From the NCBI GenBank assembly GCA_021790475.1, contig JAJYDU010000005.1, positions 1-41,393 of the forward strand: a stretch of DNA of 41,393 nucleotides, read 5' to 3'. Position 1 is the first letter of the stretch. Every line of letters begins with the position of its first letter. This DNA is from Planctomycetota bacterium (GTDB taxonomy: Bacteria > Planctomycetota > Phycisphaerae > WQYP01). The position numbers were made by a program, and so were the translations under genes. The notes under the pieces are model-generated. The model searched no databases. It saw only the letters and a list, made by a program, of their open reading frames with translations, and had not been told where the DNA came from. Positions 1 through 41,393 of this stretch are shown here, piece by piece.

Positions 1-561
1 ACCGCCAACATTCTTCTGCACGCCTCGGCCGATTCGCTGGTGATTCTTGATGAAGTCGGCCGCGGCACCAGCACGCTGGACGGTCTGGCGCTGGCCTGGG
101 CCATCGCCGAATATCTCGCCGACACCACCCGCTGCCGGGCGCTTTTCGCCACGCATTATCACGAGTTGACCGAGCTGGCCGAAACCACGTCCGTCGTGGT
201 CAATTACAATGTACTGGTGCGCGAATGGGAGGACCAGATTCTTTTCATGCACCGCATCGTACCCGGTCGGGCGGACCGTTCCTACGGCGTGCAGGTGGCG
301 CGCCTCGCCGGCGTGCCGCGCAGCGTGATTCAGCGCGCCCGCCGGCTCATGGAGCAGCTTAGCGTGCACGTGGGCAAAATCCGCCCCCGCGCCGCCGCCA
401 CCGCCGCCGCGGCCCAGAGCAATCTTTTCGATCCGGTCCAGTCCCAGGCGCTCTCCCAGCTGCAATCGTTCGATCCGGACCGCATGTCGCCCATGCAGGC
501 GTGGGAAGCCCTTAAAATGCTCCAGGGAATGCTTGCGGAAAATCCTTCGGAGCGCGTATGA
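1..561 (+). CDS. mutS: DNA mismatch repair ATPase MutS, C-terminal part (5' end outside the window)
   Basis: This is the C-terminal 186 residues of MutS, which binds mismatched DNA and recruits MutL through its ATPase cycle. The frame is open from base 1, so the gene begins upstream; the ORF-track start at 40 is only an internal GTG. Visible are the Walker B segment [13 protein letters not shown], the ATHYHEL signature of the ABC-type ATPase domain, and the [12 protein letters not shown] helix that follows it. After RARRLMEQL comes an Ala/Arg-rich linker and the pentapeptide QSNLF, which fits the QxxLF beta-clamp-binding motif placed similarly in other MutS proteins. The end is a short helical domain ([17 protein letters not shown]). 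It converges with the GH3 gene about 155 bp downstream. The identification is secure; the clamp motif is an inference from pattern and position. Confidence 0.96.
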
Positions 562-717
562 GAGGCTGATTTTCGCGGGGCGGCGCGGAAGGCGGCGGAC
601 CGCTACTTGAAAATATATATGTACGTGTTTTAATTATATGTGTCCGTTCTTCCCGGCCCGGGCGTGGTTCAATCCCCGCCGCCGCGTCGTCGGGGTATAA
701 CCGGTTCGTTGGCGGGG
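562..717. other. convergent intergenic region, mutS / GH3 glycosidase
   Basis: This gap separates two converging genes. It contains a very AT-rich patch (about 606-645) between GC-rich flanks, and an imperfect GC hairpin around 676-697 (CCCCGCCGCC/GTCGTCGGGG) without a clear T-run. Termination for both genes probably occurs here, but no convincing intrinsic terminator is visible. Confidence 0.4.
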
Positions 718-3426
718 TTATCGCACTCTCGCGGGCGCCGCCACGGTACAGAGCGTTTCCGGTCCGCCCGGATCGCCGACCGCCGGCTGAAGTTGAACCG
801 TCGCGCGCAGATGAATGTCCGCCGAGGAACTGCCGATCAGCAGTTGCAACTCCCCCGGCGCAAGAACAAACTTCCGTTGCGCCTCATGCCAGTACCATAA
901 GGCCTGTTCCAGAAACGACAGGTGAAAGGAAACGCTTTTGCTTTCCCCGGGCGCCAGCTCCACGCGTTGGAAACCCACCAGTTGTTTGATGGGCCGCTGC
1001 ACCGGCGACTTGGGCGCGGTGATGTAAAATTGCACTACCTCCGCGCCGCGCCGCTGACCAATGTTTTGAATCAGCGCGGTCAAAGTGATGGACCCGCCCG
1101 GACCGAGCGTATCCGAGGAGACTTTCAGATCGCTCATTTGGAACCGGGTGTAACTTAAGCCAAACCCAAAGGGGTAAAGCGGCTTGCCCTCAAAGTACAT
1201 ATAGGTGCGGCCCTTGCGAATGTCGTAGTTGTGGAACGGCGGCAACTGCTCCACCGATTGATACCATGTGCAGCAGGTCTTGCCGCCGGGGTTGTAGTCG
1301 CCGAAAAGCACGTCGGCGATGGCCGTGCCCTGGGCCTGGCCGGCGAAAATCGCCGCCACAATGGCCGGCAGATGCGCCTGTTCCCAATTCACCGCCACAG
1401 TGTTGTTGCTGGAGAGCACCAGTACGGTTTTGGGATTTGCCGCGTAACACGCCTGGATCAATTCGTGCTGAGCGCCGGTAAGTCCGGTGGTTTTTCGGTC
1501 TTGCCCTTCCTGGTCCACGCTCTGATTAACGCCGCAGACCATGATTACCATATCCGCATCCCGGGCGGCGTCTACTGCTTTCCGGAATAACTCTTCTTTT
1601 TTTGGCTCGATAATTCCGCAGCCAGGATGGTAGACGAGTTGAGGCTTGCCCGGTTGCGGAGACGGTGGCGGAGGCGGCGGAGTAAGCTGGAATTGTTCGA
1701 CGTTGAACAGATACAAGCCGTTCCCGGAGAATTTAAAAAATACCTTGTGCTCGCCGGTAACGCCGTGCAGCGGAGCAGAAACATTGGTCCAGTTCTGCCA
1801 GCCGCCGGTTGGAGGAACTTTTAAGGTGGCGGCCAGAGGACCATGGAGACTCTCAAGGCGGACTTCAATGGAGCCGCCCCGGGTTTGGCTGGCGACCCGA
1901 ATGACGATCTCCTTTTTGCCGGTGAAATCCTGCGGTTTGAATTCCAGCCAGGATCCGTTGGTAATGAAGCCGACATAGACGCTTCTTTCGTCGGATGGCG
2001 CGGTTTGAATAGCCCGTTTTCCACCGCCGGAGCGGATAAAACTACCCGCCAATATTTCAGGATAATAAATCTCCGCACCCAAAGCGGCCGCGATCCCCTC
2101 CAGCGGTGAAATTTGCACGGTAGGCTGGCCGCTGTAACCACCGAGATGAAAGCCCGCCAGCGGCCCGATAACCGCAACTTTTTTCAGCGCCGATTTATCC
2201 AGCGGTAAAAAGTTATTATCATTCTTGAGCAGCACCAGGCTTTGCCGCGCCGCTTCCACCGCCAAAGCCCGGTGGGCCGGCGAATCCACCACGTCAAAGG
2301 TTATCCGGTTGTACGCAACCCGCTCCGGCGGATCGAACAGTCCCAGCAGGCAACGCGCCGTCAACAGCCGCGTGACCGCGCGGGAGATATCGGCTTCGCT
2401 GAGAAGTTCCAAATCCACCGCTTTGGCCAGATGCTTTTGGTACGTATCGCCGCAATTCAGATCGCATCCCGCCTGCATGGCCAGCGCTGCCGCCTGATGC
2501 AGCGTCGGTACGTAATGGTGGGGATTGTAAATGTTGTAGACGGCGTCGCAGTCGGAGGTAACGTAGCCGCGGAACCCCCAGCGATCGCGCAACAGACTGG
2601 TGAGCAGAAAGCGATCGGCGCTGCAGGGCACGCCGTTGACGGCGTTGTAAGCGCTCATCACCGTAAATACCCCGGCGTCGGTTACGCAGGCGCGGTAGGC
2701 GCGGGTGTAATATTCCCAGAAGCTTCGTGCATCGACCGAAGCGGATACTTCCATGCGATCATCATCGGTGTTGTTGCAGATGAAATGCTTGGCGCAGGCC
2801 GTGGTTTTCAGGTAGTTCGGATCATTCCCCTGCATGCCAAGAACCACCTGCACCGCCCACGTGCCCGCCAGGCAGGGGTCTTCCCCCGGCGCTTCTTCGC
2901 AGCGGCCCCACCGCGGGTCGCGGTGCAGGTTCAACGTTTGCGGCGAATAATAACTCAGGCCGATATTTTCTTTCTTGTGGTAGGCCCGGGCCTCGTCGGA
3001 AACCGCCGTGTAAACTTTGCGGGCCAACGCGGGATTCCATGAGCAGGCCATCGCCAGCGGCAGCGGAAACGATGTAACCGGCGCCGCCCGCACCAAACCG
3101 TGCAGCGCTTCGCCACTATAATAACTGTAGGCCGGCAGGCCCAACCGTTTGATGGCCGGAGCGCTGATGCCGGTCTGGGCGATCTTTTCCGCCAGCGTCA
3201 TTTGGTCCGCCAGGGCCGCGGCCCGGTTCCAGGCCTTCTTATAAGCCTCCGGGGAAGGACCGATTCGTTGAGCGTCTGACCGCTCCCGCCGGCTATCGGG
3301 ATTGGCGATCGGCATTTGCGCACAGCCGGCCATGGCCAGAACAGCGCCCGCCGCCGCGGCCACGGCGATAAATTCCCGTCGATCCAATGGGGTATTGGCA
3401 TGGTTTTGTTCTTTTCGCCGGGTCAT
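718..3426 (-). CDS. exported glycoside hydrolase family 3 (beta-glucosidase/xylosidase type) with inserted carbohydrate-binding domain
   Basis: A 902-residue GH3 enzyme, predicted to remove terminal beta-linked sugars from plant-type glycans outside the cytoplasm. The ATG at 3426 is chosen over the ORF-track start at 3504 because AGGAG lies 8 nt upstream and the protein then opens with a Tat lipoprotein signal (LDRREFIAVAAAAGAVLAMAGC, acylated Cys about residue 35). The GH3 N-terminal barrel follows, with GYVTSDCDAVYN carrying the predicted nucleophile Asp and AKHFICNN for substrate binding. The C-terminal sandwich domain is interrupted by a roughly 130-residue CBM6-like beta domain (VYVGFITNGSWLEF to VEQFQLTP) ending in a Pro-rich linker. 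A fibronectin-III-like domain closes the protein. The region around SYYSGEALHG resembles xylosidase/glucosidase subfamilies; exact substrate is not readable from sequence. It follows the cyclo-ligase gene on the same strand. Confidence 0.93.
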   Translation of the reverse strand: MTRRKEQNHANTPLDRREFIAVAAAAGAVLAMAGCAQMPIANPDSRRERSDAQRIGPSPEAYKKAWNRAAALADQMTLAEKIAQTGISAPAIKRLGLPAYSYYSGEALHGLVRAAPVTSFPLPLAMACSWNPALARKVYTAVSDEARAYHKKENIGLSYYSPQTLNLHRDPRWGRCEEAPGEDPCLAGTWAVQVVLGMQGNDPNYLKTTACAKHFICNNTDDDRMEVSASVDARSFWEYYTRAYRACVTDAGVFTVMSAYNAVNGVPCSADRFLLTSLLRDRWGFRGYVTSDCDAVYNIYNPHHYVPTLHQAAALAMQAGCDLNCGDTYQKHLAKAVDLELLSEADISRAVTRLLTARCLLGLFDPPERVAYNRITFDVVDSPAHRALAVEAARQSLVLLKNDNNFLPLDKSALKKVAVIGPLAGFHLGGYSGQPTVQISPLEGIAAALGAEIYYPEILAGSFIRSGGGKRAIQTAPSDERSVYVGFITNGSWLEFKPQDFTGKKEIVIRVASQTRGGSIEVRLESLHGPLAATLKVPPTGGWQNWTNVSAPLHGVTGEHKVFFKFSGNGLYLFNVEQFQLTPPPPPPSPQPGKPQLVYHPGCGIIEPKKEELFRKAVDAARDADMVIMVCGVNQSVDQEGQDRKTTGLTGAQHELIQACYAANPKTVLVLSSNNTVAVNWEQAHLPAIVAAIFAGQAQGTAIADVLFGDYNPGGKTCCTWYQSVEQLPPFHNYDIRKGRTYMYFEGKPLYPFGFGLSYTRFQMSDLKVSSDTLGPGGSITLTALIQNIGQRRGAEVVQFYITAPKSPVQRPIKQLVGFQRVELAPGESKSVSFHLSFLEQALWYWHEAQRKFVLAPGELQLLIGSSSADIHLRATVQLQPAVGDPGGPETLCTVAAPARVR

Positions 3427-3537
3427 GAGAATAACTCCTGAAAAATACTTGGCGCCTCTCCGGATAACCAATGGCCCCCGCATTCTTTCTGGCGGGAGAC
3501 GCACTTCTAAGCGGATTCGAACCAGATTGCCGCGCCG

Positions 3538-4110
3538 TCAACGGCCGCAGCGCACGATTTGCCGATCCGTAACAATCATCTGCATCGGGATATCGTGCGC
3601 CTCGAACGGTATCGTCTCGTCGATCAATTGTTCGTGAAAACACAAGGCGATCCGTAAACCGTGAAAATCGCCCTGCGAAAGAAACCGATCGTAAAAGCCT
3701 TTGCCCCGTCCCACCCGATAGCCACTCCGGTCGAAAGCCATTCCCGGCACGGCCACCAGGTCGATAAGTCCCAGCGATACCACCGTTCCCTGCACGGGTT
3801 CACGAAGAGAGGCGCCCCCCTGGCCGGAGGTGGTGTCCAAGCTTTTGATTTCAACCGGCTCGATCTGCCGCTCCCGCCAGCGTATACGGGGAACGGCGAT
3901 GGATTTCCCATCTTTCCAGGCTTGAATGGCCAGTGTGGAGGTTTCAACTTCGTTTTCCATGGAAAGGAAAAGCATGATCAACTGGGCGTTACGGAACTCC
4001 CGGGTTTCGGCAAGCTTTCGACAGACGGCCAGGGATCGCGTATGCCGCTCGTCGGGAGAAATTTCCGCCAGCAGCGAACGCATCCGGGCACGAATTTGCG
4101 CCTTGTCCAT
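3538..4110 (-). CDS. 5-formyltetrahydrofolate cyclo-ligase
   Basis: A 190-residue member of the 5-formyl-THF cyclo-ligase (MTHFS/YgfA) family. These enzymes use ATP to turn 5-formyl-THF into 5,10-methenyl-THF and so return folate to one-carbon metabolism. The family pattern is clear: N-terminal basic helix (MDKAQIRARMRSLLAEIS), the substrate loop MENEVETSTL, and the glycine-rich ATP/Mg motif GYRVGRGKGFYDRFL near residues 128-145. Length is typical. AAGGA lies about 8 nt before the ATG. It follows rarA by about 70 bp on the same strand, so the two are probably co-transcribed. A second folate enzyme, GlyA, lies far away at 34 kb. Confidence 0.93.
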   Translation of the reverse strand: MDKAQIRARMRSLLAEISPDERHTRSLAVCRKLAETREFRNAQLIMLFLSMENEVETSTLAIQAWKDGKSIAVPRIRWRERQIEPVEIKSLDTTSGQGGASLREPVQGTVVSLGLIDLVAVPGMAFDRSGYRVGRGKGFYDRFLSQGDFHGLRIALCFHEQLIDETIPFEAHDIPMQMIVTDRQIVRCGR

Positions 4111-4177
4111 AAACCATCCTTTATGAACCGAACTTGACTAATCATCCCGAAGCCCGGCCCGGCGTCAAGGCAAAATG

Positions 4178-5566
4178 TCATGAAGGATCACCACCCCCGG
4201 CTTCCATTGCGGAATCCGGCGGCACAGCGGCGGCCGCCGCCGCGGAGCGAATAGCCGCCAGTTTTTCCAGATAGGCGCGAAGAACCGCCTCATGTCCCCG
4301 ATCGGTCGGTTGATAATACCGTTTGTCCACGCCCAGGTATTCCTGGGGAACATACCCTTGTGGAAAATCATGGGCGTATTGGTAGCCGGTATGGCCGAGT
4401 TCGGCCGCGCCGCGATAGTTTGAATCACGCAAATGACGCGGTACGGGTTGGGTTCTTTGTTCGCGCACATCCCGCATGGCCTGGTCAATGGCCACGGTGG
4501 CGGCGTTGCTTTTCGCAGAGCAGGCCAGGTAGGTGACCGCTTGTGCCAACGTCAGCCGGCATTCCGGCAGGCCGACAAATTCGGAAATCTGTACGGCGGC
4601 GGCGGCGAGCACGACGGCCATCGGATCGGCGTTACCGATGTCCTCGGAAGCGCAGATGGCGATTCGCCGGGCGATGAACCGCGGGTCTTCACCGGATGCG
4701 AGCATGCGCGCCAGCCAGTACACGGCGGCGTCGGGATCGCTTCCCCTGATGCTTTTGATCAGGGCGCTGGCGGTATCAAAGTGTTCATCCCCGGTGGGAT
4801 CGTAAACCAGAGCCTTGCTCTGGATCGATTCGCGCGCTGCGTCCAGAGAGATGATGAGCGGCTGACCGGCGGCGGAATCCGGCGCCGACTGGGAAAGCAC
4901 GGCGATTTCCAGGGCCAGCAAGGCGCAACGGGCGTCGCCATCGCAGATTCGCGTCAGGTACTCCATTGCCGCCGGTTCCATTCGCACGCACAAGCCGGGG
5001 AATCCGCGCTGCGGATCATGAATGGCCCGTTCGAGAATTTGCCCGATGTCCTGGGGCGACAACGGTTCAAATTGAAAAATCCGGCTGCGCGAAACCAGGG
5101 GAGCATTGACCGCAAAAAACGGGTTCAGGGTGGTCGCGCCAATGAGCACCACGATTCCCTGTTCCACATCGGAAAGAAGTATATCCTGCTGGCCGCGGTT
5201 GAAACGATGAATTTCGTCAATAAACAGCACGGTTTGCTGGCCGGTGTTCTCAAGCAGCGCCCGGGCGTCGGCCAACAGGTCGCGCACCTCTTTAACGCCG
5301 GCCGCGGCCGCGTGGATCTCAACAAAGCGCCGCCGGGTGGACTGCGCTATGAGCTGGGCGAGAGTTGTTTTGCCTGTTCCGGCCGGACCATAAAAAAGCG
5401 CGCTCAGGAGCCGGTCCGCCTCGATCATTCGTCGCAGCAGTTTTCCCGGTCCCAGGATGTGCTGTTGGCCGACAAATTCTTCCAAAGAGCGGGGGCGCAT
5501 GCGCACCGCCAGAGGCTGTGCGGATTCGAGGCGTTTGAGCCGGCTGGATGCGAAAAGGTCCGGCAC
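4178..5566 (-). CDS. rarA: replication-associated recombination protein A (AAA+ ATPase)
   Basis: A 462-residue RarA/MgsA/WRNIP1-family clamp-loader-like ATPase that acts at stalled replication forks. It has the family opening QPLAVRMRPRSLEEFVGQQH, a Walker A GPAGTGKTT at about residues 60-68, a Walker B VLFIDEIHRF, and the C-terminal MgsA tetramerisation region containing the RGSDPDAAVYWLARML and EDIGNADPMA signatures. The tail is Ala-rich and unconserved. Translation most likely begins at the GTG at 5566, preceded by GGGAGG with 5-7 nt spacing. It stands between trxA (upstream, same strand, about 230 bp) and the cyclo-ligase gene. Confidence 0.95.
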   Translation of the reverse strand: MPDLFASSRLKRLESAQPLAVRMRPRSLEEFVGQQHILGPGKLLRRMIEADRLLSALFYGPAGTGKTTLAQLIAQSTRRRFVEIHAAAAGVKEVRDLLADARALLENTGQQTVLFIDEIHRFNRGQQDILLSDVEQGIVVLIGATTLNPFFAVNAPLVSRSRIFQFEPLSPQDIGQILERAIHDPQRGFPGLCVRMEPAAMEYLTRICDGDARCALLALEIAVLSQSAPDSAAGQPLIISLDAARESIQSKALVYDPTGDEHFDTASALIKSIRGSDPDAAVYWLARMLASGEDPRFIARRIAICASEDIGNADPMAVVLAAAAVQISEFVGLPECRLTLAQAVTYLACSAKSNAATVAIDQAMRDVREQRTQPVPRHLRDSNYRGAAELGHTGYQYAHDFPQGYVPQEYLGVDKRYYQPTDRGHEAVLRAYLEKLAAIRSAAAAAAVPPDSAMEAGGGDPS

Positions 5567-5762
5567 TCTACCTCCCGGTTACATCAACACGCCTGCCGGA
5601 GCGGTGCGCCACTTTGCCTGCGGGTACGCACCACCGAGGCGCAGTAAGTCCGGCCGGGGATACGTCTATTTTCCGCGCCCCTTATTGGCTGCATTTCCGG
5701 ATACCACACAATGGAACCCGGCGCACGCGGATTTTTTCGCAGGCGACGCGACACGAAATATT

Positions 5763-5794
5763 CCGAATCCGCCCGCCGGCGGGGCGATATTCGG
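5763..5794 (-). terminator. candidate hairpin terminator after trxA
   Basis: Immediately downstream of the trxA stop, the minus strand carries CCGAAT...ATTCGG enclosing a GCCCCGCCGGCGGGC core, a strong hairpin. The following AATATTTCGT is only weakly U-rich, so the site may be a pause or mRNA-stabilising hairpin, not a full intrinsic terminator. Confidence 0.5.
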
Positions 5795-5796
5795 CA

Positions 5797-6141
5797 TCAA
5801 GATACCGGCTTGGCGACCACGGAATCGAGGGCTGCTTTGAACTCCTTTTTCGACGTAAGTCCGACAAATCTTCGGGCGATCTGCCCCTTGTTGAAGAGGA
5901 TAATCGTGGGAATGGCGCTGATGTTGAATTTCATGGCCGTGTCACGATTGGAGTCCGTGTCCACCTTACCGACTTTCACGCGGTCTTTGTATTCATCGGC
6001 CAGTTCTTCGATGGTCGGCGCCAGCATGCGGCAGGGACCGCACCATTGGGCCCAAAAATCCACGAGAACAGGCTGTGAACCGTTGAGAACCTCCTGCTGA
6101 AAGTTGGCGTCTGTAATCTGCAAGACATTGTTTCCAGCCAT
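5797..6141 (-). CDS. trxA: thioredoxin
   Basis: A 114-residue classical thioredoxin, a cytoplasmic dithiol-disulfide oxidoreductase reduced by thioredoxin reductase. The active site WCGPC is intact within DFWAQWCGPCRML, and the cis-proline turn is present as SAIPTIILF. VDFWA and VGKVDTD are the standard strand signatures. AGGAG lies 6 nt before the ATG at 6141. A strong hairpin follows the stop, and a nested palindrome (6240-6282) separates it from the membrane protein gene upstream. It is probably a single-gene or two-gene transcription unit. Confidence 0.97.
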   Translation of the reverse strand: MAGNNVLQITDANFQQEVLNGSQPVLVDFWAQWCGPCRMLAPTIEELADEYKDRVKVGKVDTDSNRDTAMKFNISAIPTIILFNKGQIARRFVGLTSKKEFKAALDSVVAKPVS

Positions 6142-6239
6142 TATTTTCTCCTGTAGGCGACTCGCGGGAGCTTACCCGGCATCCATGAAATGTTAGGAGG
6201 CGATTTCGGGGGTGTCAAACTTGGATGGCGGCGACGAGG

Positions 6240-6282
6240 GGGTGAGTGGCACGGGGGTGAAACTCACCCGCTCCACTCACCC
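6240..6282. repeat. nested perfect palindrome upstream of trxA
   Basis: The outer arms GGGTGAGTGG (6240-6249) and CCACTCACCC (6273-6282) are perfectly complementary over 10 bp and enclose a second pair, GGGTGA/TCACCC. Neither side is followed by a T-run. It could be a terminator-like pause site for the upstream membrane protein gene, an operator, or a repeat element. Confidence 0.6.
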
Positions 6283-6333
6283 AAGTCGTCGGCCCAACTG
6301 GGGCCAGCTTTGCAAAAAGAGGCCGCCATCTTC

Positions 6334-6855
6334 TCACATACGCTCCGAACGCGGGTGGCGGCTTATTTCCAGAAGAAATGAAGCGGCCATGGAAACCAGG
6401 GCAATGACGATCAGCGGAATTCGGATCATCGGCGCCAGCGCCATTCGCATCCACCAGGGCGGCGGGACAACAGGCCTGGGATTAACGGGAACCAGGGCGT
6501 CATCAATCAGGCTCTGAACGCTGCGCGGACGAGCCGGCGCCCCGAGCGGCAACACTTGTTCGTTCGGATTGATGATATCAAGTTGGCGATCGGCTAGACG
6601 CCGCATGAGACGGGGATCGGTGGTGGCCGCCTTCAAAAATCTCCGTTGCAGTGCGATTTTTTCATTGACCAACCCGAGCGTGGCCTGAAGATCATTCCGC
6701 TGGCGACGGGCATATTGCATGGCGTTGCAAGCCGGGCCTAAAACAACCACGGCAATAATCAGCAAAGAAGCGAGCAGCATCGCCCAACTTACGACGCCGA
6801 CGCTGAATACCAGCGGCAAGACGATGAATTTTGGAGCATACCGATAACGGCGCAT
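6334..6855 (-). CDS. conserved-looking membrane protein of unknown function
   Basis: I do not recognise a named family. The protein of about 173 residues (from the ATG at 6855; the track start at 6924 adds an unlikely 23 residues) starts with a basic patch MRRYRYAPK, then a long hydrophobic stretch (FIVLPLVFSVGVVSWAMLLASLLIIAVVVLG) long enough for one kinked or two short membrane helices. A charged coiled-coil-like segment follows (RRQRNDLQATLGLVNEKIALQRRFLKAA). The C-terminus has a Pro-rich stretch (PVNPRPVVPPPWW) and a final membrane helix (IRIPLIVIALVSMAASFLL). No catalytic motif is visible. A ribosome-binding site is weak (GGA about 10 nt upstream). A role in the envelope is only a guess. 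Confidence 0.6.
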   Translation of the reverse strand: MRRYRYAPKFIVLPLVFSVGVVSWAMLLASLLIIAVVVLGPACNAMQYARRQRNDLQATLGLVNEKIALQRRFLKAATTDPRLMRRLADRQLDIINPNEQVLPLGAPARPRSVQSLIDDALVPVNPRPVVPPPWWMRMALAPMIRIPLIVIALVSMAASFLLEISRHPRSERM

Positions 6856-7006
6856 GCGCAATTCCGTCCCTGGAACAAGGAACCGGCTCCTCAACATTGT
6901 GCCGGGTGGAACGTGGCAATACAAGTATAATCAAGCTTGAAACGTCATACACTCTCCAGATACCAAATGCAGGTATTTTATCGCCAATTATAGCCGGAAA
7001 ACACGT

Positions 7007-7036
7007 TTGACACCGCTCCGGGTTGTGTTATTATAT
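7007..7036 (+). promoter_or_regulatory. candidate sigma-70 promoter of the cimA leader
   Basis: A perfect -35 box TTGACA (7007-7012) is followed by TATTAT (7029-7034, 16-nt spacer) or TTATAT (7031-7036, 18-nt spacer). Transcription would start near 7042, about 270 nt ahead of the cimA start codon, and run through the structured leader and terminator described next. Confidence 0.6.
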
Positions 7037-7041
7037 GTTGC

Positions 7042-7250
7042 TTGGAAACGAGGTGTTTCGTGCGGACAGATCGTGCAGCTTTCCAATCGCTGCCAGCCAG
7101 GGCGACCGGAGTACCGGCGGCCCGGGTTGTTGTCCGCGCTGCCATTGCCCCGATCGGCGGCAGGATGATCCCGGCCGCACGGTAGGGCGCCCCAATTTCC
7201 CGAAATTTCGTTTTTTTCGCGCCCTGCCGATCTTAGCAGGGTTTTTTATT
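7042..7250 (+). ncRNA. structured leader RNA or small RNA ahead of cimA
   Basis: The region between the predicted transcription start and the intrinsic terminator has no convincing ORF but many helices. GTGCGGACA (7060-7068) pairs with TGTCCGCGC (7131-7139) over 9 bp with one G-U. Inside this lies a GGGC/GCCC hairpin enclosing CCGG-AGTA-CCGG. Downstream, CTGCC (7139-7143) pairs with GGCAG (7159-7163). It could be a cis-regulatory attenuator for branched-chain amino acid synthesis, a riboswitch of unknown class, or an independent sRNA of about 200 nt. I see no T-box motif and do not match it to 6S, SRP or tmRNA. The track ORF beginning at 7023 passes through it only as an N-terminal extension of cimA. 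Confidence 0.4.
7222..7250 (+). terminator. intrinsic terminator or attenuator upstream of cimA
   Basis: CCCTGC (7222-7227) and GCAGGG (7236-7241) form a perfect 6-bp stem with an 8-nt loop, followed directly by TTTTTTATT. This is a textbook Rho-independent terminator lying about 65 bp before the cimA start, on the coding strand of cimA. That position suggests attenuation or the end of a separate small RNA. Confidence 0.75.
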
Positions 7251-7283
7251 GATGGATTCCATGAATTTCTTGAGAATATAAAG

Positions 7284-7299
7284 TCCCGATCCATCGGGG
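7284..7299. repeat. short palindrome TCCCGAT-N-ATCGGGG (copy 1)
   Basis: TCCCGATCCATCGGGG forms a small hairpin between the terminator and the cimA ribosome-binding site. Closely similar palindromes occur at 8995-9012 and 28910-28927, so it appears to be a dispersed repeat. Confidence 0.55.
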
Positions 7300-7313
7300 C
7301 AGGCGAGGTTTTT

Positions 7314-8918
7314 ATGCCCAAAGTTGAAATATACGATACAACGCTGCGTGACGGCAGCCAGGGAGAGGGAATATCCTTTTCCATCCAGGACAAAATGTTG
7401 ATATGCAAAAAGCTAGATGAATTGGGAGTGGATTTCATTGAAGGCGGCTATCCGCTTTCCAATCCCAAGGACGCGGGTTTTTTCCAGGAAGCCCGTTCCC
7501 TGCAGCTGCGGCAGGCACGGTTGGTCGCGTTTGGCATGACCCGGCGAAAAGGGGTCAAGCCCGACCAGGACGTGGGCCTGAACGCCCTGCGCGACGCGCA
7601 AACACCTTATGTAACAATTGTCGGCAAAACCTGGGATATGCACGCGACCCAGGTGCTGGAAGTATCGCTGCAGGAAAATATCGACATGATCGCCCAAAGC
7701 GTGGCGTATCTGACCAGCCTGGGCCGAAAAGTTATTTACGACGCCGAGCATTTTTTTGACGGCGTCCAGGCCAACCCGGAATATAGCCTGCAAACCATCG
7801 CGGCGGCGGCCGAGGCCGGGGCGGTGCTGGTATGCCTGTGCGATACCAACGGCGGCTCGCTGCCGGAGCGGGTCGCCCAATGGGTTGCGGCGGCGCGCCG
7901 GAAGGTAGCGGCGCCAATCGGCATTCATCCGCACAACGACAGCGGCCTGGCGGTAGCCAACGCCCTGGCAGGAGTGCGGGCGGGAGCCGTGCAGGTGCAG
8001 GGAACCATCAACGGTTTCGGTGAACGGTGCGGCAATGTGGACATCACCACGGTGATCGCCAACCTGCGGCTGAAACTGGGTTATGAATGCCTGCCCCCGG
8101 ATTCGCTGGCGCATTTAACCGAGACCGCCCGCTATGTGTACGAGGTGGCGAATCTGAATCTGGTTAACAACCAGCCTTACGTCGGCACGAGCGCCTTTGC
8201 CCACAAGGGCGGCATGCACGTACATGCGGTGAATAAAATGACCCGCTCCTATGAACACGTGGCGCCGGAAGCGGTCGGCAATACGCGGCGCATCCTGGTT
8301 TCGGAACTTTCCGGCGTTTCCAATATCGCCGCCACGGCGGGCCGAAAGTTCAACATTGAAAAAGACCGGGCGGCGCTCAAGCTGGTGCTCGATCAGGTCA
8401 GCCGGCTCGAAGCGCAGGGCTATCAGTTTGAAGCCGCGGAAGGTTCATTTGAACTGATTTTGCGGCGGCAGATCGGGCGTTACCGGAAATTCTTTGACTT
8501 GCACCATTACCGTTGCGCGGTATCCCGCCAGGAGGGGGGGCAAGTGATTACCAAGGCGACGCTTTCACTGCTGGTGGAAGGCCGGCAGATCAACGCGTTC
8601 GCCGAAGGCGACGGGCCGATCAACGCCTTGGACGCGGCGCTGCGCCAGGCGCTGGCGCCGGCTTATCCGGGCATTGCCAGTCTGCACCTGGTCGATTACA
8701 AGGTGCGGGTGGTTAATGCCACGGCGGAAACGGCCGCGAAGGTCCGGGTGGTGATTGAATTCCGCTCGCCGGAAGGGTTTTTTGGAACCATCGGCGTGTC
8801 GGAAAATATCATCGAGGCAAGCTGGCAGGCCTTGTGCGACGCGGTGGAATATCGGCTGATCCATGAACAGGAAGCCCTTGCCGCCAAGGCAATAGAGCAG
8901 GCGAGCAGGAGAAAGTAG
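7314..8918 (+). CDS. cimA: citramalate synthase
   Basis: A 534-residue member of the isopropylmalate/homocitrate synthase family that best matches the citramalate synthase type. It condenses pyruvate with acetyl-CoA to (R)-citramalate, opening the threonine-independent isoleucine route. Evidence: the HMGL-like start YDTTLRDGSQGEGISFS with the catalytic Arg-Asp, the metal ligands in GIHPHNDSGLAVANAL, NGFGERCGNVDI, the FAHKGGMHVHAV segment, and a C-terminal LeuA dimer/allosteric domain (VITKATLSLLVEGRQINAFAEGDGPINALDAALR). ATG 7314 is chosen because GAGG lies just upstream and the family N-terminus begins there; the 97 extra residues of the track ORF run through the leader terminator. Promoter, structured RNA and terminator upstream suggest regulated expression. 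Alternative: 2-isopropylmalate synthase, less likely. Confidence 0.92.
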   Translation: MPKVEIYDTTLRDGSQGEGISFSIQDKMLICKKLDELGVDFIEGGYPLSNPKDAGFFQEARSLQLRQARLVAFGMTRRKGVKPDQDVGLNALRDAQTPYVTIVGKTWDMHATQVLEVSLQENIDMIAQSVAYLTSLGRKVIYDAEHFFDGVQANPEYSLQTIAAAAEAGAVLVCLCDTNGGSLPERVAQWVAAARRKVAAPIGIHPHNDSGLAVANALAGVRAGAVQVQGTINGFGERCGNVDITTVIANLRLKLGYECLPPDSLAHLTETARYVYEVANLNLVNNQPYVGTSAFAHKGGMHVHAVNKMTRSYEHVAPEAVGNTRRILVSELSGVSNIAATAGRKFNIEKDRAALKLVLDQVSRLEAQGYQFEAAEGSFELILRRQIGRYRKFFDLHHYRCAVSRQEGGQVITKATLSLLVEGRQINAFAEGDGPINALDAALRQALAPAYPGIASLHLVDYKVRVVNATAETAAKVRVVIEFRSPEGFFGTIGVSENIIEASWQALCDAVEYRLIHEQEALAAKAIEQASRRK

Positions 8919-9144
8919 ACAGTAGAGCAATTGCGGTTGGCCATTATTATTGGCGTAGCTATCGCGAGATAGTTCTCATCACGATCCCGACGTGTCCCGA
9001 TAACTATCGGGGCTGCTTATTGGGGTCGGGATCTACTTTCTAATTTGGATTCGCCCGCTATCCCGACATTGGTAGGGACAGGAGGGCGCCCACCAACCGT
9101 CCGGTGGCAGGCAGGTCGGTAATGTCGGCGCTAATGAGGACGAT
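8919..9144. promoter_or_regulatory. hairpin-rich cimA-valS intergenic region
   Basis: This gap holds at least four inverted repeats. CTATC-GCGA-GATAG lies at about 8959-8972. GATCCCGAC (8983-8991) pairs with GTCGGGATC (9025-9033) and encloses the palindrome CCCGATAACTATCGGG. CCGACATT (9063-9070) pairs with AATGTCGG (9121-9128) and encloses CCACC/GGTGG. The last structure ends just before the valS ribosome-binding site (GAGGA), so it could influence valS translation. There is no T-box GGTGGNACCGCG motif. No protein-coding gene is apparent. Confidence 0.5.
8995..9012. repeat. short palindrome TCCCGAT-N4-ATCGGGG (copy 2)
   Basis: TCCCGATAACTATCGGGG is the second copy of the dispersed palindrome, here nested inside a larger inverted repeat. 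Confidence 0.6.
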
Positions 9145-12100
9145 ATGAACGAAGCGCTTTCCCCTCAATATGATCCGCAAGCGGTGGAAAGCCGCATTTA
9201 TGCACTATGGCTGGAGAAAACGGGGAATTTTCACGCTGTTCCCGGTGCCGCCGGATCGCCCAAATTCAGCATGGTGATTCCGCCGCCAAATGTGACCGGG
9301 GCCCTGCATCTGGGTCATGCGATCAATGGGACCATCCAGGACATTCTGGCCCGCTATCACCGGATGAAAGGCGATAATACTCTCTGGATACCGGGGATCG
9401 ACCATGCCGGCATCGCTACACAGGCGGTGGTGGAACGAACAATTTTCGAGCAGGAAAAAAAGAGTCGCCATGACCTGGGCCGCGAAGAATTGGTCCGCCG
9501 GATTTGGCAGTGGAAAGAAAAATTCGGCAATCGGATTATTCAGCAACTCCAGCGCATGGGCGTATCCTGCGACTGGAACCGCACGCGTTTCACGCTTGAT
9601 GACATCTGCGCCCGCGCCGTGCGCGAAGCTTTTTTTAAACTTTTCAAGGATGGCCTGATCTTCCGCGGCCTGCGGCTGGTGAATTGGGACACGCACCTGC
9701 AAACTGCGGTGGCCGATGATGAAATTTACCATGAAACGGTCAAAGGCCGACTCACCTCGATTAAATATCCGCTGGTGGACCGCCGGCCCGGTGAGCCGGA
9801 ATATTTAATCGTCGCCACCACCCGACCGGAAACCATGCTCGGCGATACCGCTTTGGCGGTGCATCCGGAAGATCCGCGTTATCAAAAGCTGATCGGTCGA
9901 AAGGCGCAAGTGCCGCTGATGGGCCGGGAAATTCCCATTATCGCCGATGGACTGCTGGTGGATCCGAAATTCGGCACCGGTGTGGTAAAGGTGACACCGG
10001 CGCATGATCCGAACGATTACGCCGCCGGCCAACGGAATCATCTGCCGCAGATCAACTTGCTTACGCCGGATGGAAAGGTCAATGGGAATGGCACGGGTAA
10101 GTCTGGGTTTTGGGGCAAGAGCTTTGATTATTCCGGCCTTCGATTCGCTTCCGATGCCCGCCGCCTTGTTTTAGAAGATTTGGAAGTGCTGGGCCTGATC
10201 GCCGAGTCCAAACCATACGAACACGAAGTCGGCCACAGCGACCGCAGCAAGACCCCTATCGAGCCATATTTAAGTGAACAGTGGTTTGTTAAAATGGGCG
10301 ATGTGGAGGGCGGTATCACTCTGGGCGATGGAACCAAATCCAGTGGGCTGGCCCAGGCGGCGCTGGATGCGGTCAAGAGCGGCCGCGTGAAAATCATCCC
10401 CGCGCGCTATACCCAGGGCTATATCGACTGGCTGTCGCAGAAACGCGACTGGTGCATCAGTCGCCAGTTGTGGTGGGGACATCGGATACCGGTGTGGAGC
10501 GTATCTTGTAACCCTGGCATAGATTTTGGACATCCAACTCGTGAGGAGGCGACACAAGAAATTGCTAATAAGATCGTTGCTTATATCAGCGACGAGAAAC
10601 ATAGCAATGATTTGATTTTTCGTGTCGATACAACCTATGGTCTACCGAAGATAGTTTTTTGCTGTCGAACTACCGAGGTTGCGGAAAAGATGGAGGAACT
10701 GGCGGGCTACATCAACGCGAATGCTACAGATACTATCCATTCACCACCGCTGGAGAAAGAGTCTGACCTTCGTCTTGCACCCAAGGGTTTGAGAGAACTC
10801 ATCCGGAATAACGGCCTGACCCTCGCTATCCGCAGGTTGATGCAAGACCCCGACGTTCTGGACACCTGGTTTTCCTCCGCGCTGTGGCCGCTATCGACTA
10901 TGGGCTGGCCCGCCAACGGAATCAGCGATAAACCTGAAGATCAACTATTGCCCTATTTTTATCCCACCGGTGTACTTTCCACAGCGCGGGAAATTCTCAC
11001 TCTGTGGGTGGCGCGGATGGTGATGTTCGGCCTTTACCTGCATGGCGATGTCCCGTTCAAACAGGTTTACATCCATGCGGTGATTCAGGACGGCCAGGGC
11101 CGACCGATGAAAAAATCGCTCGGCAACGGCGTGGACCCGGTGGACATTATCGAAAGCCACGGCGCCGACGCCTTGCGCTTCACACTGGCGGGCATGGCCA
11201 CCGAAACGCAGGACATCCGTTTGCCGGTGGTCAAAGATAAAGCCACCGGAAAAAATACCAGCCCGCGTTTTGACAGCGGCCGGAATTTTGCCAATAAAAT
11301 ATGGAACGCCGCAAGGTTTATTCTTTCGAATCTGGACGAATCCCATCGGAAACATGAAATTTCAAATTTCAACTCCCCAATCATCGCCATCGCCCAGTCC
11401 GGCAAATTGGAAGATCGGTGGATTTTAAGCCGGCTCAATCAAACCGTGCGCGCGACATACGAATCGCTGGCACAGTTTCGCTTCGCCGATCTATGTTCCA
11501 CGCTCTATGGCTTCTTCTGGAATGATCTGTGCGACTGGTACCTGGAAATCGCCAAGGCCCGCCTCCAACAGAAAGATTCATCCGTGCCAACCGTGTTGCA
11601 TTATTGTCTGCAAACCAGCCTGGCGCTGCTGCATCCCGTGATGCCGTTTATCACCGAGGAAATCTTCACGCGGTTGGCGCCAACGGCGGAATCATTGCTC
11701 CTGGCCGGCCCTTTTCCTGAATATATCCGGGAATTGGATTGTCCGCGGGCGGAAAAGGAAATGGACCTGTTGCAGCGGATCATCCGCGCCATCCGCGATA
11801 TCCGCAATCAATGCAACATCGAATCGAAAAAAATCCTGGACGCGGCGGTGCTTGTCAGCGCCCACGACAGAGCAATTGTGGTGGAGAACCGGACAATAAT
11901 TGAAACGCTCTCCGGTGCGACATTACGCGAGATAAAGGAGACAGGACACAGACTATCAGACATATTTCAAAAAGATACGGTGCGGGTGATTTTACCCTGT
12001 CTGCCCGGGCACAGGCAGACCGACGTTCAAATCCATGTATCCGGCGCGGCGGACCGCCCGGCCCAAATCAAGAAGCTTGCTCAGCGGCGCCTGGAACTGG

Positions 12101-12258
12101 AAAAATTGATTGCCGCGGGCAAAGCCCGTATGGCCAATGATGGTTTTATCAGCAAGGCGCCGCCGGCGGTTGTGCAGGGACTGCGGGAACAATTATGCAA
12201 ACAGGAATCGGAATTAACGGCCATTCAGCAGCGCCTGACGGAATTGACCGGCGCCTAG
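9145..12258 (+). CDS. valS: valyl-tRNA synthetase with an unusual internal insertion
   Basis: A class Ia aminoacyl-tRNA synthetase of 1037 residues, longer than many family members. The HIGH-type motif is PPNVTGALHLGHA near residue 50, and the editing domain carries TTRPETMLGDTALAVHP. The KMSKS loop reads RPMKKSLGNGVDP: the first Lys and the first Ser of KMSKS are replaced, but the second Lys and final Ser remain. Between WWGHRIPVW and QDPDVLDTWFSSALW there are about 105 residues where many ValS proteins have only a few dozen, including a short Cys ribbon; here the stretch is longer, AT-richer and lacks CxxC pairs. The C-terminal coiled-coil arm (QIKKLAQRRLELEKLI to QQRLTEL) is present. GAGGA lies before ATG 9145. 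A palindrome (11999-12020) is translated in the linker before the arm. Confidence 0.96.
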   Translation: MNEALSPQYDPQAVESRIYALWLEKTGNFHAVPGAAGSPKFSMVIPPPNVTGALHLGHAINGTIQDILARYHRMKGDNTLWIPGIDHAGIATQAVVERTIFEQEKKSRHDLGREELVRRIWQWKEKFGNRIIQQLQRMGVSCDWNRTRFTLDDICARAVREAFFKLFKDGLIFRGLRLVNWDTHLQTAVADDEIYHETVKGRLTSIKYPLVDRRPGEPEYLIVATTRPETMLGDTALAVHPEDPRYQKLIGRKAQVPLMGREIPIIADGLLVDPKFGTGVVKVTPAHDPNDYAAGQRNHLPQINLLTPDGKVNGNGTGKSGFWGKSFDYSGLRFASDARRLVLEDLEVLGLIAESKPYEHEVGHSDRSKTPIEPYLSEQWFVKMGDVEGGITLGDGTKSSGLAQAALDAVKSGRVKIIPARYTQGYIDWLSQKRDWCISRQLWWGHRIPVWSVSCNPGIDFGHPTREEATQEIANKIVAYISDEKHSNDLIFRVDTTYGLPKIVFCCRTTEVAEKMEELAGYINANATDTIHSPPLEKESDLRLAPKGLRELIRNNGLTLAIRRLMQDPDVLDTWFSSALWPLSTMGWPANGISDKPEDQLLPYFYPTGVLSTAREILTLWVARMVMFGLYLHGDVPFKQVYIHAVIQDGQGRPMKKSLGNGVDPVDIIESHGADALRFTLAGMATETQDIRLPVVKDKATGKNTSPRFDSGRNFANKIWNAARFILSNLDESHRKHEISNFNSPIIAIAQSGKLEDRWILSRLNQTVRATYESLAQFRFADLCSTLYGFFWNDLCDWYLEIAKARLQQKDSSVPTVLHYCLQTSLALLHPVMPFITEEIFTRLAPTAESLLLAGPFPEYIRELDCPRAEKEMDLLQRIIRAIRDIRNQCNIESKKILDAAVLVSAHDRAIVVENRTIIETLSGATLREIKETGHRLSDIFQKDTVRVILPCLPGHRQTDVQIHVSGAADRPAQIKKLAQRRLELEKLIAAGKARMANDGFISKAPPAVVQGLREQLCKQESELTAIQQRLTELTGA
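11999..12020. repeat. palindrome GTCTGCC-N8-GGCAGAC inside valS
   Basis: The 7-bp arms enclose CGGGCACA; the segment is translated in frame as part of LPGHRQTD, a poorly conserved position before the C-terminal arm of ValS. It resembles short palindromic repeats that sit in protein linkers. Confidence 0.5.
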
Positions 12259-12259
12259 G

Positions 12260-12285
12260 TCTATCCGGACAGGCTGTTGGATAGA
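12260..12285. terminator. hairpin between valS and the aminopeptidase gene
   Basis: TCTATCC (12260-12266) and GGATAGA (12279-12285) pair over 7 bp with a 12-nt loop. A run of six or seven T follows, but only after a gap of about 8 nt, so termination would be partial at best. It directly follows the valS stop. Confidence 0.35.
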
Positions 12286-12316
12286 ACATTGACTTTTTTG
12301 AAAGGATATATTGCTC

Positions 12317-13453
12317 ATGCGTGATCAACGACTGGACCGTCTGGCGTCGGTATTGGTGGGTTATTCGACCGGAGTGAAATCCGGCCAATTATGCCGGATA
12401 TCCGGCGAGGCCGTGGGATTGCCGCTCATGGAGGCCATTTACGAACAGGTGATTGCCGCCGGCGCGCACGCCTTTGTGAGTATTTCGTCCGACGCCATGG
12501 AAGAGGCATTTTTTCGTCTTGCTTCGCCGGCGCAGCTTGCTTATGTTTCGCCGCTGAGCCAGTTCATCATCGAAAAAATTGACGTATCCTTCGGCCTATG
12601 GGCCGATGAAAACACCAAAAGCATGACGAATGTCGATCCGAAAAAGCAGGCGGCGGCGGCCCAGGCGCGCAAGCCGATCAGTCAGCGGTTCCTGGAACGC
12701 GCCGCCAAGGGCGAATTGCAATGGGTCGGCACGCAATATCCCACGCAGGCCAGCGCCCAGGACGCGGAAATGTCGCTGCGCGAATACGAGAATTTCGTAT
12801 TTCATGCCGGTTTGCTGCACCTGCCCGACCCCGTAGCGGAGTGGAAGCGAATCAGCGAACGGCAGCAGCGGTTGGCTGATTTTCTCAATTCGGCCCGCGA
12901 GGTACGGGTGATCGGCAGGGATACCGATCTGCGACTGGGCGTAGAGGGGCGAAAATGGATCAATTGCTGCGGCCACGAAAATTTTCCCGATGGCGAAGTC
13001 TTCACCGGTCCGGTGGAGGATGCGGTCGATGGAACGATTCGCTACAGCTTTCCCGCGGTACACCATGGCCGCGAATGTCATGATATTTCCCTGACATTCC
13101 GGGCGGGCAAAGTGGTTGCGGCGCGGGCGTCCAAGGGCGAGGATTTTCTTCTGGCCATGCTGGATCAGGACGCGGGCGCGCGGGTGCTGGGCGAATTTGC
13201 CATCGGCACGAATTTTTCCATTACGCAATATACTAAAAACACGCTTTTCGACGAAAAAATAGGCGGCACGTGTCATGCGGCGCTGGGCGCGGCGTATCCT
13301 GAAACCGGCGGGAAAAACCAGAGCGGCTTGCACTGGGACATGGTATGCGATTTGCGCCAACCCGGCTGCCGCCTAGAGGTGGACGGCCAGCCGATTCTGG
13401 ACGCGGGCCGGTTTGCGGAACCCCAATGGCCAAACCCCGGCGCGCCGGGATAA
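12317..13453 (+). CDS. aminopeptidase, M29 family (thermophilic aminopeptidase type)
   Basis: A roughly 378-residue metallo-aminopeptidase that trims N-terminal residues from peptides in the cytoplasm. The M29 family is indicated by the opening LASVLVGYSTGVKSGQLCRISG and by its metal-ligand segments: NFPDGEVFTGP, RVLGEFAIGTN, TLFDEKIGGTCHAALG and LHWDMVCDL, which contribute the Glu, Glu, Glu/His and His/Asp ligands. ATG 12317 is preferred over the TTG at 12311 because GAAAGGA lies about 10 nt upstream of it. Length is typical for the family. The next gene, an FKBP lipoprotein, begins about 60 bp after the stop on the same strand. Confidence 0.92.
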   Translation: MRDQRLDRLASVLVGYSTGVKSGQLCRISGEAVGLPLMEAIYEQVIAAGAHAFVSISSDAMEEAFFRLASPAQLAYVSPLSQFIIEKIDVSFGLWADENTKSMTNVDPKKQAAAAQARKPISQRFLERAAKGELQWVGTQYPTQASAQDAEMSLREYENFVFHAGLLHLPDPVAEWKRISERQQRLADFLNSAREVRVIGRDTDLRLGVEGRKWINCCGHENFPDGEVFTGPVEDAVDGTIRYSFPAVHHGRECHDISLTFRAGKVVAARASKGEDFLLAMLDQDAGARVLGEFAIGTNFSITQYTKNTLFDEKIGGTCHAALGAAYPETGGKNQSGLHWDMVCDLRQPGCRLEVDGQPILDAGRFAEPQWPNPGAPG

Positions 13454-13516
13454 TGGGCCGTGGACAAATTTACCACACGGCGATTGATGCGTTTGGGATA
13501 TAATAAGGACATGAAA

Positions 13517-14113
13517 ATGAACCTGCGATTGTCAACCGTTTTTCTGGGACTGGGCGTTGCGACCTTACTGGCGGCGGGATGCCAACACCATTCCCGTACT
13601 CCTTCGCCGTCGCCGGCGATGCAATCAAAGGCATCTTCGGCAAAGGCTTTGTCCACGTCGGCGCCACGGGCGATGAACAAGGCCGCGACCGCACGACCAA
13701 CCGTATTGCGGCCCGCGACAAAGTTTGTTCGCGTGAATAAACTCGCCGACGGATTGATTATCCAGGACATCAAAATCGGGGCTGGCGCCAGGCCGCGGCC
13801 GGGAAAGCAGGTGGTGGTCAATTACACCGGCTGGTTGCCCAACGGTAAGATATTCGACGCCACCCGTCTGCACGGCAACCAACCGTTCATGTTTGTTTAT
13901 GATCGAGGCCAGGTAATTCCGGGATGGGACAAGGGACTCGCCGGGATGAGAGTTGGCGGCATACGTCAGCTTGTGATTCCCCCGAAACTGGCCTATGGCG
14001 CCCAAGGCGTTCCCCCGACCATTCCACCTCAAGCCACGCTTATCTTTCGCATTCACCTGCTGGCGATCATCAACAACACCGCCGGACCGGCCGGCGGGGA
14101 ACAGGAACGTTAA
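13517..14113 (+). CDS. FKBP-type peptidyl-prolyl cis-trans isomerase, lipoprotein
   Basis: A 198-residue exported prolyl isomerase that would speed folding of proteins outside the cytoplasm. The start at 13517 places AAGGA 7 nt upstream; the track start at 13460 and the ATG at 13511 are less suitable. The signal peptide NLRLSTVFLGLGVATLLAAGC ends in a lipobox, with acylated Cys at about residue 25. A Ser/Pro/Ala-rich linker follows, then a single FKBP domain: KQVVVNYTGWLPNGKIFDAT, VIPGWDKGLAGMRVGGIRQLVIPPKLAYG and IPPQATLIFRIHLL, with the binding-pocket residues conserved. ispH starts 16 bp downstream, so the two are almost certainly co-transcribed. Confidence 0.94.
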   Translation: MNLRLSTVFLGLGVATLLAAGCQHHSRTPSPSPAMQSKASSAKALSTSAPRAMNKAATARPTVLRPATKFVRVNKLADGLIIQDIKIGAGARPRPGKQVVVNYTGWLPNGKIFDATRLHGNQPFMFVYDRGQVIPGWDKGLAGMRVGGIRQLVIPPKLAYGAQGVPPTIPPQATLIFRIHLLAIINNTAGPAGGEQER

Positions 14114-14129
14114 AACCGGAGCGTACAAG

Positions 14130-15080
14130 ATGAAAATTTTATTGGCCAACCCCCGGGGATTTTGCGCCGGCGTTAACATGGCGATTGAATGTGTCGAACG
14201 CGTGCTGCTGCTCAAGGGTTCGCCGATTTACGTATTTCACGAGATCGTACATAACCGGCACGTGGTGGAACGATTTACGCGGCAAGGCGTTATTTTTGTC
14301 AACTCCGTCGAAGAAGTGCCGCCGGGGGCGACTTTGGTATACAGTGCCCATGGCGTGTCGCCGGAAGTGCGCCAGCGGGCCGGAGAGCGAAATCTGCTCC
14401 AGGTGGACGCCACCTGCCCGCTGGTAACCAAAGTGCACAACGAGGCGATTCGTTATGCCCGGCAGAAGTTCACCATTGTATTGATCGGCCACGCCGATCA
14501 CGACGAAGTCGTTGGTACGCTCGGTGAAGCGCCGGACGCGATTCGGATCGTCGAATGCGTCGCGGACGTGGACCGCCTGGAAATTCCGGACTCTCATCGC
14601 GTGGCCTATCTGACGCAAACCACGCTGAGCCTGGACGACGCGGCGAAAATCATCGCCGCGCTGAAGAAAAAATTTCCCCGCATTCAGGCCCCGCCCAAGG
14701 AAGATATCTGCTACGCCACCACCAACCGCCAGACCGCCGTGCAAAAACTGGCCGGGGAATGCGATCTGGTGCTTGTGGTGGGCAGCCGGAACAGTTCCAA
14801 TTCCAAGCGCCTGGTGGAAATGGCGCGAAACCGCGGCACCCCGGCGTACCTGGTTGACGATGCTTCGCACCTCGACCACGGCTGGTTCGGTCAATCCCAG
14901 AATGTGCTCATTACGGCGGGCGCCTCGGCGCCGGAAGACCTGGTGCAGGAAATTGTGGACCTTCTCCAATCGCGATACGGGGCAAGCGTGGAATTGCGGC
15001 ATGTCACGCCGGAAGACATGCACTTTGAATTGCCGCTGTCGTTACGAAAGCTCGAAGAGCGGTACCTGGCCGCCCCATGA
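14130..15080 (+). CDS. ispH: 4-hydroxy-3-methylbut-2-enyl diphosphate reductase
   Basis: A 316-residue iron-sulfur enzyme of the last step of the MEP pathway, converting HMBPP to IPP and DMAPP. The three cluster cysteines are visible: GFCAGVNMAIE (Cys12), DATCPLVTKVH (about Cys95) and ICYATTNRQTAV (about Cys195). Other signatures are EIVHNRHVV, YSAHGVSP, GHADHDEVVGT and GSRNSSNSKRLVE. The start at 14130 has GGAG 8 nt upstream and gives the standard N-terminus; the track ORF extends 45 residues into the FKBP gene. Dxs, the first enzyme of the same pathway, is encoded 2.5 kb downstream on the same strand, with one gene between. Confidence 0.97.
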   Translation: MKILLANPRGFCAGVNMAIECVERVLLLKGSPIYVFHEIVHNRHVVERFTRQGVIFVNSVEEVPPGATLVYSAHGVSPEVRQRAGERNLLQVDATCPLVTKVHNEAIRYARQKFTIVLIGHADHDEVVGTLGEAPDAIRIVECVADVDRLEIPDSHRVAYLTQTTLSLDDAAKIIAALKKKFPRIQAPPKEDICYATTNRQTAVQKLAGECDLVLVVGSRNSSNSKRLVEMARNRGTPAYLVDDASHLDHGWFGQSQNVLITAGASAPEDLVQEIVDLLQSRYGASVELRHVTPEDMHFELPLSLRKLEERYLAAP

Positions 15081-15201
15081 TCTCCGGGCGGCCGGGCCAA
15101 CGGTCGGACCGCTTACGGTATGGACAGATGGGGCGCATATCGCCGATACATAAAGGGAGGGGATACTTTTTTCGCCTGGAGGGACAGGCCGCCGGCCGGT
15201 T

Positions 15202-17574
15202 ATGAGGTTCGCTTGCGAGCGTTTCATGAATTTTCTTCGCCGCTTTAAGTATTTATCCTACTCGCTGGTTATTCTAAGCTTGGTGGGGTTCACCTACGCG
15301 ACCAAAAATTACCCGCTGATGGCATTGGCTGTCGTGGCGACGGCCTTGAGCTGGTGGTTGGTTGAGACGGGCAAGGGCCCGCCCATCCCGCGCTGGCTCA
15401 TCAACTGCGGGGTATTGCTGGCGGCTCTGATCCTGTTCTGGGAACTGGTGATTCAGGAGCAACCGAATATTCTGCTGGCCCTGAGTTATTTCATACTGGG
15501 GCTGATTCTTTGCAAACTCTTTGAGGTAAAAAGCAACCGCGATTACGGCCAGATTCTGATTCTAAGTCTGCTGCTGATGCTGGCGGCGGCAATTCTGACG
15601 GTATCGCCTGTTTTCGCATTCTTTCTGCTGGCGTACTTTGGCCTGGGACTTTATGTAAGCCTTATTTTTCACCTCCAATGCGAAACGCAGCGGGCGATGG
15701 CCCGGCACGCCGCGGCCGATCGGATGATGGGGCTGGCCAGCCAGCAGCCGGTGATTGCCCGTGATCTGCGAAGACTAAGTATTATCACCGGTGGATTTCT
15801 CTTTTTCTTCGCCTGCATGGTGTTCGTGCTGTTTCCCCGAACGGGCGTGGGGGGCATACTGGCCCGCTGGCGTATCGGCGGCGAACGGGTGGAAACGGGG
15901 TTTTCCAGTCGGGTAACGATGGGGCAAGTGGGGCGGCTGCGCCAAAGCAACACCATTGTGGCCACCGTGCGACTGGAGAAAAACGGGAAGAATATCGGTA
16001 GCGAAGGTTACCAGCCCTATTTCATGGGCAAAACGCTCAATATCTACAACCCGATCACCCACGAATGGAAGCGTTCGTCCCCCTCCTGGGAGTCGCAAGA
16101 TCAAACTTTCCACCTGAAGAAAAAAACGCATGCCACGGCCCTGGTTCGCCCCACCGCGTACCAGCCCCGGAGCGTCATCACCCAATACTACAGCTTCCTG
16201 AATCCCGTGCGGAGCCGCACGCTTTTCACCATTGCGCCCGCTGTGTGGTTCAAGTGTGCCGGATTGAAACAGGTCTTCAGACGGAATGATGGGTCGCTGA
16301 TGTGCCCTCCCCTGAATCACAAACCGCTGCACTACGAAGTAAGAAGCGCGGCTGTTTACAATCGCGCGTTGATCGGCCCGCGCCAACCACGGGTGTTTCC
16401 GGTTTCTTTCCGCTACCGACGTTCCCTTCCCGGGGGCAATTTCAGAATGATCCATTCGGCCACGATTCCGCGACGCGTCGCGGCGCTGGCGAAAAAGGTT
16501 GCCGGACGGATATTGAAGATTCGCCGCACGCCGTCCAACGCGGGAAAAGTCGATCTTGAACTGGCATCGCGCTTCTGCGATTACCTCCGCGCCAACTACC
16601 CTTATTCCTTTGACATGACACCGGTCAATCCGCGGATGGATCCGACGGAAGATTTCCTTCTTAACAAGAAGAAAATCGGGGGATATTGCGAGTATTTCGC
16701 ATCCGCCATGATCATGTTCTGCCGCACTGTGGGCGTACCGGCACGCATGGTGATTGGTTATCATGGCGGTGATTACAACCCCATCGCGGGTTATTACGTG
16801 ATCCGGCAGAAGTTCGCCCATGCGTGGGTGCAGGTCTATATTCCCGGACGCGGCTGGATGCAGTTCGATCCGTCCCCGGCTTCATCGCTGGCCGGCGTGG
16901 AGTCGCCCTTCACGTGGTACAGCGAGATTACCGGCTTTTTCCAATGGATACGGTTGCAATGGCTCCAGAGCATCATCGCGTTCAATTCCTCGATGCGCTC
17001 CAATGTTCTGCATACGACTTTGAAGGATGCCAAGACGTATGTAAAAAAAACGCTCGCCGCCGCCCGCCACTGGCTGGCAGTGATCCAGATGTTTTGGCGC
17101 AGCCGACAAATAAGTCCGCTGTCGCGCGGCGCTCTGATCGGTCTGCTTGTCGCACTGGCGGCATCCGCCTTCTGGATCGGTTCGCGCTGGCGAAAGAAAC
17201 GACAAAGCGTGCTTGGGCAGGTGGTCCACGGCCTGGATCGAAAACTGCAGCGCCAATTGACACGCGATCTGGCGTTTTTCGATCGCCTCCTGCAGGTGCT
17301 CCAGCATGACGGCATCAGACGCGAGCCGAACCAGACCCCCCTTGAATATGTTCAACAGGTTGGCAGCCGTGCCGGAGAGCCGCTGCCGGAAGCGGAAGAG
17401 CTGGTGCGAATTTTTTACGAGATTCGTCTGGGAAGTCAGCCGGTGTCTCCCGGTCTGGGGCGGCAAATCAAGCGAAACCTGAGCGACCTGGAGAATAGGT
17501 TAAAAAAAAGACTTTTATTTCCCAAAAGACTCGCTTATGATTCTAAGGAGGCATCAGCAGGTTTTCGGAAATGA
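15202..17574 (+). CDS. TgpA-like membrane protein with periplasmic transglutaminase domain
   Basis: A protein of about 790 residues built like the DUF3488-transglutaminase-DUF4129 family. The N-terminal third has several membrane helices (YLSYSLVILSLVGFTYA, WLINCGVLLAALILFW, ILLALSYFILGLILC, ILILSLLLMLAAAIL, GGFLFFFACMVFVLF). A large soluble region follows, containing the transglutaminase-like core with a Cys-His-Asp triad in GGYCEYFASAMIMF, FAHAWVQVYIPG and MQFDPSPAS. A last helix (ALIGLLVALAASAFWIGSRW) precedes a C-terminal helical domain. Family members act at the cell envelope, but the substrate is unknown. The start is uncertain: ATG 15226 (MNFLRRFKYL) fits the protein better, while ATG 15202 lacks a close ribosome-binding site. 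The dxs start follows only 3 bp after the stop, implying coupling. Confidence 0.9.
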   Translation: MRFACERFMNFLRRFKYLSYSLVILSLVGFTYATKNYPLMALAVVATALSWWLVETGKGPPIPRWLINCGVLLAALILFWELVIQEQPNILLALSYFILGLILCKLFEVKSNRDYGQILILSLLLMLAAAILTVSPVFAFFLLAYFGLGLYVSLIFHLQCETQRAMARHAAADRMMGLASQQPVIARDLRRLSIITGGFLFFFACMVFVLFPRTGVGGILARWRIGGERVETGFSSRVTMGQVGRLRQSNTIVATVRLEKNGKNIGSEGYQPYFMGKTLNIYNPITHEWKRSSPSWESQDQTFHLKKKTHATALVRPTAYQPRSVITQYYSFLNPVRSRTLFTIAPAVWFKCAGLKQVFRRNDGSLMCPPLNHKPLHYEVRSAAVYNRALIGPRQPRVFPVSFRYRRSLPGGNFRMIHSATIPRRVAALAKKVAGRILKIRRTPSNAGKVDLELASRFCDYLRANYPYSFDMTPVNPRMDPTEDFLLNKKKIGGYCEYFASAMIMFCRTVGVPARMVIGYHGGDYNPIAGYYVIRQKFAHAWVQVYIPGRGWMQFDPSPASSLAGVESPFTWYSEITGFFQWIRLQWLQSIIAFNSSMRSNVLHTTLKDAKTYVKKTLAAARHWLAVIQMFWRSRQISPLSRGALIGLLVALAASAFWIGSRWRKKRQSVLGQVVHGLDRKLQRQLTRDLAFFDRLLQVLQHDGIRREPNQTPLEYVQQVGSRAGEPLPEAEELVRIFYEIRLGSQPVSPGLGRQIKRNLSDLENRLKKRLLFPKRLAYDSKEASAGFRK

Positions 17575-17577
17575 GCG

Positions 17578-19536
17578 ATGATCAAAATTCTTCCGACAAT
17601 CGAATCACCGGCGGATCTTAAGCATCTGTCGATGGAACAACTCTGTGCCCTGGCGCAGGAAATCCGCGAAACGATTGTGACGACGGTGAGCGCCAACGGC
17701 GGGCATCTGGCCCCGAATCTCGGAACCGTTGAAATCATTCTGGCTCTTCATCTGGTTTTCAACATGTCGCAGGATCGGCTGCTGTGGGATGTCGGCCACC
17801 AGTGTTATCCGCACAAACTGATCACGGGACGGTATAAACAATTCTCATCGCTGCGCAAGAGCGGCGGCATCTGCGGTTTCCCCGATCCGGCGGAAAGCCC
17901 CTATGATCTCTTCAGCGTGGGACACGCGGGAACAGCCATCAGCACGGCGGTGGGTATGGCCCGCGCCGACGCGCTTCTCCAACATGATACGCGGGTCGTG
18001 GCGCTGGTGGGCGACGCCTCGATCGTCAACGGCGTGGCGTTCGAGGGTCTGAACAACGCCGGAACGCTCCAGCGGCAATTGCTGGTTATTCTCAACGACA
18101 ATTCCATGAGTATCAGCGAGCCACAGGGGGCGTTCGCCAATTACCTGGAACATCTGCGGGTGACCACCACCTACGACGAAGTTAAACGGCGCGTGCAGGA
18201 TCTGCTGGACCGCATACCCTATGGGCAGAAGATTTCGGACATAGGTTTTCAGATCAAGCACGGCATCAAGAACGCCATCGCTCCGGGACACATTTTTGAA
18301 GACCTGGGATTGAAGTATTTCGGGCCGGTGGACGGGCATGATCTGCCCGGCCTCCTGGAGAAACTCAACGAGCTGAAAAATCTTCCCGCCCCCGCGGTCC
18401 TGCACATCAAGACCGTCAAGGGTAAGGGTTATGAATGGGCCTGCGGGGACCCGACCACATTCCACAGTCCCAAGCCGTTCAAAGTGGAGGGCTGCCGCGT
18501 CGTGATCAACCAGGGATCGGGCCGGTCGTGGACGTCGGCGTTCGCCGAAGCGATGATTCAGCTGTGCCGCAAACACTCTAACGTGGTGGGGATCACGGCG
18601 GCCATGCCCGATGGCACGGGGATGATCAAGCTCAAGCCGCTTTTTCCCGAACGATATTTCGACACGGGCATCTGCGAAGGTCACGCCACCGCGATGGCGG
18701 CTGGTATGACCAAGGCCGGATTGCGTCCGGTGGTTGCAATTTACAGCACATTTTTACAGCGGGCGTTTGACCAGATTTTTCAGGAAGTGTGCCTGCAAGG
18801 TCTGCCGGTGATCTTCTGTGTGGACCGGGCCGGTTTGGTCGGCGATGACGGAGCGGTACACCACGGCTTCTGCGACCTGGCGTTTTTGCGAAGTCAGCCG
18901 GGCATGGTCCTTATGGCGCCATCGGACGAACGCGAGCTTCATGCGGCGTTGGAATTCGCCATGACCCTGGATGCTCCGTGTGAAATACGCTATCCGCGGG
19001 ACAATTGCCCGGCGCTGCCGCCGGGACCGGCTGTGGCGTGGTCGATGGACAGAACGGGCGGTGTTTCGCGCCGACTCAAAGAGGGACTGGACGCGACCAT
19101 AGTCGCCTATGGCGCGCTGGCGGCGCAGGCGCTAAGTGCCGCCAATCTTTTGGAGAACGAGGATATCCATGTGGGAGTGGTGGACGCCCGGTTCTGCAAG
19201 CCATTGGACGGCGCCATGCTCGACGATCTTTTCGAGAAAGCGCAGCCGATCATCACCGTGGAAGATCACGCCGTTATCAATGGTTTTGGTACGGCTCTGC
19301 TGGAATATGCCCAACTGCACGGCCATGATGGACGGTTGCTCACGCGCGTCGGTATTCCCGATCGGTTTATCAAACATGCCGGCCGATCGGAACAGCTCAA
19401 GGAAATCGGTCTGGATCCAGCCGGCATCGCCGCGACTCTCCGCGACGCCCTCGCCCGCCGCCAACCGTTGGAAGTGGATGCACCGACGCAACCACGGCGC
19501 GGTGGCCGGCGCCCCATCGCCCGCCTGCGGCATTAA
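17578..19536 (+). CDS. dxs: 1-deoxy-D-xylulose-5-phosphate synthase
   Basis: A 652-residue thiamine-diphosphate enzyme that joins pyruvate and glyceraldehyde 3-phosphate, the first step of the MEP isoprenoid pathway. Signatures: GGHLAPNLGTVEIILALH, WDVGHQCYPHKLITGR, the ThDP/Mg motif GDASIVNGVAFEGLNNAG with NDNSMSIS (GDG of many homologues reads GDA here), FGPVDGHDLPGL, KGKGYEWA, and DRAGLVGDDGAVHHGFCDLAFLR in the pyrimidine-binding domain. The C-terminal domain is present. It starts 3 bp after the TgpA-like gene. Its stop TAA (19534-19536) overlaps the reverse-strand stop of trpD (19533-19535), so no terminator fits between the two genes. Similar length to typical Dxs. Confidence 0.95.
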   Translation: MIKILPTIESPADLKHLSMEQLCALAQEIRETIVTTVSANGGHLAPNLGTVEIILALHLVFNMSQDRLLWDVGHQCYPHKLITGRYKQFSSLRKSGGICGFPDPAESPYDLFSVGHAGTAISTAVGMARADALLQHDTRVVALVGDASIVNGVAFEGLNNAGTLQRQLLVILNDNSMSISEPQGAFANYLEHLRVTTTYDEVKRRVQDLLDRIPYGQKISDIGFQIKHGIKNAIAPGHIFEDLGLKYFGPVDGHDLPGLLEKLNELKNLPAPAVLHIKTVKGKGYEWACGDPTTFHSPKPFKVEGCRVVINQGSGRSWTSAFAEAMIQLCRKHSNVVGITAAMPDGTGMIKLKPLFPERYFDTGICEGHATAMAAGMTKAGLRPVVAIYSTFLQRAFDQIFQEVCLQGLPVIFCVDRAGLVGDDGAVHHGFCDLAFLRSQPGMVLMAPSDERELHAALEFAMTLDAPCEIRYPRDNCPALPPGPAVAWSMDRTGGVSRRLKEGLDATIVAYGALAAQALSAANLLENEDIHVGVVDARFCKPLDGAMLDDLFEKAQPIITVEDHAVINGFGTALLEYAQLHGHDGRLLTRVGIPDRFIKHAGRSEQLKEIGLDPAGIAATLRDALARRQPLEVDAPTQPRRGGRRPIARLRH

Positions 19537-20564
19537 CACTCGGAATGCTTTTCACCGCTGATAGCAATGAGTTTTTCCAGCACGCCGGACGCTTTGCCGG
19601 AATCGATTGCTTCCGCGGCGATGGGAATGCCGGCGCGAAGAGAATCCACCCGGCCGCCGGCCCAGAGCGCTGCGGCGCTGTTAAGAAGCGTCATGTCGCG
19701 CGGCGGGCCGGTCCGGCCTGTGAGAACCGATTGAATAAGGACGGCGGATTCCTCGGCGGAATTGACGCGGCATGGCTCCAATGATGATTCTTGCAAGCCG
19801 GCATCCTCCGGCGTGAATTGATAGATACGGGCCGTATGGCCGGAAAACTCGCCGATGCGGGTGGGACCGCTGATGGTAAGTTCACACAGATGACCATCCT
19901 GCGGGTCGGTTCCGCAAACAACCATGGCGCGAACGGTCCCCAGACGCATCAGCACGTGGAGGAATTGTTCCACCAGATTGGTGCGCGGCACGCCGGCGAC
20001 CTGCCGGCGAACGCCGGCCGGGTTGGTCAGTGGTCCCATCAGGTTGAAAATAGTGGCGAATCCAAGCGATTGGCGAATCTGGGCCACCCGGGCCATGGCG
20101 GGATGATGTTGCGGGGCATAACAGAAACATAAGCCGGCCTCGCGCAGGCAACGCTGCTGAAAAGCGGTGTCGGCCTGCACGCCGACACCCAGGGCCTGCA
20201 GCACGTCGGCGCTGCCGCTGCGGCTGGTGATGGCCCGATTGCCGTGTTTGGCCACCGCAACCCCGCAGGCGGCGGCAATGATGGCGGCGGTGGTGGAAAC
20301 ATTGAAAAGCCGGGAACCTGTTCCGCCGGCGCCGCATGTGTCGATGGCGCCTTGCGGCGCTTCCACGGATACAACATGCCGGCGCATCGCGCGGGCGGCG
20401 CCGGTAAGTTCGTCGATGGTCGGTTTGCGGAAAGTCAAAAGGGCCGCGAACGCTCCGATCTGCGCCGGTTCGGCATGGCCCGACATAATCTGTTCGAACG
20501 CGAAGATGGCCTGCTGCTCGGAAAGAGTTTGGCCCGCGACCAGATGGGCGAGAATTTCTTTCAT
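19533..20564 (-). CDS. trpD: anthranilate phosphoribosyltransferase
   Basis: A 343-residue enzyme that transfers phosphoribose from PRPP to anthranilate in tryptophan synthesis. It has the small helical N-terminal domain (LAHLVAGQTLSEQQAIFAFEQIMSG) and the PRPP-binding core. The glycine motif, usually GTGGD, reads DTCGAGGTGSRLFNVST, so the Asp position is Thr. KHGNRAITSRSGSADVLQALG, FLFNLMGPLTNPA-like (FATIFNLMGPLTNPAG) and the rest are standard. ATG 20564 is chosen because GGGAG lies 9 nt upstream; the TTG at 20573 is too close to it. No other trp gene is in the window. galK lies 120 bp upstream on the same strand. An alternative would be another phosphoribosyltransferase of this fold (TdcD-/DeoA-like), which is less likely. 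Confidence 0.92.
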   Translation of the reverse strand: MKEILAHLVAGQTLSEQQAIFAFEQIMSGHAEPAQIGAFAALLTFRKPTIDELTGAARAMRRHVVSVEAPQGAIDTCGAGGTGSRLFNVSTTAAIIAAACGVAVAKHGNRAITSRSGSADVLQALGVGVQADTAFQQRCLREAGLCFCYAPQHHPAMARVAQIRQSLGFATIFNLMGPLTNPAGVRRQVAGVPRTNLVEQFLHVLMRLGTVRAMVVCGTDPQDGHLCELTISGPTRIGEFSGHTARIYQFTPEDAGLQESSLEPCRVNSAEESAVLIQSVLTGRTGPPRDMTLLNSAAALWAGGRVDSLRAGIPIAAEAIDSGKASGVLEKLIAISGEKHSEC

Positions 20565-20683
20565 AAGGAACAACTCCCAGTCTTTCCACGCGCGCCGGAT
20601 AGCACTGCGGGACGTCCTTTCAGGCCGCCATTGCCCTGATCCTTCAGCCGGGCGGGATCAACACATCCCGGAACACTCCTTGT

Positions 20684-21853
20684 TTACCCGCGGACCACAC
20701 TCGCTCCCGCGGAGGCCCTGGCGACAAAAATCGAAGCCTGTTTTCCGGAGCGGCGGGGATATTCCGTTTTCTGCGCAGCGATCAGAGAATCAACCGCCCG
20801 CCGGGACACCATGATAATGATACAGCCGCCGAAACCGCCGCCGGTCAGGCGAGCGCCATAAACGCCGTCTACGGAACAGGCGATTTCCACCAGGGCGTCA
20901 AGTTCCGGGCAACTTACTCCGTAATCGTCGCGCAGACTTTGATGCGACCGGCACAATAGTCGGCCGCAAGTCAGCCAGTCCCGGCGGGACATACTCTCGG
21001 CGAACTCCAGCGTTCGCTGATTTTCGCTGATTACGTGCCTGGCCCGGCGAAAGACGGTTGGATCCATGTCCAGCCGCGTCTGTTCCAGCATGTCCGGTGT
21101 TACATCGCGCAGGGCCTTCACCGCCGGAAATTTCTTCCGCAGATGCGCCGCCGCAGCCTGGCACTGGTTCCGCCGTGTTTGATACTCCCCCCCCGTCAAT
21201 TCATGCTTGACGTTGCTGTTGGCGATCACGAGGCACAATTCCGGATCATTCAGCGGCGTATAGCGGTGCGTTAAATCGCGACAATCCAGGAGCATGGCCT
21301 GGTCCGCTCGGGCCAATACACATATAAATTGATCCATAATCCCGCAGGGCAAACCGGCGTACCGCTGTTCCGCCCACTGGCAGGCCAGCGCCATCTCAAC
21401 GGGATCCATCCGGCGGGCATTGGCGCGCAGCAGCGCCAGCGCGCCGGCCACCTCAAACGACGCACTGGAAGAGAGTCCCCCGCCCAGAGGCACATCGGTG
21501 GCCGCCAGCGCGTCGATGCCGCGCTCAATCAGGCCCCTGGTGCGAAGCGCCTCGGCCACGCCGCGGACGTACAGCGACCACGCCGGAGGATCCTTGCGAA
21601 CGGGGCGATCGAAACTGAATTCTACCATCTCGTTGCGGGAGGCGCTGTACAGGCGAATAGTCCGATCTTCGCGCCGGCGGCAGAGAATGACGGTGGCGCG
21701 GTCAATCGCCATGGGCAATACGAAACCGTCGTTGTAATCGGTGTGTTCTCCGATGAGATTCACGCGGCCCGGGGCGCGGACTTCGATGAGCTTGTCGGAG
21801 AAGGAATCGCCGAAACGTCGAAGGAATTCGTCATAAAGTTCATACATATCCAT
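20684..21853 (-). CDS. galK: galactokinase
   Basis: A 389-residue GHMP kinase that phosphorylates galactose at C1, entering the Leloir pathway. Motif 1 is APGRVNLIGEHTDYNDGFVLPMAI, the diagnostic galactokinase signature; motif 2 is the ATP loop PLGGGLSSSASFEVAGALAL; motif 3 is GARLTGGGFGGCIIIMV. The catalytic Asp is in CGIMDQFICVLA. Two ATGs (21853 and 21847) are possible and no strong ribosome-binding site separates them. The GH3 glycosidase at 0.7 kb may supply sugars, but no galT or galE is near. Confidence 0.95.
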   Translation of the reverse strand: MDMYELYDEFLRRFGDSFSDKLIEVRAPGRVNLIGEHTDYNDGFVLPMAIDRATVILCRRREDRTIRLYSASRNEMVEFSFDRPVRKDPPAWSLYVRGVAEALRTRGLIERGIDALAATDVPLGGGLSSSASFEVAGALALLRANARRMDPVEMALACQWAEQRYAGLPCGIMDQFICVLARADQAMLLDCRDLTHRYTPLNDPELCLVIANSNVKHELTGGEYQTRRNQCQAAAAHLRKKFPAVKALRDVTPDMLEQTRLDMDPTVFRRARHVISENQRTLEFAESMSRRDWLTCGRLLCRSHQSLRDDYGVSCPELDALVEIACSVDGVYGARLTGGGFGGCIIIMVSRRAVDSLIAAQKTEYPRRSGKQASIFVARASAGASVVRG

Positions 21854-22116
21854 ATACTATCACGTAATCGGAACAATCGAACCCCAGAGAAAAACGGTTG
21901 TTTATGTTAGGGGCCGGCATGGCCGGAAGCAACGGCCGGTGGCGGGGCTTCCCGCTGCGAATCGTTGCCGGGACGGACAAGCCCTGTTAGGCTTTCCCTG
22001 AAAATGTATCGCGGCCGCGTGGCCTGGCGGTTTGCCCGGTAGTATATCCCCGATGAAAGTATCGTAGATCATCAGGCCGCAGCGGGGTTAAGCCGGACCC
22101 GCCACTGGAGGTTTTT
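21854..22116. other. divergent intergenic region, galK / small conserved protein
   Basis: This gap separates divergent genes and must hold both promoters. GC-rich inverted stretches such as GGCCGG...CCGGCC-like repeats are present near 21915-21940. I see no strong sigma-70 boxes and no RNA gene. Confidence 0.3.
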
Positions 22117-22473
22117 GTGAATCAGCCGCTCCCTGTACCGCACGGGACGATTTCGCCCCGGACTCTTCTATACCAACCGGGAACGCATGTTCGAGTGACC
22201 CAGCAGATCGCGCAGCGGGCGCACGTATACGCGATTACGCTCACGGGCCGGATTCTCCGGCAGGAGCGGCAGGAAAGCGGAAGCTGGTTTGCCCGCAATA
22301 AGGCTGACCGGTTATGGCTGGACCGGTTGATCGTTGAAAAAGACGATGGAGAGAAAATCGTGCTGAATCTGGACGAATTTACGCACGTGGATGTTCTCAA
22401 CGGCCCGCCGCCGATGGAAGGCGTTCCCCCCCTGGTCACGGCCGATCAGGATCGCGCCGGATCGTTGACGTAA
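22117..22473 (+). CDS. small conserved protein of unknown function (planctomycete-type)
   Basis: A 118-residue soluble protein starting at GTG 22117, with GGAGG 5 nt upstream, which makes the start convincing. The core reads YQPGTHVRVTQQIAQRAHVYAITLTGRILR, then ESGSWFARNKADRLWLDRLIVEKDDGEKIVLNLDEFTHVDVL. The pattern of short strands suggests a small beta-barrel similar to RNA- or ligand-binding folds, but no catalytic motif is visible. It resembles a conserved hypothetical that I associate with planctomycetes; I cannot confirm this by search. It precedes the efflux locus and may be transcribed separately. Confidence 0.75.
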   Translation: MNQPLPVPHGTISPRTLLYQPGTHVRVTQQIAQRAHVYAITLTGRILRQERQESGSWFARNKADRLWLDRLIVEKDDGEKIVLNLDEFTHVDVLNGPPPMEGVPPLVTADQDRAGSLT

Positions 22474-22489
22474 ACGGGAAGAACCAATC

Positions 22490-22518
22490 TTGACAGCGCG
22501 AACCTGGCTGGATTAAAA
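22490..22518 (+). promoter_or_regulatory. candidate sigma-70 promoter of the efflux/oxidase locus
   Basis: A perfect -35 box TTGACA (22490-22495) is followed after exactly 17 nt by TTAAAA (22513-22518, 4 of 6 matches to TATAAT). Transcription would begin near 22525, a few bases before the ATG at 22533. This supports 22533 as the start of the first gene. Confidence 0.45.
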
Positions 22519-22532
22519 TGCGTAGTGTTGTT

Positions 22533-22946
22533 ATGGTGCGCCATCTTATTGCAATCTTTTTCATCGTGATGTCCGGGGCGGTTTTGGCGGGGTATTTGCC
22601 GCCGGCCGCCGCATCATCGGGGCGACACTTACACTCTTTCCATCTCGCCCGCTTTTCTCCGCAGGCCGCCCGGCCGGTGTTCCCCGTGAATTCGAACAGT
22701 CCCTCTCTCATGGATCAGCATGGTTGCTGCCTTTCCTGCGGTCAGCGATCCGGCACGTTCGACACATTCGAGGTGTGTTCGCCACGAAGTCTTCGTGATC
22801 ACAAGCCCCATGGGCTTACGGTGTCGGCCAATCCGGCTTACACTCATCTCGAAGCGACGATTTATCGCTGGTTTCTCAGAATCCCTCTCCATCCTCCCTG
22901 GATGGCATCCTCTCTGCTTGCGTTGCATTGCGCCCTGACGATCTGA
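22533..22946 (+). CDS. putative small secreted His/Cys-containing protein
   Basis: I do not recognise a named family. From ATG 22533 the product has about 137 residues: a clear signal peptide (MVRHLIAIFFIVMSGAVLAGYLPPAAAS), then a mature part containing several His residues (HLHSFH) and a CC-x2-C cluster (HGCCLSCG), and a hydrophobic end (WMASSLLALHCALTI). The ATG at 22518 overlaps the predicted -10 box, so it is less likely. Position directly ahead of the TolC-RND-oxidase genes, together with potential metal-binding residues, suggests a periplasmic metal-binding or sensor protein; this is inference. ORFs on the opposite strand overlap it, so its reality is not certain. Confidence 0.45.
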   Translation: MVRHLIAIFFIVMSGAVLAGYLPPAAASSGRHLHSFHLARFSPQAARPVFPVNSNSPSLMDQHGCCLSCGQRSGTFDTFEVCSPRSLRDHKPHGLTVSANPAYTHLEATIYRWFLRIPLHPPWMASSLLALHCALTI

Positions 22947-23154
22947 TCCTTTCCGCTTCTTCTTGCGTTGTGTTGCGTTGCGCCCTGGCGATTCCGATCG
23001 TTTGCGGCGCGAGCCAGGCGCGTCCGCAGAATACCGCAAAAACCAAACAGATACATTTTATTGCCAGGGTGATTCCGATCCCGACGATGGCCAACCAAAG
23101 GGCGGCGGCGGGGCGACTCAAACACCTAAAGCCATACAGGATAGACCATTGCAA
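22947..23154. other. gap between the small secreted protein gene and the TolC-family gene
   Basis: The stretch contains imperfect direct repeats of TTGCGTTG...TTGCGCCCTG(A/G)CGAT around 22918-22995. The track ORF 22963-24729 runs through it, but the real TolC start is at 23155. Reverse-strand ORFs here have low-complexity repeats and look like shadows. Confidence 0.35.
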
Positions 23155-24729
23155 ATGAATAAGATAGAGACAACGTCTCCGGCCCGGCGACTCGGGTGTG
23201 GCCATATTTTATGGCAGTCTGGCTGGCCGCAGAAAGTAGACGCGGCGTCCCGCCGCGTAAAAAGCGGTTGGAAGCCGCTTCCACCATGGTTTGCCACAAA
23301 ATATGGCCACCCCCAACGACTCCGCTGGGCGGTGGTTTTAACGCTGCTGCTACCGGTGGGGTGCCAGTCCTACCACGGCAAGCCGCTAACGCCGGAAGCG
23401 GTGACGCAGACGCTAAAAACCCCTTCGTGGCGTGAACTTCGCGTCGCGGTGAAAAAAACAAGTTCCGAACAATTTCCGAAAACCATGCTTTCTCCGTCAC
23501 AGGCAATCACACCGGAAAGAGCCGCGGTGTTGGCACTGATTCTGAATCCTTCGCTGCGGGCCATCCGCGCGGCGCACGGTGAAGCCTCCGCCCAACTTCT
23601 TCAGGCGGGCATTTTAACGAACCCCGTACTCACCAGCAGTTTGGGTTATGTAACCGGGGGCTTCCGCACGGGCACGTTTAATCCTTACGGAATTGGCGTT
23701 GCTTGGAGCATCCGGCAACTAATTGACCGCCAGGCGCGGATAAGTTCCGCACGCTACGGGCTTAAGGAGGTTGATCTGGAAGTCGCATGGCGGGAATGGC
23801 AGACTGCGGAAGCCGCCCGGCTCGCGGTCTACGCCATGGCTAAGGCAAAGGAGCAACTCAAGGAGGCGCTGGCGGCCCGGCAGCAGCTTGATAAGACCTA
23901 TAAAATTGCGCAGCACGCCAATAGGCTGGGGCTGATCACCCTGTACAATTTGGGTATAGCGCTTACCGCCAGCCAGCGGGCGAAGGCCCTGGTTCTCACT
24001 TTCCGTCAACACTTTGAGCGTAGTCAATTGGAACTGGCGCGCGCCATGGGACTGGGACCGCAGACGGTATTTACCCTTAGCCCCAAAGTACGGCTGCCGA
24101 CGGCGGTTCATCTGCCGGACGTGGTAAAGCTGGAACACAAGGTGGCAAATCGGCGTCTGGATTTGCTGGCGCTGCACATGGGTTATCAGAGCCAACAGGA
24201 GCAGCTGCGCGCCGCCGTGCTGCGGCAGTTTCCCAGTGTCAGCATCGGTTTTACGCAGAACAGCGACCCCAACAACGTACACTACACGAGCTTCGGCGTG
24301 AGCATCGATTTGCCGATATTTGACCGCAACCAGGGCCAGATCGCCTTGGCTAAGGCGACACGCCGAGCGCTTTACGACGATTACATAGCGCGGGTGTTTG
24401 CCGCACGCTCAGACATCGCCACGGCGGCGATGAACATCCGGTCGCTTCAGCGGCGGATACGCCAGGCGCAATTCGCGGTCGGCAAGTACAGGGAGTTGGT
24501 GAATCGGGATCTACAAGGCTTACGCATCCGGAGCGTCAACATCCAGGCCTACGCCGCCGCCATGGAGCAATTGGAACGGGAGCGGATTGGGCTGGTGCAA
24601 TTGCAATATCGGCTCGCGCGGAATCTCATCGCCCTGGAGCTTTCGTCGGGCGACGCCTTTTTTGCGCAACATGGTAAGCCAAATAAGCCAACAACCACGG
24701 CTTCGAACAACAGTGGAGACGCACAATGA
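23155..24729 (+). CDS. TolC-family outer-membrane efflux lipoprotein, signal peptide interrupted by an in-frame repeat element
   Basis: A 524-residue outer-membrane factor of the TolC/CusC type that would form the exit duct of the following RND pump. The mature part has the two repeated helical-hairpin/beta modules (AVLALILNPSLRAIRAAHGEASAQLLQAGILTNPVL; SIDLPIFDRNQGQIALAKATRRAL). The N-terminus is odd: MNKIETTSPARRL is followed by 43 codons encoded by an inverted-repeat element, and only then by LRWAVVLTLLLPVGC, a lipobox. Removing one CGACTC repeat plus the element (129 bp) gives MNKIETTSPARRLRWAVVLTLLLPVGC, a normal lipoprotein signal peptide. That supports ATG 23155 rather than the track start 22963. 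The stop overlaps the next start (ATGA). Export of the present version may be impaired or altered. Confidence 0.9.
   Translation: MNKIETTSPARRLGCGHILWQSGWPQKVDAASRRVKSGWKPLPPWFATKYGHPQRLRWAVVLTLLLPVGCQSYHGKPLTPEAVTQTLKTPSWRELRVAVKKTSSEQFPKTMLSPSQAITPERAAVLALILNPSLRAIRAAHGEASAQLLQAGILTNPVLTSSLGYVTGGFRTGTFNPYGIGVAWSIRQLIDRQARISSARYGLKEVDLEVAWREWQTAEAARLAVYAMAKAKEQLKEALAARQQLDKTYKIAQHANRLGLITLYNLGIALTASQRAKALVLTFRQHFERSQLELARAMGLGPQTVFTLSPKVRLPTAVHLPDVVKLEHKVANRRLDLLALHMGYQSQQEQLRAAVLRQFPSVSIGFTQNSDPNNVHYTSFGVSIDLPIFDRNQGQIALAKATRRALYDDYIARVFAARSDIATAAMNIRSLQRRIRQAQFAVGKYRELVNRDLQGLRIRSVNIQAYAAAMEQLERERIGLVQLQYRLARNLIALELSSGDAFFAQHGKPNKPTTTASNNSGDAQ
23198..23310. mobile_element. 113-bp inverted-repeat (MITE/REP-like) element inside the TolC-family gene
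   Basis: The ends GTGGCCATATTTTATGGCA (23198-23216) and TGCCACAAAATATGGCCAC (23292-23310) are inverted repeats over 19 bp with one mismatch. Inside are two further hairpins, CGCGGCG-TCC-CGCCGCG (23241-23257) and AAGCGG-N7-CCGCTT (23262-23280). The direct repeat CGACTC flanks it at 23188-23193 and 23317-23322. The interval from the first base of one copy to the base before the other is 129 bp, exactly 43 codons, with no stop in the host frame. No transposase is encoded, so any mobilisation would be in trans. Confidence 0.8.
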
Positions 24730-25808
24730 AACGTTTTATTTCTTTTATGATGATTGTTTTGGTACTGGTGGTGGGAATCGCCATCGGATTTGCGCTGGCG
24801 AAATGGGGGACCCCGTCAAGCGGGGGTAACGCCGGGGGCGTTGCGAGCGGCGTTACGACCGTTCTAACCACCCCTATTCGCCAAGGCAAAATTGCGCAGT
24901 CGATCACAGTTTATGGCGCGGTCGTGGCGAACCCCGTGTTGGAGAAGAGCCTTTCAGTGGCCTTTGAATCGCGCGTGGTAAGAGTATTCGTTGTCAAGGG
25001 TCAGAGAGTCTTGGCCAACCAACCCCTCCTGCGGATTCAGGCCAGCCCGGCGGAACGCCTTAAGCTGGCCGAGGCGAAAAACCATCTGAAAATCGCGACC
25101 ATGCAACTGCGGTTGGCGAAAGCGGAACTCAAGCTCCGGTTGACCACACAGGCCGACCTTATCGCGGCCCGGGACGCCCTGATCACGGCTTCACTGCGGC
25201 TGGCCGCCATGCAGCGCCTGGGGATTGGAACTCTGGTGACGTTGCGGGCGCCGGAGGAAGCGGTGGTGGTGGATACACCCGTGGTTCCGGGCAAGCTCGA
25301 ACCCCTCGGCACGGTGCTGATCAATTTATTGCCGGTAAACAAAATCCGGGTGGAATTATGGGTGCCGCCCACGAACGTGCGGCAACTGCGGCCGGGGCAA
25401 AATGTGGATATTGCGGTCGCCATACAAGGCGCTGAAATCCAGCAGCGGGGAACCGTCAGCATGATTACCGGCCAGGTCAATCCCGTCAGCGGATTGGTGA
25501 GCGTATATGTGACGCCGAATAAACCGGGCGGCCTGGTGATCGGCCAATACGCTTCGGGCAAACTTCACATCGCATCAAGCACCGGACTGATTGTTCCGCA
25601 TTCAGCGGTTCTGCCAATCGGCGGCCAGGAAGACATGTATACCGTCAAGGACTCCCGCGCCGTTCTGCATCATGTGAAAATAGGACTGTCCAACCACCGG
25701 GAAGTTGAAGTTTCCGCGCCGGGCCTTCACGTCGGCGAACCGGTTGTGGTCGTGGGGAACGCGGAATTGGCCGACGGCATGCCTGTAAAGCAAGGGAACC
25801 AACCATGA
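24726..25808 (+). CDS. RND efflux periplasmic adaptor subunit (membrane fusion protein)
   Basis: A 360-residue HlyD/AcrA/CusB-like adaptor linking the RND pump to the outer-membrane channel. One N-terminal anchor (FISFMMIVLVLVVGIAIGFALA) is followed by the first lipoyl half (KSLSVAFESRVVRVFVVKGQRVLANQPLLRI), a short helical hairpin (EAKNHLKIATMQLRLAKAEL), the second lipoyl half (VTLRAPEEAVVVDTPVVPGKLE), a beta-barrel domain and a membrane-proximal domain (VPHSAVLPIGGQEDMYTVKD). No Met/Cys metal-binding N-terminal domain of CusB is visible, so the substrate is not settled. The start overlaps the stop of the TolC gene and the stop overlaps the start of the pump gene, both as ATGA, indicating translational coupling. 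Confidence 0.93.
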   Translation: MKRFISFMMIVLVLVVGIAIGFALAKWGTPSSGGNAGGVASGVTTVLTTPIRQGKIAQSITVYGAVVANPVLEKSLSVAFESRVVRVFVVKGQRVLANQPLLRIQASPAERLKLAEAKNHLKIATMQLRLAKAELKLRLTTQADLIAARDALITASLRLAAMQRLGIGTLVTLRAPEEAVVVDTPVVPGKLEPLGTVLINLLPVNKIRVELWVPPTNVRQLRPGQNVDIAVAIQGAEIQQRGTVSMITGQVNPVSGLVSVYVTPNKPGGLVIGQYASGKLHIASSTGLIVPHSAVLPIGGQEDMYTVKDSRAVLHHVKIGLSNHREVEVSAPGLHVGEPVVVVGNAELADGMPVKQGNQP

Positions 25809-28800
25809 GCTTCAATGAATGGATTCATAAGCATACACGCGCAGTGCTGTTCGTGATGGTGGCGCTGGCGCTGGCCGGCGGGGCAGCGGCTTTTATCCTT
25901 CCGGTGTCGTTATTTCCGAGGTCGAGTTGGCCGCGGGTGGAAGTGACCGTCAACTCCGGTTCCCGGACGGCGAAGATCATCGCCGTACAGGTCACCTATC
26001 CGATTGAAAAAGCCATGCGCGCTGTTTTGGGAGTACAGCGCGTCACCTCGACCACCAGTCGCGGCACCGCCGACATCTATGCGGATTTCGGCTGGGGCAA
26101 AAACATGGTTCAGGCGCTGGCGCTGGTGCAGTCGGCGGTGAACACCGTGCTGCCGTCGCTGCCGGCGGGAACCACCACCGTGATCCGGTTGCGCAATCCA
26201 AGTAATTACCAGATAATCAGCTACAGCCTCACTTCCAATACGGTTTCGCCGTCGCGATTGCGGCGAATCGCGCTGTTTCAGATCCGCCCGCTGCTGCTGG
26301 GGATCAGCGGCGTGGCCAAGGTCGGCGTGGAGGGTGGACGCACCCGCGAATACCACGTTATCATTAATCCCGCAAAGCTCGCGGCGTTTAAACTGGACAT
26401 CAATGATGTGACCCGCGCCGTCGCGGCCAACAACATCTTCAAAACCTCCGGAAAAATGGAGGATCACGATAAACTCTACTTCGTGGTAACCGATTCACGG
26501 TTTCACAACGTGCGGCAAATCGGCCGAATTGTAGTCAAGACCGGTGGCAACGGCGTTGTGCATTTGCGGGATGTGGCCCGCATAGAGTCGTCCTTCGCTC
26601 CGGTCTGGACACGCGCCACGGCAAACGGTAAACCCGCCGTCCTGATCGACGTTTATCAGCAACCGGACGGCAACACCGTTCAAATCATCAGTCAAACCCG
26701 CGCGGAAATGAAGAAGATCAAGAGCAAATTGCCCGCGGGCGTGGCGGTTAACCTCTGGTACAATCAAGGCCACGTCCTGATGGAATCGGCGGTGAGTGTC
26801 CGTGATGCGGTGATCGTGGGCATGGTGATGGCGGTGGTGGTGCTGCTGGTCTTCCTGCGCAACTGGAAAACCACCTTCATGGCCGCCCTGGTTGTTCCCG
26901 CCGCGCTGGCCACGACGGTGCTGATGCTGTATGTGCTGAATATGAGTTTTAACATCATGACGCTGGGGGGTATGGCCGCGGCCGTCGGTCTGATTATCGA
27001 TGACGCAATTGTGATGATTGAACACATCATCCGCCGGGTCGGTGAAAAGGGCGGGAACTACAGGGAAAAAATCATCCACGCCAGCGCCGAATTTACCAGT
27101 CCGCTGGCTGGTTCTTCGGCTTCCACCATTATCATCTTCGCGCCATTGGCGTTCTGGTCGGGATTGGTGGGCGAATTTTTCAAGGCCCTGTCGTTTACCA
27201 TGGCGGCGGCATTGCTGGCTTCATTCCTCCTATCCTGGCTGGTGGTGCCGGTGTTGGCGGTCCGCATGATAGGCGAGAAGGACGCCGTGCCGCACGAGCC
27301 GGGGTGGTTAACACGCCGTGCGCATGCAGGCTATGAGTGGGTCGCGAGCCGTCTTATTTCCCGGCCGGCCCTGGTGCTCCTGATTGTCGTTCCGGTGCTG
27401 GCGATCGGTTACCTGGCATACCAGAATGTCGGCAGCGGTTTTATGCCCGAGATGGATGAGGGCGGCTTCAGTATGTTTTACATAGCGCCATCCGGTGGTT
27501 CGTTGACGGAAACCGATCGCCTGCTGCGGCAAGTCGGTAAAATTCTGCGGGCGAACCCATACGTGGCAACCTACTCCCGACGCACCGGAATGCAGTTGGG
27601 CGGCAGTCTGACCGAATCCTACGCGGGCGACTATTATGTTCAGCTCAAGCCCTTTCCCCGCCCACCCATACAACAGGTCATGGATAAGATCGCCAAGGAG
27701 ATCCACCACAGCGTACCGAGTCTGTACATTGACCCCGAACAACTCATGCAGGACCAGATCGGCGATCTGACGGCCGTGCCGCAGCCGATCCGGGTGGAAA
27801 TTTTTTCCGACCATCAAAGCGTGTTGGATCGTGCGGCCCACAAGGTGCTTGCTGCCATTGAGAAGGTCAACGGCGTGGCCGACGCGCGCAGCGGCGTGGT
27901 TGTGGCGGGCGATTCGCTGTACGTCAAAGTCAATTCCGTCGCGGCCGGTATTCACGGCATGACCCCGAAACAGATATCCCGCTTCGTCCATGAATATGTT
28001 TATGGGGTCGTTGCCACTACCATTCGGCGCGGGCCGCAAATGATCGGGGTAAGGGTCTGGGCCCCTAGGGACATGCGCCGGACTCTGGCCGAACTGAGAA
28101 ACCTGCGGCTTCGTTCACCGGATGGACGCCAATTTCGCCTCAGCAGTGTCGCGCAAGTTCAAATCCGGACCGGCGAGCAGGAAATCGATCACATCAACCT
28201 CAAACGGATGATCGCGGTAACGGCGCGAATCCATGGTCGGGACATGGGCTCGACGATGGTGGATGTTAAGAAAGTCTTGAATCGGCCGGGCATGTTTCCG
28301 AAGGGTGTGTATTACCGGCTCGGCGGGTTGTATCGCCAGCAGCAGATCGCCTTTCGGGGGTTGGTGGTGGTGATGCTCGGCGGCGTGTTGCTGGTGTTTT
28401 TATTGCTTCTGTTCTTGTATGAAAGCTTTGGAGCCGCGATTGTCATGATGGTCATTCCGCTGCTGGCGCTGGCGTGCGTTTTTGTTGGGTTATGGATTAC
28501 CCATACGCAACTCAATATTTCCTCAATGATGGGGATGACCATGGTGGTTGGCATTGTGACCGAAGTGACCATCTTCTACTACTCGGAATACCACGAACTG
28601 CGCGACCATGAACACGGCGCCAAACGTCTGATCCAGGCGGGCAAGAACCGCATGCGACCGATAGCCATGACCACCATCGCCGCCATCCTTGCTCTTCTGC
28701 CGCTGGCGCTGGTAATAAGCCCCGGCGCGGCGATGCAGCAGCCGTTGGCGATAGCAATCATCAGTGGACTGGTGGTGCAAATGCCGCTGACGTTGTTGCT

Positions 28801-28858
28801 GCTGCCGGTGCTGCTGGGATTCCTTCACGAGGGAGGAGATGTTTTACCGGAAATATAA
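25805..28858 (+). CDS. RND-family efflux permease
   Basis: A 1017-residue inner-membrane proton-driven pump. It shows the RND plan: an N-terminal helix (AVLFVMVALALAGGAAAFILPVSLFP), two large periplasmic loops, and two groups of helices with the internal repeat. The proton-relay segment in helix 4 is GLIIDDAIVMIEHIIRR, with two adjacent Asp as in HAE-type pumps and not the DGAVVxxEN of classical CzcA/CusA pumps. GSGFMPEMDEGGFSMFYIAPSGGSLTETDRLL starts the second half. The paired multicopper oxidase suggests copper or another metal, but the sequence of the pump itself leaves substrate open. Part of a coupled operon with the adaptor and TolC genes. Confidence 0.94.
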   Translation: MSFNEWIHKHTRAVLFVMVALALAGGAAAFILPVSLFPRSSWPRVEVTVNSGSRTAKIIAVQVTYPIEKAMRAVLGVQRVTSTTSRGTADIYADFGWGKNMVQALALVQSAVNTVLPSLPAGTTTVIRLRNPSNYQIISYSLTSNTVSPSRLRRIALFQIRPLLLGISGVAKVGVEGGRTREYHVIINPAKLAAFKLDINDVTRAVAANNIFKTSGKMEDHDKLYFVVTDSRFHNVRQIGRIVVKTGGNGVVHLRDVARIESSFAPVWTRATANGKPAVLIDVYQQPDGNTVQIISQTRAEMKKIKSKLPAGVAVNLWYNQGHVLMESAVSVRDAVIVGMVMAVVVLLVFLRNWKTTFMAALVVPAALATTVLMLYVLNMSFNIMTLGGMAAAVGLIIDDAIVMIEHIIRRVGEKGGNYREKIIHASAEFTSPLAGSSASTIIIFAPLAFWSGLVGEFFKALSFTMAAALLASFLLSWLVVPVLAVRMIGEKDAVPHEPGWLTRRAHAGYEWVASRLISRPALVLLIVVPVLAIGYLAYQNVGSGFMPEMDEGGFSMFYIAPSGGSLTETDRLLRQVGKILRANPYVATYSRRTGMQLGGSLTESYAGDYYVQLKPFPRPPIQQVMDKIAKEIHHSVPSLYIDPEQLMQDQIGDLTAVPQPIRVEIFSDHQSVLDRAAHKVLAAIEKVNGVADARSGVVVAGDSLYVKVNSVAAGIHGMTPKQISRFVHEYVYGVVATTIRRGPQMIGVRVWAPRDMRRTLAELRNLRLRSPDGRQFRLSSVAQVQIRTGEQEIDHINLKRMIAVTARIHGRDMGSTMVDVKKVLNRPGMFPKGVYYRLGGLYRQQQIAFRGLVVVMLGGVLLVFLLLLFLYESFGAAIVMMVIPLLALACVFVGLWITHTQLNISSMMGMTMVVGIVTEVTIFYYSEYHELRDHEHGAKRLIQAGKNRMRPIAMTTIAAILALLPLALVISPGAAMQQPLAIAIISGLVVQMPLTLLLLPVLLGFLHEGGDVLPEI

Positions 28859-28909
28859 AGTTGGGGGGTAACCGTTCACGGCGGCGCGGAAAACGGCCGC
28901 GGGTTGCCA

Positions 28910-28927
28910 TCCCGATGGCTATCGGGA
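28910..28927. repeat. short palindrome TCCCGAT-N4-ATCGGGA (copy 3)
   Basis: TCCCGATGGCTATCGGGA lies just after the pump gene and just before the TolC relic. It matches the palindromes at 7284 and 8995. Repeats at the edge of a truncated gene could mark the deletion point. Confidence 0.6.
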
Positions 28928-28993
28928 CTGCGTGGCTGGGGCGGCGCGGTGATTGGCGGTCCCGGCGCGCCGGGAAAACCCGTGCCTCTCGGG

Positions 28994-29311
28994 ACGTACG
29001 CGGAAAACATCCGCTGCGTGAACGGTTACTATCAAAAGATCAGGCTTCCGCTGCGGCGGCGCATCGTCCCTGAAACACAGCTTGAGTATAATGGCATGTA
29101 TGCCGGCGTTTTTCTTCTGCTGCAAGCCAAAACAGATGAAATCCGCAATGCGCAAAACTATGTCTTGGCGCTGCAGCGCTATTGGATCGCCCGCGCGGAG
29201 CTTACCGAAGCACTTGACGGCGAATGGCCGGGACCCGGTGGGCAATCTCTCCGGCCCACCTCCGCGGCCAGGCCGCCGGCCCATACGCCCAGGCCATTGA
29301 GATCACGCTAA
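28994..29311 (+). pseudogene. C-terminal relic of a second TolC-family outer-membrane factor gene
   Basis: The track ORF 28904-29311 contains a stretch that strongly resembles the end of TolC/CusC-type proteins: YYQKIRLPLRRRIVPETQLEYNGMYAGVFLLLQAKTDEIRNAQNYVLALQRYWIARAELTEAL. This is the last helix pair and closing segment of the second module; everything N-terminal is missing. The preceding residues come from unrelated GC-rich sequence with a palindrome. There is no good ribosome-binding site at 28904. It therefore looks like the tail of a gene that once preceded the multicopper oxidase, as TolC-like genes often do in copper loci. A short expressed peptide cannot be excluded. Confidence 0.7.
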
Positions 29312-29334
29312 AATCAAGTGAAAGGAAACATGCC

Positions 29335-30912
29335 ATGTTTGAACGGTTTCTAAAAGTCGTCTCCGGATGGCGCACGGGCAACGCCTGTGAACAGGATTCC
29401 GATGGTTTTCAGAATGTGCGGCGGCGGACCGCACCGGCAATCCCGCTTGTCGGGATTCGGGACCGAATGGGTTTTGGTGGCGCTGCCGGGGATACCACGC
29501 CGTCTGCGACAACCAACGTAACACGCCGTGATGTACTTGCTTCCAGCGCCCTGGCGATCGCCGGCGGCGCGTTGGCCGTGCCGCAGCGGGCACTGGCGAG
29601 TGGTTCCGGAATCGCCGGGACGCCATCATCCCGAAAACTCCCGGGGCGCGAATCAAAACTTCGCCGCGCGTTGGAGGGGCATCCCTTGCCGCCGGGATTG
29701 CCCGGGCGCGACTATCTGCCGGTGGAGGCGCCCAACTCCGGCAAAATTCCCTTCCAAATTGTCGATGGCGTCAAGGTATTTCATCTGGTGGCGATGGAGG
29801 TGTGGAACGAATTTGTGCCGGGGCTTAAGGCCCTCTGCCGGGGTTACAACGGCATGGTTCACCCGGTGCTGGAGGCCATGGAAGGCGAACGGGTACGTAT
29901 GTACGTAACCAACCGTCTGCCGGAGGCCACTACGGTTCACTGGCACGGTCTGTACGTGCCCAACGGTATGGATGGCGTGGGCGGTTTGACGCAGGCGCCG
30001 ATTCCCCCCGGAGAAACATTCAAGTACGAATTCAACCTGGTGGAACACGGCACGAAAATGTTTCACGCGCACTACGATGAGATGACTCCGATCGCTCTGG
30101 GCTTGACCGGGCTGTTTGTGATTCACCCGCGCCGCCCCCAACGGCGCGTCGATCGCGATTTCGCCATCATGCTTCATGAATGGCGGATTGCGCCGGGCGC
30201 CTACCGTCCCGATCCGCTGGCCATGACCGATTTCAACGTGTTCACCATGAATGCCAAATCATTTCCGGCGACCCATCCGCTGGTAGCGCGCACGGGTCAG
30301 CGGGTGCGCATCCGCCTGGGCAATCTCGGGCCGATGGATCATCATCAGATCCATCTGCACAATTATTCATTTAATATTGTTGCCACCGATGGCGGCGATA
30401 TTCCGGAATCGGCCTGGCAGCGGGAAACCACCGTTCTGGTTCCGGTGGGAACAACCCAAACCATCGAATTTCCCGCCACCAACCCCGGCGACTGGGCCAT
30501 GCACTGCCACATGACCCATCACCTGATGACGCAGATGGGGCGCCATTTCGGCAACATGATCGGCGTAAAACCGGGCGACCTGGGCCGCCAGGTGCGGCGC
30601 CTGCTGCCGGATTACATGACCATGGGGCAAAACGGCATGACGGGCATGATGCGGATGCCCAGCCTGCCGAATTCGCAGCCGATGGCCGGCGGCAAGGGAC
30701 CTTATGGGGTTATCGACATGAGCGGAATGTTCACCATCCTTAAGGTGCGCGACGGCATCAAGACTTATGAGGATCCAGGCTGGTATTCGCCGCCGCCAGG
30801 TACGCGGGCCGATGTGGCCTCCCACCGGGACCTGCGGCGCGACGGCGTAAACCCCCATGTGGTTCCTGCCGTGATTGCCGGCCCGAGTTCTCCCGCCGCC
30901 GCCGAAGCGTAA
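29335..30912 (+). CDS. Tat-exported multicopper oxidase (copper-oxidase type)
   Basis: A 525-residue multicopper oxidase, likely oxidising Cu(I) or another substrate outside the cytoplasm. ATG 29335 has GAAAGGA about 9 nt upstream; the track start lies inside the TolC relic. A twin-arginine signal ([21 protein letters not shown]) begins near residue 63, after an unusually long N-terminal segment that includes residues encoded by a palindrome. The copper-binding motifs are in order: [37 protein letters not shown] and the type-1 segment [18 protein letters not shown] Met-rich tract ([15 protein letters not shown]) after the copper motifs resembles Met-rich regions of copper-resistance oxidases. 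It follows the RND operon on the same strand; no copper ATPase or regulator is within the window. Confidence 0.93.
29439..29457. repeat. palindrome AATCCCG-N5-CGGGATT inside the multicopper oxidase gene
   Basis: Perfect 7-bp arms with a CTTGT loop, translated in frame as AIPLVGI in the N-terminal extension before the Tat motif. It shares the ATCCCG/CGGGAT core with the other short palindromes. Confidence 0.5.
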
Positions 30913-30956
30913 GGAAGCGCATCCGTTATAGGGCAATCCGGGATGTTTCCGCGAAT

Positions 30957-33503
30957 ATGACTGAATCATTTCCATCTGAATCCGGCTCGCCGGGCGGGTC
31001 ATCGGCACGGCCGGTCAATCGCCTTGCCGCCAGCCGCAGTCCGTACCTGCTCCAGCATGCCCATAATCCCGTCGACTGGTGGCCGTGGTGCGACGAGGCC
31101 CTGGAATCCGCCCGCCGACTGAACAAGCCGATTTTTCTTTCCGTCGGCTACTCGGCCTGCCACTGGTGCCATGTCATGGAGCGCGAGGTTTTTGAAAACC
31201 CATCCATCGCCGAGCTGATGAATCGAAACTTCATCAATATCAAAGTCGACCGCGAAGAGCATCCGGATATAGACGAAATTTACATGCTGGCGACCCAACT
31301 TTTAACCGGTTCCGGCGGTTGGCCCATGAACGTCTGGCTCACACCCGATCTGGTCCCCTTTTACGCCGGCACATATTTCCCACCGGAAGATATGCCCGGC
31401 CAGGCCGGTTTTCCGCGCGTATTGTTCGCCCTGGCGGAAGCTTACCAATCGCGGCGGAGAGAGATTGATGAGCAGGCGCGGCGCGTTGCCGCCGGTATTA
31501 TCGAGCAAGTCCGCCAAACCCATCTCTCCCCGGGGCGCAGGGACGCCGCCGCCTGGATTTCCGCCGCCTTGCGGCACGATAGCAACCGTTTTGATGGCGA
31601 ATGGGGTGGCTTTCGCGGCGCTCCTAAATTCCCTCCTCATCAGACCCTGCTGTTCTGGCTGTTGCTTCTGGAACATCCGGATTCTGATTCCTGGGCCACC
31701 GATCCAGGTGACGCGACAGATCAAAAAAATCAAACCCGCCAAATGCTCGCCGTTACGCTTGAACGAATGGCCCGCGGCGGTATTTTCGATCAACTTGCCG
31801 GCGGCTTCGCTCGTTACAGCACCGATACGCATTGGCTGGTCCCCCATTTTGAAAAAATGCTTTACGACAACGCCCAGCTCGCACCCATCTACATCCGTGC
31901 CGGACAGCTCTTTTCCAATGATTTCTGGACGCGCACCGGCCGCCGCACGCTGGACTTCTGGCTGGAGTCCATGATGTCGGAGGCGGGTCTTTTTCACAGC
32001 AGCCTCGATGCTGACAGCGAAGGCCGGGAAGGCGGATTTTATGTCTGGTCCCCGGACGAGATTGACCGGGTTTGCGACAACGATCTTGATCGCACGCTGC
32101 TGACGCTCTATTTTGGCTTCTCGCCACGGGGCAACTACCAGGGCGCCAATGTACTTTCCATTGTTCAAGACGCCGAACCAATAGCCCTACGCCTGAACCG
32201 GGAGCCGCGCGCCGTCGTTGAGCGCATACAAGTTCTTTCCAACCGAATGCTGGCGATGCGAAACCGACGCCATGCGCCGGCGATCGATGATAAAATTCTC
32301 GCCGGCTGGAATGGTTTGATGGTTTCCGCCCTGGCGCAAGCAGCCGCGGCACTGGGTGATCCGAAGTATCTGCAAGCCGCGATCAAAGCCATCGAGGCAC
32401 TTTTTTTCATTCATCGCGATCCGCACGGCGTCTGGCTGCATGTCAGTCGCGACGCAACGCCCGCTGCCATTGCCGCCTATCTGGAAGACTACGCTTTCGT
32501 TCTCCAAGGTGTGCTCGATCTGGCCGAGGCGCTCGCTGCACCCGTTTTTGGCAAATCCGAGGCCGCCCACTGGTGGTTGATCGAAGCACGGGTCCTGGCC
32601 GACGACATGATCGCCACTTTTTATGATCCCATTGACGGTGGATTTTTCGCCACTGGCGCTTCGCACTCGCGTCTCCTGGTCCGGCTCAAGCCCGCCGCCG
32701 ACAAAGCCATTCCTTCATCCAATGCGGTGGCGGTCCGTTCCCTTTTACGCCTGGCCCGGAAATACCCGGAGAAAAAATATCGTCAGCTCGCGCTGGAGAC
32801 CATAGAATCGTTTGCGGGCATGATCGAGCGATACCCCGCCATGTTTCCAACTATGCTGGCGGCGCTTGTGGAAAATCGCGGACGAATGGACGTTCCGTCC
32901 GAAACGCCCGCATCGCCACCCGCAACAGACAGTGCGAACATGCTTCCCCATGAAAATATTGAATTTCCGGTAGCGAACCCGGCCAAGCCGGTAAAATTAA
33001 CAGGCCCGCCTCCCGACTCCGCTCCAACCGCTACGTTCACCCGGACTATTGCTGCTCGAAAGGAGGCCGGCATCTTCACGATTAACGGTCCTTCCCGCTG
33101 CCGGTTGCGTCCTGGTGAGGAATTTTCATTGGCTCTGCGCCTGGGCATCGCCCCGGACTATTACATAGAGGCGCCGGCCACCGCCGACGGCGTCCGGCCC
33201 GTCATGCGCTGGAGCATGGAGACGGCGGCGCCGGTGAAAATATCCGGTGTGGAAACGCCTCTTCCCGCGCCTCTTACCGACATTCCCCACCAGCCCCTTG
33301 GTTATCGCAACCTGCTTTCCGTTACACTGCGACTGACGCTTCTTTCCCCTTTGGCCGCCGGTCAATATCCGGCTCAGATCATCTTGCGCGCTGCGCCTTG
33401 CACCCTCGGATGCTGCCTGCCGGAACAAAGTGCCGCCTTTTTTTTGATGATTGAGGTTGTGATTGAAAAAATCTTGGGAAAAACAACCGGCCAGCCGATA
33501 TAA
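30957..33503 (+). CDS. DUF255 (YyaL/SSP411-like) thioredoxin-fold protein with DsbD-like C-terminal domain
   Basis: An 848-residue protein of the YyaL/spermatogenesis-associated-20 family, whose function is not firmly known. The N-terminal thioredoxin-fold domain has [13 protein letters not shown] and a redox-like CHWC (Cys68, Cys71) in [16 protein letters not shown]. The middle is an alpha-barrel similar to N-acylglucosamine 2-epimerase/six-hairpin proteins ([51 protein letters not shown]). From about residue 690 there is an extra 150-residue beta domain ([25 protein letters not shown] to [16 protein letters not shown]) that resembles the DsbD N-terminal redox domain. Family members commonly end before this domain. 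No signal peptide is seen, which is odd for a DsbD-like part. The small HExxH gene starts about 35 bp downstream. Confidence 0.88.
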
Positions 33504-33537
33504 ATTACCACGTTCGCAGTTTATTCAAGGCGCTCAC

Positions 33538-34089
33538 ATGAATCGCAGGAAACTTCTGTTTTTCCTCCAATCGCTTCCGCCCCACCGGCCAACACCACCC
33601 CCGCCTGCCGGCAGGGAAAAAACAGGCGGGAACTCGCCCGCGGCGACGAATCTGGCACGGTCCCGGATCCGTGCGCAGCGGCTTTTCTATGACGAATTGG
33701 TTCGGCGGATGAAAAACGCCCACAACATCGCCATCCGTAAATGGCGTAAGAGCATGACGGGAGTCGCCTACGAGCTGCGCTACAGCAATGGTCGGATGAA
33801 GCGTATGGTTTCGGCTCCTCGTCCGCGCTCGCCGGTCAGCGCGTGTATCTTTCTTCACGAAGTGGGTCATCACGCCATAGGGTTTCGCAAATTTCGACCG
33901 CGTTGCCTGGAGGAATACCACGTCTGGCAGTGGGCTTTCGCCCAGATGCGCCGGTACGGAATTCCCATCAACCAGCGCGTCCTGCGGCACTATCGACGCA
34001 GCATGTACCATTACGTGCGCCTCGCCCGACGGCGCGGCCTTCGTCTGCTCCCGCCGATTCTCGGAGAGTTTCAATCTTGGCCGGGGTGA
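33538..34089 (+). CDS. small HExxH-motif protein, putative zinc metallopeptidase
   Basis: A 183-residue protein starting at ATG 33538, with AAGG 7 nt upstream; the longer track ORF overlaps the previous gene. I do not recognise a named family. The key feature is FLHEVGHHAIGF (His107, Glu108, His111), a zinc-binding HExxH helix, followed by CLEEYHVWQWAF, which could give the third ligand. The rest is very basic (RRMKNAHNIAIRKWRKSM; RHYRRSMYHYVRLARRRGLR). The Pro-rich linker PPPAGREKTGG is encoded by a palindromic repeat. No signal peptide is obvious. It is likely in an operon with the DUF255 gene. It might be an inactive or nucleic-acid-associated derivative; the function is unknown. Confidence 0.72.
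   Translation: MNRRKLLFFLQSLPPHRPTPPPPAGREKTGGNSPAATNLARSRIRAQRLFYDELVRRMKNAHNIAIRKWRKSMTGVAYELRYSNGRMKRMVSAPRPRSPVSACIFLHEVGHHAIGFRKFRPRCLEEYHVWQWAFAQMRRYGIPINQRVLRHYRRSMYHYVRLARRRGLRLLPPILGEFQSWPG
33600..33630. repeat. inverted repeat CCCGCCTG...CAGGCGGG inside the HExxH gene
   Basis: Perfect 8-bp arms (33600-33607 and 33623-33630) enclose and partly overlap the palindrome CCTGCCGGCAGG. It is translated in frame in a Pro/Gly linker, which fits insertion at a tolerant site. Confidence 0.5.
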
Positions 34090-34152
34090 GTGCTTTCAAC
34101 GCGCACCGCCCATGCCGGTGTTCGAAGATAAGTATCAATGCGGGAATCCCGC

Positions 34153-35481
34153 TTACGCCTCGGACGGAACTTTCGAGAACGGCGCCATATTTCGTTCGCC
34201 CGCGATTGGTTCACCCGGCGCGCCGGCCGCCCGGCATTGCAGATGGGGCAGGGGGAATTGCCGGGCGAATTCGGCGACCTCGCCGCGAATTTTATTGAGC
34301 GCCGCGGCCTGGCCGCCGCTGGAGGCGCCGCGATCCAGCCATGCGGCGACATTTTTCATCTCCGGCTCCCGCAGGCCGCGGGTCGTCAGCGCCGGCGTTC
34401 CCAGGCGTATGCCCGAAGTCTCCAGTGGCTTACGCGTATCAAATGGGATCATATTTTTGTTTACAATAATACCGGCTGTCTGCAGCCACGATTCCACCGC
34501 CGCGCCGGTCAGGTTCGGGTCCTTGGCCCGCAGGTCGATGAGCATCAGATGGTTGTCCGTGCCGCCGGAAACCAGCCGGTAACCGCGCCGTTGCAATTCT
34601 TCCGCCAGTGCCTGGGCATTGCCCAGAATCTGCCGCGCATAGACTTTGAATTCCGGTTGCAGCGCCTCGCCGAACGCCGCCGCCTTGGCGGCGATGATGT
34701 GCATCAGCGGCCCCCCTTGCAGGCCGGGAAACACCGCCGAATCGAGTTTCTTCGCCCATTCGGCCCCGCACATCGCCAGGCCCGAACGCGGGCCGCGCAG
34801 CGTCTTGTGCGTGGTGGTGGTTATAAATTCCGCGTGCGGAATCGGCGAAGGATGCAGACCCGTCGCCACCAGGCCCGCAAAATGCGCGATATCCGCCATC
34901 TGCACGGCGCCGACTTCATGCGCAATCTCGGCGAACGCGGTGAAGTCCCAAATCCGCGGATAGGCGCTGGCGCCGGTGATGATAAGTTTGGGCTTGATCT
35001 CGCGGGCCAGGCGGCGCACTTCGGCCATGTCGATGCGTTCCGTTTTTGGATCCACTCTGTAATGGAAGGCCTGGAACCACTTGCCCGAGAGGTTGACGGA
35101 CTTGCCGTGGGTCAAATGCCCGCCGTGATCCAGGTGCAATCCCAGGATTGGATCGCCGGGTTGCAACACCGCCAGAAACACCGCCTGGTTGGCCTGCGAT
35201 CCGGAGTGCGGCTGCACATTCACATGCGCGCAGCCAAATAGCTTTTTGGCGCGGTCGCGGGCCAGGTTCTCCACCACGTCCACGAATTGGCACCCCCCGT
35301 AGTAGCGCTTACCCGGATAACCTTCCGCATATTTGTTCGTCAGCGGCGTGGCCGCCGCCGCGAGCACCGCCGGGGAGACGTGATTCTCGCTGGCAATAAG
35401 CTCCAGCGTTGATTCCTGGCGTTCCTGTTCATCACAAAGAGCCTGCCAGAGCGCCGGATCCGTCTGTTGAATGGGGTTCAT
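34153..35481 (-). CDS. glyA: serine hydroxymethyltransferase
   Basis: A PLP enzyme of about 442 residues interconverting serine and glycine with tetrahydrofolate, the main one-carbon source. Signatures: [58 protein letters not shown], and the PLP-lysine segment [17 protein letters not shown], with [11 protein letters not shown] preceding. The end extends a little beyond the usual domain with a low-complexity tail. Two neighbouring ATGs (35484, 35481) follow GGCGAGG; the second gives better spacing. The track start at 35529 adds a Cys/Gly-rich extension without support. It is convergent with the HExxH gene and divergent from the P-loop-like gene. Confidence 0.96.
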
Positions 35482-35642
35482 CATTTGCCTCGCCGGTTGG
35501 CAACTTCCGCCGCCGCAGCCGAAGTTCATGTACGGATTATATACTCCGACCGGCCCGTTTGAACACCAGATCAGTCTGTGAACGGTTGCTGTCGCTCATC
35601 GTCGGATCGTCATAGAATCTTCTCCCGTAAGAAGAGGTTTTC

Positions 35643-36752
35643 ATGCGAATGTTGCTGACTGGGCAGGTGGGGTTGGACCGCCAGGCGTATCTGGATGAAG
35701 TGGAGGCGATCGCCCGGGCCGCCGGCGAGAAGCTCAAAGTGTTTCATGTCGGGCAGATGATGTACCGCGAAGCGCGGGACGTGCAGCCCGACCGGATTCT
35801 GGACTTACCGCTCTGGCGGCTCAACAGCCTGCGGCGGGCGGTGTTCCGGGACATTCTGGCCGAACTGCCCGGGCATCCGAATGTGATCGTCAATTCACAT
35901 GCGACCTTTCGCTGGAAGCAGGGTTTATTTGCGGCGTTTGACTTCGACCAGCTGGCCCAATTCCGCGCGGATATTTATGTAACTCTTCTGGATAATGTAC
36001 AGACCGTGCACCAACGGTTGATTCGAGACCACAACGTGGAACATTCGCTCAAAGACCTGATGGTGTGGCGCGAAGAGGAAATTCTGGCCACCGAAATTCT
36101 GGCCAGGGCCGATCCCGGTCATCCGGGAGAGTTTTATGTACTGGCGCGCGGCCGGCACAAAAGTACGGCCATGACGCTATTCCGCCTGCTTTTGCGCCCC
36201 CGGATGCGCAAAGTTTATCCGAGCTTTCCCATGAGCCATGTGCTGGATCTGCCGCGGACGCAGAACGAAATCGACGAATTTCGTCGCCGCATGGCCGGGA
36301 GTTTCATCACTTTCGATCCCGGCGACGTGGATGAAAAGACTCTCCACGCCCGAGCCGTGGCGGCGGCGGCCGAGGGGCGGCAGACGATTTCCATTTCGCC
36401 GGATGATACCCACCCGCCCTTACGCACGGCGGAGATCATTTCCATTGGAGGCGACATCGACGGCCAGATTTGCGCCCGCGATTTCATGATGGTGCGCCAA
36501 AGCGACATGATCATATCGTATATTCCCCAATTACCCGGCGGCCGGCCGGGTCTTTCCAGCGGCGTGGAGCGCGAGCTTCAGCATGCCCACGACCATGCGC
36601 GGGAAGTCTACGTGATCTGGCGGTCGAAAGCCGCGCCGAGTCCATTCATCACGCAGGCGGCGAGCAGGCTCTTTGGGAGTGTGGACGAGGCGATGGAATA
36701 TTTCGCCGCCCGGGGGTATCTGGTCGCGCACAATCTGTTTGATAAGGTATGA
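35643..36752 (+). CDS. uncharacterised two-part protein: degenerate P-loop kinase-like N-terminus, deoxyribosyltransferase-like C-terminus
   Basis: A 369-residue protein not assignable to a named family. AAGAGG lies 5-6 nt before ATG 35643. The N-terminus (RMLLTGQVGLDRQAYLDEV) looks like a nucleotide-kinase P-loop strand and turn, but lacks the GxxGxGK(S/T) lysine arrangement. NVIVNSHATFRW and DIYVTLLDNVQTVHQRL resemble later parts of archaeal-type adenylate kinases. The C-terminal third (AEIISIGGDIDGQICARDFMMVRQSDMIISYIP, then GLSSGVERELQHAHDHAREVYVIW) resembles nucleoside 2-deoxyribosyltransferase Rossmannoid proteins, where the SGVERE Glu would sit near the catalytic Glu. Both assignments come from pattern only. 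It may be a planctomycete-conserved nucleotide-processing protein. Enolase follows on the same strand after about 110 bp. Confidence 0.7.
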   Translation: MRMLLTGQVGLDRQAYLDEVEAIARAAGEKLKVFHVGQMMYREARDVQPDRILDLPLWRLNSLRRAVFRDILAELPGHPNVIVNSHATFRWKQGLFAAFDFDQLAQFRADIYVTLLDNVQTVHQRLIRDHNVEHSLKDLMVWREEEILATEILARADPGHPGEFYVLARGRHKSTAMTLFRLLLRPRMRKVYPSFPMSHVLDLPRTQNEIDEFRRRMAGSFITFDPGDVDEKTLHARAVAAAAEGRQTISISPDDTHPPLRTAEIISIGGDIDGQICARDFMMVRQSDMIISYIPQLPGGRPGLSSGVERELQHAHDHAREVYVIWRSKAAPSPFITQAASRLFGSVDEAMEYFAARGYLVAHNLFDKV

Positions 36753-38153
<1,401 letters not shown>

Positions 38154-38222
38154 ACGACTCCATGAACTGTCCCGATAACCGGCGGGAAAGATCGGACTTA
38201 AATCTTCAATGAGTTGACCGGC

Positions 38223-41192
38223 ATGGCTGTTTACCGCATAGAGGTTCACCCGCGCCATTCCTCGGACGATCCCACCGGGTCCGCCGTATTGGCGGAAATC
38301 CGCCAGCTGGGGATGGCTCAGGTGCACGCGGTCCGCACCGCCCGTATTTTTCTACTCCAGTCGCCGCCCGCGGCGCTGGGGGAAGACCAGGTCCGCCGCA
38401 TCGCTCATGAATTGCTGGCCGATCCGGTCACCGAACGGCCCGTGCTTGGCCATGAAGCGCCGGGTTCGGGCCGGTTGATTGAGGTTCACCTCAAGCCCGG
38501 TGTAATGGATCCGGTGGCCGCGAGCACGGAAATGGCCATCGGCGATCTGCTGGACCTGCCCGCGGCGGGCAGAGAACCGGTTGTGCAGGTGCGCACGGGG
38601 CGCCAGTACGTTCTTGCCGGCCACCTGACGGCTGACGCCGCCGCATTGATCGCCCGGCGCCTGCTCGCCAACGAGAGCATCGAACAAGTATATTTTGAAC
38701 CTTTGGTTCCGAATGAATTTCCGCATGGCCGGTCCCGCGAATTCCGCCGCGTGGAAGTGCCCATTCGCGCTCTTTCACCGGAAGAACTTCAATCTCTCTC
38801 CCGGCGGGGGCATTTGTTTCTCGATCTGGCGGAAATGCAGACCATCCAGAACTATTTTCGCTCTCTGGATCGCGATCCATCCGATGCCGAACTCGAAACG
38901 CTCGCCCAGAGCTGGAGTGAACACTGCGTGCATAAAACGCTTAAGGCCCGTATTGAGTTTACGCACCATCCGGCGGCTGGCGGCGCCGGCGACCACCACG
39001 AACATCATGCGCCGGGCGACACGGTGCAGATCATCGAAAACTTAGTCCAATCCACCATTTTTCGCGCCACCAGCGAATTGGCCCGCCCCTGGACGCTTAG
39101 CGTGTTCCGGGATAATGCCGGAGTCATGGCCTTCGATGACCAATACGCCGTCTGCATGAAGGTGGAAACGCACAACCGTCCCTCCGCCATCGAACCTTAC
39201 GGAGGGGCGGCAACCGGCATCGGCGGATGCATCCGCGATGTTTTGGGAACCGGTGGAGGCGCCCGGCCCATCGCCTGCACCGATATATTCTGTTTCGCCG
39301 ACCCGCAAACGCCCGGCGAGCAACTTCCCGCCGGCGTTATTCATCCTCGTCGCACCGCCCAGCGCGTGGTGGCCGGGGTCCGAGATTACGGCAACCGCAT
39401 GGGCATTCCCACCGTCAATGGCGCGATCTATTTCGATCAGCGTTATATCGGAAATCCACTGGTATTCTGCGGAACGCTGGGCATTCTCCCGCGCCATCTG
39501 GCCGCCAAGGGAGCGGCCCAGCCGGGCGATCATATTATTCTCATCGGCGGTCGCACGGGTCGCGATGGCATTCACGGCGCGACATTCTCCAGCAACGTGG
39601 TAACCGATAAGCATGGAGACGAATTCAGCCATGCGGTACAGATAGGCAATGCCATCACGCAGAAGAAAATGCTCGACGTGCTTCTTCAGGCCCGTGATTG
39701 TTCCGGTGGGCCGCTGTACCACGCCATCACCGACTGCGGCGCCGGCGGGCTTTCCAGCGCGGTGGGGGAAATGGGCGAAAAAACCGGCGCCATGGTGGAA
39801 CTGGATCGTGTACCGCTGAAATACCAGGGGCTTGATTACGCCGAAATCTGGATCAGCGAAGCGCAGGAGCGCATGGTGCTGGCCGTGGCGCCGCGGAATG
39901 TTGCGCTGTTGCTGGAATTGGCTGCTGCCGAAGATGTTGAAGCAACGGATATTGGCGTATTCGACGGTTCGGGCCGGTTGACTTTGCATTATCAGGGGCA
40001 CGCGGTGGCCGTTCTGGACATGAATTTCATTCATGGCGGATTGCCGCGCCCCACGCGTAAAGCCGTGTGGCAGGAGCCGGTCCTGGCCGAAGCGCGCCGC
40101 GCCGAGATTAGTCCGCCGCGCGATTACGCCGCCACCTTGACATCCTTGCTGGCCACGCCCACCATCGCCAGCAAGCATTGGATCATCCGCCAATACGATC
40201 ATGAAGTACAGGCCGCGACGGTACTTAAGCCCCTCGTGGGGCCGGACGGCGATGGTCCCGGCGATGCCGCGGTACTTTGTCCTGTTCCCGGGAGCCGGCG
40301 CGGGTTGGCGCTGGCCGTCGGATGCCAACCCCGTTTCGGCGACATTGACCCCTACCAGATGGCGCTCAACGGCATAGATGAAGCCATTCGCAACGTTGTC
40401 TGCGTGGGAGGCGATCCGGCCCGCACCGCATTGCTGGATAATTTTTGCTGGCCCAAATGCTCGGATCCGATGCACCTGGGCGCGTTGGTTCTCGCCTGCC
40501 AGGCGTGTTATGACGGCGCTAAAGCCTTTGGTACGCCGTTTATTTCCGGCAAAGATTCCCTTTCCAATGAATTCATCGCCGAAAACGGCCGCCGAATCTG
40601 TATTCCCTACACCCTGTTGATCAGCGCGCTGAGCATTGTGCCCGATGTTTCGCGATGTGTTACCATGGACGCCAAGCAAGCCGGCGATCACCTGCTGATC
40701 GTCGGCAATACCGCACGGGATATGGGCGGCTCGTATTACTGGGCGCTGCAGGGGCATTTGGGGCGCTGTGTTCCGAAAGTGAATCTCGCGACGGCTCCGC
40801 GGGTGCATGGCATTGTCGCCGGGCTTATCCACCAGGGGCTTGTCCGCGGCGCCCATGACCTTTCCGAAGGCGGTCTGGCGGTAGCGTTGGCGGAAACGCT
40901 TTTTGCGGGCCGCTTGGGCGCCCGGGTGGATCTGGCCGCCGTTCCCTGCTCGCAAGACGCCGACGCCGATGATGTACTGCTGTTCTCGGAATCGCCCACG
41001 CGTTATCTGCTGGAAGTCAGCGCCGAACATTTCGACGCCGTAGTCCGTTCTCTGCGCGGGCTGTGTTTTGGCGTCCTGGGCCGGATCACCGAACAACCCA
41101 ATCTGGTCATCCGTTCCGCCCATGCCGGTCATTTAATGGATGAACCCGTCGAAAATTTCCGCCGCGCCTGGCGCCGGACTCTGGATTGGTAA
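38223..41192 (+). CDS. purL: phosphoribosylformylglycinamidine synthase, PurS-PurL fusion
   Basis: A 989-residue synthetase subunit for purine step four, converting FGAR to FGAM with ATP and ammonia from a separate PurQ. From about residue 225 it is the PurL catalytic protein: TLAQSWSEHCVHKTL, VCMKVETHNRPSAIEPYGGAATGIGGCIRDVLG, GLDYAEIWISEAQERMVLAV and FISGKDSLSNEF. The first 170 residues look like two PurS-like modules (VYRIEVHPRHSSDDPTGSAVLAEIRQLG; IEVHLKPGVMDPVAASTEMAIGDLL), which in many bacteria form a separate PurS subunit. No glutaminase domain is attached. ATG 38223 is preferred over the TTG at 38214. A group II intron begins 6-8 bp after the stop. Confidence 0.94.
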   Translation: MAVYRIEVHPRHSSDDPTGSAVLAEIRQLGMAQVHAVRTARIFLLQSPPAALGEDQVRRIAHELLADPVTERPVLGHEAPGSGRLIEVHLKPGVMDPVAASTEMAIGDLLDLPAAGREPVVQVRTGRQYVLAGHLTADAAALIARRLLANESIEQVYFEPLVPNEFPHGRSREFRRVEVPIRALSPEELQSLSRRGHLFLDLAEMQTIQNYFRSLDRDPSDAELETLAQSWSEHCVHKTLKARIEFTHHPAAGGAGDHHEHHAPGDTVQIIENLVQSTIFRATSELARPWTLSVFRDNAGVMAFDDQYAVCMKVETHNRPSAIEPYGGAATGIGGCIRDVLGTGGGARPIACTDIFCFADPQTPGEQLPAGVIHPRRTAQRVVAGVRDYGNRMGIPTVNGAIYFDQRYIGNPLVFCGTLGILPRHLAAKGAAQPGDHIILIGGRTGRDGIHGATFSSNVVTDKHGDEFSHAVQIGNAITQKKMLDVLLQARDCSGGPLYHAITDCGAGGLSSAVGEMGEKTGAMVELDRVPLKYQGLDYAEIWISEAQERMVLAVAPRNVALLLELAAAEDVEATDIGVFDGSGRLTLHYQGHAVAVLDMNFIHGGLPRPTRKAVWQEPVLAEARRAEISPPRDYAATLTSLLATPTIASKHWIIRQYDHEVQAATVLKPLVGPDGDGPGDAAVLCPVPGSRRGLALAVGCQPRFGDIDPYQMALNGIDEAIRNVVCVGGDPARTALLDNFCWPKCSDPMHLGALVLACQACYDGAKAFGTPFISGKDSLSNEFIAENGRRICIPYTLLISALSIVPDVSRCVTMDAKQAGDHLLIVGNTARDMGGSYYWALQGHLGRCVPKVNLATAPRVHGIVAGLIHQGLVRGAHDLSEGGLAVALAETLFAGRLGARVDLAAVPCSQDADADDVLLFSESPTRYLLEVSAEHFDAVVRSLRGLCFGVLGRITEQPNLVIRSAHAGHLMDEPVENFRRAWRRTLDW

Positions 41193-41198
41193 ATAACG

Positions 41199-41393
41199 GG
41201 TGAGTAGCGCAAGGGAATTTCACCCCACGCCCTCGCAAAACCGGACATGAGCCTCTCGACTCATCCGGCTCCCATCACCCCCGCCATGGCGGTGGGCTTG
41301 CAGCCATAGATTCATCTCCCGCCTCGCGGCGAGATTGATCCGTTGGTCGTCCGCCGGATGACACAACCCCCTCACTCCGGTTGAACACAGCTT
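41199..41393 (-). mobile_element. group II intron, 3' end (domains V and VI), continuing past the window
   Basis: Read on the minus strand, 41271-41238 is a 34-nt domain V: GAGCCGGATGAGTC, a GAGA loop, then GGCTCATGTCCGGTTT. It has the AGC catalytic triad, a GNRA tetraloop and the two-base bulge on the 3' side. A domain VI stem follows, ending in CTACTC with a candidate branch-point A, and the 3' splice site falls near 41199-41200. The remaining bases to 41393 would belong to domain IV/III; no reverse-transcriptase end is recognisable in the visible part. The intron is antisense to purL and lies just outside the coding region, so it does not interrupt it. Confidence 0.8.
41238..41271 (-). ncRNA. 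group II intron domain V catalytic hairpin
   Basis: The outer helix GAGCCGGA/TCCGGTTT pairs over 8 bp with G-U at the ends, then a two-nucleotide bulge, the helix TGAGTC/GGCTCA and a GAGA tetraloop. This is the standard catalytic core hairpin of bacterial group II introns. Confidence 0.82.

Follow-up and report, generated by a model that had tools for sequence, protein, structure and literature searches.

Prokaryotic MITEs derived from insertion sequences (review, PMC10969869) share with the element described here a length of about 120 bp, terminal inverted repeats, a target duplication and many dispersed copies, as well as the lack of a transposase gene and the existence of related full-length elements with similar ends. 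In-frame fusions caused by intragenic MITEs are not unusual, the Rickettsia palindromic elements (RPEs) being the extreme (PMC10969869). Like the element reported here, RPEs (summarised in PMC10969869) are palindromic, of roughly the same size and located in frame in protein genes; however, the present family has neither a peptide common to its copies nor a habit of in-frame insertion. The QMITE2 of Coxiella (PMC5896051) is likewise a MITE, and some of its insertions are in frame and lengthen a protein; going by its description, it is a different element of another species, and the example given in detail is a C-terminal extension (enhC) and not a signal peptide. Since such fusions are known from several MITEs (PMC10969869; QMITE2, PMC5896051), the present case belongs to a known kind, with an export signal as its less common location. 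In the open-licence literature, we found neither a description of this Planctomycetota MITE family nor a MITE inserted in frame within a signal peptide or a lipoprotein n-region.

The ISKra4 family belongs to the prokaryotic Mutator superfamily, p-MULT 4 (PMC3942029). Some of its members insert upstream of sigma-A promoters, a feature that is not universal in the family (PMC3942029). The MITE family described here resembles ISKra4 (PMC3942029) in that the transposase C-terminus adjoining its ends is most similar to NF033572, its full-length relatives have 8-9-bp duplications, and its copies often lie just outside genes. Unlike in ISKra4, the full-length relatives score 110-147 bits, below the equivalog cut-off of 205. 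No sigma-70-like promoter was found near this insertion.

The inserted element and the empty site

The window, i.e., the whole stretch of 41,393 nt that was analysed (JAJYDU010000005.1, GCA_021790475.1), contains an inverted-repeat element at 23194-23314, within the first recognised efflux gene of an operon. The features of the locus are as follows.

23155-24729, + strand: outer membrane efflux protein (OEP; Pfam, PF02321, 2.8e-21), 524 aa, its n-region lengthened by the 43 residues GCGHILWQSGWPQKVDAASRRVKSGWKPLPPWFATKYGHPQRL
24726-25808, + strand: RND periplasmic adaptor of the same operon (PF13437/PF16576; TIGR01730 above cut-off)
25805-28858, + strand: RND permease of the same operon (PF00873, 2.6e-210)
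23194-23314, no strand: MITE body, 121 bp (inverted repeats; absent from four orthologues; ends common to ISKra4-like insertion sequences)
23194-23216, + strand: left terminal inverted repeat GGGTGTGGCCATATTTTATGGCA (inverted-repeat analysis; the commonest family end is GGGTGTGGCCATATTTTTTGGCA)
23292-23314, - strand: right terminal inverted repeat, minus-strand sequence GGGGGTGGCCATATTTTGTGGCA (inverted-repeat analysis)
23186-23193, no strand: left copy of the 8-bp target-site duplication, GGCGACTC (family 8-bp rule)
23315-23322, no strand: right copy of the target-site duplication, AACGACTC, 6/8 identical to the left copy and identical to the empty site of the congener
23240-23258, no strand: internal hairpin ACGCGGCG-TCC-CGCCGCGT, 8 pairs, loop of 3
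23269-23283, no strand: internal hairpin TGGAAG-CCG-CTTCCA, 6 pairs, loop of 3

The 121-bp element has no transposase gene. The initial annotation had described 19-bp inverted repeats with one mismatch; the repeats are present, and their length is 23 bp, with 2 mismatches and 91% complementarity. In the window, the 19-bp core occurs with up to 3 mismatches in these two arms only (0.02 expected by chance). The two internal hairpins mentioned in that annotation are located at 23240-23258 and 23269-23283. The folded strand of the element has a predicted energy of -64.8 kcal/mol versus -43.4 ± 3.7 for shuffled sequences (z = -5.9). A search of Rfam gave no match above threshold for the element, and the best one (17.9 of 50 bits, E 0.89) was taken as chance. 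A sigma-70-type promoter, as in E. coli, was found neither in nor near the element; promoters of Planctomycetota may differ from this type.

Copies of CGACTC are located at 23188-23193 and 23317-23322, which gives a period of 129 bp, or 43 codons, and agrees exactly with the coordinates annotated previously. The duplication is indeed present; it had been described as 6 bp in length and, according to the rule of the family, is better described as 8 bp with two mismatched bases, both at the 5' end. The right copy is identical to the empty site of the congener, whereas the left one differs; this can be explained either by two changes in the left copy or by changes that occurred independently in the right copy and in the congener. 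The two end repeats of the window copy have already diverged from each other, and this asymmetry is partly inherited in the family.

Four orthologues from three genomes, namely G001 (same genus, the single congener compared), G018 and G026 (two copies), are exactly 129 bp shorter than the window gene. Their proteins are 82-86% identical to its product, and the alignment is close on both sides of the gap. The empty site of G001, GCCAAACGACTCCGCTGG, corresponds to GCCCGGCGACTC-element-CCAACGACTCCGCTGG in the window. The orthologue of G025 and the more distant one of G009 also have no 129-bp insert. Thus, the comparison with relatives suggested in the initial annotation reveals a clean empty site, and the insert is present in one genome only, being conserved in no relative.

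When comparing the orthologues, it can be noted that the G001 gene (L093) has ATA in place of the ATG start of the window gene; both genes could also start at a TTG located two codons further upstream. In addition, the efflux gene looks mosaic (22401-24730): G001 is the closest match to the upstream region and the initial part of the gene (up to 93%), and from about 23630 genus g3 (G018, G026a) is the closer one for most 100-bp stretches, apart from some at about 24030-24330. Because of this apparent mosaicism, the history of the gene is not simple.

A dispersed family and its probable transposase partner

When up to 3 mismatches to the 19-bp end were allowed, a search of the window's own genome (2.68 Mb, 214 contigs) revealed 42 matches, and the reversed control gave 0. 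The suggestion of a mobile multi-copy element, made before from the window sequence, is thus borne out. Complete copies in this genome are mostly 126-132 bp in length and have 8-bp duplications, e.g., GTTTGCAA, CTCAATTT, CGGTTTGC and TTCCACAA. Among the complete pairs of ends from this genome and its relatives, the duplications are identical at 8/8 positions in 18 of the 38 and at 7/8 positions in 4 of the 38. In a control of about 2,900 mismatched pairings of left and right flanks, 8/8 identity was observed in 7 (about 0.2%) and 7/8 identity in 24. The true rate of duplication is higher than in the 38 pairs, since some of them are alternative pairings at one place. Among 84,980 species genomes, exact matches to the ends were confined to records with Planctomycetota, Phycisphaerae or Phycisphaerales in the title, and 54 stretches were found in Planctomycetota records; the end sequence had no match in viral contigs.

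The interior of the window copy differs from the main type of its own genome, in which this subtype is single-copy. The nearest interiors belong to genus g9 (G016, also G009), with about 75% identity across the two thirds on the right. Judging from open frames and by eye, the other complete copies of the own genome are intergenic or lie at gene edges, and none of them is clearly intragenic and in frame. The lengths of family copies vary modulo 3, their open frames differ, and no peptide is conserved.

Several related repeats were also observed. One MITE copy of the own genome (L050, C207:7063-7185) lies directly ahead of a gene whose product, by eye, is glutamate 5-kinase (ProB)-like. Elements of 223-336 bp on contigs C27, C17 and C32 of this genome (L022, L027, L045) have the family ends, and their interior contains other repeat sequence. 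The isolate STB_87 contains several copies of a related longer MITE of about 275 bp with GGTGTGGCCGTATTTTCTGGCA ends and 8-bp duplications (L135, L149, L114, L132). A second palindromic repeat family, with cores like AAAGTAGAAGCGGCGTCCCGCCGCTTTTC, was found in genus g9 (L202, L203, L204, L206; G009, G016), and is in part similar to the interior of the element in the window.

The same ends adjoin a transposase C-terminus in G009 (contig C139) and G017 (contig C46). In the own genome, a decayed, truncated transposase C-terminus adjoins them at about C97:1316-1956. The best family for the C-terminus adjoining the ends is ISKra4 (NF033572 transpos_ISKra4, E 1e-15). PF06782 (UPF0236) had no match in the own genome, but its controls gave none either, so that this result carries no weight. 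Full-length relatives in G033, G004, G024, G018 and G019 are insertion sequences of 1.5-1.8 kb with the ends GGGTGTGGC, GGGCGTGGC or GGGTGTGCC, starting with GGGTGTG or GGGCGTG, and with 8-9-bp duplications, one of them imperfect. Those tested are closest to ISKra4; as their scores are below the cut-off, we call them ISKra4-like rather than certified members. None of the genomes searched contained an assembled complete element with exactly the window-type ends, the ends of the complete relatives being similar only.

The predicted signal peptide of the efflux protein

The insertion point is located after codon 13, and the host frame is free of stop codons throughout the insert, as annotated initially. 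Since the insert is in frame and stop-free, the gene is predicted to encode an OEP/TolC-like lipoprotein with a 57-residue n-region. Without the insert, the predicted n-region would be 14 residues, which agrees with the earlier placement of the element in the n-region of a lipoprotein signal peptide. The predicted net charge of this region rises from +3 to +9 with the insert, and the hydrophobic stretch WAVVLTLLLPVGC is unchanged. A tryptic peptide expected from the predicted read-through is, for example, SGWKPLPPWFATK.

Removal of the insert in silico gives MNKIETTSPARRLRWAVVLTLLLPVGC, as had been proposed. This signal peptide had been called canonical; the lipobox is, however, LPVGC and is not fully canonical because of the Pro at -3 (orthologues have LPAGC or LTTGC). 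As read from the sequence, the hydrophobic core and the lipobox Cys (Cys70 with the insert, Cys27 without it) are present in both forms, with Pro at -3.

A downstream restart of translation was also considered. In the first 75 codons after the ATG at 23155, the only in-frame ATG, GTG or TTG codons are GTG 23332 and GTG 23356, and a restart at GTG 23332 was rejected because no basic n-region would remain.

At such a composition, the chance of an open host frame is 0.277, which, multiplied by 1/3 for length, gives about 9%. This is unremarkable given that selection on the gene removes frame-breaking insertions. The mature gene is uninterrupted, with neither a frameshift nor a stop in 524 codons. 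The dN/dS values to orthologues are 0.18-0.28, within the range of insert-free pairs (0.11-0.30); a recent loss of function may nevertheless have occurred, because dN/dS averages in the time before the insertion. The insert leaves the predicted accessibility of the start-codon region (-20 to +14) unchanged, since the hairpin of the element folds on itself. This prediction gives no support to the translational-control hairpin proposed in the initial annotation. A second related OEP gene (45% identity) is located on contig C34 of the own genome.

Probable tolerance of the insertion and other explanations

Tolerance is the simplest reading of the insertion. Probably, a MITE mobilised in trans by an ISKra4-like transposase inserted in the OEP/TolC-like lipoprotein gene, where it is tolerated and most likely near neutral. 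In this scheme, the transposase, a member of the prokaryotic Mutator superfamily by its likeness to ISKra4, would move the non-autonomous MITE, which would enter after codon 13 and duplicate 8 bp of the target. Because the element and the duplication together make 129 stop-free bp, translation from ATG 23155 would read through, and the n-region would gain 43 residues, most of them polar or basic. With the hydrophobic core and lipobox intact, Sec would still accept the longer signal peptide and signal peptidase II would cleave it off, so that the mature lipoprotein would remain the same. The hairpin would fold on itself and leave the start codon unoccluded; together with the intact core and lipobox, this points to an insertion that is tolerated and most likely near neutral. 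Against this scheme stand the two mismatches in the duplication, the single-copy subtype to which the window copy belongs in its genome, and the apparent mosaicism of the gene.

The longer n-region may alter export. If it lowered export, or if the stable hairpin lowered translation, the window gene would be a slightly or fully defective allele in decay. The high stability of the hairpin (z = -5.9) at the beginning of the coding sequence and the change of charge are consistent with such damage, for which the second OEP gene might compensate. We consider it unlikely, since the 524 codons are intact, dN/dS is similar to that of insert-free pairs, and the accessibility of the start codon is unchanged; the divergence of the end repeats from each other also argues against it, though some of this asymmetry is inherited in the family. 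It is considerably less probable that the hairpin or the peptide extension has been domesticated as an N-terminal module regulating the translation or targeting of the efflux operon. The strong predicted structure would suit this role, as would an insertion so near the beginning of the first efflux gene recognised in the operon; however, the insert is restricted to one genome, the folding of the start region is unaffected, and Rfam gave no match above threshold. A transposon-born extended signal peptide under selection, in which the 43 MITE-derived residues and the hairpin alter expression or targeting of the efflux subunit, appears just as improbable.

Two further explanations have very little probability. 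A protein-tolerated palindromic element of the RPE type, from a family adapted to reading frames, would fit the similar size, the inverted repeats and the in-frame position within a protein-coding gene, and a resemblance to such elements had been suggested initially. At the level of the family, this is contradicted by the other copies of the own genome, which lie outside genes or at their edges, by lengths that vary modulo 3, and by the lack of a shared open frame or peptide, and a partner transposase of the ISKra4-like type was identified. An artefact of assembly or binning, which might be expected in a metagenome-assembled genome of 214 contigs, is equally hard to credit: the insert is unlike every other copy in the genome, the contig of 41 kb has unique flanks collinear with those of the congener, and a target duplication with a matching empty site is hard to produce by misassembly.

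The MITE is a small non-coding transposon of a known general kind, and the locus does not represent a new system but is a cleanly and well documented instance. Its significance would increase only with evidence that the lengthened signal affects export. The apparently undescribed MITE family, with its ISKra4-like (Mutator superfamily) partner, adds to the mobile elements of Planctomycetota genomes, and the locus provides a clean before/after pair with which the capacity of an export signal's n-region for additional sequence can be studied.
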